This document shows, piece by piece, positions 1-47,569 of a DNA stretch of 47,569 nucleotides. The notes below the pieces were generated by a model that was given only the letters and a program-made list of their open reading frames with translations, had not been told where the DNA came from and searched no databases. This stretch comes from Solirubrobacterales bacterium. GTDB taxonomy: Bacteria > Actinomycetota > Thermoleophilia > Solirubrobacterales > Solirubrobacteraceae. Position 1 is the stretch's first letter, and each line of letters starts with the position of its first letter. Position numbers and translations under genes: made by a program. The stretch spans positions 1 through 47,569 of the forward strand of contig JAFAPR010000238.1 in NCBI GenBank assembly GCA_019247075.1. Direction: 5' to 3'.

Positions 1-30
1 GGTGACGAGGATGCCTGCGCGGGACTTCAC
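1..30 (-). CDS. cinA: CinA family protein, N-terminal fragment (cut by window edge)
   Basis: Only the first ten codons are inside the window. Reading from a GTG at 30 they give VKSRAGILVT, which matches the conserved beginning of CinA (competence/damage-inducible protein, molybdopterin-binding-like N-terminal domain). The start lies 7 bases after the stop of the RodZ-like gene, so the two would be co-transcribed. A neighbourhood of ftsK, an HTH protein and cinA is common in Actinobacteria, which supports the call. No clear Shine-Dalgarno sequence is visible. Ten residues are a thin basis, so this is a probable identification only; the sequence beyond the window would settle it. Confidence 0.5.
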   Translation of the reverse strand, partial: MKSRAGILVT

Positions 31-37
31 GTACAAC

Positions 38-814
38 TCATGCGCAGGTGGGGTCCAACGTCGGCGGGAGCGGGGAGGTGCCGCGTGGACGGATGCGTAG
101 GCCGATGGCGGTGACGGACTGCGGCACCGGCACGGGCTTGCCGTTGACCTTCATCTGCACGTTTGCGTTTCCCAGCGTGAGCAGGAACTCCCGCGCGGTC
201 TCGCTGGGAATCGTCTGTCCGGGGCTGTACGTCACCCCGCCGATCAGGCGCTTGCCCGCCCCATTGACAAGGCAAACGTACACCGGCGCGGTCGGGACGA
301 GTTGAAGCGTCACCTTCCTGAAGTGGTGCACGGCCGCGGCCGATGTGTGGGTGGTTGGACGATGGTGCGCGTGGTGGTGGACGCCAGCGTGGATGCCCGC
401 CTGCGGCGTGTTCTTGGGCTTTAAGGCGTACTCCCCGATCACGAACAGGGCGACCACCACAGCCCCCAGCACGGCCGCGATCGCCAGCCACGGGGGCGGC
501 GCGAGGTTACGACGGGGGCGGCGCTCGCGCTCCCGCTCCCGCCGCAGCGACGCGATCGGGTAAGGCTCATGATCGGCTGGCTGTTCGCAGTGGCGTTTGA
601 ATTCCTCGACCAGCATGCGCGAGTCGAGTCCCAGATGGTCGGCGTATGTGCGCAGGAAGCTCTTGGTGTAGACCGGTCCCGGAAGGACGTCCCACGCCTC
701 GTTCTCCATCGCGCGCAGGTAGCGGGCGCGGATCTTGGTCTGCGCTTCGACTTCCGCCAGGTCGATGCGCGCGCGTGTACGGGCATCTCTGAGCGTGGGG
801 CCGATGCTGGCCAT
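38..814 (-). CDS. RodZ-like membrane-anchored helix-turn-helix protein
   Basis: 258 aa. Residues 1-75 form an HTH domain of the RodZ/HTH_25 type (motifs TLRDARTRARIDL, TKIRARYLRAMENE, PGPVYTKSFLRTYA). A basic stretch RRERERERRPRR (91-102) is followed by one membrane helix (about 108-127). A linker (142-164) contains nine histidines. The remainder (about 166-245) is a beta-rich domain resembling DUF4115. RodZ links the cytoskeleton to cell-wall synthesis in rods; in Actinobacteria related proteins are annotated as HTH regulators near ftsK and cinA. The topology fits a cytoplasmic N-terminus and an external C-terminus. The His-rich linker is unusual and might bind metal, but it could be only a flexible spacer. 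Function beyond the family is inference. Confidence 0.82.
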   Translation of the reverse strand: MASIGPTLRDARTRARIDLAEVEAQTKIRARYLRAMENEAWDVLPGPVYTKSFLRTYADHLGLDSRMLVEEFKRHCEQPADHEPYPIASLRRERERERRPRRNLAPPPWLAIAAVLGAVVVALFVIGEYALKPKNTPQAGIHAGVHHHAHHRPTTHTSAAAVHHFRKVTLQLVPTAPVYVCLVNGAGKRLIGGVTYSPGQTIPSETAREFLLTLGNANVQMKVNGKPVPVPQSVTAIGLRIRPRGTSPLPPTLDPTCA

Positions 815-822
815 TTGCCCGA

Positions 823-851
823 AGGCTAGCGACGGTTAGGCCGCCGGAAAA
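823..851 (-). promoter_or_regulatory. Possible promoter of the RodZ-like gene (leaderless geometry)
   Basis: On the minus strand a -10-like TAGCCT (828 to 823) lies 17 bases after a weak -35-like TTTTCC (851 to 846). Only eight bases separate the -10 from the ATG at 814, so transcription would begin at or next to the start codon. No Shine-Dalgarno sequence is evident, which fits leaderless translation. The -35 match is poor. Confidence 0.35.
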
Positions 852-923
852 GCTGCTCTTTGACCTCTTTTGCAAGTCGCTGCGACGCGGCGCAAACCGA
901 CGCGGCGTCCCAGCTGGCCGGGA

Positions 924-1385
924 TTAGCCGCGCTTGGCGCTCCAGTGGTCGGTGCCGGTGGTGCAGCCGGTGTAGGGGGGGTAGTTGCCGGTGACCCTGA
1001 AGGTGCCACTGACTTTCTTGTAGTTCGATGAGAACCTTCCCGTGACGGTTTCGTGCTGCCCGCCCGTGGCGACCGATTTCGCGACGAACGTGTGGTGTCG
1101 GACCGTGGCGCCGCCCGCGGTACCGGCAACTACGCCGCTGAACCGGCTTTTGCAGGTTGTAGGTACCCCCCTGTAGTTGAATGTGCCAACGCGGGTCACC
1201 CTGCCGTGGTTGACGGCGGCCTTGAACGAGATCGTCCCGCCCTGCTCGATCTTGCCCGAGTAGCTCTTCGTCCCGGCGTGAGCGGCGAGCGCCGCCGGCG
1301 CCGCGAACGCGCAGACCAGCAGCAGTAGGCCGGCGGCGCGCAGCGTCGCCAGCGGCCGCGAGATCGCACTGCACCCGATGCTCAT
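924..1385 (-). CDS. Small secreted protein of unknown function
   Basis: 153 aa, not recognised. The N-terminus carries a typical Sec signal peptide: a hydrophobic run LLLLVCAFAAPAALAAHA followed by an Ala-rich cleavage region near residue 35. The mature part of about 118 residues is rich in Gly, Thr, Ser and Lys and has alternating beta-strand character (GTISFKAAVNHGRVTRV, ETVTGRFSSNYKKVSGTFRVTG). It has only two cysteines, in TTCKSR and TGCTTG, which could form one disulfide. It is probably a small beta-sandwich exported or surface protein. The start ATG at 1385 has AGGAGG about ten bases upstream. It lies downstream of ftsK but has its own possible promoter. No enzymatic motif is visible. 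Confidence 0.75.
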   Translation of the reverse strand: MSIGCSAISRPLATLRAAGLLLLVCAFAAPAALAAHAGTKSYSGKIEQGGTISFKAAVNHGRVTRVGTFNYRGVPTTCKSRFSGVVAGTAGGATVRHHTFVAKSVATGGQHETVTGRFSSNYKKVSGTFRVTGNYPPYTGCTTGTDHWSAKRG

Positions 1386-1481
1386 CCTTCAGGGACCTCC
1401 TGCGTTGAACCTTTTCGGGGCAACCCCAGCGGTCGACCCCACACCAACGGCGGCCAAAGCCTCTCGCCCCCACCGCGAAGG

Positions 1482-1503
1482 CGTCAATAGCCAATTTTGG
1501 CTA
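1482..1503 (-). promoter_or_regulatory. Perfect 16-bp palindrome next to a -35-like TTGACG
   Basis: The sequence TAGCCAATTTTGGCTA (1488-1503) is a perfect inverted repeat in an AT-rich island of a GC-rich 145-base gap between ftsK and the secreted-protein gene. Immediately downstream on the minus strand is TTGACG (1487 to 1482), a good -35; a -10 at the right distance is weak (GAGGCT). It may be an operator for the secreted-protein gene. A role as an ftsK terminator is less likely because no U-run follows. Confidence 0.35.
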
Positions 1504-1530
1504 ATGCGGCCCGGGGCGGCGCCAGGCGCC

Positions 1531-4005
1531 TCACTCTTCCGGGACGCCGCCCGATTCCGAGTCGGCGTCGTGCGAGAGGTGCGCGAGGATACGCGGCACG
1601 TCGGCCTCGCTGATCAGCACTTGGCGCGGCTTGGATCCCTCGTAGCCCGAGATCACGCCGCGACGCTCGAGCATGTCGATCAGGCGCCCGGCTCGGGTGT
1701 AGCCAAGCCTCAGTCGCCGTTGAAGCATCGACGTGGACGCGGTCCCCATCTGGGCCACGAGCGCGATCGCCTCCTCGAGCAGGGGGTCTTCGTCGGGGTG
1801 AAAGGCCTCTTCCTCGGCGGCCTCGCCCTCGATCGGCTCGACCTCCTGGAGCAGTTCCTCGGAGAACTGGGGCTCCCCCTGATGTCGCCAGGCGTCGCTC
1901 AGTTCGGCGATCTCGGCCTCACCGATGAACGCGCCCTGGATCCGCTGGAGCTTGGAGGAGCCCAGCGGCGAGAACAGCATGTCGCCCTGTCCGAGCAGCG
2001 ACTCGGCGCCGTTGTGGTCGAGGATCACGCGCGAATCGGTTTGGCTGGAGACCGCGAAGGCGATCCGCGAGGGGACGTTTGCCTTGATCATGCCGGTGAT
2101 CACGTCCACGCGCGGCGACTGGGTCGCCAGCACCAGGTGGATGCCCACCGCTCTCGCCTTTTGCGCCAGGCGGATGACCGAGTCCTCGACGTCGGCAGGC
2201 GCGACCATCATCAGATCGGCGAGCTCGTCTATCACGCACAGCACGTACGGCAGCGAGGGCTCGCCGCGGCGCTCGCGCGCGCGGTTGAGCTCCGGCAGCG
2301 ATCGGGTCCGCGCCAGCGACATCATCCCGTAGCGCTGGTCCATCTCCTTGACCAGATTCTGGAGTGCGTTGGCGGCCATCCGCGGGCTGGTGATCACCGG
2401 CGTGAGCAGGTGCGGGATCGACTCGTAGTGGTTGAGCTCAACCTGCTTGGGGTCGACGAGCACGAATCGAACCTCGTGCGGGGTGGCGCGCAGCAGGATG
2501 CTCGCCAGCATCGCGTTCACGCTCGCCGACTTGCCCGAGCCCGTGGTACCGGCGACCAGCAGGTGCGGCATCTTGGCGAGGTCGGCGCCGATCGCGCGCC
2601 CGGCGATGTCCTTGCCCAGCCACACCGCCAGCGGCGACCAGTCCGGAGGGGGGTGCTGGAAAACGTCGCCGAGGTGGACGATCCGACGGCGCGCGTTCGG
2701 CACCTCGACGCCCACCGCCTGTTTGCCGGGGATCGGCGCGAGGATCCTGATCTCGGTGGCGGCCAGCGAGTAGGCGAGGTCGTCCTTCAGCTGCGCGACT
2801 TTTGAGACCTTGGTCCCCGGCGCCAGGCGCAACTCGTAGCGGGTGATATGGGGGCCGGTGACGCGGCCGACCACGGTCGCGTCGATGCCGAAGTGCCCGA
2901 GCGTTTCGATCAACGTGCGCGCGACCTGCTCCTGGCCGGCGGTGTCCGGCCTCGCGGCGTCGCCCCCGGATCGGACCAGGAAGCGGGAGCTCGGGACGCG
3001 CCACTGGAAAGAGGGATCATCCGTGATCGCGGCGCGGAAGCGGCCCTGCGGCGTCAGCTGCGCCGACTGATCCCCTGCGGCCTGTGCGCTTGCTCCCTCT
3101 CCCCCGGTCCCGCCCCCACTGCGGCCATCGCTCGCCGATGCCCCTTCATGTGACAGGTCGGCGCCCTCGTCCATCGCGCGCGGGGGCGGCGCCTCGACAT
3201 GGGTGGCACGGACGACCAACTCGTCGGTGTCGGGCTCGGGGGGCAGCAGCGTCTGACGCTGCCCCGGATCGACGCCGCTGACTGCAGGCACCGCCGCTTC
3301 CCCTCGGGAGGCCTCGGCGTCAGCGCGGCTCAGCCGCGCCGCGGCGCGCTGGAGCGAATGCGAGCCGGCTAGCTGCTCGCTCGAGCGGGCCAGCACCCGC
3401 GTGGCACGCCCAGCGCCGGCTCGTGTGGCTCGGAGCGCGCCGGCAAATGTGACGCCGCTTGAGAGCATCACCCCGGCGAGGAGCAGGAACAGCGCCAGGA
3501 TCTGCGCGCCGAGCGTCGAGACAAGGTGACCTGCCAGCCATAGCTCGCCCTGGCCGACGACGCCCCCGCGCGCTTCGAAGGCCTGGGGCCGCCAGAACGT
3601 GTGCGAGGAGATCGGCCCCGGTCCGACGCCCAGGGTGCCGGCGGCCATCGCCAGCGTCAGCCCCGCGCTCAGGCACAGCGCCCCCGCGCGCAGCGGTCTC
3701 CCCGGGACGTGGAGCTCGCGCGAAAGCACCAGTCCCCCGGCGACGAGCAAGGCCGCGGGAACGGCGTAGCCGATCACGCCCAGGAGGAACCGCAGCGCCA
3801 CCACCAGGGCCGAGCCAAGCGCCCCTCCGTTCAGTCCTGCGTACGCCACGCATACCAGGAAGATCCCGAGCGCGAGCAGCGCAAGCGCGATGATGTCGAC
3901 GTGGTGGGCGGCGAGCTGTAGGCGCGGTACGGAGGGCCGGGTGCGGGCGAGCAGCGAGCGCCGGGCCCGCTTTCGAGGCGGCTTTCTTGCAGCGCGAGTG
4001 GCCAT
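1531..4005 (-). CDS. ftsK: DNA translocase FtsK/SpoIIIE
   Basis: 824 aa. Pumps double-stranded DNA through the division septum using ATP and coordinates chromosome dimer resolution. The N-terminal part (about 35-190) has four membrane helices. A linker rich in Ala, Gly and acidic residues (about 200-315) follows. The motor domain has Walker A GTTGSGKS (486-493), Walker B VLCVIDE (588-594) and the downstream LATQSPRVDVITG segment. The C-terminal gamma winged helix that reads KOPS DNA motifs is at about 743-805. Length is normal for actinobacterial FtsK. ATG at 4005 is used; no strong Shine-Dalgarno lies directly upstream. The gene is divergent from the two-component pair. Identification is secure. 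Confidence 0.97.
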   Translation of the reverse strand: MATRAARKPPRKRARRSLLARTRPSVPRLQLAAHHVDIIALALLALGIFLVCVAYAGLNGGALGSALVVALRFLLGVIGYAVPAALLVAGGLVLSRELHVPGRPLRAGALCLSAGLTLAMAAGTLGVGPGPISSHTFWRPQAFEARGGVVGQGELWLAGHLVSTLGAQILALFLLLAGVMLSSGVTFAGALRATRAGAGRATRVLARSSEQLAGSHSLQRAAARLSRADAEASRGEAAVPAVSGVDPGQRQTLLPPEPDTDELVVRATHVEAPPPRAMDEGADLSHEGASASDGRSGGGTGGEGASAQAAGDQSAQLTPQGRFRAAITDDPSFQWRVPSSRFLVRSGGDAARPDTAGQEQVARTLIETLGHFGIDATVVGRVTGPHITRYELRLAPGTKVSKVAQLKDDLAYSLAATEIRILAPIPGKQAVGVEVPNARRRIVHLGDVFQHPPPDWSPLAVWLGKDIAGRAIGADLAKMPHLLVAGTTGSGKSASVNAMLASILLRATPHEVRFVLVDPKQVELNHYESIPHLLTPVITSPRMAANALQNLVKEMDQRYGMMSLARTRSLPELNRARERRGEPSLPYVLCVIDELADLMMVAPADVEDSVIRLAQKARAVGIHLVLATQSPRVDVITGMIKANVPSRIAFAVSSQTDSRVILDHNGAESLLGQGDMLFSPLGSSKLQRIQGAFIGEAEIAELSDAWRHQGEPQFSEELLQEVEPIEGEAAEEEAFHPDEDPLLEEAIALVAQMGTASTSMLQRRLRLGYTRAGRLIDMLERRGVISGYEGSKPRQVLISEADVPRILAHLSHDADSESGGVPEE

Positions 4006-4037
4006 CTGCCGTCAGGCCTGCTTCGACGCCTGCGGCT

Positions 4038-4067
4038 TTGCTCCTTCCTTATGTCGATCCCTAACCT
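4038..4067 (+). promoter_or_regulatory. Possible promoter of the two-component operon
   Basis: TTGCTC (4038-4043) and TAACCT (4062-4067) are spaced by 18 bases. The predicted transcription start falls at or a few bases before the ATG at 4078, which has no Shine-Dalgarno sequence. An upstream in-frame ATG at 4051 would lie inside this promoter, favouring 4078 as the true start. Confidence 0.4.
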
Positions 4068-4077
4068 GTTGGCTGTA

Positions 4078-4764
4078 ATGTCCGATTACGAACGTCCCCC
4101 GCGGGTGCTCGTCGTCGAGGACGACGACGCCATCGCGCACGTGTTGCAGCGCTCGCTGCGGCTCGAGGGCTATGAGGTCAAGATCGCCGGCGACGGGATC
4201 AGCGCGCTTGACTTGGCTGGTGTGTTCCTCCCGGACCTCGTCATTCTTGACCTGGGCCTGCCCCGGCTGGACGGCATCGAGGTGGCGAAGACGCTGCGAC
4301 GCCACGATGACGTGCCGATCCTGGTGCTCACCGCCCGGGACGCCGTGGAGTCGCGCGTCGAGGGGCTTGACTCGGGCGCCGATGACTACCTGGTGAAGCC
4401 CTTTGAGCGCCAGGAGCTGCTGGCGCGCTTGCGGGCGCTGTTGCGCCGGCGACCGCCCCGGGGCCAGGCGACGCTGACGGTTGGCGACCTGAAGCTCAAC
4501 CCCGATACCCATGAGGTGTTGCGGGGCGAGCGCGAGATCGACCTCACCCAGCGCGAGTTCGAGCTGCTCGAGTACCTGATGCGCAACGAGCGGATCGTGA
4601 TCTCGCGCCAGCGGCTGCTGGATGAGGTCTGGGGCTATGACCCCTTCTCCATGACCAACACAATCGAGGTTTTCGTCTCGAACCTGCGAAGGAAGCTTGA
4701 AGCCGGTGGAGAGCCTCGTCTCCTCCATACGATCCGCGGCGCGGGCTACGTTCTCCGCATATAG
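4078..4764 (+). CDS. OmpR/MprA-type response regulator
   Basis: 228 aa from the ATG at 4078 (an in-frame ATG at 4051 would add nine residues). The receiver domain has the acidic pair in VLVVEDDD, the phospho-acceptor Asp58 in VILDLGLP, Thr85 in VLTARD and Lys107 in YLVKPF. A winged-helix trans_reg_C domain follows (about 130-225) with the typical LTQREFELLEYL, EVWGYD and VSNLRRKLE. It is a DNA-binding transcription factor phosphorylated by the histidine kinase encoded next to it; the two genes overlap by about 59 bases. Targets cannot be told from sequence. It resembles actinobacterial MprA-type regulators, but orthology is not established. Confidence 0.95.
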   Translation: MSDYERPPRVLVVEDDDAIAHVLQRSLRLEGYEVKIAGDGISALDLAGVFLPDLVILDLGLPRLDGIEVAKTLRRHDDVPILVLTARDAVESRVEGLDSGADDYLVKPFERQELLARLRALLRRRPPRGQATLTVGDLKLNPDTHEVLRGEREIDLTQREFELLEYLMRNERIVISRQRLLDEVWGYDPFSMTNTIEVFVSNLRRKLEAGGEPRLLHTIRGAGYVLRI

Positions 4765-6211
4765 GTCGATCCCCGTCCGCTGGCGTCTGGCCGGCGGTTC
4801 GGCGGCGTTGACCCTGGTGATCCTCGCTGCCTTCGCGGCGATCGTCGGGGCGCTGACCGAAGGACAGGTCAGGCGCCAGTTCGACGGACAGGTCCGGTCC
4901 GCCGCCAACCGGCTGGCGCGCCAGATCAAGCCCTTTCACGACGCCGCGACCAAGCAGCTCAACTGCACGCAGCACGTCGCCCTGGACACCTTCGCCCGCC
5001 CCGACGACGCGCAGATCCGGGTCTTCAGCGATTCCGGGCAGGTGATGTGCTCCCAGAACGAGACAGCCAATCCCAACGGTCTCAACAAGCCCGCGTTTCT
5101 GCCCCCTCACCAGCGGGGCACCTACGAGCAGGACGGCTACCGCGTGGAGGTCCGCAAGATCGGCTGGTACCCCTCGGGCGAGGGCTACCTGCTGTACGCG
5201 CGACCGCTCTCGCAGATCGACCACACGCTCGCCCGCGTGCGCCTGTTCCTGGTGCTCGGCGTGCTGGGAGGAGCGGTGCTAGCGCTGCTGGCGGGACTAT
5301 TCGTGGCACGGCGCGCCATGCGCCCGATCGCCGAGCTCACCGATGCCGCCCGCGAAATCGAACGCACGCGGGACCCCAGCCTCGAGTTGCCCTATCCGGA
5401 AGCGGATGACGAGGTCGCCGAGCTTGCGCGCACCCTCGACGGCATGCTGCGCGCGCTCGATGGGGCCCGCGGAGAGACCGAGGCGATGCTCCAACGCCAG
5501 CGGCAGTTCATCGCCGATGCTTCGCACGAGCTGCGCACTCCGCTGACGAGCGTGCTCGCGAACCTGGAGCTGCTCTCGGAGGAGCTGGGCGGCGAGCAGG
5601 CCGAGACCGCCCACGCCGCGCTGCGTTCCACGCGCAGGATGCGCCGGCTGGTGGGCGACCTGCTGCTGCTGGCGCGCGCTGACGCCCACCGGGTGGCGGC
5701 GCGACGGCCCACGGACTTGGGCCAGGTGCTGATCGAGGCTGCCGCCGAGCTCGAGCCTGTCGCCGACGGCCACGAGCTCTCGATCGACCCCGGGCGCGCG
5801 GAGATCGATGGCGTGCAGGACGACCTTCACCGGCTGGTGCTCAACCTGCTCGAGAACGCAGTTCGCCACACCCCGCCCGGCACGCATGTCCATGCCTCGA
5901 CGGCCGTCGAGGGTGGTCAGGCGGTCTTGGTGGTCTCCGACGATGGCCCCGGGATCGCCCCCGAGCTGCGACGCAGGGTTTTTGACCGCTTCGTGCGCGG
6001 AGGACGTGACGGCGGCCGCGGCTCCGGTCTGGGACTGGCGATCGTCCGGGCGGTGGCGGAGTCCCATCAAGGCACGGTCAGCCTCGATTCCTCGGCGGGG
6101 ATAGGCACGAAGTTCGAGATCCGGATCCCGGCGGTCAGCGATCACCATCCCCGCCGAGCGCAACCGAGGCCTGCTCGAGTTGCGCCCGACGGAGATCGGT
6201 GGCCCAGCTAG
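4706..6211 (+). CDS. Sensor histidine kinase of the two-component pair
   Basis: 501 aa from GTG 4706, chosen because GGAAG lies 10 bases upstream; a TTG at 4697 is the alternative. Two membrane helices (about 32-53 and 182-203, counted from the TTG) flank an external sensor region of roughly 125 residues with two cysteines that could pair. A HAMP linker follows, then the H-box FIADASHELRTPL with phospho-His near 275, N-box LLENAVRHTPPG, G1 DDGPGIAP and G2 GSGLGLAIV. The domain order is a standard HisKA-HATPase transmembrane kinase. The signal sensed is unknown. The last 25 or so residues are basic and Pro-rich and look unstructured. Confidence 0.95.
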   Translation: MESLVSSIRSAARATFSAYRSIPVRWRLAGGSAALTLVILAAFAAIVGALTEGQVRRQFDGQVRSAANRLARQIKPFHDAATKQLNCTQHVALDTFARPDDAQIRVFSDSGQVMCSQNETANPNGLNKPAFLPPHQRGTYEQDGYRVEVRKIGWYPSGEGYLLYARPLSQIDHTLARVRLFLVLGVLGGAVLALLAGLFVARRAMRPIAELTDAAREIERTRDPSLELPYPEADDEVAELARTLDGMLRALDGARGETEAMLQRQRQFIADASHELRTPLTSVLANLELLSEELGGEQAETAHAALRSTRRMRRLVGDLLLLARADAHRVAARRPTDLGQVLIEAAAELEPVADGHELSIDPGRAEIDGVQDDLHRLVLNLLENAVRHTPPGTHVHASTAVEGGQAVLVVSDDGPGIAPELRRRVFDRFVRGGRDGGRGSGLGLAIVRAVAESHQGTVSLDSSAGIGTKFEIRIPAVSDHHPRRAQPRPARVAPDGDRWPS

Positions 6212-6250
6212 GAGCCAGTCACCGCTAGGGGAGCGCTGCGCGCTTGCTCT

Positions 6251-6265
6251 TGCCCTTCTCGGGCA
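6251..6265. other. Small hairpin between convergent genes
   Basis: TGCCC-TTCTC-GGGCA is a perfect 5-bp stem in the 61-base gap between the convergent histidine kinase and RNase J genes. It could help end transcription from both sides, but no T-run follows on either strand. Confidence 0.25.
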
Positions 6266-6272
6266 TCGGCGC

Positions 6273-7937
6273 TCAGACCTCCACCACCACCGGCAGCACC
6301 ATGGGCCTGCGCCGCAGGCGCTCGTAGACGAACGCGGCGAGGTCGTCGTGGAGCTCCTGCTGGAGCATGTCGATCTCGCGCACGCCGTCGCGGGCAGCCG
6401 ATTCGAGCGACCGTTCCACCTCGCCGCGGATCTCCTCGACCAGCCCGTCGGCCTGGTCGGCGAACGGGACACCGCGGAAGATCACCTCGGTTGGCGCGAC
6501 CGACTCGCCGGTCTGCTCCGAGATCGTGGCCACGACGATGAAGATGCCGTCCGCCGAGAGCATGCGGCGGTCGCGCAAGGCCACGTCCGCCGGGTCGCCG
6601 ATGTCGACTCCATCGACGAACACCATGCCAGAGCGCTGGGGGTCGCCGAAGCGGGCCCCGAAGCGCCCGATCTCGAGGGGCAGGCCATTCTCCGCGCGGA
6701 AGACGCGCTCGGGCGGAATGCCCACGGCGCCCGCCAGCTCCGCGTGAAGATGGAGCCGCTTGTAGTCGCCGTGGACGGGCATCACGTAGCGAGGTTTGAG
6801 CAGGTTGAGCATCAGCTTGAGCTCCTCCTGGTGGCCGTGTCCGGAAGCGTGGATCATCGCCTCCGCGGGGGTGACTACGTGGCAGCCGAGGTGGTAGAGG
6901 CGATCGACGGTCTCCCCCACGGCGCGCTCGTTGCCGGGGATCGGCGTGGCCGAGAAGACGACCGTGTCCCCCGCGCGCAGCTTGACCTGCGGATGGTCGT
7001 TGTATGCCATGCGCCGCAGGGCCGAGAGGGGCTCACCCTGCGAGCCGGTGGAGATGACGACGACCTTATCGTCGGGCCAATCCTCCACCTCGTGTGCGCC
7101 GATCATCATCCCTTCGGGAATTTGGATATGGCCGAGCGAGCGCCCGATGCCCACGTTTTTGCGCATCGAGCGGCCCACTAGGGCGACCTTGCGTTGCAGC
7201 GCCGCCGCCGCGTCGACGACCTGCTGGACGCGATGGATGTTCGAGGCGAAGCTTGTAACGATGATGCGCCCTTCGGCGCGCGCGAACACCCGCTCGAGCT
7301 CGGGTCCGACGATCCTTTCGGAGGGCGAGAATCCGGGCCGGTTGGCGTTGGTGGAGTCGCCCAACAGCAGCAGCAGGCCCTGGCGTCCGAGCTCCGCGAG
7401 GCGCGAGACGTCCGCCGGCGGGCCGTCAACAGGTGTCTGGTCGAATTTGTAGTCGCCGGTCACGAGCACCGTCCCGACCTCGGTCGTCAGCGAAACAGCA
7501 CACGAGTCGGGGATCGAGTGGGTCATGTGGACAAGCTCGACCGTGAACGGTCCGAGCGCCACGCGCGTGGCGGGATCGAGGTCGATGACCGGGACGTCTC
7601 GCAGGCGGTGCTCGTCGAGCTTCGAGCGGGCCATCGCACCGGTCAGCCGCCCGCCGTAAACCGGCGGCAGGTGAAGCGGCGCGAGCTCGCGGAGGATCCA
7701 CGGCAGCGCGCCGAGGTGATCCTCATGGCCGTGCGTGATCACGATCCCTTCGATCTCCGCGGCGCGCTCGCGGAGGAAGGTGAAGTCGGGCAGCACGAGG
7801 TCGATGCCCAGCATCTCGGCGGTCGGGAAGCGCAGGCCGGTGTCGACGACCACGACCCGATCGCCGAACTCGAGCACGGTCAGGTTCTTTCCGATCTCGC
7901 CCAGCCCGCCGAGGGGCAGGACACGCAAAGCGTTCAC
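6273..7937 (-). CDS. rnj: Ribonuclease J
   Basis: 554 aa, normal length. Metallo-beta-lactamase/beta-CASP ribonuclease with 5'-3' exonuclease and endonuclease activity in mRNA decay and rRNA maturation; cytoplasmic. The zinc motif THGHEDHLGALPW has His69, His71, Asp73 and His74. Other family markers are DTGLRFP, VRSMRKN-like GRSMRKNVGIG, STGSQGEP and the beta-CASP HASGHGHQEEL. The GTG start at 7937 overlaps the dapA stop by 4 bases (GTGA), so translation is coupled. It is the last gene of the long minus-strand block. The pairing dapA-RNase J is conserved in Actinobacteria. Confidence 0.97.
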   Translation of the reverse strand: MNALRVLPLGGLGEIGKNLTVLEFGDRVVVVDTGLRFPTAEMLGIDLVLPDFTFLRERAAEIEGIVITHGHEDHLGALPWILRELAPLHLPPVYGGRLTGAMARSKLDEHRLRDVPVIDLDPATRVALGPFTVELVHMTHSIPDSCAVSLTTEVGTVLVTGDYKFDQTPVDGPPADVSRLAELGRQGLLLLLGDSTNANRPGFSPSERIVGPELERVFARAEGRIIVTSFASNIHRVQQVVDAAAALQRKVALVGRSMRKNVGIGRSLGHIQIPEGMMIGAHEVEDWPDDKVVVISTGSQGEPLSALRRMAYNDHPQVKLRAGDTVVFSATPIPGNERAVGETVDRLYHLGCHVVTPAEAMIHASGHGHQEELKLMLNLLKPRYVMPVHGDYKRLHLHAELAGAVGIPPERVFRAENGLPLEIGRFGARFGDPQRSGMVFVDGVDIGDPADVALRDRRMLSADGIFIVVATISEQTGESVAPTEVIFRGVPFADQADGLVEEIRGEVERSLESAARDGVREIDMLQQELHDDLAAFVYERLRRRPMVLPVVVEV

Positions 7938-8803
7938 GCCGCTGCGGCGAGCAGGCCGTGGCGCTCGAGCAGCTGCCGTACCGCCTGCAGTTCGGCGGGG
8001 TCGAGCGCGACGTATGGAAGCCGCGGCGGGCCGACCTCGATGCCCATCAGCGACAGCGCCGCCTTGACCGAGCAGGCGAGCGGCGCGATGGTCAGCCCGC
8101 CGTAGACGTCGTGCAGGCCTCGGTCGATTTCGTGCCGGCGCTGCGGCTCGTCCACCATGCGGCGCATCTCCTCGCCCACCAGGTGGCTTGCGACCAACAC
8201 GCCGCCGGGCTCGCCAAGGTCGAGCACGTCGGCGAGCATGTCGTCGTTGCCGGCGTAGATCTGGAGGCCATCGAGCTTGGCGAGGTTGTCAGGGTTGGCC
8301 TGCTTGACGGCCGCGATTCTCTCTATCCGCCCGAGCTCCTCCAGCAGGTCGTTGGGCATGTCCTGCGCGGTCCGTTGCGGGATGTTGTAAAGCACGATCG
8401 GCAGGTCGGTGGCCTTCGCGACCTCCTCGAAGTGACGGATGAGTCCGCGGCGCGAGGGCTTGTTGTAGTAGGGGTTGACCACCAGCAGCGCATCGGGTCG
8501 CAGCTCGGTGGCGCGCTGCGCGAACGCGACCGTGTGACGGGTGTCGTTGGTGCCCACGCCGGCAACGATCGTGGACCCCGGGTGTGACCTCCTCCCCTCC
8601 TCGACACCAAGCCGGATGAGACGGAGCTTCTCCTCGTCCGAGAGCGTCGGCGCCTCGCCGGTCGTGCCGCACAGGACCAGCCCGTCGGAGCCGTGGTCGA
8701 GCAGGTGATCCATCAGGCGCACGGCGGCGTCTTCGTGGAGCTCCCCACGCGCGTCGAACGGAGTCACCATCGCGGTCAGGATTGCCCCCAACTCGGCAGC
8801 CAT
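7934..8803 (-). CDS. dapA: 4-hydroxy-tetrahydrodipicolinate synthase
   Basis: 289 aa. Condenses pyruvate with aspartate semialdehyde, the first step specific to lysine and diaminopimelate synthesis. The TIM-barrel family markers are present: GTTGEAPTLSDEE, the active-site Tyr139 in PIVLYNIP and the Schiff-base Lys167 in IAAVKQAN. ATG at 8803. It sits 89 bases downstream of dapB, and its stop overlaps the RNase J start. The gap 8804-8892 shows no terminator or recognisable riboswitch, so co-transcription with dapB is likely. Confidence 0.97.
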   Translation of the reverse strand: MAAELGAILTAMVTPFDARGELHEDAAVRLMDHLLDHGSDGLVLCGTTGEAPTLSDEEKLRLIRLGVEEGRRSHPGSTIVAGVGTNDTRHTVAFAQRATELRPDALLVVNPYYNKPSRRGLIRHFEEVAKATDLPIVLYNIPQRTAQDMPNDLLEELGRIERIAAVKQANPDNLAKLDGLQIYAGNDDMLADVLDLGEPGGVLVASHLVGEEMRRMVDEPQRRHEIDRGLHDVYGGLTIAPLACSVKAALSLMGIEVGPPRLPYVALDPAELQAVRQLLERHGLLAAAA

Positions 8804-8892
8804 TGGCGCGGATTATCGCAGGGCACCGGCCGGCCGCTTATACGGTGCGGCCTCCATCGGCTGCGACGCCGCCGGCTGCTGACGAGCTTCTC

Positions 8893-9564
8893 TTACGACA
8901 ACAAGTGCTCGAGCCCGACCAGCGGCGAGGAGGGCAGCTCGGCGATCCGCCGAATCGCCAGTAGCACGCCGGGCATGAACGATTCGCGCGCCAGGGAGTC
9001 GTGGCGGATCGTCAGCGTCTGACCTACGTCAGCGAGCAGCACCTCCTGGTGCGCGACGAGGCCGGGGAGCCGCACCGAGTGGATCGGGACCTCGAGCTGC
9101 CGGTCCGCGGCGCAGCGCATCAGCTCGGCCGTGCGGGCTGCCGTGCCGCTCGGCCGGTCGACCTTGGTCGCGTGGTGCAGCTCGATGATCTCGGCGGCTG
9201 CCATGTGCTTGGCGGCCTCGGCGGCGAAGCGCATCATCAGGACCGCGCCGATGGCGAAATTTGGCGCGACGAATACCTTCGCCCTGGCGCCCTTGAATTC
9301 CGAGAGTGCCTCCACGTCGAAGCCGGTCGTGCCGATGACCGCGTGCACCCCCGCGGAGACCGACTCGCGGGCGTTCTGAAGCGCGCTCCCCGGGACCGTG
9401 AAGTCGACCAGGACCTCGGGGCCGGCCTCGAGCGCTTCCGACACGGGGCAATCAAGCCGCGGATCTGCACGCGCGACGAGCTCCAAGTCGGCGGCCTGCT
9501 CGACCGCCCGGCAGACGGTCTTTCCCATGCGGCCCTCGGCCCCGGCGACCGCGACCTTGATCAC
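8893..9564 (-). CDS. dapB: 4-hydroxy-tetrahydrodipicolinate reductase
   Basis: 223 aa from GTG 9564. The start is set by a 4-base GTGA overlap with the stop of the upstream protease gene and by the immediate Rossmann motif VAVAGAEGRMGK. It reduces the DapA product with NAD(P)H. Other markers are VDFTVPGSA, IGTTGF, NFAIGAVLMMRF and the active-site segment ELHHATKVDRPSGTA (catalytic His-His and Lys, then the substrate-binding SGT). The C-terminal HDSLARESFMPGVLLAI is typical. Slightly shorter than the E. coli enzyme (about 270) and within the actinobacterial range. An upstream in-frame extension is read-through of the neighbouring gene in another frame. Confidence 0.96.
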   Translation of the reverse strand: MIKVAVAGAEGRMGKTVCRAVEQAADLELVARADPRLDCPVSEALEAGPEVLVDFTVPGSALQNARESVSAGVHAVIGTTGFDVEALSEFKGARAKVFVAPNFAIGAVLMMRFAAEAAKHMAAAEIIELHHATKVDRPSGTAARTAELMRCAADRQLEVPIHSVRLPGLVAHQEVLLADVGQTLTIRHDSLARESFMPGVLLAIRRIAELPSSPLVGLEHLLS

Positions 9565-10868
9565 GCTGCCGCCCCCGCGGCGGGCGCTTCCACCGCCACC
9601 GCCGCGGGGGCGACGATCGCCATGGCTTCCTCGAAGCGCGCCGCGTCCGGTCCAATCGCGGCGGCCGAGCGCCGCTCTGGAGCCCACAGCTCGCCCGCCA
9701 GCAGCGCGAGGTCTGAAAGCGTCACCGCCTCGATCCGCTCGACGATCTCATCCAATGACTCGAGCGGTGCTTCCGCCAGCACCTCCGACCCCAGCCGGCT
9801 CATGCGCGCGCCCGTGGACTCCAGCGCCAGCACCACGCGGCCCTTCAGGTTCTCCTTGGCGCGCGCGAGCTCGTCGGCGGTGGCCGGCTCCTCCAATAGC
9901 CGTTCGAGCTCGCGGCCGATCACGCCTATGGCATCGCTCAGGTTCTCGGCCCGCGTGCCGACGTACAGTCCGACCTGCCCGGAGTCCTGGTAGCCACTGG
10001 CGAACGAGTACACCGCGTAGGCGAGGCCGCGCAGCTCGCGGACCTCTTGGAACAGCCGCGACGAGCTGGTGCCACCGAAGACGGTGTCGAGCACGCGCAG
10101 CGCGTAGCGGCGCTCGTCGTGGCGGGACAGCCCAGGCGCGCCCAGGCAGACGTGGTACTGCTCGGTCTCTTTGCGCTCGAACCGCCGCCCCGGGCTGGAC
10201 GCCTCCGGCGGCGAGCCCATCGATGGGGCGGCTCTACGACGTCCATTCGGCACTCGCTCGGCGGCCAACTCCGCGAGCGTGTCGTGGTCGACGGCGCCCG
10301 CGGCCGCGATAACCACGTTCGCGGGCACATAACGCTGACGATGAAAGCGGGCGATCTCCTGCACGGAGGAGCCCGCGATTACCGCAGCGCGGCCGATGAT
10401 CGCCCGCCCCAGGGGGTGCGCGCCGAAGACCGCCTCGCCGAGCAGGTCGAAAACCTTCTCCTGCGGGTCGTCCTCGTACATCGCGATCTCCTCGAGAATC
10501 ACCGCTCGTTCCGAGTCGACCTCCTTGAGCGCCGGCCGGAAAACCATCTCGGCCATCACGTCAAAGGCTTCGGGCAGATGGGAGTCGATCACGCGCGCGT
10601 AGACCGAGGTCGTCTCCTTGCCGGTGCCCGCGTTGAGCTCCGCCCCCATCGCATCAAAGATCTGGTCGATCTGGAGCGAGCTGTACTTGGCCGAGCCCTT
10701 GAACAGCAGATGCTCGAGCAGGTGGGAGAGGCCCGCGTGCGCTTCGTCCTCGCCGCGCGAGCCCGAGCCGATCCAGATGCCGAGCGCGACCGAGCGCACC
10801 GCGTCCATCGCCTCGGTGACGACGCGGACCCCCGAGCCCAGCGTCGTCAGCCGGTGCCCGTCAGCCAC
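9561..10868 (-). CDS. M16 family zinc peptidase (processing-peptidase-like)
   Basis: 435 aa. The inverted zinc motif HLLEH is at 49-53, with the second glutamate in VILEEIAMYEDDP (about 129). This is the single-size M16B type related to mitochondrial processing peptidase beta and the actinobacterial PepR. The C-terminal half holds the inactive duplicate domain. GTG start at 10868, 17 bases after the pnp stop. Position directly after pnp and before dapB is conserved in Actinobacteria. The physiological substrate is unknown. Most of the Ala-rich tail (AVAVEAPAAGAAA) is probably disordered. Confidence 0.95.
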   Translation of the reverse strand: MADGHRLTTLGSGVRVVTEAMDAVRSVALGIWIGSGSRGEDEAHAGLSHLLEHLLFKGSAKYSSLQIDQIFDAMGAELNAGTGKETTSVYARVIDSHLPEAFDVMAEMVFRPALKEVDSERAVILEEIAMYEDDPQEKVFDLLGEAVFGAHPLGRAIIGRAAVIAGSSVQEIARFHRQRYVPANVVIAAAGAVDHDTLAELAAERVPNGRRRAAPSMGSPPEASSPGRRFERKETEQYHVCLGAPGLSRHDERRYALRVLDTVFGGTSSSRLFQEVRELRGLAYAVYSFASGYQDSGQVGLYVGTRAENLSDAIGVIGRELERLLEEPATADELARAKENLKGRVVLALESTGARMSRLGSEVLAEAPLESLDEIVERIEAVTLSDLALLAGELWAPERRSAAAIGPDAARFEEAMAIVAPAAVAVEAPAAGAAA

Positions 10869-10885
10869 GGCGCGGGCTGGGGCCG

Positions 10886-13189
10886 TCAGGAGGCCGGTCG
10901 ATCGGGGTCGCGGTCGCGCACCCGGTCGGGGTCTCTGTCGCGCACGCGCCCACGGTCGCGCGGGCCCCGCGGGCCGCGGCCATCGCGGCCCCGCTGCCCG
11001 CCAGTGCGACGAGCGTGTCCCGAGTCCCCGGTTCCCGCTGCCTGGAGCTCTGCGACCGACTTGCCCAGGATGTCGGGGTCTGAGGCCAGCCGCAACCCGA
11101 TCCGGCCGCGCTCGCGGTCGACCTCGACCACGCGCACGGCCAGCTCGTCGCCCTTGTTCAGGACCTCCTCGACGCTGGCGACCCGCCTCCCGGGTGCGAT
11201 GTTGGAGATGTGGAGCAGACCGTCGGTGCCCTTCGAGAGCTCGACGAAGGCCCCGAAGGCGGTCGTCTTCACCACCTTGCCGGTGAACTCGTCCCCCACC
11301 TCGACCTCCTTGGTCATCGCCCGGATGCGGTCGACCAGCGCGTCGCCGCGCTCACCGTCGGCGGCATACACCAGCACCTGCCCCTCGTCCGAGACGTCGA
11401 TCTGGGCCTCGAACTCCTCCTGCAGGGCGCGGATCGTCTCCCCACCCTTGCCGATGAGCAGGCCGATCTTCTCGGGGTCGATCTGGATCGTGGAGATCCG
11501 CGGGGCGTGGGCCGAGAGCTCCGACCTCGGCGCTGAAATGACCTGGCCCATCTCGTCGAGGATGAAGCCGCGCGCGACCCGGGCTTGCGCCAGCGCGTCG
11601 CGCAGGATGTCGAAGGTGACACCGGTGATCTTGATGTCCATCTGCAAGGCGGTGATCCCGCGCTCGGTGCCGGCGACCTTGAAGTCCATGTCGCCGAGGT
11701 GATCCTCGACGCCGGCGATGTCGGTGAGGACGACGTACTCGTCGCCCTCCTTGATCAGCCCCATCGCGATGCCCGCCACCGGCCGCTTGATGGGGACGCC
11801 GGCGTCCATCAGCGAGAGCGAGGAGCCGCACACGCTGGCCATCGAGCTCGAGCCGTTCGACTCGAGGATGTCGGAGACCACGCGGATGGTGTACGGGAAC
11901 TCCTCCTGGCTCGGGACCATCGGCACCAGCGCCCTCTCGGCGAGCGCGCCGTGGCCGATGTCGCGCCGCTTGGGCCCGCGCATAAAACCCGCCTCCCCGA
12001 CCGAGAACGGCGGGAAGTTGTAGTGGTGGAAGTAGCGCTTGGAGGTCTCGAGCCCGAGCGTGTCCAGGCGCATCTCCTCGCGCGTGGTGCCGAGCGCCAC
12101 TGCGCTCAGCGCCTGGGTCTGCCCGCGGGTGAACAGCGCCGACCCGTGCGCACGTGGAGCCAGCCCGACCTCGATCGAGATCGAGCGGATCTCTTCGGCG
12201 CTACGGCCGTCCGGACGCTTCTTGTGGACGGCGATCCGTTCACGGATGAGCGTCTGCTCGAGCTTGTCGAACGCGAGCTGCACCGCCGCCCGGCGCTCCA
12301 GATACCCGGCCGAAGCGGCGCCCTCACCGGAACTCGGCGCGGGCGCGTGCTCCTCGAGCACCCGCTCCTCGACAGCCTTGGTGGCAGCCTGGCGGTCGAG
12401 CTTGTCCACGACCTGGGTCGCGGCGGCGAGCTGCTCGCCGTGGGTCGACTTGATCTGCTCGTAGAGCTCCGGGTCGACCTGGGCGGCCTGGACCTCGAGC
12501 TTCTGCTTGCCTGCCTTCTCGGCGAGCTCGCGCTGTAGCGCGCACAGCTTCTTGATCTCCTCGTGGGCGATGTCGAGCGCGTCGAGTATCTCCGCCTCCG
12601 GGATCTCGTTGGCACCGGCCTCGACCATCAGGATCGCCTCCTCGGTCCCCGCCACGATCAGGTCGAGATCGGTCGCCTCGTGCAGTTCATCCTCCTGCGG
12701 GTTGATGACGAAGTTCCCGTCGACCTTGCCGATGCGCACCGCGCCGACCGGCGTGGGTAGCGGAATGTGCGAGACCATCAGGGCTGCCGAGCAACCGTTC
12801 ATTGCCAGCACGTCGTAGGGGTGGACGTGGTCGACCGAGATTGGGATCGCGACCAGCTGTGTCTCGTAACGCCATCCCTTGGGGAACAGCGGACGGATGG
12901 GACGGTCGATCAGCCGGGCGGCAAGCGTGGCCTTCTCGCCGGCACGGCCCTCCCGCTTGAAAAACGAGCCGGGAATCTTCCCGGCCGCGTACATGCGCTC
13001 CTCCACGTCGACAGTTAACGGGAGGAAATCCACCTCCCGCAGGTTGCCCGCGGTGGCTGTGCACAGAACCATCGTGTCGCCCGAGCGGACGAGCACGGCG
13101 CCGGAGGCCTGCTTGGCCAACTTGCCGGTCTCGAACGAGATCTCATTGCCCTCGATCTCGACGGACACGCGCGTAACGGCGTCAGACAT
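10886..13189 (-). CDS. pnp: Polynucleotide phosphorylase
   Basis: 767 aa. Degrades RNA 3'-5' with phosphate and can add tails; core degradosome enzyme. Two RNase PH domains flank an alpha-helical region. KH domain at about 553-610 ([14 protein letters not shown]) and S1 domain at about 620-690 ([20 protein letters not shown]). Catalytic-core segments [20 protein letters not shown] and [17 protein letters not shown] are intact. The tail after residue 715 is Gly/Arg/Asp-rich and includes a tandem VRDRDPDR repeat, probably a disordered RNA-binding tail. ATG at 13189 with a GGAAGGAAA ribosome site in a locally AT-rich leader. A hairpin precedes it. Confidence 0.98.
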
Positions 13190-13214
13190 ATATATTCAGT
13201 TTCCTTCCTTGCCC

Positions 13215-13236
13215 CGCCCTTCGGTTACCGAGGGCG
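13215..13236 (-). other. Hairpin in the pnp leader
   Basis: The arms CGCCCT (13215-13220) and AGGGCG (13231-13236) pair perfectly, and an inner CGG/CCG extends the stem to 9 bp with one bulge and a 3-base TTA loop. It lies between dsbA-like and pnp, about 26 bases before the pnp ATG. No U-run follows, so it is not a terminator. In E. coli the pnp leader folds into a hairpin cut by RNase III as part of PNPase autoregulation; a similar role here is only an analogy. Confidence 0.45.
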
Positions 13237-13323
13237 CTTCGATTCTCTTCTTTCCGAACTCAAGGGCGATGTTAGCGGCAGGACGGCGATCCGCCCCGGG
13301 CGGCGTTCGCCCCAGCCGCTGCG

Positions 13324-13824
13324 TCAGAGTGAGTCCAGCGCTCGGTCGTCGATCCGCCCGGCCTGCATGTGACCGCGAGCAAACAAAGTCGGCGTGGTGA
13401 CGACGCCGGCCCGTACCCCGCCTCGGAAGTCGTCCTGGACCCGGGTTCTGACCGCTTCGCTGCGCCGGTCTGAGTCGAACCGCTGCACGTCGAGACCGAG
13501 GTCGCGGGCTCGTTGCCAGAGGTGAGGGTCCTCGAGCCGGCCCTGGTCGGCGAACAAGGCATCGTGCATGTCCCAGAAGCGGCCCTGTAGGGCAGCCGCC
13601 TCCGCTGCGCACGCGGCCGGCCAGGCGCGGGGGTGGCTCGAGCGCACCGGGAAATGGCGGAAAACGTGGAGTAACCCATCCCGCCGGTGCAGCCTGAGCG
13701 ACAAAGCGGCGCAGAACGGGCACTCGAAGTCACCGTACTCGATCAGCTCGACGCCGTCGGCGGGCCCGCGCGCGTGGTCGTCGGCGCAGAAGGGTGGAAG
13801 CGGCGCGGAGCGGAGGTCCCTCAA
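13324..13824 (-). CDS. Cytosolic DsbA-like thiol oxidoreductase
   Basis: About 166 aa if read from TTG 13824; a CTG at 13842 that would overlap the peroxiredoxin stop is also possible, so the start is uncertain. Thioredoxin-fold protein of the DsbA type. The active site is CPFC (35-38 from the TTG) in YGDFECPFC, followed by the helical insert (FWDMHDALFADQG) and the cis-Pro loop VTTPTLF. There is no signal peptide, so it should act in the cytoplasm, probably as a reductant or isomerase rather than an oxidase. It directly follows the peroxiredoxin gene, suggesting that the two work together. The last residues RIDDRALDSL lack a longer C-terminal helix seen in many homologues. Confidence 0.85.
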   Translation of the reverse strand: MRDLRSAPLPPFCADDHARGPADGVELIEYGDFECPFCAALSLRLHRRDGLLHVFRHFPVRSSHPRAWPAACAAEAAALQGRFWDMHDALFADQGRLEDPHLWQRARDLGLDVQRFDSDRRSEAVRTRVQDDFRGGVRAGVVTTPTLFARGHMQAGRIDDRALDSL

Positions 13825-13838
13825 GTCGGCAAAACGTC

Positions 13839-14315
13839 TCAGACCGCGGCCAAGCCGTCGAAGATCAGGTTCGCGCCCGGCAGCTCCCCTGGCGTGGGCG
13901 CCTGATAGCTCCACCGTACGACCGCGTCCGGCCCCACCACGACGAGCGCGCGCTGGGGGAACCCGCCCTGGTGATAGACGCCGAAGGCGCGACACGTCTC
14001 GCCCTTGGGCTCGAAGTCGGAGAGCTGTTCGATAGTCACGCCCAGCTGCTCGCGGAAGGCCTTCTGTGAGTAGGCGGCGTCGCACGAGACCCCGTACACC
14101 GTCGCGCCGCCGGCCTCGATGTCGCCCAGCAGCTCCTGGTAGAGGCTCAGCTGGTCAGTGCACACCGGGCTGAATGCGAACGGATAGAAGACCAGCACCG
14201 TGGTCTGACCCTCGAGATCGGCACGCGTGAAGGCGCTGCCGTCCTCGCGCCGGAGGGTGAATTCGGGCGCCGGCGCGCCGGGCGAGACCACAGCGTCGCT
14301 TTCTTGGGCAGCCAA
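13839..14315 (-). CDS. AhpE-like peroxiredoxin
   Basis: 158 aa. Reduces hydrogen peroxide and organic peroxides in the cytoplasm. The peroxidatic Cys52 sits in YPFAFSPVC, a PxxxSxxC variant of the usual PxxxTxxC; two more Cys (78 and 108) are present. The wider pattern (FTLRREDG, VLVFYPFAFSPVC, LSDFEPKG, AFGVYHQGGFPQRALVVV) resembles actinobacterial AhpE. TTG start at 14315 with GGTGAGG about 8 bases upstream, shortly after the rpsO stop. Mycobacterial AhpE relies on mycoredoxin and mycothiol; here the adjacent DsbA-like protein could be the reductase, which is inference. Confidence 0.92.
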   Translation of the reverse strand: MAAQESDAVVSPGAPAPEFTLRREDGSAFTRADLEGQTTVLVFYPFAFSPVCTDQLSLYQELLGDIEAGGATVYGVSCDAAYSQKAFREQLGVTIEQLSDFEPKGETCRAFGVYHQGGFPQRALVVVGPDAVVRWSYQAPTPGELPGANLIFDGLAAV

Positions 14316-14325
14316 GGCGCGCGCC

Positions 14326-14595
14326 TCACCGGCGCAGGCCGAGCTCCCGTATCAACGAGCGGTAGCGCCCGAGGTCCGAGCGCTGCAGGTAGGCCAGCAG
14401 CCGCCGGCGGTGCCCGACCAGCATCAACAATCCCCGACGCGAGTGGTGATCCTTGCGGTGGACGCGGAGGTGCTCGGTCAGGGCCGCGATCCGCTCTGTC
14501 AACAGGGCGACCTGTACCTCGGTGCGGCCTGTGTCGCCCGGGCTTGAGCCGAACCGCTCCACGATCTCGCGTTTACGCTCCTGGGTGACGATCAT
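14326..14595 (-). CDS. rpsO: 30S ribosomal protein S15
   Basis: 89 aa, exactly the usual length. Binds 16S rRNA in the platform of the small subunit. Contains the family signature from [19 protein letters not shown] to [17 protein letters not shown] at 14595. No Shine-Dalgarno sequence is visible before it; the leader reads CACCTTCCCCGGCC, the opposite of a purine-rich site. S15 often represses its own mRNA through leader structures, so the missing site may be meaningful. It lies between ribF and the peroxiredoxin and precedes pnp, as in many bacteria. Confidence 0.98.
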
Positions 14596-14632
14596 CTGAT
14601 TGGCCGGGGAAGGTGGTATTGGCGGACGATGG

Positions 14633-15511
14633 TCATGCGGAGCCCGAGGCTAGCAAGGCGCGGGTGCGCTCCACGTCGTCATGCATCTGTGTGACCAACG
14701 CGCGGGCCGAGTCAAACCGGCGCTCTCCCCGCAGCCGCTCGATGAACTGGACCCGCAGCGTGCGACCGTAGAGGTCGACCTCGCGGTCGATCAGGTAGGC
14801 CTCGATCAACACGCCGCGACCGGTGCCGAAGGTGGGACGCACGCCCACGCTCACCGCGGCCGGCACGCCGTCGGCATAGGCGGCGTAGACGCCGTGGCCG
14901 GGGTAGACGAGCGACTCGTCGGGAACGACGTTGGCGGTCGGGTAGCCGAGCGTGCGGCCACGGCGCTCGCCGGCGACCACCTCTCCCTCGGTCTGGAACG
15001 GGGCACCCAGGAAACGGGCCGCGTGCTCCACCTCGCCCGCCAGGACGAGACCACGGATGTGGCTCGAAGACACCACCTCGCCCTCGACCTCCACGAGTGG
15101 CACCACTCGCGTCTCGAAGCGGCGATCGGCGGCCAGCAGCCCCGGTTCGCCGACGGCGCGGTGCCCGAAGCGGAAGTTCTCCCCCACGGACACCAGCTCG
15201 GCGCCCAGTTGCCCCACAAGCACCTGATCGATGAACTCCTGCGGCGTCTGGTGGGCGAACCGCTGGTCGAAGCGGATCACGACCAGCTCGTCGACCCCGA
15301 GCCCCGCGATCAGCTCGGCCTTGACGGCGAGGCTGGTCAGAAGCCTCGGCGCGGCCTCCGGACGGACCACCTGCAGCGGATGGGGGTCGAAGGTCAGCAC
15401 CGTGTCGCTGTCCGCGATCACCTCCCGGTGGCCGACATGGACGCCGTCGAACTCTCCCACCGCCACCCGCCGCGGCCGGGCCCGCGCGTCCTCGAGCATC
15501 GTGGTTTGCAT
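14633..15511 (-). CDS. ribF: Bifunctional riboflavin kinase / FAD synthetase
   Basis: 292 aa from ATG 15511; a TTG at 15544 would add eleven residues and I cannot exclude it. Makes FMN and then FAD from riboflavin. The N-terminal nucleotidyltransferase domain has [13 protein letters not shown] and [13 protein letters not shown]; the SSSHIRGLV segment is the second nucleotide-binding motif. The C-terminal kinase domain has [11 protein letters not shown] and the GVYAAYADG strand. Located between truB and rpsO as in many bacteria. No clear Shine-Dalgarno sequence at 15511. No FMN riboswitch is visible upstream. Confidence 0.96.
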
Positions 15512-15573
15512 GTGGCGGGGAAGCGTAACCCGGACGCCGGGCAACCTAGCGGCGCCCCCTGCTGCGACACCCC

Positions 15574-16371
15574 TCAGCCCCGCAGCACGACCACCGGCCG
15601 CAGCATCCCGGCTGCCGCCGGTTCCGCGACCGCGATCAGGCCGCGCTCGTCGACCAAGCGCACCGGGCCGAGGCCCGTTCCTGCCACCGCGCCACCGTGG
15701 GCGGCGGATCGGGCCGCCTCGGTGCAGAGCCGGACCGCGGGCAGGAACGACAGCGTCTCATCCAGCCCCAGGACGCGTTCCGGATCAGCTTCGGCGACGA
15801 CGAACGGCCCGATCCGCGTGCGCCGGAGCGTCTCGCAGTAGGCGTCGCCGAGATCGGCGACGAGGCTGCGAATGTACGTGCCTGACGAGCATTCGATCTC
15901 AAAGCCGCGCCGGTCGCCGTCCCGCCAGCGCTCCTCGAAGCGGTGGACGTGAACATCGCGCTCCGGCAGCTCCACCTCGGCGCCGGCGCGAGCGAGCTTG
16001 TAGGCGCGGTGGCCGGAGACCTTGAGCGCCGAGAACGCTGGCGGTCGCTGGCGCACCGTGCCGGTGGGAAGCCTCAGATCACCCTCGGGCACGCGACCGG
16101 TGTGGATGATCTCCCCTTCGGGGTCGCCCGTGCTCGAGCGGGCGCCGAAGCGCGCCGTGACCTCGTAGGTCTTGGGCAGCATGAGCAGGAATCGCTGGAC
16201 GCGCGTGGCGCGGCCGAGCAGGATCAGCAGCAGGCCGGTCGCGAAAGGGTCGAGCGCGCCGCCATGGCCCACCTTCGCTCGGCGCTCGAGAGACTGGCGG
16301 ATCCCGGCGACCGCGGCTGCCGAGGAGATCCCCTCAGGCTTGTCGAGCAGGATGAGACCGTCGCGGCGCAA
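15574..16371 (-). CDS. truB: tRNA pseudouridine-55 synthase
   Basis: 265 aa. Converts U55 of the tRNA T-loop to pseudouridine. N-terminal GLILLDKPEGISS and the catalytic Asp41 in VGHGGALDPFATG; the usual GHTGTLDP has become GHGGALDP, with the catalytic residue kept. Further motifs are KTYEVTARFG, RQRPPAFSALKVSG, RAYKLAR and CSSGTYIRSLVADLG. A TTG start at 16371 lies seven bases after the nrnA stop. The Ala/Gly-rich C-terminal part is a short PUA-like region. Confidence 0.97.
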   Translation of the reverse strand: MRRDGLILLDKPEGISSAAAVAGIRQSLERRAKVGHGGALDPFATGLLLILLGRATRVQRFLLMLPKTYEVTARFGARSSTGDPEGEIIHTGRVPEGDLRLPTGTVRQRPPAFSALKVSGHRAYKLARAGAEVELPERDVHVHRFEERWRDGDRRGFEIECSSGTYIRSLVADLGDAYCETLRRTRIGPFVVAEADPERVLGLDETLSFLPAVRLCTEAARSAAHGGAVAGTGLGPVRLVDERGLIAVAEPAAAGMLRPVVVLRG

Positions 16372-16377
16372 CCGCGC

Positions 16378-17376
16378 CTACAGCTGTGCCGCAAGCTGGT
16401 CACGCAGAAAGCCGACGAGCTCCTCGTGGGCCATCCCGGTGGTGAACCCGGCGGCCTGGCGATGTCCTCCGCCCCCCTGGGCACGGGCGATCCGCGAGAC
16501 GTCCACGGTGCCGTCGGTGGCACGCAGCGAGACCTTGTGCAGCGGCCGACCGTCGCCCTCCTCCGTGCGCTCGCGGACCAGCGCGGCGACGAGCGTGCCG
16601 CGAACCGCGCGCAGCACATCGACGAGACCCTCCGAGTAGCTCGGCTCCGCGCCGGCGTCGGTGAAGTCTGCGGCGTCCAGGGCGGTCATGGTCAGCCTTC
16701 CGCCGTCGTAGCGCTCGATCTTCTCAAGCCCGCGCGCGAGCAGCGCCACTTTGGCGTAGGGGACGTCTTCGTAGACGCGCCGGGAGATCTCCTGCACGTC
16801 GACGCCCGCGTCGATCAACTCGGCGGCCATCACGTGGGCGCGGGGGCCGGTGTTCTCGTACATAAAGCGGCCGGTGTCGGTGATCAATCCCACGTACAGC
16901 GCTTCGGCGATCGTCGGGTCGGGCCGCACGTCGAGCTCATGCATTAGCTCCCACACGATCTCGGCCGTACACGAAGCCTCGGGGCGGACGTAGTTGATCG
17001 TGCCGAAGCGCGTGTTGTCGTGGTGGTGGTCGATGTTTACGATCTCGGCGCCTGGCCGCTGGAACACCCGCCCGGGGGTCCGGTCGGCGTTGCCGCAATC
17101 GAGGAACAAGATGGTCCGCTCCACCACGTCGTCGGGTGGCACGTCGATCAGGCGCGGGAGCGGGAGGAAGTCGTACTCCTCGGGCAGAGGGAAGTCGCTG
17201 GGGTCGATGAACATGAGGCTGTCCTGGCCGCGGGCGCTGAGAATCTCCTGCATGGCGATCAGCGAGCCAAGCGCATCTCCGTCGGGGTGCTCGTGGGTGA
17301 CGACCACGAACTTCTGCGCCCGGCGCAGCTCGGCCAGCACGTGCTCGCGGTCCGGGAGCGCGCCGTCTTCGCTCAT
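16378..17376 (-). CDS. nrnA: DHH/DHHA1 nano-RNase / pAp phosphatase
   Basis: 332 aa. Hydrolyses 2-5 nt RNAs and 3'-phosphoadenosine 5'-phosphate to finish RNA turnover. Metal-binding motifs are HEHPDGDALGS (Asp32, Asp34), FLDCGNADR (Asp93) and the DHH signature VNIDHHHD (116-118). The DHHA1 domain ends in GGGHRQAAGF. ATG at 17376 overlaps the rbfA stop by 4 bases (ATGA), so translation is coupled. Its place between rbfA and truB is the standard Gram-positive arrangement. Confidence 0.96.
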   Translation of the reverse strand: MSEDGALPDREHVLAELRRAQKFVVVTHEHPDGDALGSLIAMQEILSARGQDSLMFIDPSDFPLPEEYDFLPLPRLIDVPPDDVVERTILFLDCGNADRTPGRVFQRPGAEIVNIDHHHDNTRFGTINYVRPEASCTAEIVWELMHELDVRPDPTIAEALYVGLITDTGRFMYENTGPRAHVMAAELIDAGVDVQEISRRVYEDVPYAKVALLARGLEKIERYDGGRLTMTALDAADFTDAGAEPSYSEGLVDVLRAVRGTLVAALVRERTEEGDGRPLHKVSLRATDGTVDVSRIARAQGGGGHRQAAGFTTGMAHEELVGFLRDQLAAQL

Positions 17377-17726
17377 CCGGCGTCCTCCCGCCCGTGATGG
17401 TCGAGCATGCGCGTGATGCGCATGCCGCGGTCGATCGATTCGTCGTAGACGAAGGTGAGCGCCGGGGTGTGCTTGAGCTTGAGCTCGGTCGCGAGCAGCC
17501 CCTGGAGAAAGCCGTGAGCCGAGCGCAGCCCCGCGAGGGTCGCGTCTCTGGCCGCCTCGTCGCCCAGCACGCTCACGTACACGCGCGCGTGACGCAGGTC
17601 CGAGCTGGTCTTGACTCCGGTCACCGTCACAAATCCCACCCGCGGGTCGTGGAGCTGGGTGGCGATCCCGTCGCTGAGCACGGCTCGTAGCGCCTCGTCG
17701 ACTCGCCGCATGCGGCCGGAGCGCAT
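17373..17726 (-). CDS. rbfA: 30S ribosome-binding factor A
   Basis: 117 aa from ATG 17726, chosen because a strong GAGGAGG ribosome site lies about seven bases upstream; a longer frame to 17825 lacks similarity. A cold-shock KH-fold protein that helps 16S rRNA 5'-end processing and late 30S assembly. Family markers are MRRVDEALRAVLSD, DPRVGFVTVTGVKTSSDLRHARVYV and the C-terminal LKHTPALTFVYDESIDRGMRI (shown here in part). Followed by nrnA with an ATGA overlap. Confidence 0.96.
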   Translation of the reverse strand: MRSGRMRRVDEALRAVLSDGIATQLHDPRVGFVTVTGVKTSSDLRHARVYVSVLGDEAARDATLAGLRSAHGFLQGLLATELKLKHTPALTFVYDESIDRGMRITRMLDHHGREDAG

Positions 17727-17835
17727 CCTATTCCTCCTCGACTCGGTCAGAACGACCGAACGTGAAAGATAGCGGGAAGCCCGGGGGTAACGGGGACTTT
17801 CCGGCCTCTGCTGCCGCCTTACCACGCGCCCGCGC

Positions 17836-18150
17836 TCACCCGCGCAGCTCCTCCACCGAGGCGACGATCCGCTCGATCCGGACGCCGTCAGGAAACCTCC
17901 CTGAAAGCCACCGCTCGAGCCGGTCCGCCGCCTGGGTGACCGCGGCAGGGGACGCGCCGGTCAGCGCAGCGGTGAGAGCCGCCCTTTGCCATAGGTCCTG
18001 GTGGTCGATCTCCGCCACCGCGGCGCCTAGCCGGCGGTGGAGGATGGCCTTGATCGAGGAGAGCTCTTTGCGCTTGTGCTTGAGCGAGCCCGCCTCGGGA
18101 AAGTGGAGGTCGATCACCAGGACGGCGACAAAGCCGTCATTGCCAGACAC
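17836..18150 (-). CDS. ylxP: YlxP/DUF503 family protein
   Basis: 104 aa from GTG 18150, ten bases after the infB stop. A longer open frame upstream overlaps infB and is not credible. Conserved DUF503 pattern: VLVIDLHFPEAGSLKHKRK, SSIKAILHRRLGAAVAEI, DLWQRAALTAALTG and the C-terminal RIERIVASVEEL. Function is not firmly established; it is regularly found between infB and rbfA and is assumed to relate to ribosome biogenesis. A 109-base gap to rbfA contains only the rbfA ribosome site. Confidence 0.92.
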   Translation of the reverse strand: MSGNDGFVAVLVIDLHFPEAGSLKHKRKELSSIKAILHRRLGAAVAEIDHQDLWQRAALTAALTGASPAAVTQAADRLERWLSGRFPDGVRIERIVASVEELRG

Positions 18151-18160
18151 CGCTTTGGGG

Positions 18161-20596
18161 CTACGCGAGCTCGCGCTCTCGCAGGCGCGTGGTGTATGGC
18201 TCGAGCATGTCGCCCTCCTTGATGTCGGCGAAATCCTTGAGCACGATGCCGCAGTCGTAGCCGGCGCTGACTTCGCGGACGTCGTCGTTGAACCGCCTGA
18301 GGCTCGCCACCTCGCCGTCGTAGACCACCGTGCCATCGCGCACCAGCCGCACCTTGGAGCCGCGCGCAATCCTGCCCTCGAGCACATGCGCGCCAGCGAT
18401 CGCGCCCACCCGCGAGGCGCGGAAGACCCTGCGCACCTCCACGGTGCCCAGCACGTCCTCGATCTCCTCGGGGGCGAGCATCCCCTCCATGGCGCTGCGC
18501 AGTTCCTCGATCGCGCGGTAGATCACCGAGTAGTGGCGGATCTCGACACCCTCGCGGTCGGCCACGACGCGCGCATCGCCCACCGGTCTCACGCCAAAGG
18601 CGAGAATGATGGCGTCCGAAGCGGCCGCGAGCATCACGTCGGACTCGGTCACGCCGCCGACGGCGCCGCGAATCACGTTGACCGAGACCTCCTCCTGCGG
18701 CAGCTTTGCGATCTCGTCCTGTATCGCTTCCAGCGAGCCGGCCACGTCCGCCTTGATCACCAGGTTGAGCTCCTGCACGCCCTCCTTGAAAATGTCCTCG
18801 AGCGAGATCCGCTTGCCCGCGCGGCGCGCGAGAGACTCTGTCTTCAGCCGGGTGGCGCGTTCGGTGGCGAGGTGGCGGGCCCGGCGCTCGTGCTCGACCA
18901 CGCGCACGCGCTCTCCGGCCTCGGGCACCCCGTCGTACCCAAGCACTTCGACGGGCTCGCCGGGAAGCGCCTGGGCGACGCGGTTGCCGAGGAAGTCGTG
19001 CATCGCACGCACCCTGCCCCAGTGGGCACCGGCGACGAGTGCGTCACCGACCTCGAGCGTCCCTCGGCTGATCAGGATCGTGACCACGGGCCCGCGTCCT
19101 GGGTCGAGCTTGGACTCGATCACGGTACCCGAGGCGGGCGCGTCGGGATTGGCGCGCAGCTCCTCGACCTCGGCCATGAGGATGATCGTCTCCAGCAGGT
19201 CATCGAGGCCCTGCTTGGTCTTGGCCGACACCTCCACGAACTCGGTGTCTCCCCCCCACTCGACCGGCTGCAAGCCGAGGCTCGCCATCTGCGAGCGGAC
19301 GCGGTCGGGCTGGGCGCCCTCCTTATCGATCTTGTTGATGGCCACGAGCATCGGCACGGCGGCCTCCCGAGCGTGATCGATCGCCTCCTGGGTTTGAGGC
19401 TTCACGCCGTCGTCGGCGGCGACCACGATGACGGCGATATCAGTCACCTTGGCGCCGCGGGCGCGCATGGCGGTGAACGCTTCGTGGCCGGGCGTGTCGA
19501 TGAAGGTGACGGTCTTGTCGCCGTGATGCACCTGGTAGGCGCCGATGTGCTGGGTGATGCCGCCGGCCTCTCCGGCGGCGACCTCGGTCTCGCGGATCGC
19601 GTCGAGCAGCGAGGTCTTGCCGTGGTCGACGTGGCCCATGATCGTGACGACGGGGGGCCGCTCCACGAGCTCCTCATCGGCGTCGGCGAAGACAGGCTCC
19701 GTGACCGTCTCGTCTTCGGTGTGCACAAGCTCGACCTCTCGGTCGAACTCGGAGGCCAGCATCAGCACGGCCTCGTCGGAGAGCGTCTGGGTCAGCGTCT
19801 TGAGCTCCCCGAGCGCCATCAGCTTCTTCATCACCTCAGGCACCCCTACGTTCAGGTACTCGGCTACGTCCTTGACGGTCGAGCCGGAGTTGACGCGGAT
19901 CGCCGCCGGGCGGGTCGGCTCGGGCGCGGCTGCGGGCTGGGCCGCGGCCTCCTCGTCGTAGACACCGCGCCTGCGACGACCCCGTCGCTGGCGGCGAGGC
20001 GGCTGCACGGACGGGGCGGCGCCGCTCGGCGTTCGCCGGGACGCCTGGGAGTCGATCACCACCCGCCGGCGGGCGGGAGCGCTGCCGGGGGCCCGCTCGC
20101 CCTGCAGGGAGTCCCGCGTGGGGCGCTTGTACTGGCGGCCCGCCTCGGTGTCGGCCCGGGTTCGCCCTGCCTCTGCGCTCCCCGACGCACTCGCGTTCGC
20201 CGAGGGATCTGTGGCGGGCCGGGGCCGATCGGTGCGTGCGGGCGCGCCGGCGCCAGAGCGAGCTTGTTGGTCGCCGCCGGCGGCCTCGCGCTCCGCTGCG
20301 GGCGGGGCGCTCGCCGGCCGCGCGGCGGCCCTGCGGGTGGAAGGCTCGCGCGAGGCTTCGGCGCGGCTTGTGGCGGTGCGGGGGCGCTCCCGTGCAGGGG
20401 CGGTTGCGGGTTTGGCATCCGCGGCGCCGTCGCTGCCGCCGTCCTGCCTGCCGTCGTCGAGCACGCGCAGCGCGACCGACTCGTCGACCGAAGAGGACAC
20501 CGCTTTGACCTCGATGCCAGCCTCGCGAAGCCGCTCCAACACCGCTTTGGCGGAGATTCCCCTCTCCTTGGCGATCTCGTGTACGCGCTTGTTCAT
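18161..20596 (-). CDS. infB: Translation initiation factor IF-2
   Basis: 811 aa. GTPase that places initiator tRNA on the 30S subunit. N-terminal IF2_N helix bundle (1-40), a long low-complexity Arg/Ala/Pro linker (about 55-215) ending in the basic run [11 protein letters not shown], a second IF2_N (about 238-290), then the GTPase domain with G1 GHVDHGKT (321-328), DTPGHEAF and NKID. Domains II-IV follow to LRERELA. ATG at 20596, only 19 bases after nusA, leaving no room for the ylxR gene often found there. Secure identification. Confidence 0.98.
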
Positions 20597-20615
20597 CTGC
20601 CCAGTCTAAGGTCGT

Positions 20616-21959
20616 CTACGGGGTGGCGCCTTCCGTGGAAGCCGCGCCTTCTGCGGGGGTGATGCCATCTGCCGGAGGCGTGGTCTCGCTCTGCGCGGGA
20701 GCTTCACCCTGGCGCTCCCCATCCTTGTGCTCGAGCGCCTGGTGAGCTTCAAGCCCGCAGTAGCGCGAGCCGGGGAGGGCCGCGTTGGGACAGCGCCGGC
20801 CGTTGGAGAGGATGGCTGCGCAGCGACCCTGGAGCTCCTCCTGCTCGTAGCCCCGCTCGGCCTCCTCGGCGGCGAACTCGGTCTCGGAGCGGATGTCGAT
20901 CCGCCACCCCGTCAGCCGCGCGGCGAGGCGAGCGTTCTGCCCCTCGCGTCCGATCGCGAGCGAGAGCTGGTCGTCGGGCACGATCACCGTGGCTTGCTTG
21001 CCGGCGTCGTCCACGAGCACCTCGCGGACGCGCGCAGGCGACAGCGCCTTGGCCACGAAGCGCGCGGGTTCGTCGTTGTACGGGATGATGTCGATCTTCT
21101 CGCCGCGCAGCTCGGAGACGACCATGCGCACCCGCGAACCGCGGGGTCCCACGCACGCTCCCACGGGGTCGACGCCGTCGACGTGCGAGACGACCGCGAT
21201 CTTGGACCGGTACCCGGGCTCCCTCGCCACGCCCGTGATCTCGACCAAGCCATCGGCGATCTCCGGCACCTCGAGCTCGAACAGCTGCTTGATCAGCTCA
21301 GGGTCACGACGCGAGACGATGATGCTCGGGCCCTTGGTCGAGTTGGAGACATCCTTGATCACCGCCTTGATCCGCTGGGAGTGGTCGTAGCGCTCGCCGT
21401 CCACCTGCTCCGACTTCGGGAGCAGGGCCTCGACCCGCTCGCGCAGCGCCACCAACGTGTAGCGCGAGTCGGACTGCTGCACGATGCCGGTGATCAGCTC
21501 GCCTACGCGGTCGCGGTACTCCTCGAACATCATGTCCCGCTCCGCCTCACGGATGCGCTGCAGGATTACCTGCTTGGCCGTCTGCGCGGCGATGCGGCCG
21601 AAGTCTTCGGGGGTGACATCCTCGACGTCGATCTGGTCCTCGTACTCCTTGAGCTTCTCGGGGTCGAGCTCGGGCTCGGGCGGCTCGCGCATCTCACCCG
21701 TCTCGGGATCGACCGTGGGCTCGGCGTCGAGGCTCGAGTCGAGCAGCACCTTCTCCTCGAGCTCGGGTGGGATCTTGAGCTCCCAAACGATGAAATCGCC
21801 GCTTGCACGGTCGATCTCGACACGCGCGTAGCGGGCGGCGCCGGGCGTCTTCTTGTACGCGGACAGGAGCGCGTCCTCAAGCGCCTCCATCAGCTTCTCA
21901 GCGGAAATGTTCTTCTCGGCGGCGAGGCCTCGTACGGCTTCGACGATCTCCTTGGACAT
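20616..21959 (-). CDS. nusA: Transcription termination/antitermination factor NusA with C-terminal Cys/His extension
   Basis: 447 aa. Binds RNA polymerase and controls pausing, termination and antitermination. N-terminal polymerase-binding domain with an acidic Pro/Glu insert (about 64-117), VTPEDFGRIAAQTAKQVI, S1 domain (about 152-220), KH1 (GACVGPRGSRVRMV) and KH2 (LAIGREGQNARLAARLTG). After the KH domains comes CAAILSNGRRC ... PGSRYC ... H (Cys380, Cys390, Cys401, His406), a pattern like a small zinc knuckle, then a Pro/Thr/Ala-rich disordered tail. The knuckle is not part of canonical NusA. ATG at 21959, six bases after rimP. Confidence 0.97.
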   Translation of the reverse strand: MSKEIVEAVRGLAAEKNISAEKLMEALEDALLSAYKKTPGAARYARVEIDRASGDFIVWELKIPPELEEKVLLDSSLDAEPTVDPETGEMREPPEPELDPEKLKEYEDQIDVEDVTPEDFGRIAAQTAKQVILQRIREAERDMMFEEYRDRVGELITGIVQQSDSRYTLVALRERVEALLPKSEQVDGERYDHSQRIKAVIKDVSNSTKGPSIIVSRRDPELIKQLFELEVPEIADGLVEITGVAREPGYRSKIAVVSHVDGVDPVGACVGPRGSRVRMVVSELRGEKIDIIPYNDEPARFVAKALSPARVREVLVDDAGKQATVIVPDDQLSLAIGREGQNARLAARLTGWRIDIRSETEFAAEEAERGYEQEELQGRCAAILSNGRRCPNAALPGSRYCGLEAHQALEHKDGERQGEAPAQSETTPPADGITPAEGAASTEGATP

Positions 21960-21964
21960 GTGCG

Positions 21965-22411
21965 TCAGTCTCCCGGAATGAGGTTGCAGCGAAAGATGTG
22001 TTCGTAGGGGAGCGTGACGACGCCGTCGCCCGCGGCCACAGTGATCTCCGCGTCCGAGGCGCCAACGAGCTCGCCGGTCAGGTTCCGGCGGCCGTGGGGG
22101 GATGCGCCGGCGACGTGTGGCCGGCCCGCCTCACGCAGCCGCACCCGGACCTTGCGCCCGCGGAAGCGGCGGTAGTGCTGGGGCTTGGTCAGCGGCCTGT
22201 CGGCGCCCGGCGAAGACACCTCGAGCGAGTACCGGTCGCGGTAGTCGTTGAGCCGCCCGGAAATGCGTTCGCACAGCGCGAGCGTCACGCCGTCCGGGTG
22301 ATCGATGAACAGACGTAGCGTCGCCCCCGAGACGACCTCAGCGAGCAGCACCTCCACCTCAGGCTCAACATCGGCGAGCCTGGTTTCGATGTCCGTCTGC
22401 AGTGCGCTCAC
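21965..22411 (-). CDS. rimP: Ribosome maturation factor RimP
   Basis: 148 aa from GTG 22411, selected because GGAGGAG lies immediately upstream at correct spacing; a TTG at 22426 would place that ribosome site inside the gene. Needed for 30S subunit maturation. N-terminal alpha/beta domain (TLRLFIDHPDGVTLALCE), the RLNDYRDRYSLEVSSPGADRP signature (seen here in part as YSLEVSSPG) and the C-terminal SH3-like domain (RVRLREAG, GELVGASDAEITV). First gene of the rimP-nusA-infB block, with an intrinsic terminator shortly upstream. Confidence 0.96.
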   Translation of the reverse strand: MSALQTDIETRLADVEPEVEVLLAEVVSGATLRLFIDHPDGVTLALCERISGRLNDYRDRYSLEVSSPGADRPLTKPQHYRRFRGRKVRVRLREAGRPHVAGASPHGRRNLTGELVGASDAEITVAAGDGVVTLPYEHIFRCNLIPGD

Positions 22412-22433
22412 GATCTCCTCCGACAAAACTCAC

Positions 22434-22456
22434 AAAAAAAGCGGGCATGCGCCCAC
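22434..22456 (-). terminator. Intrinsic terminator just upstream of rimP
   Basis: Read on the minus strand: GUGGGC (22456-22451), loop GCAU, GCCCGC (22446-22441), then seven U (22440-22434). Five GC or CG pairs plus one G-U form the stem. The U-run ends only 23 bases before the rimP GTG, so any normal promoter for rimP would lie upstream of the terminator. It may end transcription from the TPR gene, act as an attenuator for rimP-nusA-infB, or both. Confidence 0.75.
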
Positions 22457-22485
22457 TTCCGGTACTTCACCGGGAAGCGTCCCGG
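22456..22485 (-). other. Two mutually exclusive hairpins ahead of the rimP terminator
   Basis: Hairpin 1: CCGGGA-CGCU-UCCCGG (22485 to 22470), 6 bp. Hairpin 2: CUUC(C)CGGU-GAAGU-ACCGGAAG (22477 to 22456), 8 bp with one bulge. They share the segment CUUCCCGG, so only one can form at a time; hairpin 2 abuts the terminator stem. This resembles an attenuator layout, but no ligand or protein is indicated by the sequence. Confidence 0.45.
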
Positions 22486-22559
22486 CGCGGAAAAACCTCA
22501 CGCGGAGGGTAGCACCGGAACGCCGCCTCTGTCACCAGCCGAGCGTCGCTCCGCGTGCC

Positions 22560-22940
22560 TCAACTTCCGGCTTGCGCGGCGCGCGCGCGGGCGCGGTCGC
22601 GGTAGATGCGGTAGTCCCGGCGGCCGGGCTGCATACAGGCCGCCAGCGCCAGCGGCCGACGGGCTTCGGCGTGGCGTCCGAGGAGTTGGAGCGAGCGCCC
22701 CAGGCAGAAAAGGGCGAAGTCGTTCGTGGGGGCACGATCCACCACCGCCTGGAACTCGACGACCGCCTGCTCGTAGCGCTGGGCGCGGAACAGCGCGCGA
22801 CCGAGCGCCTCGCGGATCGAGGTCTTGTCCGGCGCCAGATCGCGGGCTCGCGACAGCGGCACGGTCGCCTGATGGTTGTGGCCCGCCTCCAGCAGCTCCG
22901 TCCCCCGCTGGAAGAGCTCATACACGTCGTCTCGGTCCAT
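22560..22940 (-). CDS. Tetratricopeptide-repeat protein
   Basis: 126 aa from ATG 22940 (MDRDDVYELFQRG), ten bases after the transglutaminase stop; longer upstream reading overlaps that gene. About three TPR units fill the protein: YELFQRGTELLEAGHNHQAT, SIREALGRALFRAQRYEQAV and FALFCLGRSLQLLGRHAEAR. The end is basic (YRIYRDRARARAAQAGS). Soluble, with no signal or membrane segment. TPR proteins are scaffolds; here it is the last gene of the MoxR/DUF58/transglutaminase group and may assemble with them, which is inference from position. The 148 bases to the rimP start contain the hairpins and terminator. Confidence 0.85.
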   Translation of the reverse strand: MDRDDVYELFQRGTELLEAGHNHQATVPLSRARDLAPDKTSIREALGRALFRAQRYEQAVVEFQAVVDRAPTNDFALFCLGRSLQLLGRHAEARRPLALAACMQPGRRDYRIYRDRARARAAQAGS

Positions 22941-22950
22941 CGCGTCCAGT

Positions 22951-25296
22951 TTAGGTGGCCCGCTCCCGATGAGCGCGCCGCCGCGGAGGCAGCGCCCACC
23001 ACGCCCGGATCCACCCCGTCGGCCCCAGGCCCGCGGCGAGCTGCGCCCGCAGGGCACGCCGCTCTGTGCCAGTGGGAAGCTCTCCGTCCACGCCGTAGCG
23101 AGCGAGTCGTAGCCGCCGGAGGTAGCCGGCGGCAGCTGGAGATTCGCGGAACCGATGCTCGAGCGCGCGCAATGTCACTCCATCCCCAGCCGGCCGTCCG
23201 CAGCGCGCAAGCGCCCGCTCGAGCTCGCCGATGAGCTGCTCGGGGGTGTGCCGGCCGCCGCGCAGCCAAACGGCGGCCGCCGTCGCCAACAGCGCCAGCC
23301 CGAGCGCCGGCAGCAGAATCAGCCACAGCCCCGCGGCGCCCGAACGCAGCGCGGCGCGCCTCCGTCCCGCCGCGCCCCCGGTGGAGGCGTTGCGCCGGGC
23401 GGTCACGTGCGTCGCCGAATGCCCTTGGCCGGCGCGGACCGACAACGGGCTGCCCTGGTCGGCAATCGCCGGGGCACTCGGCGGAGTGGGGTTGAACCGC
23501 ACCCATCCGTAGTGGGGGAACCACGCCTCGACCCACGCATGGGCGTTGCGGTCCGAGACGAGGTAGGTGCGCGTGGGGGGGTTGTAGAAGCCTGTCGTGA
23601 ACCCCGTCGACACTCGCGCGGGTATGCCTCCCAAGCGCAGCAGCAGCGCCATCGCGCCGGCGAACTGCTGGCAGTAGCCTCGCCGATCGCCAAACAGGAA
23701 GCTCATCAGCGGGTACCGATGCGAGGCGGTGTGTTCGTCGTAGCTGAACCCGTTCGCCGGCGACAGGTACTGCTGCACCGCGGTGACGAAGGCGTAGGGC
23801 GTCGGGGCACTGGCGGCCAGCGAGCCGGCAAGCGCGTACGCGCGGGCGTAGGGCGACTGGCGCAGTAGCTGCCCGCCGATCGGCCCGTACGGCTCCGCCA
23901 GGTTGAGCACGAGACCCGACGAGTGAAACGGGGGCAACTCGACCTGGGGCTTGCCGTAGGCGGCGCTCTCGGAGGGCAGGTCCACCACCCGATAATCGGC
24001 CAGCGGCGCGTCGGGATAGGCCCGCGCGGGGATCGCCTGAAGCTGCGCCGGCGAGGGACGGGGAGAGTAGGTGGAGACGGTATACGACGCGCCCGGTGCG
24101 AGGGGGGCGCTGGCGGTCCAGGTGCCACTGCTCTCGCCGGGGAGCACGACGGCGTCCACGTGCGCCGGCCGGCGGGAGTAACCCGCCGCGATCACCGCCG
24201 TAGTGCGCATCGCCTGCATCGTGACGGTGATCGTCTGCGACCACCGGCGCACGGCCTGCGGCGTCGGCGCGGACGGCGACGCGGTGATCGGCCCCGAGCC
24301 CTGGCTCCAGCCGAAGCCGTCGAACACGTCCAGGTTCTCGGCCTTCCAGTAGTCGGGATGGCGCGCCTTGACGGTCATCACGGTGCGGTCGTCGCGGGGC
24401 CAGTTGTAGGGGCCGTAGCGCTGCGTCCAATCGAAGGTCTCCACATGGCCTGGCGAAAACGGACCGGCCAGTGACCGGTAGTTCAGCCAGGGCCGGTGGC
24501 CACCGAACGCGGGGGCGAGCGCCGTCGCGAGCACCGCGGCGAGGCCGATGACGGCGATCGCCCCGCCCGAGCGCCGCGAGACCACCCGCTCCCCCCACAT
24601 GAACGCGGCCACCAACGCGAATAGCAGCAGCCCCTGGAGATACGGAAACTGGGGATGCATTACCCGCGCCGGGATCACCGCCAGCGCGGCAAGCTGAAGG
24701 GCCGCCGCGGCGCGTCGCGCCTCCGAGGGCGAGCGAGTGCAGATCGTGAGCGCCGCGCAGAGCAACAGCAGTCCTGCGCCCAGCGACATCACGATCCGCA
24801 CCCACGGGTTGACGCCGAGGTAGGGGAGGAGCAGGCCGGGGAACGACGAGAGGCCCTCTTGCACTCCCCGGGCGATCACGGCGACGCGCACGCCGTAGAG
24901 CCAGGCGACCGGGATCCCGGCGAGCGCCAGCATCGCACAAAGCGACAAGAGGCAGAAGAAGGCGACCAGCGCGCGCCGCCACCAGCCGCGGGCCATCCAG
25001 CTGACCCGGTTCCAACCCTCGTACCACGCCCGCTCGGTGAGCGCCGGCAGGGCAAAGGTTCCCAGCGCAGCGATGGCCACCGCTAGCACGAGCATCCCGG
25101 CTAGCCGCATTCCCGGAGCCGGCTTGGTCAAAGTCGCCCACCGCAGCACCCCGTAGAGGGCGAGCGCGGCGAAGGTGATCAGGCGAACCGCGGGACGGCC
25201 GGCGGTTGGGACGCTCCGCAGCCCCGAATGCGGGAGCGTCCTCGCGCCGGTGAGCGCGGGCGGGGCCGACCCCGATGCGCGCTGGAGTGCGCTCAT
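22951..25296 (-). CDS. TgpA-type membrane transglutaminase-like protein
   Basis: 781 aa. N-terminal half has about seven hydrophobic helices (residues 37-265, DUF3488/TgpA_N), then a long external region. The transglutaminase core (about 500-605) has Cys542 in RRGYCQQFAGAMALLLR and His586 in RNAHAWVEAWFP; the third catalytic position, normally Asp or Glu, is Asn602 in VRFNPTPP. A last membrane helix (about 655-677) precedes a cytoplasmic DUF4129-like tail. Such proteins act at the cell surface, possibly as proteases or crosslinkers; substrates are unknown. ATG start overlaps the DUF58 stop by 4 bases (ATGA). It works presumably with MoxR and DUF58 encoded upstream. Confidence 0.93.
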   Translation of the reverse strand: MSALQRASGSAPPALTGARTLPHSGLRSVPTAGRPAVRLITFAALALYGVLRWATLTKPAPGMRLAGMLVLAVAIAALGTFALPALTERAWYEGWNRVSWMARGWWRRALVAFFCLLSLCAMLALAGIPVAWLYGVRVAVIARGVQEGLSSFPGLLLPYLGVNPWVRIVMSLGAGLLLLCAALTICTRSPSEARRAAAALQLAALAVIPARVMHPQFPYLQGLLLFALVAAFMWGERVVSRRSGGAIAVIGLAAVLATALAPAFGGHRPWLNYRSLAGPFSPGHVETFDWTQRYGPYNWPRDDRTVMTVKARHPDYWKAENLDVFDGFGWSQGSGPITASPSAPTPQAVRRWSQTITVTMQAMRTTAVIAAGYSRRPAHVDAVVLPGESSGTWTASAPLAPGASYTVSTYSPRPSPAQLQAIPARAYPDAPLADYRVVDLPSESAAYGKPQVELPPFHSSGLVLNLAEPYGPIGGQLLRQSPYARAYALAGSLAASAPTPYAFVTAVQQYLSPANGFSYDEHTASHRYPLMSFLFGDRRGYCQQFAGAMALLLRLGGIPARVSTGFTTGFYNPPTRTYLVSDRNAHAWVEAWFPHYGWVRFNPTPPSAPAIADQGSPLSVRAGQGHSATHVTARRNASTGGAAGRRRAALRSGAAGLWLILLPALGLALLATAAAVWLRGGRHTPEQLIGELERALARCGRPAGDGVTLRALEHRFRESPAAAGYLRRLRLARYGVDGELPTGTERRALRAQLAAGLGPTGWIRAWWALPPRRRAHRERAT

Positions 25297-26537
25297 CGTC
25301 CGTTCCCGCTGGCGGCGCCGCTCCCGGGTGAAGCAACGGCGGCGGCTTGGGTGAATGGACGCGCGGCGCGCCAGGTTCGGGAGTGCCCGTCGCCGGGCAA
25401 GCCGACGCAGCCGGCCACCGTGAAGGCGGCCGTTCCCGCCCCTGGCGGCGCCAGCGGGGCGGGCAGGACGAGCACCGTCGGCTGCCCGTGGCCCCGGCGC
25501 GATGCCGCCGGGGGCTGTTCAAGTCGCGCCGACGTGACGTAGAAAACGGGACCGAGGGCGCCATGGACGGCGCTCGGCGAAGGCGCCCTCGCCTCCGGCC
25601 CTCCTTCCAGGACCGCTAGTCGCGCGTGGGCCGCGGGCCATGCGAGCAGATCGGGCGAGATCTCCAGCGCGCGCCGGTCGCCCGACAGCAGTAGCCGACA
25701 CCCTCGCGCCCGGGCGAGCTCCAATGTCAGCGACGCCGCGGCTCGGACGGCGGCGTCGAGATAGTCGGCCTGGACCCCGACCGGTTCGGGCCCACGAGCG
25801 TCGAACACCACCAGGGGCACGGTGTCGCCCGCCACTCGAAGCTTCCGTTCGAGCAGGCCGGCGCCGCGGGCGAGCGCGGGCCAGTGGATGCGCGAGGCCG
25901 GCGTCCCCGGAACGTAGGTCCGCAGCCCGTCGAGCTCGACCGCCGCGAGCATGTCGCTGGTGCGGCCAACGAGGCCCATCGCTCGGGTGCCGCTGCCGCC
26001 GTGAAAGCGCACCGGCTCGGTGCGCGGCAGCACGAGCAGCTCCTGGGGCGGCTGGGGGCTTACGCGAATCGTGCGGGCGAGCTCGAGCGGATCGTTGATC
26101 ACCAGCGCCGGCGGCGCGAGCCTTCGCAGCCCACGGCGGTCGAACCGCGCTACAACCCTGATGTGCGCTCGTCGCCCACGGGGAATGCGCATGCGCTCGC
26201 GCGCCAGCGGATCTCGCACTTCGCCGCTCGGCAGCCCCAGCCAGCCGCCCCGGAGCGCGAGTGTCGCCTCGAGCGGCTGGCCCTCGAGGACTCGCTCGGC
26301 CGGAAGGTGGCGCCGGACGCCGACGCCACTCGCCGACAGCCAGGTCCAAATGGGGGCGGCTGCGCCGACGAGTAGGAGGCCCATACCCAGGACCCACAGC
26401 GGCGCGGGCCCGATGGCCAGCGCCACCAGGATCGTCGCGATGCCGGCGCCCACCGCCACCGCCGCACGGCCGACCGCGAGCGAGCCCTCGTGTCGGGGAG
26501 TCCGCGGTCCCCGGCCAAGCTGCCAGCGATCGATCAC
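25293..26537 (-). CDS. DUF58 domain membrane protein (MoxR partner)
   Basis: 414 aa. Two membrane helices near the N-terminus (about 25-70), a beta-rich extracytoplasmic or linker part and the DUF58 core around ELDGLRTYVPGTPASRIHWPALARG (seen as LRTYVPG and SRIHWPALA) at about 200-230, which leads into a vWA-like fold. The MIDAS-type pattern is weak. The C-terminus is long, Ala/Pro-rich and probably disordered. DUF58 proteins pair with MoxR ATPases and transglutaminases; function is not settled. Starts at ATG 26537 overlapping the moxR stop, and its stop overlaps the next start, so the three are translationally coupled. Confidence 0.92.
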   Translation of the reverse strand: MIDRWQLGRGPRTPRHEGSLAVGRAAVAVGAGIATILVALAIGPAPLWVLGMGLLLVGAAAPIWTWLSASGVGVRRHLPAERVLEGQPLEATLALRGGWLGLPSGEVRDPLARERMRIPRGRRAHIRVVARFDRRGLRRLAPPALVINDPLELARTIRVSPQPPQELLVLPRTEPVRFHGGSGTRAMGLVGRTSDMLAAVELDGLRTYVPGTPASRIHWPALARGAGLLERKLRVAGDTVPLVVFDARGPEPVGVQADYLDAAVRAAASLTLELARARGCRLLLSGDRRALEISPDLLAWPAAHARLAVLEGGPEARAPSPSAVHGALGPVFYVTSARLEQPPAASRRGHGQPTVLVLPAPLAPPGAGTAAFTVAGCVGLPGDGHSRTWRAARPFTQAAAVASPGSGAASGNGR

Positions 26538-27499
26538 AGCGCTCTGACCGACAGGATCGCGTCCGCGATCACGTCCCGCGCGATCGTGCGGGGGAACTCC
26601 GGCGCGAGCACCAGGCGATGCGCCAGCACGGGCTCGGCAAGCGCCTGCACGTCGTCGGGGAGCGCGTGGTCGCGGCCTTCCAACATCGCCCGCGCTTTTG
26701 CGGCCCGCAGCAGCATCAATCCCGCCCGCGGGCTCGCCCCAAGATCGACGCGTGGGTCCTCGCGCGTGCGCCAGAGGAGGCGGACGACGTAGTCGCGGAG
26801 CGGCCCGGAAGCGTGGATCCGGGCGGCTGCGTCCTGTGCTTTGAGCACGTCGGCCGCGCTCACGACCGGATCGAGCGCGGCCACCTGGTCGACCGCCTCA
26901 TGGTGGTGGAGCATGGAAGCCTCGTCCGCGGGTTCGGGGTAGCCCAGCGAGGTGCGCACCATGAACCGATCGACCTGGGCCTCGGGGAGCGGGTAGGTTC
27001 CCTCATACTCGATCGGGTTCTGGGTGGCGAGGACGATGAACGGGCGCGCCAGCTCGTGCGTATACACATCCACGGTCACCGACCGCTCCTGCATGCACTC
27101 CAGCAGGCCCGACTGGGTCTTGGGCGAAGCGCGGTTGATCTCGTCGACGAGCACGACGTTCGCGAACACCGGCCCGGGGCGAAACTCGAAGCGGTGTTCG
27201 CGCTGGTCGTAGACGTTTGTGCCGACCACGTCGGCTGGTAGCAGGTCGGGTGTGCACTGGATGCGCGCGAACTGGCAGTCGATGGAGCGGGCCAGCGCCC
27301 TGGCCAGCGCCGTCTTGCCAACGCCGGGATAGTCCTCGACCAGGATGTGGCCCTCCGCGAGCAGGGCCACGAGCACGTGCGACAGCGTCTCGGGGCGGAT
27401 CTGGACGGCCTGGGCGATGTTCTGCCGAAGCCTCCGCGTCAGCGCGCTCGAGGCCTCAAGCTCCTGCGCCGGCGCGGGAGCGTTCTCGCCCGGCTCCAT
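26534..27499 (-). CDS. MoxR-family AAA+ ATPase
   Basis: 321 aa from ATG 27499, where AGGAGG lies about 9 bases upstream; the longer open frame only shadows coaBC. AAA+ chaperone-like ATPase. Walker A EDYPGVGKTA (Lys62), Walker B VVLVDEIN (Asp119, Glu120), sensor 1 IVLATQNPIEYEGTYPLPEA and the C-terminal lid with SPRAGLMLLRAAKARA (sensor 2 Arg). MoxR proteins help mature or insert cofactors in vWA-domain partners, here probably the DUF58 protein. The first 44 bases overlap the 3' end of coaBC, tying this membrane module to the gmk-rpoZ-coaBC transcript. Confidence 0.96.
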   Translation of the reverse strand: MEPGENAPAPAQELEASSALTRRLRQNIAQAVQIRPETLSHVLVALLAEGHILVEDYPGVGKTALARALARSIDCQFARIQCTPDLLPADVVGTNVYDQREHRFEFRPGPVFANVVLVDEINRASPKTQSGLLECMQERSVTVDVYTHELARPFIVLATQNPIEYEGTYPLPEAQVDRFMVRTSLGYPEPADEASMLHHHEAVDQVAALDPVVSAADVLKAQDAAARIHASGPLRDYVVRLLWRTREDPRVDLGASPRAGLMLLRAAKARAMLEGRDHALPDDVQALAEPVLAHRLVLAPEFPRTIARDVIADAILSVRAL

Positions 27500-28775
27500 C
27501 CCGCTCGCCTCCTCTCTGCAGCTCGTCAGTTCGCTCCAGCGCGCGCAGCCGCTGCACCTCGTCCAGCACGGCCCGCGCCACCCGCTCCTTTCCGGCAAGC
27601 GAAACGGACCGCTGAGCGCCGTCCCGGGAGAGGATGACGACCTCGTTGTCTGCCGCATCGAAGCCGATCTCGGGGCGCGAGACGTCATTGACGACGACGG
27701 CGTCGACGTCCTTGCGCTCGAGCTTGCAGACCCCCTCCGCGATCGCGTCCCCCCCGTGTTCGGCGGCGAACGCCACCAGGACCTGGCCGGGTCGGCGACG
27801 AGCCGCCAGCCCCGCAATCACGTCCTCGGTGAGGACGAGCTCGAGCGGCCCGGGGGCAAGCGGGGGGTCGCCCTTCTTGACCTTCCCCAGGCCTGGCTGC
27901 GCGGGTCGGAAGTCCGCCACCGCGGCGGCCATCAGCAGAACGTCTGACTGCTCGAAGATCCGGTCGCAGGCGCGCTGCAGCTCGGCTGCTGTCTGCACCT
28001 CGACGACAGCTACCCCGGGCGGCGCGGGCACGGTCACGGCGGCGGCAACCACGGTCACGTCGGCGCCGCGACTCGCGGCCTCGGCTGCCAGCGCGAACCC
28101 CATCCTCCCCGAAGAGCGGTTGCCGATGTAGCGGACGGCGTCGATCGGCTCGCGGGTGCCGCCGGCTGTCACCAGCACTCGCGTGCCCGCCCAGCCGGCG
28201 CCCCGGCTCAGCAGCGCCTCGCAGCTCGCGACCAGCCGCTCGGGCTCGGGGAGGCGGCCGGGGCCGTGCTCGCCGTGCGAGGCCAGCTCCCCCTCTCCCG
28301 GCGGTAGCACGACAGTTCCGCGCCGCCGCAGCAGCTCCAGGTTGGCCTGGGTCGCCGGGTGCGCGTACATACGGTCGTTCATCGCGGGGGCTACGATGAG
28401 CGGGCAGGTGACCGCCAGGGCCGCCGCGGTGAGCAGGTTGTCTGCCTGTCCGTGGGCGAGCTTGGCGATCGTGTTCGCGCTCGCGGGCGCGATCAGGTAG
28501 ACCTCGGCCCGCTCGGCCAGCGCGAGGTGGCTGATGGGGGTCCGCTCGGCGGGTGGCTCCCCCGGATAGCGGCCGCGATCGGGATCCCGCTCGAACTCGT
28601 CGCTGAGCACGGGCGCTCCCGTCAGCGCCTGAAACGACGCGGCGCCCACGAACCTGGTGCTCGCGGGGGTCTGGATGACCCGTACGGCGTGTCCCCGCTT
28701 GACCGCCAGTCGCGCGGTCTCAAGCGCCTTGTAGGCCGCGACTCCGCCGCTTACGCCGAGAAGCAACCGGGCCAC
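27456..28775 (-). CDS. coaBC: Bifunctional phosphopantothenoylcysteine decarboxylase / synthase
   Basis: 439 aa. Two steps of coenzyme A synthesis. The N-terminal CoaC flavoprotein has LLLGVSGGVAAYKALE, PASANTIAKLAHGQADNLL and PAMNDRMY. The lid motif that carries a Cys in E. coli (ACG..GxGR) reads ASHGEHGPGRL, with Ser in place of Cys; similar variants exist in other bacteria. C-terminal CoaB has VTAGGTREPIDAVRYIGNRSSGRMG (seen in part), AAAVADFRP and NDVS. The tail after about 410 is Arg/Glu-rich and overlaps moxR. GTG start at 28775. Gene order gmk-rpoZ-coaBC is standard. Confidence 0.96.
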   Translation of the reverse strand: MARLLLGVSGGVAAYKALETARLAVKRGHAVRVIQTPASTRFVGAASFQALTGAPVLSDEFERDPDRGRYPGEPPAERTPISHLALAERAEVYLIAPASANTIAKLAHGQADNLLTAAALAVTCPLIVAPAMNDRMYAHPATQANLELLRRRGTVVLPPGEGELASHGEHGPGRLPEPERLVASCEALLSRGAGWAGTRVLVTAGGTREPIDAVRYIGNRSSGRMGFALAAEAASRGADVTVVAAAVTVPAPPGVAVVEVQTAAELQRACDRIFEQSDVLLMAAAVADFRPAQPGLGKVKKGDPPLAPGPLELVLTEDVIAGLAARRRPGQVLVAFAAEHGGDAIAEGVCKLERKDVDAVVVNDVSRPEIGFDAADNEVVILSRDGAQRSVSLAGKERVARAVLDEVQRLRALERTDELQRGGERDGAGRERSRAGAGA

Positions 28776-28807
28776 TGTGCGTGCCTCCCGCGGGTTTCGC
28801 TCCCTAC

Positions 28808-29035
28808 TTACCGGTAGCTGTACTTGAGCTTGCCCTGAGCGACCTCTTCGAGCGCGATGGTCAGGTAGTTCTTGGAGTGCGTCTCGACCATCGGCGGCGG
28901 GAACTCATCGAAGGTTCCCTCCCCCAGGTTGTGGTAGTAGGAGTTGATCTGCCGCGCCCGCTTGGCGGCGACGATCACACTTGCGTAGTCAGAGTCGACA
29001 TGCTCAAGCAGCTTGTCGATGCGCGGAGAGATCAA
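28808..29035 (-). CDS. rpoZ: RNA polymerase omega subunit
   Basis: 75 aa, short but complete. Assembles with the beta' subunit. Conserved RIDKLLEHVDSDYASVIVAAKRARQIN (seen as RIDKLLEHVDSDYASVIVAA) and the C-terminal NYLTIALEEVAQGKLKY. Begins with TTG at 29035; GAGGAA about 11 bases upstream is the only candidate ribosome site. An ATG slightly upstream is out of frame and meets a stop at once. Located between gmk and coaBC as usual. Confidence 0.96.
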   Translation of the reverse strand: MISPRIDKLLEHVDSDYASVIVAAKRARQINSYYHNLGEGTFDEFPPPMVETHSKNYLTIALEEVAQGKLKYSYR

Positions 29036-29081
29036 GGGCGCTCACATTCCTCGTGGGTGGGGTAAAAAGCTTAGCGTTCCG

Positions 29082-29663
29082 TTAGCTCCGCCGGTCCCGC
29101 TCGGCTTGCGCTTGCAGCGCGCGACCCACCAGCTCCGCCAGTCGCTCGGTGGCCTCCTCCAGGCGGTCATTTACGACCACGTGACCGAACTCGGCGCTCG
29201 ACTCGAGCTCCCGGGCGGCGGTCCGCAGCCTCTCATCCACCTGCGCGGCGGCGTCGGTTCCGCGCCCGATCAGGCGAGCGCGAAGTGCCTCCTGCGACGG
29301 AGGCGCAATGAAGACCGTCTGGGCGTCGGGCATCGTCTCTCGCACCTGGCGGGCGCCCTGCACCTCGATCTCGAGCACCACGGGGACCCCGCGTTCGAGG
29401 CGCCGCTCGAGCTCGGAGCGCAGCGTGCCATAGCGGTTGCCTGAGTAAGTGGCGTGCTCGATGAACGCGCCCTGGGCCAGCAGCCGATCGAACTGCGCAT
29501 CCGAGAGGAAGTAATAGTCGACGCCGTCGCGCTCACCGGGTCGCGGCGGTCTGGTGGTCGCGGAGGTGGAAAGCTCCAGCTCCGGGATGCGCTCCCGCAG
29601 CCCACGAATAAGGGTCCCCTTCCCCACTCCCGATGGCCCCGTGATCACGAACACCTTGGCCAC
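29082..29663 (-). CDS. gmk: Guanylate kinase
   Basis: 193 aa. Phosphorylates GMP to GDP. P-loop VITGPSGVGKGTLIRGL at 5-21, the GMP-binding segment TTRPPRPGERDGVDYYFLS and the R/E-rich EIEVQGARQVRE. GTG start at 29663 with no strong ribosome site. Follows mihF by 42 bases, as in Mycobacterium, and precedes rpoZ by 46 bases. Confidence 0.97.
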   Translation of the reverse strand: MAKVFVITGPSGVGKGTLIRGLRERIPELELSTSATTRPPRPGERDGVDYYFLSDAQFDRLLAQGAFIEHATYSGNRYGTLRSELERRLERGVPVVLEIEVQGARQVRETMPDAQTVFIAPPSQEALRARLIGRGTDAAAQVDERLRTAARELESSAEFGHVVVNDRLEEATERLAELVGRALQAQAERDRRS

Positions 29664-29705
29664 GAGCTCGTCTTCGCCAGCCGCGGGCGAGCGCCGCCGC
29701 CCCGG

Positions 29706-30050
29706 CTACCGCCGGCGCATGAAATCCACGAGCTCCGTGCGCTGGCGCTGAGAGAGGCCCCCGATCGTCTTGCTGGGTGAGATCCGGCACTGAGCAAGAA
29801 TCTTGTTGACCTTGACGCGCCCATACTTGGGAACCGCGAGCAGCAAGTCGAAAACCTTCGCGGTCTCGAGGTAGTTGGGTGGCTCCAGCAACATCTCGTG
29901 GATTGGCTGGCGGCCAGCCTTGAGATCGCGCTTCAGCTGCGCCCGGCGAGTGCGGATGTCGTTGGCGCGCTGGAGCGCCTCCATGCGCTGCATCAGCGAG
30001 CGCTCCGGCGCGAGTACTGCTTTGGGAGGCGATTCGCTCACCGGCGGCAT
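29706..30050 (-). CDS. mihF: Actinobacterial integration host factor
   Basis: 114 aa. Nucleoid protein of the mycobacterial mIHF type, unrelated in sequence to HU/IHF of E. coli; bends and stiffens DNA. The N-terminal long helix (RSLMQRMEALQRANDIRTRR) leads to the helix-two-turn-helix core PKYGRVKVNKILAQCRISPSKTIGGLSQRQRTELVDF (quoted in part as KYGRVKVNKILAQCRISPSK). The gene lies directly before gmk as in Actinobacteria. ATG at 30050 has no Shine-Dalgarno sequence; the promoter -10 is eight bases upstream, so the mRNA is probably leaderless. Confidence 0.94.
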   Translation of the reverse strand: MPPVSESPPKAVLAPERSLMQRMEALQRANDIRTRRAQLKRDLKAGRQPIHEMLLEPPNYLETAKVFDLLLAVPKYGRVKVNKILAQCRISPSKTIGGLSQRQRTELVDFMRRR

Positions 30051-30058
30051 CCGCGGCG

Positions 30059-30086
30059 ACTATACATCTTGCCGCCGGGCGATCAA
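30059..30086 (-). promoter_or_regulatory. Promoter of the mihF-gmk-rpoZ-coaBC operon
   Basis: TTGATC (30086 to 30081), 16-base spacer, TATAGT (30064 to 30059); a TG one base off the extended -10 position precedes the hexamer. Eight bases then lead to the mihF ATG. This is the best sigma-70-type promoter in the window and implies transcription starting within a base or two of the start codon. Confidence 0.6.
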
Positions 30087-30100
30087 CCCCCAAAACGGCG

Positions 30101-30129
30101 AATTTAGCTGTACCTCAACCTGAGGTGAA
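30101..30129 (-). promoter_or_regulatory. 15-bp dyad ACCTCA-ACC-TGAGGT overlapping a second possible promoter
   Basis: ACCTCAACCTGAGGT (30112-30126) has perfect 6-bp arms around a 3-base centre. On the minus strand TTCACC (30129-30124) and TAAATT (30106-30101) are 17 bases apart, so the dyad would cover the -35 and spacer of a second mihF promoter. It could be an operator. The rest of the gap 30130-30264 holds no gene; it contains some stem-forming sequence (CGGCG/CGCCG near 30200) but no clear terminator for carB. Confidence 0.35.
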
Positions 30130-30264
30130 GCATTGTCGAGCCAGGTTGCGGGAATAAATAGGCTTTGCAGGGGTTTTGCGAGGCTTCCTCAAGACCGCGG
30201 CGGGTATGCGCCGGAAAACCTCGTTGTTTGCGAGCAGTTCCCCCTCGCGCGGACATGATGGGCG

Positions 30265-33200
30265 TCACCGCGCTCGCGCCGCCGCGGATTGGCCGTGCCG
30301 CGCGCGCAAACCATGAATTTCCTGCAAGGAGCGGACGTCCGGCGCGCCGCGGCGCGCGGCGGCGATCGCCCGCGCGGCAGCCATCCCCCCGGCCATCGTT
30401 GTGATGCAGGGGATCCGTCGTGCAACCGCCGCGGTGCGGATCTCGTAGCCCTCCGCGCGGGCGCCCGTACCGACGGGCGTGTTGATGACCAGATCGACGT
30501 CCCCCCGCTCGATCCAATCGACCACGTGAGGAGAGCCCTCGCCGAGCTTGTTGATCGTCTCCACCGGGATGCCCATCTTGCGGATCGCCTGCGCCGTCCC
30601 CCGCGTCGCGACGACCTTGAAAGAGAGATCATGCAGGATGCTCGCGATGCCGGTGGCGGCGGGTTTGTCGCCGTCCGCGACGGTGATGAAGGCCGTCCCG
30701 GTCGGCGGCAGGTTGGAGCCCGCGGCCGCCTGCGCCTTGGCGAATGCGGTCGGAAAGTCGGCCGCGATCCCCATGACCTCGCCGGTGGAGCGCATCTCGG
30801 GACCGAGCAGCGAGTCAGCGCCCGTGAAGCGCTCGAATGGAAGCACCACCTCCTTGACGCATACATGGCCATTTGCGGTGCTCTTGGGAAGCTCGAGATC
30901 GGCGATTCGCTCGCCCAGCATCAGCCGGCAAGCAAGCTTGGCAATCGGAACCCCGATGGCCTTGGACACGAAGGGCACCGTGCGCGATGCTCGCGGGTTG
31001 GCCTCGAGCACGTACAGCATCTCACCGTGGATCGCGAACTGCACATTGAGCAACCCAACCACGCCCAACGCCAAGGCGATCTCCGACGTCTCGGCGCGGA
31101 TCTGGGCGAGCATCTCCTCGCCAAGCGCATGCGGCGGCAGCACGCACGCCGAATCCCCGGAGTGGATACCGGCCTCCTCGACGTGCTGCATGATGCCGGC
31201 GATCCAGACCCGACCGCCCCCGCCGGAGGCCGCGCTGCCATCGCACAGCGCGTCCACGTCGATCTCGATCGAATCCTCGAGAAAGCGGTCCAGGTAGATC
31301 AAACGTCCTGCCTCCGGCTCGGCTCGTTCGAGGTATTCGCGCAAATCCGCAGCTGTGTAAACGATCTCCATCGCGCGGCCGCCGAGCACGTAGCTGGGCC
31401 GCACCAGCAGCGGAAAGCCCACTTTACCCGCTCGACTCAGGGCCTCGTTCACCGACCGCGCGGTCGCGTACGGGGGGGCCTTGAACCCAAGCCGGTCCAG
31501 GAGCGGACCGAAGCGCGAGCGGTCCTCGGCCAGGTCTATCGCCTCGACGCTAGTGCCGAGGATCGGGATACCGGCCGCGGCTAAACCGGCCGCCAGCTTG
31601 AGCGGCGTCTGACCGCCGAACTGCACCACGACGCCGTCCAAGCAGCCGGCTCGGCGCTCCTGCTCGCACACCGCAAGCACGTCCTCGAGGGTCAGCGGCT
31701 CGAAGTACAGCCGGTCGGAGACGTCGTAGTCAGTGGAGACGGTCTCCGGGTTGCAGTTGATCATGACGGCGGCGCGGCCGAGCTCCCGCGCGGTCTGCGC
31801 GGCGTGGACGCAGCAATAGTCGAACTCAATGCCCTGACCGATGCGGTTGGGCCCCGAGCCGAGAATGACCACCGTTGGGCGCCCGCTCCTGACGACCTCG
31901 CCACCGTCTGCGCCGGCGATGCGGGCCGGCCGCTCCCAGCTGGAGTAGAAGTACGGGGTGCGCGCCTCGAACTCGGCCGCGCAGGTGTCCACGGCCTTGA
32001 AGGTCCGCTCGCCCACGGGCTGGCCCGGCGCGGCCACCAGTTCTGCGAGCTCGTTCAAAAACCAACGGTGGATATGTGTGCGCCTGTGGAGCTGTTCCAC
32101 ATCCGCGCCCCGCCGCAGTGCTTCCAAGAGACGGTCGAATCGCTCGGCGCCCGGCCGAGAGACGGTTTCCAGCAACTCCTCGAGCGTCTCGGGGAATCGC
32201 GGTCTGGAGTCCAGCTCGCGCGAGCGCAGCGCCTTCGCGAACGCTTGCCTGAACGTTCGCCCGATCGCCATCGCCTCTCCCACCGACTTCATGTGCGTGG
32301 TCAGCGCGGGCTCAGCGCCGGGAAACTTCTCGAATGCGAACCGCGGCCACTTGACCACGCAGTAGTCCAGTGCAGGCTCGAAGCTCGCGGGCGTGGCTTT
32401 CGTGATGTCGTTGGGGATCTCCTGGAGCGTGTAGCCGACAGCCAGGCGGGCGGCGATCTTCGCGATCGGGAACCCCGTGGCCTTGCTGGCGAGGGCGCTC
32501 GAGCGAGAGACGCGCGGGTTCATCTCGATCACCACGACCTCGTCGGTGTCAGGATTGACCGCGAACTGAACGTTGGAACCGCCTGTCTGCACGCCAACCG
32601 CGCGAATCACGTCGATGGCCTGATCGCGTAGTCGCTGGTAGGTGCGGTCGCTCAGGGTCTGCTGTGGCGCCACGCACACGCTGTCGCCGGTGTGCACGCC
32701 CATTGGGTCGATGTTCTCGATCGAGCAAACGATCACGACGTTGTCGTCGCCGTCCCGCATGACCTCGAGCTCGAACTCGCCCCAACCAAGCACCGACTCC
32801 TCGAGCAGCACCTGGCCGATCGGCGAGACAGCCAGGCCCCGGCCCACTACGGCCTCGAGCTGGCGCTCGTCGCTGACCACGCCGCCCCCGGTGCCCCCGA
32901 GCGTGAAGGCCGGCCGCACGATGAACGGCAGCCCGACCTGACCGAGCGCCGCGCGCGCCTCCGAGACCGAGTGCGCGATCGCGGAGCGCGGCACTCTCAG
33001 CCCCGCCTCGATCATCGTCTCCCGAAACCGCTCGCGGTCCTCCGCGCGGGCGATCGCCTCGTAGTCTGCGCCGATCAGCTCAATGCCATAGCTGTTCAGC
33101 ACGCCGAGTTCGTGCAGCTCCTTGGACAAATTCAGCGCTGTCTGGCCCCCGAGCGTCGGCAGCAGCGCATCCGGCCGCTCGCGATCGATCACCTGAGTGA

Positions 33201-33420
33201 CGGCGCCGGGCTGGAGAGGCTCGATGTACGTGGCGGTCGCGAGCTCCGGGTCTGTCATGATCGTCGCCGGGTTGGAGTTGACCAGCACGACCTCGTACCC
33301 CTCCTCCAGCAGCACGCGGCAGGCCTGCGTCCCCGAGTAGTCGAACTCCGCCGCCTGCCCGATCACGATCGGGCCCGACCCGATCAGCAAGATCTTCTGG
33401 AGGTCGTCTCTACGCGGCAC
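30265..33420 (-). CDS. carB: Carbamoyl-phosphate synthase large subunit
   Basis: 1051 aa from GTG 33420 ([18 protein letters not shown]), which overlaps the carA stop by 11 bases; upstream residues of the longer frame are carA in another frame. Makes carbamoyl phosphate from bicarbonate, ammonia and two ATP for pyrimidine and arginine synthesis. Two homologous ATP-grasp halves, the first starting at [20 protein letters not shown], the second at [20 protein letters not shown]. The C-terminal MGS-like allosteric domain begins near [17 protein letters not shown]. Ends with a basic tail. Last gene of the pyr operon; pyrD and pyrF, often next, are absent. Confidence 0.98.
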
Positions 33421-34561
33421 GCGCGCCCTCGATGAAGCGGTCGAAGAGGTGAAGCGCGTCGCGGGGTCCGGGTCCGGCCTCCGGGTGGTATTGGACGGTC
33501 GCGGCCGGGACATCCCGCATGGCGAGGCCCTCGACAGTGCGGTCGTAGAGGTTGATGTGGGTCAGTTCGGCGGTGCCGTATGCGGTCTCCCAGCTGACGG
33601 CCTCGTCGCCCTCGATGGTGCGCGAGCCGTCTGGTCCGAGGACCGCGAAGCCGTGGTTCTGGCTGGTGATCTCGATCTGAGCGCGGACCAGGTCCTTGAC
33701 GGGATGGTTGGCGCCGTGGTGTCCAAAGGGGAGCTTGTAGGTTTCAAGCCCGAGCGCGCGACAGAGCAGTTGGTGACCCAGGCAGATCCCGTACACGGGG
33801 ACCCGTCCGACGAGCCGCCCGACGGTGTCGACGATGTAGTCAAGGGCGCCGGGATCTCCAGGGCCGTTGGCGAGAAGGACGGCATCCGGGCCAGATTCGA
33901 GGAGCTCGGGTGCGGAGGCGGTGCTCGGATGAAGCTCCACGGTCGCGCCGCGTGAGTGGAGCTCTGAGACGATCGACCGCTTCACCCCTGTGTCAAGGAT
34001 CGCGATCCGCAGAGAGCCCCCCTCGAGCACAGTCCGCTCCGATGCGGTCACCGCCCCGACCAGGTCGCGCCCGCCCATTGGCGGTTCGATTTCGATCAAC
34101 TCGCGTGCCCGGTGCTCGTCCAACCAAGCTGGAAACAGGCCACCCCGCATGGCTCCCTGCCGGCGGATGTGGCGCACGAGCGCTCGCGTGTCGAGTTCGG
34201 TGATCGCGGGGACTCCGTGCTCTTTGAGCCACGAGAGCCACCCCTGCTCCGCGTCAGGGGCGTCAGCGCGGTCGACGCCCGCCCGCATGATGGCCGCGCG
34301 AGCATGGATCCGATCGGACTCCATCGCGCCGCGGCTGACCCCGTAATTACCGATCTGGGGATACGTGAAGACGAGCAGCTGGCCCGCGTAGCTGGGATCA
34401 GTTACCGCCTCCTGGTAACCCGACATCGAGGTGGTGAAAACGACCTCGCCGACCGCCAAGTCATCGGCCGCGCAGGCCACGCCGTCGAACCGGGTGCCGT
34501 CCTCGAGCAGGACGTAGGCCGGATCACCATCGTTCACTGGCCTGCCTTGAGCGATGCTCAT
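33410..34561 (-). CDS. carA: Carbamoyl-phosphate synthase small subunit
   Basis: 383 aa from ATG 34561, fixed by the ATGA overlap with the pyrC stop. Glutamine amidotransferase that delivers ammonia to CarB. N-terminal CarA domain ([33 protein letters not shown]). Class I amidotransferase domain with catalytic Cys in [11 protein letters not shown] and the His/Glu pair in [17 protein letters not shown] is also conserved. Translationally coupled on both sides. Confidence 0.98.
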
Positions 34562-35904
34562 TTCACAGCCGTAAGCGCGGCGGGCAGGGCGGCGCTGACC
34601 GCGCGGAAAACGACGGCGCCGGCGGCAACCGTCAGCAGCACGCGGCCGCGCAGAGTCTGACCGTGGAAGCAGCAGTTCTCGGATCGGCTGACATATCCCC
34701 GCCCTCCTACTTCCCAGCCTGCTCGGAGGTCCACCAGGCAAACGCTGGCCAGTTGACCTGGGCCGATCGTCGGCTGCGGGAGGTCAAACAGCGACGCCCC
34801 GGCGGTCATCCGTTCGACCAGCGCAGAGAGCTCCAGCTCGCCGGCCTGCACGAGCTTCGTGAACAGGGCGGCGAACGCCGTCTCGAGGCCGGTGGTCCCC
34901 ATCGCCGCCTGCTCGAAGGGGACCTCTTTCTCGTGGGTGGCGTGCGGCGCGTGGTCGGTCGCCACGCAGTCGATCAGTCCGCTGCGGAGCGCCTGCACCA
35001 GCGCGGTGCGGTCGGCCTCCGTGCGCAGCGGGGGGTTCATCTTGAAGCTGCTCTCGAGAGCCCGCACTGACTCATCGGTCAGCGTCAGATGGTGGGGAGA
35101 GACCTCGGCCGACACGAGGGCGGATTGCTCCTTGGCAGCTGCCAGCGCTGCCACCGACTCCCGGCAAGAGAGGTGCTGGAAGTGGACCCGTCCCCGCTCA
35201 TATATGGCGAGCGCCGCGTCCCTGGCCACCATGGTCGACTCCGAGACCGAGGGGATGCCCGCCAGCCCCAGACGCGCCGAGACCGCTCCTTCGTGCATGG
35301 CACCGCCCGCCGACAGCGCGGGGTCCTCCTCGTGCAGCGTGAGCACGCCTCCGCACACGCGCTGGTACTGGAGGGCCTTTCGGAGCATGCCGGCCGATAC
35401 AACCGGCCGGCCGTCGTCGGTGAAGCCCAGCGCGCCGGCTTCGCGCAATTCGGCCATCTCCGTCAGCTCCTGACCGTTCTGCCCGCGGGTGATCGCGGCC
35501 AAGAAACCGACCGGAACGCGAGCCTCGCGATCCGCGGTCTGTGCCAGCGCTCTCAGGACCGAGGCGTTGTCGACGGGCGGCGAGGTGTTCGGCATCGCGA
35601 TCACCGCTCCGAACCCTCCGGCCGCGGCAGCGGCGGTCCCGCTTGCGATCGTCTCCTTGTGCTCCTGGCCTGGTGTCCGCAGGTGGACGTGGGGGTCGAC
35701 GAATGCCGGGAAAAGATGCTTGCCGGTCCCGTCGACCACGTCGCAGTCGTCGGGCGCAGCGATAGACCCCGGCACGGCGAGCTCGGCGATGTGGCCGCCG
35801 CGGATCAGGATGTCCTGGCGGGTGTCGATCCCGGCCCGGGGGTCGAGCACGTGGGCACCCCGGATCAGCAGTTCGGCGGGGCGGCAGAAGAGAGGCGCAC
35901 CCAT
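34558..35904 (-). CDS. pyrC: Dihydroorotase (class I type)
   Basis: 448 aa. Zinc amidohydrolase closing carbamoyl aspartate to dihydroorotate. Metal motif DPHVHLRTPGQEHKE (His72, His74), substrate-binding MPNTSPPVDN, histidines in LTLHEEDP and SPHHLTL, and the catalytic Asp in ATDHAPH. ATG at 35904 shares one base with the pyrB stop (TGATG). The last 40 residues are Ala/Val-rich and slightly longer than usual. A metal-liganding active enzyme rather than a PyrC' pseudo-enzyme, since all ligands seem present. Confidence 0.97.
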   Translation of the reverse strand: MGAPLFCRPAELLIRGAHVLDPRAGIDTRQDILIRGGHIAELAVPGSIAAPDDCDVVDGTGKHLFPAFVDPHVHLRTPGQEHKETIASGTAAAAAGGFGAVIAMPNTSPPVDNASVLRALAQTADREARVPVGFLAAITRGQNGQELTEMAELREAGALGFTDDGRPVVSAGMLRKALQYQRVCGGVLTLHEEDPALSAGGAMHEGAVSARLGLAGIPSVSESTMVARDAALAIYERGRVHFQHLSCRESVAALAAAKEQSALVSAEVSPHHLTLTDESVRALESSFKMNPPLRTEADRTALVQALRSGLIDCVATDHAPHATHEKEVPFEQAAMGTTGLETAFAALFTKLVQAGELELSALVERMTAGASLFDLPQPTIGPGQLASVCLVDLRAGWEVGGRGYVSRSENCCFHGQTLRGRVLLTVAAGAVVFRAVSAALPAALTAVK

Positions 35905-36833
35905 CAGGCGACCGCCTCCAGCACGGGCGAGCCCACCAGCAACTCGTAGAGAACCGCCATCCGCACGGCGACCCCGGCCTTTACTTGGTCCGAGATCAGC
36001 GCCCGCGGCGAGTCGATCGCGTCAGCGGACAGCTCCACTCCGCGGTTGACGGGTCCGGGGTGCATCAGCAGCTGCCGCGCATCAAGGTGCGTCGAGGTGA
36101 TTTGATAACGCTGCACGTATTCGCGCAGCGAGGGCACGAACGCCTCCCTCATTCGCTCCTGCTGCATGCGCAGCACGTAGACCACGTCGGCCTGGCTGAG
36201 CCCCTCGAGCGACGGCTTTGCCTCGCAACCGAGAGCCTCGATCTCGCGCGGGAGCAACGTCGGCGGCCCGCAGACCGTCACGCGTGCGCCCATCCGCCGC
36301 AGCGCGAGGATGTTCGACCGCGCCACGCGCGAATGGAGCACGTCCCCCACGATCCAGATGCTCGCGCCCTCGAGCGATCCGAGCCTGCGCCGCAACGTGA
36401 ACACGTCCAGCAGCGCCTGCGTCGGGTGCTCGTGCTTGCCGTCACCGGCGTTGATGACCGAGGCAGCTGTCCACCCCGCGACCAGCGCCGCCGCACCCAC
36501 GTGGGGAGAGCGGATCACAATCGCGGCCGGGTCGTATGCCGAGAGCGTCTGCACCGTGTCCTTGAGCGACTCTCCCTTCTCCACGCTCGAGCCGATCGAA
36601 CGGACGCTGACCACGTCAGCGGAGAGCCGCTTTGCCGCCAGCTCGAAGGATGAGCTCGTGCGCGTGCTCGCCTCGTAGAAGAGGTTGACGACCGTCCGGC
36701 CTCGCAGCGCGGGAACCTTCTTGATCTCGCGGCCCGAGACCTCGGCGAACGATTCGGCACGGTCGAGGATGCGCTCGATTCCCGCTCGGTCGAGATCCTC
36801 GATCGAGAGCAGATGCCTTCCGATTCCGCTCAT
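35904..36833 (-). CDS. pyrB: Aspartate carbamoyltransferase catalytic subunit
   Basis: 309 aa from ATG 36833 (MSGIGRHLLSIEDLDR), set by the ATGA overlap with the pyrR stop. First committed pyrimidine step, joining carbamoyl phosphate and aspartate. Carbamoyl-phosphate loop YEASTRTSSSFELAAKRL and the GDGKHEHPTQALLD motif are intact, as is the aspartate-binding MHPGPVNRGVE. No regulatory pyrI is present, as is usual in Gram-positive bacteria; control would be by PyrR. Confidence 0.98.
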   Translation of the reverse strand: MSGIGRHLLSIEDLDRAGIERILDRAESFAEVSGREIKKVPALRGRTVVNLFYEASTRTSSSFELAAKRLSADVVSVRSIGSSVEKGESLKDTVQTLSAYDPAAIVIRSPHVGAAALVAGWTAASVINAGDGKHEHPTQALLDVFTLRRRLGSLEGASIWIVGDVLHSRVARSNILALRRMGARVTVCGPPTLLPREIEALGCEAKPSLEGLSQADVVYVLRMQQERMREAFVPSLREYVQRYQITSTHLDARQLLMHPGPVNRGVELSADAIDSPRALISDQVKAGVAVRMAVLYELLVGSPVLEAVA

Positions 36834-37411
36834 CGCCAGCCACCTGTCATCTCGAGCCACGGCACCGCCGGCCCGATCGTGACCTCGTCCACCCCGTCGA
36901 GTTCGCGTACGTGAACGTTGACGCGCTGCTGCCGCGAGGTGGGCAGGTTCTTGCCGACATAGTCGGGTCGGATCGGAAGCTCGCGATGACCCCGGTCGAC
37001 CATCACCGCGAGCTGAATGCGGGCGGGTCTCCCGAAATCGAAGATCGCGTCGATCGCCGCCCGTGCCGTCCGGCCCGTGTAGAGCACGTCGTCGACGATC
37101 ACGATCGTCCGACCCTCGAGCGGGAACTGGAGCTGGGTCGAATGGACCACCGGAGCGCTGGGACGTATACCCAGATCATCCCGGTAGAACGCGATGTCGA
37201 GCTCCCCGAAGGGAACGTCGGTGTCGAGCAGCTCGCTGGTGAGCGCGTGGAGGCGGTGGGCTAGCACAGCGCCGCGGCGGTGGATACCTACGAGCGCGAT
37301 GCCGGCACTGCTTTCCGCAACCGGATTCTTCTCGACGATCTCGTGAGCGACCCGCACGAGTGTGCGGCGCATCGCCTCGGCGTCGAGGACAATCGTTGCG
37401 TCAGCCGACAT
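36830..37411 (-). CDS. pyrR: PyrR, pyrimidine operon regulator / uracil phosphoribosyltransferase
   Basis: 193 aa. RNA-binding regulator that, with UMP, represses pyr expression; also has uracil phosphoribosyltransferase activity in some species. PRPP-binding motif TIVIVDDVLYTGRTARAAID and the RELPIRPDYVGKNLPTS segment are typical; GIHRRGAVLAHRL is also conserved. ATG at 37411 has AAGGAG six bases upstream, which is itself part of a hairpin resembling a PyrR-binding site. First gene of the operon, so PyrR probably controls its own translation. Confidence 0.97.
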   Translation of the reverse strand: MSADATIVLDAEAMRRTLVRVAHEIVEKNPVAESSAGIALVGIHRRGAVLAHRLHALTSELLDTDVPFGELDIAFYRDDLGIRPSAPVVHSTQLQFPLEGRTIVIVDDVLYTGRTARAAIDAIFDFGRPARIQLAVMVDRGHRELPIRPDYVGKNLPTSRQQRVNVHVRELDGVDEVTIGPAVPWLEMTGGWR

Positions 37412-37416
37412 CCAAG

Positions 37417-37450
37417 CTCCTTCCTGGCCTCGCCGGACCGGGTTAAAGGG
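37417..37450 (-). promoter_or_regulatory. PyrR-binding RNA hairpin covering the pyrR ribosome site
   Basis: On the minus strand the leader reads CCUUUAACCC, GGUC, loop CGGCGA, GGCC, AGG, AAGGAG. This fits the known PyrR anti-antiterminator consensus of B. subtilis: UUUAA on the 5' side, an upper stem closed by a CNGNGA hexaloop (here CGGCGA) and AAGG on the 3' side. CCUU can pair with AAGG, so the Shine-Dalgarno AAGGAG is within the structure. There is no U-run, so control would be of translation rather than termination, as described for mycobacteria. A -10-like TAGGCT at 37472-37467 would give a leader of about 50 bases. Confidence 0.75.
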
Positions 37451-37469
37451 GCCAAATCCCTCGCGCAGC

Positions 37470-38102
37470 CTAGCAGTGGGCGTGGGCGGAACCCCACGGG
37501 CGCCCGCGACATCGCCGGTAGAGCACGAACGGCTCCCGCGCGAACGTGATGTCGCGTTCGTAGACGAAGCCAGCCTTCTCCATCACCCGGCGCGAAGCGA
37601 TGTTGTGCGGCTGTGTGTAGGCGATCACCTCGGAGAGCGCAAGTGGTCCGAAGGCGATCTCGACCGAGGCGTTGGCAAGCTCGGTCGCGAGCCCTTCACG
37701 CCAGCGCTCGGGCGTAATCACCCAGCCGATCTCGACCTCGTCACGGCCGGACGCCATCGTGTGCTGAGGACCCCCTCGCCCGACCATCGCTCCGGTGGCG
37801 CCGTCGCGGAAAAACCACTGCCCGAAGCCGTGGCGGTGCCAATGGAGAAGCTTGCGCTCGAGGCCGGCGCGAACGTCCGCGCGCGTTCGCGTCTCGCGCG
37901 GAGACCACATGGTCTCGGCCACACGCGGGTCGAGCAGCAACGTCGCAAGGTCGTCTTCGTGGTCGAGCGCGAGCCGTTCGCCGACCATGCGGAAGGTCTC
38001 GATCCGCTCAGGCGCGATTGGCGCTGATATCGGCTGAGCGGTGGGCGCTGTGCGCAGCGCGCCCTCCCGACGGCCGGCCGAGCGCGGCTCAAACGGGCCC
38101 AT
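37470..38102 (-). CDS. GNAT family N-acetyltransferase (RimJ-like)
   Basis: 210 aa from ATG 38102, overlapping the rnz stop by 14 bases. The N-terminal 25 residues are probably not part of the domain. ERLALDHEDDLATLLLDPRV, the acetyl-CoA region VEIGWVITPERWREGLATEL and the C-terminal HNIASRRVMEKAGFVYER mark the RimJ/RimL type. Substrate unknown; relatives acetylate ribosomal protein N-termini, polyamines or antibiotics. Ends 58 bases before the pyrR start, so the pyr leader lies between the two. Confidence 0.88.
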   Translation of the reverse strand: MGPFEPRSAGRREGALRTAPTAQPISAPIAPERIETFRMVGERLALDHEDDLATLLLDPRVAETMWSPRETRTRADVRAGLERKLLHWHRHGFGQWFFRDGATGAMVGRGGPQHTMASGRDEVEIGWVITPERWREGLATELANASVEIAFGPLALSEVIAYTQPHNIASRRVMEKAGFVYERDITFAREPFVLYRRCRGRPWGSAHAHC

Positions 38103-39060
38103 CGCTGACCGCCGCAGGTTCCTCCTCGCGCTGCTGGTCCGTCCAGCGGACCAGCTCGGGCCCGCCTCGCTCGGGAAACGGGACCTCGATAAGGTCGAAG
38201 TCCCGCGGGACCACGGTGTTGGCGAAGGTCGCGCGCGCTTCCTCGCGCAGTAGGCCGACCGGGTACCGGGTCGAGAAGTGAGTCAGCGCCAGCATCACGA
38301 CTCCCGCGTCGCGTGCCATCTCGGCCGCCTGGGTAGCGGTCGAGTGGCCAGCCTCGGCCGCGCGCTCGCGCTCCTCCTCGGCGAAGGTCGCTTCGTGGAC
38401 CAACAGGTCTGCCCGGTACGCGGCGACCAGCAGGCTCTCGCATGGCATCGTGTCGCCTGAGATCGCCAGCTTGCGGCCGGGGCGAGCGGGCCCCATCACC
38501 TGGTCGGGCGCGACCCCGTGGACGGTCTCGCCGTGCTGCACACGACCGAATTCGGGGCCCGGGGTGAGCCCCAAGCGCACGGCGGCGTCGGGATCGAACA
38601 CCCCCGGGCGCTCGTCTTCATATGCGACGTACCCGAGTGAGGAGCCGCGGTGGGTGACCGCGAACGGCGCGATCCGGTAGCCCTCGCGCGTGATCTCTTC
38701 TCCCGGCTCGAGCTCGCGAAGCGCGAGCTCAAACCGCACGCGACCGACCGCGCGTACCACGATCGCGAGCAGCTCCCGGAGCCCGCGGGGACCATGGATC
38801 CGGAGCGGCTTCTCCCGCGCCCGGAGATCGAAGGTCTTGAGAAGCCCGGGGAGACCCAACCAGTGGTCGGCGTGGTAGTGCGTGATGAAGATGTCCGAGA
38901 GGTCGGCGAGACCCACCGTGCCGACGAGTTGCCGCTGCGTGCCCTCCCCGCAGTCGAACAGGACCCTCTCCCCGCCACGCCGCAGCAGCAGCGCCGGCAT
39001 GCCCCGGCGGGCCGTGGGGACCGAGCCGGCCGTGCCGGCGAAGAAGATGGAGAGGTCCAT
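38089..39060 (-). CDS. rnz: Ribonuclease Z (tRNA 3' endonuclease)
   Basis: 323 aa. Metallo-beta-lactamase nuclease that removes 3' trailers from tRNA precursors. Metal motif ITHYHADHWLGLPG (His61, His63, Asp65, His66), RVLFDCGEGTQRQL, ISGDTMPCESL and AGHSTATQAA with the exosite-bearing region between. ATG at 39060. It lies next to tRNA-Arg(CCG), divergent from it; that tRNA has no encoded CCA, so it would need RNase Z processing. Confidence 0.95.
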   Translation of the reverse strand: MDLSIFFAGTAGSVPTARRGMPALLLRRGGERVLFDCGEGTQRQLVGTVGLADLSDIFITHYHADHWLGLPGLLKTFDLRAREKPLRIHGPRGLRELLAIVVRAVGRVRFELALRELEPGEEITREGYRIAPFAVTHRGSSLGYVAYEDERPGVFDPDAAVRLGLTPGPEFGRVQHGETVHGVAPDQVMGPARPGRKLAISGDTMPCESLLVAAYRADLLVHEATFAEEERERAAEAGHSTATQAAEMARDAGVVMLALTHFSTRYPVGLLREEARATFANTVVPRDFDLIEVPFPERGGPELVRWTDQQREEEPAAVSDGPV

Positions 39061-39134
39061 CGGGCCAGTGTGTCAGGGTCCCTCGCACCGGCCCGTGGGG
39101 GGTGCGGTCGCGCGATAGGCTTAGCGGCGTCCAA

Positions 39135-39207
39135 GCGCCCGTAGCTCAGGGGATAGAGCGGACGCCTCCGGAGCGTCAGGCCGCAGGTTCGAATCCTGCC
39201 GGGCGCG
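39135..39207 (+). tRNA. tRNA-Arg (anticodon CCG)
   Basis: 73 nt cloverleaf: acceptor GCGCCCG (39135-39141) pairs with CGGGCGC (39200-39206), discriminator G39207. Anticodon stem GACGC/GCGTC encloses CTCCGGA with anticodon CCG at 39168-39170; T-arm GCAGG-TTCGAAT-CCTGC. CCA is not encoded. A -10-like TAGGCT (39116-39121) precedes it. No integrase or att-like duplication is seen nearby. Confidence 0.97.
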
Positions 39208-39226
39208 TGATCACCCGTTAGGGACG

Positions 39227-39676
39227 TTAGGTGCGGCGACCGCCGCGACGCGGGGGCTCGGGGGCGCGCGACGAGCTCTGCTCGTGAACGGTCACGCCGG
39301 CGCCGCCCAACGCGCGGCGGAGGCCGCGGCGGGCAGACATCGAGGCCGCTATGCGTACGGTCGAATCCCTGTCTTGCAAAAACAGGAACGTGTTCGCCCA
39401 CGGCGGGCACAGCCGTCCCTTGACCATCGTGATGTCGCCTTCGGAGTGGTCAAAGCGCGCGGGTTGGCCGAGGTCACGGCTCGTAAAGGCAACCGCGTCC
39501 GGCGAGATGAATAGCTCGCCCTTGCGACGCTTCTGTTGGCCGCGTCGCCCCGAGCCCATGAACGTGGCGCTGACGGCAAAGGTCGCTGTTCCCTCCAGCG
39601 CCCGGGCCTGAGCCAGCCGGCCGCGGTCCGGGCCTCTCGGCGTCGGGACATACGGCGGGGGGGCGGGGTTTTGCAT
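39227..39676 (-). CDS. Uncharacterised small PH-like protein
   Basis: 149 aa from ATG 39676 (MQNPAPPPYVPTPRG). Not recognised by name. A Pro-rich N-terminal 20 residues lead to a compact domain with strands GTATFAVSATFMGSG, KGELFISPDAVAFTSR and FDHSEGDITMVKG, and a final helix MSARRGLRRALGGAG; the pattern of a short beta-barrel plus C-terminal helix resembles small bacterial PH-like domains. The tail is basic (PEPPRRGGRRT). No membrane segment or signal peptide. Convergent with the tRNA, and its 5' side faces the HD-protein gene across a 134-base gap. Coding likelihood rests on coherent domain-like composition. Confidence 0.65.
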   Translation of the reverse strand: MQNPAPPPYVPTPRGPDRGRLAQARALEGTATFAVSATFMGSGRRGQQKRRKGELFISPDAVAFTSRDLGQPARFDHSEGDITMVKGRLCPPWANTFLFLQDRDSTVRIAASMSARRGLRRALGGAGVTVHEQSSSRAPEPPRRGGRRT

Positions 39677-39717
39677 GGGTCCGAACGACACGCGTGGCGA
39701 AGGATACCTCCGGTCTG

Positions 39718-39730
39718 GGCCGTAACGGCC
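39718..39730. promoter_or_regulatory. 13-bp palindrome between divergent genes
   Basis: GGCCGT-A-ACGGCC is a perfect dyad in the 134-base gap between the PH-like gene (minus) and the HD-protein gene (plus). It could be a shared operator, but high GC content makes such palindromes less surprising. Confidence 0.25.
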
Positions 39731-39773
39731 CCGAATGGTGCCGTGCTCACGTGGCGGCCGGCCCGTGGCCGTG

Positions 39774-39803
39774 TTGAGCGATCGAGGCGACATCCCCTAT
39801 CGT
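39774..39803 (+). promoter_or_regulatory. Promoter of the HD-protein gene (leaderless geometry)
   Basis: TTGAGC (39774-39779), 18-base spacer, TATCGT (39798-39803), then seven bases to the GTG at 39811. The predicted transcription start is at the start codon and no Shine-Dalgarno sequence is present. Confidence 0.5.
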
Positions 39804-39810
39804 CCGCGAT

Positions 39811-40344
39811 GTGACCGATGCGACACCGAGCGAGGTCGATCTCGACGACGCGAGGGCGTTTGTCCAGGACGCCTATCGCAGGCGAAGCTCAGACGGCGAG
39901 CAGGCCGCGCAGCACCCGCAAGCCGTTGCGCGGCTGCTGAGTGAGGACGGCCAACCCCCTCGGCTGGTGCTGGCGGGTCTCCTGCACGATCTGCTCGAAG
40001 ACACGGAAGTAGGCCCCGAGGAGCTGCGCGCGCGGTTCGGTCCGGAGGTGACGGGACTGGTGCAGGCGCTCACGCAGGATCCCGCGATCTCCGACTACTA
40101 CGAGCGCAAGGCTGCTCTGCGCCGTCAGGTGCTCGATGCCGGCCGCGACGCGGCGACGGTCGCGCTGGCCGACAAGTCCGCGAAGCTCGCCGCCGAGAGC
40201 TCGCGGCCCAAGGAGAGGCGCCTCGGCCATTACCAAGCGACGCTCGAAGGGATCGAGAAGCGATACGGCCGCAGTCGGCTCAGCGAACGATTGCACCAGG
40301 AGCTACAGCGCTTCCCGGCGGAGAAAGACGCTTCCCGGAACTAA
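39811..40344 (+). CDS. Small alarmone-hydrolase-like HD protein
   Basis: 177 aa, GTG start. The motifs match the Mn-dependent HD hydrolase domain of Rel/SpoT and MESH1: HPQAVARLL (His35), AGLLHDLLEDT (His59-Asp60, Glu63-Asp64) and VALADKSAKLA (Asp121, equivalent to the ADR motif). There is no synthetase, TGS or ACT domain, so this is the size of a single-domain small alarmone hydrolase. It may degrade (p)ppGpp or a related nucleotide; NADPH phosphatase activity is known for MESH1. Substrate cannot be told from sequence. Convergent with the DUF72 gene, 22 bases apart. Confidence 0.85.
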   Translation: MTDATPSEVDLDDARAFVQDAYRRRSSDGEQAAQHPQAVARLLSEDGQPPRLVLAGLLHDLLEDTEVGPEELRARFGPEVTGLVQALTQDPAISDYYERKAALRRQVLDAGRDAATVALADKSAKLAAESSRPKERRLGHYQATLEGIEKRYGRSRLSERLHQELQRFPAEKDASRN

Positions 40345-40366
40345 TGGTCGCCTCCACTGGTTCCGC

Positions 40367-41116
40367 CTACTCGACAAGCCTGCGCAGCGCCAAGGCGTTG
40401 GCCGGCGCGTAGCCCTTCCAGTCGTTGTTGAAGTAGGCGTAGACCTCACGGGAGCGGCGCCAGCGGCGGATCTCGGCGCCCCACCCGCCGAGCTCGGAGG
40501 CCGAGTAGTTGCCGCTGCGACCGCGGCTGCCGTGGTGGAAGCGCAGAAACGTCCAGGACGCCGTGGGCACGCGCAGCTGAAATGGGCGCTTCGGGTGGTC
40601 GCCGATGACGAGCGCCACGTCGTGCTCCCGGAGGGCGGCGAGTACCGGCTCTTCGAACCAGCTGGGGTGGCGGAACTCGATCGCGTGGCGGGTTCCGCGC
40701 AGCGCCTGGGGCTCGTGGTTCGCCAGGACGTACAGCCACGCGCCGAGCTTCTCGTCATCGCGGCGGAAGTTCTCGGGCAACTGCCAGAGGAGCGGGCCGA
40801 GACGACGCCCTTCGGCCAGCGGCTCGATCCGCTCGGCGAAGAGCGCCAGTCCGCTTTCCGTGTCCGAGAGCCGTTTGATGTGCGTCAGGTAGCGGCTGAC
40901 CTTGACCGCAAAGATGAAGCTCTCCGGCGTCTGCTCCACCCAGCGCGCGACCGCATCGCGTGTGGGCAAGCGGTAGAAGGTGGAGTTGACCTCAACCGTG
41001 TCGAAGCGCTCGGCGTAAAGCTCAAGCCAGCGGCGTTGCGGCTGTCCTTGGGGGTAGACGCGCCCGCGCCAGTCGGCGTATTGCCAGCCCGAGCAGCCGA
41101 TGTGGACGGCCTTCAT
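40367..41116 (-). CDS. DUF72 family protein
   Basis: 249 aa TIM-barrel-like protein of the DUF72 (YecE) family. N-terminal IGCSGWQYADWRGRVYPQG, then the conserved ERFDTVEVNSTFYRLPT, FAVKVSRYLTH, LGPLLWQLPENF, AIEFRHPSWF and the C-terminal VYAYFNNDWKGYAPANA. Function unknown; some relatives are linked to iron-sulfur or DNA-repair contexts without proof. The ATG directly abuts the stop of the KimA-like gene, so the two are co-transcribed. Confidence 0.93.
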   Translation of the reverse strand: MKAVHIGCSGWQYADWRGRVYPQGQPQRRWLELYAERFDTVEVNSTFYRLPTRDAVARWVEQTPESFIFAVKVSRYLTHIKRLSDTESGLALFAERIEPLAEGRRLGPLLWQLPENFRRDDEKLGAWLYVLANHEPQALRGTRHAIEFRHPSWFEEPVLAALREHDVALVIGDHPKRPFQLRVPTASWTFLRFHHGSRGRSGNYSASELGGWGAEIRRWRRSREVYAYFNNDWKGYAPANALALRRLVE

Positions 41117-42958
41117 CTACTCGTGGAGCCTGAACGGAACCCGGGCGACGATCACGTCGGTGCGCGCCTTCAGCACCGCCTCGAGCAGGCGACCCCGTTG
41201 GTTGTGAAGGATCTCGTGGCGGCGCTTGCGCGGGACGATCTCGGGTATCAGGACCGTGATGAGCGCGTCTTCGTCCTCGACCGACTGGATGTAGCGCAGG
41301 ACCGTGCGGAGCAAGGACCGGCGCGCGTCGAGCAGCACTTCGATCGGAACGCCTGGATGCCACTCGTCCCATGCGTGCTTGACGCGTGCGCACTCGTCCT
41401 CATCGCCGGCGACGGCCACGGCGATCACGGTTTCGCCTAGTGAGAGGGCGGCGCCGATGGCCTTTTGGGTCAAGGTGTTCACGGTCGAGGTAGGCACGAT
41501 GACGACGCTCTCGCGCTTGCGCGGTGGCGGTGGCGTCTTGCCGAGCCTGAGCTCCGAGGCGACCTCTCGGTAGTAGCGCTCGATCCGCGCGAACAGAATC
41601 ATCATCAGCGGAATCGCCACCACCACCACCCAGGCCCCCTCGAGGAACTTCGAGGTCAGGAACACGATCACCGCGATCGCGGTCATCGCCGCACCGGTGC
41701 CGTTGAGCGCGGCGCGCAGCCGCCAGCGGCTGGGCCGCTCACGGAGCCAATGGCGCGCGAGACCGACCTGGCTGATGGTGAAGCCGATGAACACACCGAT
41801 CGTGAAGAGCGGAATCAGCCGCTCGGTCTTGGCGCCGACCGCGACGAGCAGCAACGCCGCCGCCAACGCGAGCGCGGTGATGCCGTACCGGTACACGGGC
41901 CGCTCGGCGCGCAGAGAGAAAAGGTGCGGCAAGCGGTGGTCGCGGGACAGAAGCTGCATCAGCACGGGAAGCCCGCCGAAGCTCGTGTTCGCGGCCAGGC
42001 CCAGTACTAGCGCCACCGAGACGTTCGCCAGATAGAAAGCCCACCCCGTGCCAAGCGAGGCGGCGGTCAGCTGGGCCAGAATCGTCACACCCCCACGGGG
42101 CACGATGTGGTGCGCGTGAATGAGCAGGGAGATCCCGATCAGCATCACCGCCAGCAACGCGCCGAGGACGAGCTCAGTGCGCTGAGCCGTCCGGGGCGAG
42201 CGGAAGGCCGGCGCGCCGTTGGCGATCGCCTCGACGCCCGTGACCGCCGAGCAACCGGCGGCGAACGCCTTGAGGATCAGCAGGATGCCGACCGCGGTGG
42301 TCGCTTGGAGCGGGCCGAGGCTCGTGCCGATGCGGGCGACGGGGTGGGAATGAAAGGGCCCGAGAATGATCACGGCAAACGTGCTGACGAGGAACACCGC
42401 CGTGGGCAACGTCAGCAGCCTGGCGGACTCCTGGATGCCAAACATGTTCACTCCTGTCAGGATCACGAGGCCGGCCAAGGACACCAGCAGCAGGTGGTGT
42501 GACAGCGCCGGGAACGCGCTGCCGAGGCTCGCGGCGCCGGCCGCCAGGCTGACCGCGACCGTGAGCACGTAGTCGACTACCAGCGATGCGGCCGCCAGCT
42601 GCGCAAAGGGGCGGCCGAGGTAGGCCTTGCCCACGGCGTAGGCGCCGCCGCCGTCGGGATGGGCCGCAATGACCTGCGTGTAGGAGAGGATCAGCAGTGC
42701 GAGCATGCCGACGATCACGAGCGTCAGCGGCACGACGTACGTGAGCCCAGCAGCCCCCGCCGTGACCAGCACCAGCACCATCGCCTCGGGCCCGTAGGCC
42801 ACGCTCGAGAGCGCATCGAGGCTCAGCGCCGCCAGTCCCCCAAATACGCCTAGGTTGTGGCCCTCGTCGGAGTGCTTGCCAAGCCTTGGTGAAAGCGCCG
42901 CCGGTTGGCCGCGCGCTAACGCGAGTCGCCTCGCGCTGACGTCTATCGGGAGCGCCAT
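41117..42958 (-). CDS. kimA: KimA-like APC-family potassium importer
   Basis: 613 aa. About twelve membrane helices (residues 45-470) and a cytoplasmic alpha/beta USP-like domain (about 485-613). The first helix region LSLDALSSVAYGPEAM, the segment AAHPDGGGAYAVGKAYLG and the LVVDYVLTVAVSLAAG helix match B. subtilis KimA (formerly YdaO), a proton-coupled K+ importer inhibited by c-di-AMP; the length is nearly the same. A general amino-acid permease is the alternative. No ydaO riboswitch is present in the 80 bases upstream. ATG at 42958 lies inside a perfect hairpin. It is flanked by a betaine-type importer, which supports a role in osmotic adaptation. Confidence 0.85.
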   Translation of the reverse strand: MALPIDVSARRLALARGQPAALSPRLGKHSDEGHNLGVFGGLAALSLDALSSVAYGPEAMVLVLVTAGAAGLTYVVPLTLVIVGMLALLILSYTQVIAAHPDGGGAYAVGKAYLGRPFAQLAAASLVVDYVLTVAVSLAAGAASLGSAFPALSHHLLLVSLAGLVILTGVNMFGIQESARLLTLPTAVFLVSTFAVIILGPFHSHPVARIGTSLGPLQATTAVGILLILKAFAAGCSAVTGVEAIANGAPAFRSPRTAQRTELVLGALLAVMLIGISLLIHAHHIVPRGGVTILAQLTAASLGTGWAFYLANVSVALVLGLAANTSFGGLPVLMQLLSRDHRLPHLFSLRAERPVYRYGITALALAAALLLVAVGAKTERLIPLFTIGVFIGFTISQVGLARHWLRERPSRWRLRAALNGTGAAMTAIAVIVFLTSKFLEGAWVVVVAIPLMMILFARIERYYREVASELRLGKTPPPPRKRESVVIVPTSTVNTLTQKAIGAALSLGETVIAVAVAGDEDECARVKHAWDEWHPGVPIEVLLDARRSLLRTVLRYIQSVEDEDALITVLIPEIVPRKRRHEILHNQRGRLLEAVLKARTDVIVARVPFRLHE

Positions 42959-42977
42959 AGCCTCTGGGAAGGCTATG
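42956..42977 (-). other. Hairpin that buries the start codon of the KimA-like gene
   Basis: Arms CATAGCCT and AGGCTATG are perfectly complementary (8 bp) with a 6-base loop. On the minus strand the ATG at 42958 and the AGAGG before it are in the 3' arm and loop, so they would be paired. The same sequence contains TAGCCT (42975 to 42970), a -10-like element 11 bases upstream of the ATG. It may therefore be a translation-control hairpin or a promoter that happens to be palindromic. Confidence 0.4.
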
Positions 42978-43038
42978 CCTCCGCTACTGCGTCATGGCGT
43001 TATTCCGCTAGGCCCAACGGCGCGCTGCGCGGCAGCAG

Positions 43039-43968
43039 CTAGACGAGGTGATTCGCGGCCAGGAACTTGTGCGCGACCACGGACGGCGACTGTTGGTCGA
43101 TCGCCACCGCGAAGTTCATCTTGCGGATCGCGTCGAGTGTCAACAGCGAGCTGACCTTGTTGAGCGTCTGCTGGAACGCCGGTCCCTCGGCCTTGAGCAC
43201 GCTCGCCTTGACGATCGGGGCGACGTTCTGAAAGCCGAACACGTTCTTCGGATCGCTCAGCACCGTGTACTTGCCTGTCGTCAGTTGCGGGTCTGTCGTG
43301 AACACGTCCGAGATCTGGACCTGGTGGGTGTCGAGCGCCTTGTAAGTCAACCCAATCGCCAGCGGCTTGAAGGTCGGGTTGAGGCCGTAGACCTTCTTCA
43401 ATCCGATCAATCCCTCGTAGCGGGTGGCGAATTCGGGGGCACCGCCAATCGTCAGCGAATGGCCGAACTGCTTGAGATCCGAGATCGCCTGCAGGTGGTG
43501 CGCGGTCGCGAACGCCTTGAGCGCGCCCATGGCATCGGTGTCGTAAAACGGAGTGGGATTCAGCAGCGCGAACCCGTGCTTCTGCACAAACGCCTTTGCC
43601 TCGCCGTAGGTCTGCGAGGCGCTATGGGGCGGCTTGGTGTTCCCGGCGAGCACCGACACGATCACGCCGGTGTACTCGGGGTACATCTGAATCTGGCCCG
43701 AGGTCAGCGCCTTGTAGGTGATCTCGGAGGTCCCGATGTTGCCCTTCAGCGTGACGTGATAGCCCTTGGCCTCGAGCGCTTGTTGGTAGAGCGACCCGAG
43801 GATGAATTCCTCGGTGAAGTTCTTATCGCCGATCACGATGGCCGGCTTGCCCGAACCAGGCGTCGAAGCCTTCAGGCTTGATGTCTTGCTCTTACCCGAC
43901 GACCCGCATGCCGCGAGTGCCAGCCCCAGCAGCAATGTGACGATGCCGAATAGGATTTTCCGTTTCAT
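43039..43968 (-). CDS. Glycine betaine/osmoprotectant ABC importer, binding lipoprotein
   Basis: 309 aa from ATG 43968, with GGAGGAAG eight bases upstream. Lipoprotein signal peptide with the lipobox LAAC (Cys21). OpuAC/ProX-type fold: GKPAIVIGDKNFTEEFILGSLYQQAL (seen as IGDKNFTEEFILG), MYPEYTGV, and FTTDPQL before the second lobe. It captures glycine betaine, choline, carnitine or a similar solute outside the membrane and delivers it to the permeases. Last gene of the four-gene operon. The 80 bases down to the KimA-like start show no terminator. Confidence 0.94.
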   Translation of the reverse strand: MKRKILFGIVTLLLGLALAACGSSGKSKTSSLKASTPGSGKPAIVIGDKNFTEEFILGSLYQQALEAKGYHVTLKGNIGTSEITYKALTSGQIQMYPEYTGVIVSVLAGNTKPPHSASQTYGEAKAFVQKHGFALLNPTPFYDTDAMGALKAFATAHHLQAISDLKQFGHSLTIGGAPEFATRYEGLIGLKKVYGLNPTFKPLAIGLTYKALDTHQVQISDVFTTDPQLTTGKYTVLSDPKNVFGFQNVAPIVKASVLKAEGPAFQQTLNKVSSLLTLDAIRKMNFAVAIDQQSPSVVAHKFLAANHLV

Positions 43969-44012
43969 ATTGCTTCCTCCAAAGGTGTCGTTCTTGCCGA
44001 TATGCGCCCGAT

Positions 44013-44738
44013 TCACACCTTCTCCGCGAGCGGCGGCCCGATGGCTTCTTGGCGAGCCGCGTGCTTTTCGAGCGTCGCGCCCCGCGGAGTCAGCGCCCGC
44101 TGGATCAGCGCTAGCAAAAGATCCGTGAGCAGAGCGAGCGCGGCGATGCAAATCGCCGCCCCCAATACCCCGGACAGGTGGTAGCTCGCCTCGTTGTTGA
44201 TGATGTCGCCGAGGCTGCCGCTGTACCCGGTGAGCGCTGCGATCGTAGTCGTGGAGACGACGAACAGCGCGCCCGTGCGGATCCCGGCGAAGATCAAGGG
44301 CACCCCTAGCGGCAGTTCGACCCTGCGCAAAATCTGCCACCCGCTGAGGCCCATGCCGCGGGCCGCGTCGACCACGTCCCGGTCAACCCCATCGACCGCC
44401 ACATATGCGTTGGTGATCACCGGCGGGACCGCGAGCACGATCAGCGCGAGCTCGACGTTTCCAAGGCCCAGGCCCAGAAAGGCCACCCCGATCGCCAGCA
44501 CCGCCAGGCTCGGGAGCGCTCGCCAGATGTTGCCGACGTTGATCGCCAGGAAAGATCCCCGATGCATATGCCCCAGCCACACGCCTATGGGCAGCGCGAT
44601 CACCAAGGCGATGCCGATCCCGATCCACGCGATCCTGACCGTCCCCAGCGTCAGATGCACGAGCGTCGGCAGCTGAGGCTCTCCCGGCACCTGACCGTTG
44701 CGGGCGATGAAGTCAAGCGCCTGCGAAAAGCTGTTCAT
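44013..44738 (-). CDS. Osmoprotectant ABC importer permease (second)
   Basis: 241 aa from ATG 44738, which overlaps the upstream permease stop by 4 bases (ATGA). About six membrane helices. The OpuC/ProW-type EAA-like loop is VDAARGMGLSGWQILRRVELPLGVPLIFAG, seen as DAARGMGLSGWQILRRVELP. It forms the membrane channel with the other permease. Residues after 215 are basic and cytoplasmic. Longer readings into the preceding gene are not real. Confidence 0.95.
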   Translation of the reverse strand: MNSFSQALDFIARNGQVPGEPQLPTLVHLTLGTVRIAWIGIGIALVIALPIGVWLGHMHRGSFLAINVGNIWRALPSLAVLAIGVAFLGLGLGNVELALIVLAVPPVITNAYVAVDGVDRDVVDAARGMGLSGWQILRRVELPLGVPLIFAGIRTGALFVVSTTTIAALTGYSGSLGDIINNEASYHLSGVLGAAICIAALALLTDLLLALIQRALTPRGATLEKHAARQEAIGPPLAEKV

Positions 44739-45462
44739 GTGCGCACCTTCGTCCACGGAGTGAGCGCCCGCTGAAGCAGAACCAGGAGCCCGTCGGCCAG
44801 CAGCGCGAGGGCGATCGCCATCCCGCCGGCCACTATCAGCTCGGTTTTGAATACTTCGTTTGAGATTGCTTGCAGGATTGGGGCGCCAAGGCCCTCGTCG
44901 TCGATCAGCGCCGCCACGGTCGCCAGCGAGATCACCGTCACGGTCGCGATCCGCACGCCGGCGATGATCGCCGGCATGGCGAGCGGCAGGTCCACCCGCA
45001 GCAATGAGCGCATCGGCCCCATCCCCATGCCGGCGGCGGCGTCCCGCACCTCCGCGGGAACCTCGCGCAGCCCCGTGAGCGTGTTGCGGAACATGATCAG
45101 CAGGGTGTATGAGACCAGCGCGACTTCGGCCGTGGTCCGGCTCAGGCCAAGGCCGGGGACCCCCACGAGCAGCTCGAACAGCGCTAACGACGGGATCGTG
45201 TAGAGGATCGAGGTGACGATCACCACCGGCCGCTCGACCCAGCCCCGGCGGTAGGCGATCAGGGCTAGCGTGGTCGAGATCCCAAAGCCGATCACGACCG
45301 CGATCACGGTCAGTACCACGTGCTGGCGGAGCGCGGGCCATAGCACGGTGCTCCAGTTCTGCGAGACCCAGTTGGGGCAGAACAACCGGTTTGCGCGCTC
45401 GCAGGCGTACGCAGCGCTGCTGCCGCCGAAGTTGGGGATCACCGGTCCCGAGGCGAAGACGA

Positions 45463-45466
<4 letters not shown>
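44735..45466 (-). CDS. Osmoprotectant ABC importer permease (first)
   Basis: 243 aa. About six membrane helices after a 50-residue N-terminal segment with two Cys (ACERANRLFCPNW) that is probably external. ABC coupling loop VRDAAAGMGMGPMRSLLRVDLP followed by AIIAGVRIATVTVISLAT. Forms the channel together with the downstream permease. ATG at 45466 overlaps the ATPase stop by 4 bases (ATGA). Paired distinct permeases are typical of OpuC-type rather than ProU-type systems. Confidence 0.95.
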
Positions 45467-46557
<1,091 letters not shown>

Positions 46558-46583
46558 TCAGGCTATCGGCTTGGGCGGAACCC

Positions 46584-47569
46584 ATGCAGGCCAGGACTAC
46601 GATCGAATCGGTGACCGACATCGGAACACAGCCGTGCACCCGCTCACGGCGACTCTTGATCCTCGCGATCTGCTGTATGAGCCTGCTGATCGTCGGCCTC
46701 GACAGCACGATCGTGAACGTCGCTCTGCCGGCGATCCACAGGGACCTCCACGCGTCGGTGGTGGGGTTGCAGTGGGCGGTGGACGCCTACACGCTCGTGC
46801 TCGCGAGCCTGCTGATGGTCTCTGGCTCGACCGCCGACCGCATCGGGCGCCGGCGGGTTTTCCAGACCGGGCTGCTGATCTTCTCGCTGGGCTCGCTGTT
46901 GTGCGGCGTCGCCCAGAGCCTGCCGATGCTGGTCGCCTTTCGTGTCCTCCAGGCGATCGGTGGCTCGATGCTCAATCCGGTGGCGATGTCGATCATCCGC
47001 AACGTGTTCGATGATCCGCGAGAGCGGGCCCAGGCGATCGGCCTGTGGGGAGGGGTGTTGGGACTCAGCATGGCGCTCGGGCCAGTGCTCGGCGGGGCGC
47101 TTGTCGACAGCGTGAGCTGGAGGGCGGTGTTCTTCGTCAACGTCCCAATCGGAGCGGCGGCGATCCTGCTGACCGCGAGGTTCGTGCCCGAATCGCGCGC
47201 GTCGCATCCCCGGCGCCTCGATCCGGTGGGGCAGGTGCTGGTGATGGCCGGATTGGCGACGCTGACCTACACGATCATCGAGGCCCCGCGAATGGGCTGG
47301 ACCTCCCCCGAGACGCTGGGGCTGTTCGCAGCGGTCTTCATCCTGTTCGCGGCTCTGATCGCCTACGAGCTACGCCGGCGCGAGCCGCTGATCGAGCTGC
47401 GCTTCTTCCGCAGCGCACCCTTCGCGGGCGCGAGCGGGATCGCGGTGCTGGCCTTCGCTGCGCAGGGCGGTTTCCTCTTCCTCAACACGCTCTATTTGCA
47501 GGACGTGCGCCATCTGTCTCCCCTTCAGGCCGGCCTGTACCTGCTCCCAATGGCCGGCATGCAGTTGGT
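46584..47569 (+). CDS. DHA2-type MFS multidrug exporter, N-terminal part
   Basis: Open to the window end (328 codons visible). ATG 46584 with GGCGGA about five bases upstream; a GTG at 46611 is the alternative. Proton-driven efflux permease of the 14-helix DHA2 (EmrB/QacA) family. The first helix carries the motif GLDSTIVNVALP; loop 2-3 has the MFS signature GSTADRIGRRRVFQTG; helix 5 has the antiporter motif C GLSMALGPVLGGALVD. At least nine membrane helices are present in the visible part. Substrates are unknown. Confidence 0.93.
   Translation, partial: MQARTTIESVTDIGTQPCTRSRRLLILAICCMSLLIVGLDSTIVNVALPAIHRDLHASVVGLQWAVDAYTLVLASLLMVSGSTADRIGRRRVFQTGLLIFSLGSLLCGVAQSLPMLVAFRVLQAIGGSMLNPVAMSIIRNVFDDPRERAQAIGLWGGVLGLSMALGPVLGGALVDSVSWRAVFFVNVPIGAAAILLTARFVPESRASHPRRLDPVGQVLVMAGLATLTYTIIEAPRMGWTSPETLGLFAAVFILFAALIAYELRRREPLIELRFFRSAPFAGASGIAVLAFAAQGGFLFLNTLYLQDVRHLSPLQAGLYLLPMAGMQL

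Follow-up and report, generated by a model that had tools for sequence, protein, structure and literature searches.

The start of the pyrimidine operon in the window, by which we mean the whole 47,569-nt stretch of Solirubrobacterales DNA that was analyzed (contig JAFAPR010000238.1), raises the question of whether a hairpin directly before pyrR is a binding loop for PyrR and how binding there would control the genes behind it. The host is a soil bacterium, and the operon downstream of the hairpin consists of five genes on the minus strand, pyrR-pyrB-pyrC-carA-carB. The first of these (36830..37411) is identified as pyrR by NCBIfam NF003549 (E 2.7e-68) and by the PDB relatives 1ufr, 1non, 1a3c and 1w30. 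We consider it highly likely that the hairpin is a PyrR-binding loop doubling as the pyrR ribosome site, and that PyrR carrying UMP shuts off translation of pyrR, with the rest of the operon following by coupling.

The predicted PyrR-binding-loop element lies at 37413..37455 on the minus strand, as judged from a match to the Rfam model RF00515, from our own model R1 and from covariation. It reads CCUUUAACCCGGUC-CGGCGA-GGCCAGGAAGG and is contained in the leader sequence CCUUUAACCCGGUCCGGCGAGGCCAGGAAGGAGCUUGGAUG. In order, it comprises a lower stem CCUU/AAGG, a 5′ bulge UAA, the pairs CC/GG, a C.A mismatch, the upper stem GGUC/GGCC and the hexaloop CGGCGA (37430..37435). The hexaloop fits the consensus CNGNGA, and its C, both of its Gs and its A are invariant in a 45-row alignment. 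The pyrR Shine-Dalgarno (SD) sequence AAGGAG (37417..37422) stands in the 3′ arm of the element, 5 nt before the pyrR ATG (37411), and its AAGG forms the 3′ strand of the lower stem; the initial annotation was therefore right to place the SD inside the element. All of the parts that it had listed (UUUAA, the stem GGUC/GGCC, the CGGCGA loop and AAGGAG) were found on the minus strand. Its location for the element, 37411..37450, also stands, while the exact span does not, since the element is slightly longer. The observed hairpin is thus confirmed as a PyrR-type element before pyrR, as first described.

The proposed likeness to the PyrR-binding consensus was borne out by a covariance search with RF00515, which matched 37410-37453, on the pyrR start, with 21.0 bits and an E of 0.8 (260 nt searched). 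This is below the gathering score of the model (21 versus 54 bits), which is a detection rule and not a biological feature; the model has 115 positions, with a downstream part that is absent from the window element. The features of the RF00515 type that the element does have are a CNGNGA hexaloop on a short stem, a 5′ UUUAA with a bulge and an AAGG lower stem, and it adjoins pyrimidine genes in a genome with pyrR. Within its own genome (3.88 Mb, 87% complete) the window element is the sole RF00515 match at E≤10 (E 2.79). This limit is loose, with matches also in 9 of 14 control genomes, including that of E. coli, so the weight of the window match lies in its position on the pyrR start and not in its score. 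With stricter filters and E≤0.1, RF00515 had no match in the same genome, and its cut-off was exceeded in none of 150 genomes of the class Thermoleophilia. Model R1 gives the window 59.5 bits, a score that is not independent because the window is one of the 45 training rows of R1; RF00515 is independent.

Conservation was examined in 80 loci obtained by scanning titled genome contigs for the PyrR protein. These comprise 48 loci with readable leaders from Thermoleophilia or close unplaced actinobacterial relatives, one locus (L076) cut off inside pyrR and 31 loci from other lineages; L065 repeats L064, hence 47 of the 48 are distinct. The initial annotation had staked its reading on conservation of the hexaloop, UUUAA and AAGG in relatives, and the comparison did not refute it, as the element was found directly before pyrR in all 48 readable leaders (47 distinct). 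A chance resemblance to a PyrR loop, for which 21 bits at an E of 0.8 would by themselves leave room, is refuted by this conservation, accompanied as it is by covariation, and we regard it as next to impossible. In four loci (L071, L100, L146 and L029) the stem is kept and a five-base loop, CGAGA, replaces CNGNGA. L062 has a tandem arrangement, with a second, degenerate hairpin (about 2925-2990) immediately 5′ of the pyrR element. Alignment A1 omits L045, L062, L065 and L074 (duplicate, near-duplicates and tandem).

We then considered whether the stem itself is under selection. Among the 45 closer elements, 97.8% of cells pair and two-sided changes are few (3 pairs, 5 cells); versions of the structure slid along the alignment equal the real one (3 pairs at +3, 6 cells at +2), so this set alone says little on covariation. 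With 56 elements, two-sided changes occur in 6 of 10 pairs and in 15 cells, versus 6.2 cells in shuffled alignments, none of 500 shuffles being as high. In this set 92% of cells are paired versus at most 65% in slid versions, which reach 5 pairs and 12 cells; the alignment (A3) was fitted to the structure through model R1, and its pair counts lean towards the structure. An alternative alignment, A2, was dropped in favor of A3 because MAFFT ignored the bulge lengths. Two Patulibacter leaders (L077 and L078) have lost AAGG with a compensating change, the lower stem CCUU/AAGG being replaced by UCGU/ACGA, and two elements before carB in another family of the class (f8; L311 and L312) have CCGU/ACGG, again paired and without AAGG. 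Retention of pairing after loss of AAGG suggests that the stem is selected as a stem and not only as a ribosome site. To judge from these four elements, sequestration of the SD as such is not universal.

Fold predictions were consistent with occlusion of the pyrR ribosome site. The mean probability that AAGG is paired was 0.92 in native leaders versus 0.47 when the 5′ part was shuffled, and 35 of the 42 leaders folded (the window and 41 of the 48 loci) reached at least 0.8. In the window, the loop is the minimum-energy fold (−13.5 kcal/mol) of RNA that begins at either predicted start, 37459 or 37455, and stops just short of the AUG. With a start at 37463 it loses this rank, its ensemble energy being 1.3 kcal/mol less favorable. 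Of six lengths that extended into the coding sequence, two had the loop as their minimum, the cost being 0.7-4.1 kcal/mol. As competing folds appear when coding sequence is added, the free RNA is probably in balance between them, a balance that PyrR would tip. A first fold, of 71 nt, lacked the loop; it was discarded, as the sequence folded began 11 bases upstream of where transcription is predicted to start.

The mode of action was approached through the length and content of the leader. The upstream sequence contains an extended −10 motif, TGNTANNNT, in 41 of 48 leaders (the window and 47 loci), compared with a mean of 0.43 of 48 and a maximum of 3 after shuffling, and 39 of the 41 stand 8-21 nt before UUUAA. 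The window copy, TGCTAGGCT (37467..37475, minus strand), is predicted from this conserved −10-like motif; it would put the start of transcription near 37459 and make the leader about 48 nt long. Scanning 37250-37600 for a consensus promoter returned no −35/−10 pair near the element. The stop codon (37470-37472) of an acetyltransferase-like ORF upstream (37470-38102) falls inside the predicted −10, and farther away a tRNA-Arg (CCG) on the plus strand (39135-39207) adjoins an RNase Z gene. No terminator-like site was detected in 37250-37600, in agreement with the original statement that none follows the element. In 46 of 48 leaders AAGG is followed, at a distance of 4-15 nt, by an in-frame start codon (predicted in the case of the relatives), and in the window the AUG is 7 nt past the end of AAGG. 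The earlier preference for translational control over attenuation is thus supported by the short predicted leader and the lack of a detected terminator. PyrR could instead bind the loop and act by transcription attenuation, as in Bacillus. Leaders in which the scan found a hairpin and T-run preceding or spanning the pyrR start do exist in the class (7 of 9 scored in family f6 and 12 of 16 in f9), and in several other actinobacterial families by eye. However, this reading is difficult to reconcile with a start codon so close to AAGG, in the window and at the level of the order, or with a window element that has no terminator near it, and we judge it improbable. A short leader without a detected terminator, in which AAGG is paired and close to the start codon, makes a translational block the natural mode, and the hairpin very probably lets PyrR shut off its own translation.

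How repression would spread beyond pyrR is addressed by the gene junctions. As the initial annotation proposed, four of them overlap: pyrB (35904..36833) begins with an ATG that overlaps the pyrR stop by 4 nt, pyrC (34558..35904) shares 1 nt with pyrB, carA (33410..34561) overlaps pyrC by 4 nt, and carB (30265..33420) overlaps carA by 11 nt if the probable GTG at 33420 is its start; all lie on the minus strand. In the titled relatives the overlaps recur at pyrR-pyrB in 46 of 48, pyrB-pyrC in 42 of 48 and pyrC-carA in 31 of 41, mostly as 4 nt or 1 nt, as counted from predicted starts by taking the start nearest the previous stop. We infer from this arrangement that repression reaches pyrB-pyrC-carA-carB through translational coupling. 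Untranslated mRNA is a plausible target for Rho, and it is possible, though we think it distinctly less likely, that PyrR blocks translation of pyrR and that the loss of expression further down the operon is due mainly to Rho-dependent polarity and mRNA decay. Such polarity is compatible with the first half of the explanation that we prefer, but it does not account for the conserved 4-nt and 1-nt overlaps at three junctions, nor for 11 genomes of family f8 in which pyrB is uncoupled from pyrR and has an element of its own, 11-1196 nt after the pyrR stop. The latter arrangement lends indirect support to coupling elsewhere.

Based on these results we propose translational repression with coupling. 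When UMP is plentiful, PyrR-UMP would bind the loop and hold the SD in the lower stem, leaving pyrR untranslated. Translation of pyrB, pyrC, carA and carB would then fall too, since each starts inside or at the stop of the preceding gene. When UMP is low, PyrR would leave, the marginal stem would open and the operon would be translated. We infer the binding of PyrR, the role of UMP as co-repressor and the spread through coupling. The window PyrR differs at three of nine positions that we take to be RNA-contacting (T18V, R27K and T41R, Bacillus numbering); Thermus PyrR also lacks two of these presumed contact residues.

To place the window in its class, we examined 150 genomes of Thermoleophilia, of which 144 have pyrR; in the six without a pyrR match, the best match to a further model, R2, had an E of only 0.26. 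In the order of the window (families f1-f4), every one of 36 pyrR rows, the window included, has an R1 match −12 to +30 nt from the projected start (f1 20/20, f2 10/10, f3 4/4 and f4 2/2). Matches are nearly as regular in f5 (31/33), f7 (28/29), f10 (3/3) and f11 (1/1), and weakest, at E≤0.5, in f6 (3/14), f9 (0/16) and f8 (0/15). A letter pattern nevertheless recovers the element in all 9 fetched f6 leaders (from 13 f6 rows with near-complete pyrR) and in all 16 f9 leaders, lying 86-106 nt 5′ of the projected start of pyrR. The rows without an element in the other families are a second pyrR copy (G025:C40) and the partial matches of G067 and G069. Two genomes carry two pyrR copies; both have the element in G142 (C23 and C45), and only one has it in G025 (C40 and C48). 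R1 gave 134 rows in the class, 32 of them not upstream of a pyrR row. Thirteen of these 32 are f8 elements at pyr genes and most others have at most 23 bits; one (G114:C74) is at a contig end, and in two (G038:C155 and G032:C151; L249 and L250) a hairpin with a T-run follows the element. One further off-pyrR match (L251, G146:C59:4470-4512; 32.7 bits) is unexplained, and the letter pattern gave nothing there.

These genomes place the same hairpin at other positions and before other genes, in what appear to be at least four wirings within one class. The direct form, as in the window, is also seen in 18 of 28 f7 leaders, 2 of the 18 also scoring a short ORF; the letter pattern finds no element in 2 of the 28, both of which R1 matches. 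These calls come from a home-made scan for terminators and ORFs that misses some hairpins and that scored 83 of the 85 leaders given, f8 being left out. A second form is suggested by 63 distant leaders, in which 35 nt or more separate the end of the element from the projected pyrR start further downstream. An ATG stands 4-12 nt after AAGG in 48 of them, compared with a mean of 10.3 and a maximum of 16 in shuffled leaders. Upstream ORFs of about 12-25 codons open at the SD of the element (loci L142-L181 and L197-L221), and in 30 of the 63 leaders the overlap between the stop of the ORF and the pyrR start is exactly 4 or 1 nt (2.8 when shuffled, maximum 6). The other 33 include short ORFs that end a few bases from the pyrR start, leaders whose ATG is in the pyrR frame (a direct start) and leaders without an ATG. 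Genus g37 has both the direct and the upstream-ORF form. In the third, attenuator-like form, represented by the f6 and f9 leaders with a hairpin and T-run, a short ORF often runs into the terminator.

In the fourth wiring, that of family f8, the element is scattered over separate genes. R2 found 40 matches in 15 f8 genomes at E≤0.05 (L278-L307, L311, L312, L186-L196, L244 and L247), all 40 before pyrB (12), pyrC (14) or carB (14) and none before pyrR. The training alignment of R2 held 13 of the 40, none of them at carB; the remaining 27, including all 14 at carB, are new. In 4 of the 14 carB cases (L285, L302, L311 and L312) the projected start of CarB lies 72-84 nt beyond the element, and which ORF the element serves is unsure. 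Genome G004 has two carB-like matches, each with its own element. Confinement to these three genes links the element with the synthesis of pyrimidines, and thereby with PyrR. This bears on the idea that the hairpin is an SD-occluding structure independent of PyrR, for example one that senses temperature or ribosomes. The stem alone already pairs the SD, as such a device would require, but the loop letters, bulge and position match RF00515 and the f8 matches keep to pyrB, pyrC and carB; we hold this explanation to be very unlikely. In the literature searched, we met no description of the upstream-ORF wiring or of the scattered f8 wiring, which is weak evidence of absence, and the literature matches listed included no title on pyr regulation in Thermoleophilia.

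Comparison with known systems indicates that the mechanism is already familiar from related bacteria and that the window is probably a further case of translational control by PyrR. In Mycobacterium smegmatis, a PyrR loop reportedly lies over the ribosome site, an arrangement attributed to Fields and Switzer. The window would resemble that system in concerning actinobacterial pyr genes under translational PyrR repression, in an element that overlaps the SD and in a leader in which no terminator or antiterminator was found; it differs in belonging to another class and in being known from comparative evidence alone. The title of that work (Fields and Switzer 2007, cited in PMC13328217 and PMC6455119) names PyrR-dependent translational repression of the M. 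smegmatis pyr genes. The Bacillus pyr attenuator (RF00515) has the same loop consensus, 5′ bulge and lower stem, whereas no terminator was found downstream of the window loop. The pyr leader of Thermus is said, in work attributed to Van de Casteele (1997), to consist of a PyrR loop, a leader ORF and a terminator. The f6 and f9 leaders follow the same order, from the loop through what is often a short ORF to a terminator; in contrast, both leader ORF and terminator are missing from the window. In Lactococcus the pyr genes are divided among several operons, one of which is carB by itself, and PyrR mediates termination (PMC10986495). Lactococcus resembles f8 in having several pyrimidine operons under one PyrR; control there is described as transcriptional, whereas the f8 elements stand just before gene starts, with none before pyrR.

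The loop was also sought beyond the class. Across the phylum, R2 matched in 207 of 296 genomes at E≤0.01. Of 20 loci chosen from these, one per family, 19 precede pyrR and 1 precedes carA; by eye, the gene begins immediately behind the element in some loci, and a hairpin with a T-run intervenes in others. PyrR loops therefore look general in Actinomycetota, a phylum whose groups include Corynebacteriaceae and Mycobacteriaceae in a table of PMC3766115, and the window looks ordinary in this wider sense. Among the 31 loci of other lineages, for each of which 95 nt were examined, one pyrR, from Omnitrophica, has its SD covered by a PyrR-type loop (L081:287-327; R1 15.2 bits, E 0.55), and the direct arrangement may thus also occur outside Actinomycetota. 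No element was found in the 95 nt examined at L107, another Actinomycetota MAG.

Together, these results would extend translational control by PyrR to a deep actinobacterial class in which RF00515 passes its cut-off in 0 of 150 genomes, and the analysis gives a compact model that finds such PyrR-type elements. With at least four apparent wirings, the class is a natural experiment in which to ask how an RNA regulator changes between translational and transcriptional output, and whether repression travels along an operon by translational coupling. Of the by-products, we value most the putative modular use of one SD-bearing RNA operator across the class. On balance we favor a reading in which the PyrR loop of Thermoleophilia is a self-contained, movable translation operator whose 3′-strand SD has been plugged by evolution into different outputs: pyrR itself, an ORF overlapping the pyrR start, a similar ORF that would keep a terminator open, or pyrB, pyrC and carB separately. 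If this is true, pyrR of family f8 would itself escape feedback, and a single protein-RNA switch would give rise to a scattered regulon as well as to repression of translation, directly or by coupling, and to ribosome-gated attenuation.
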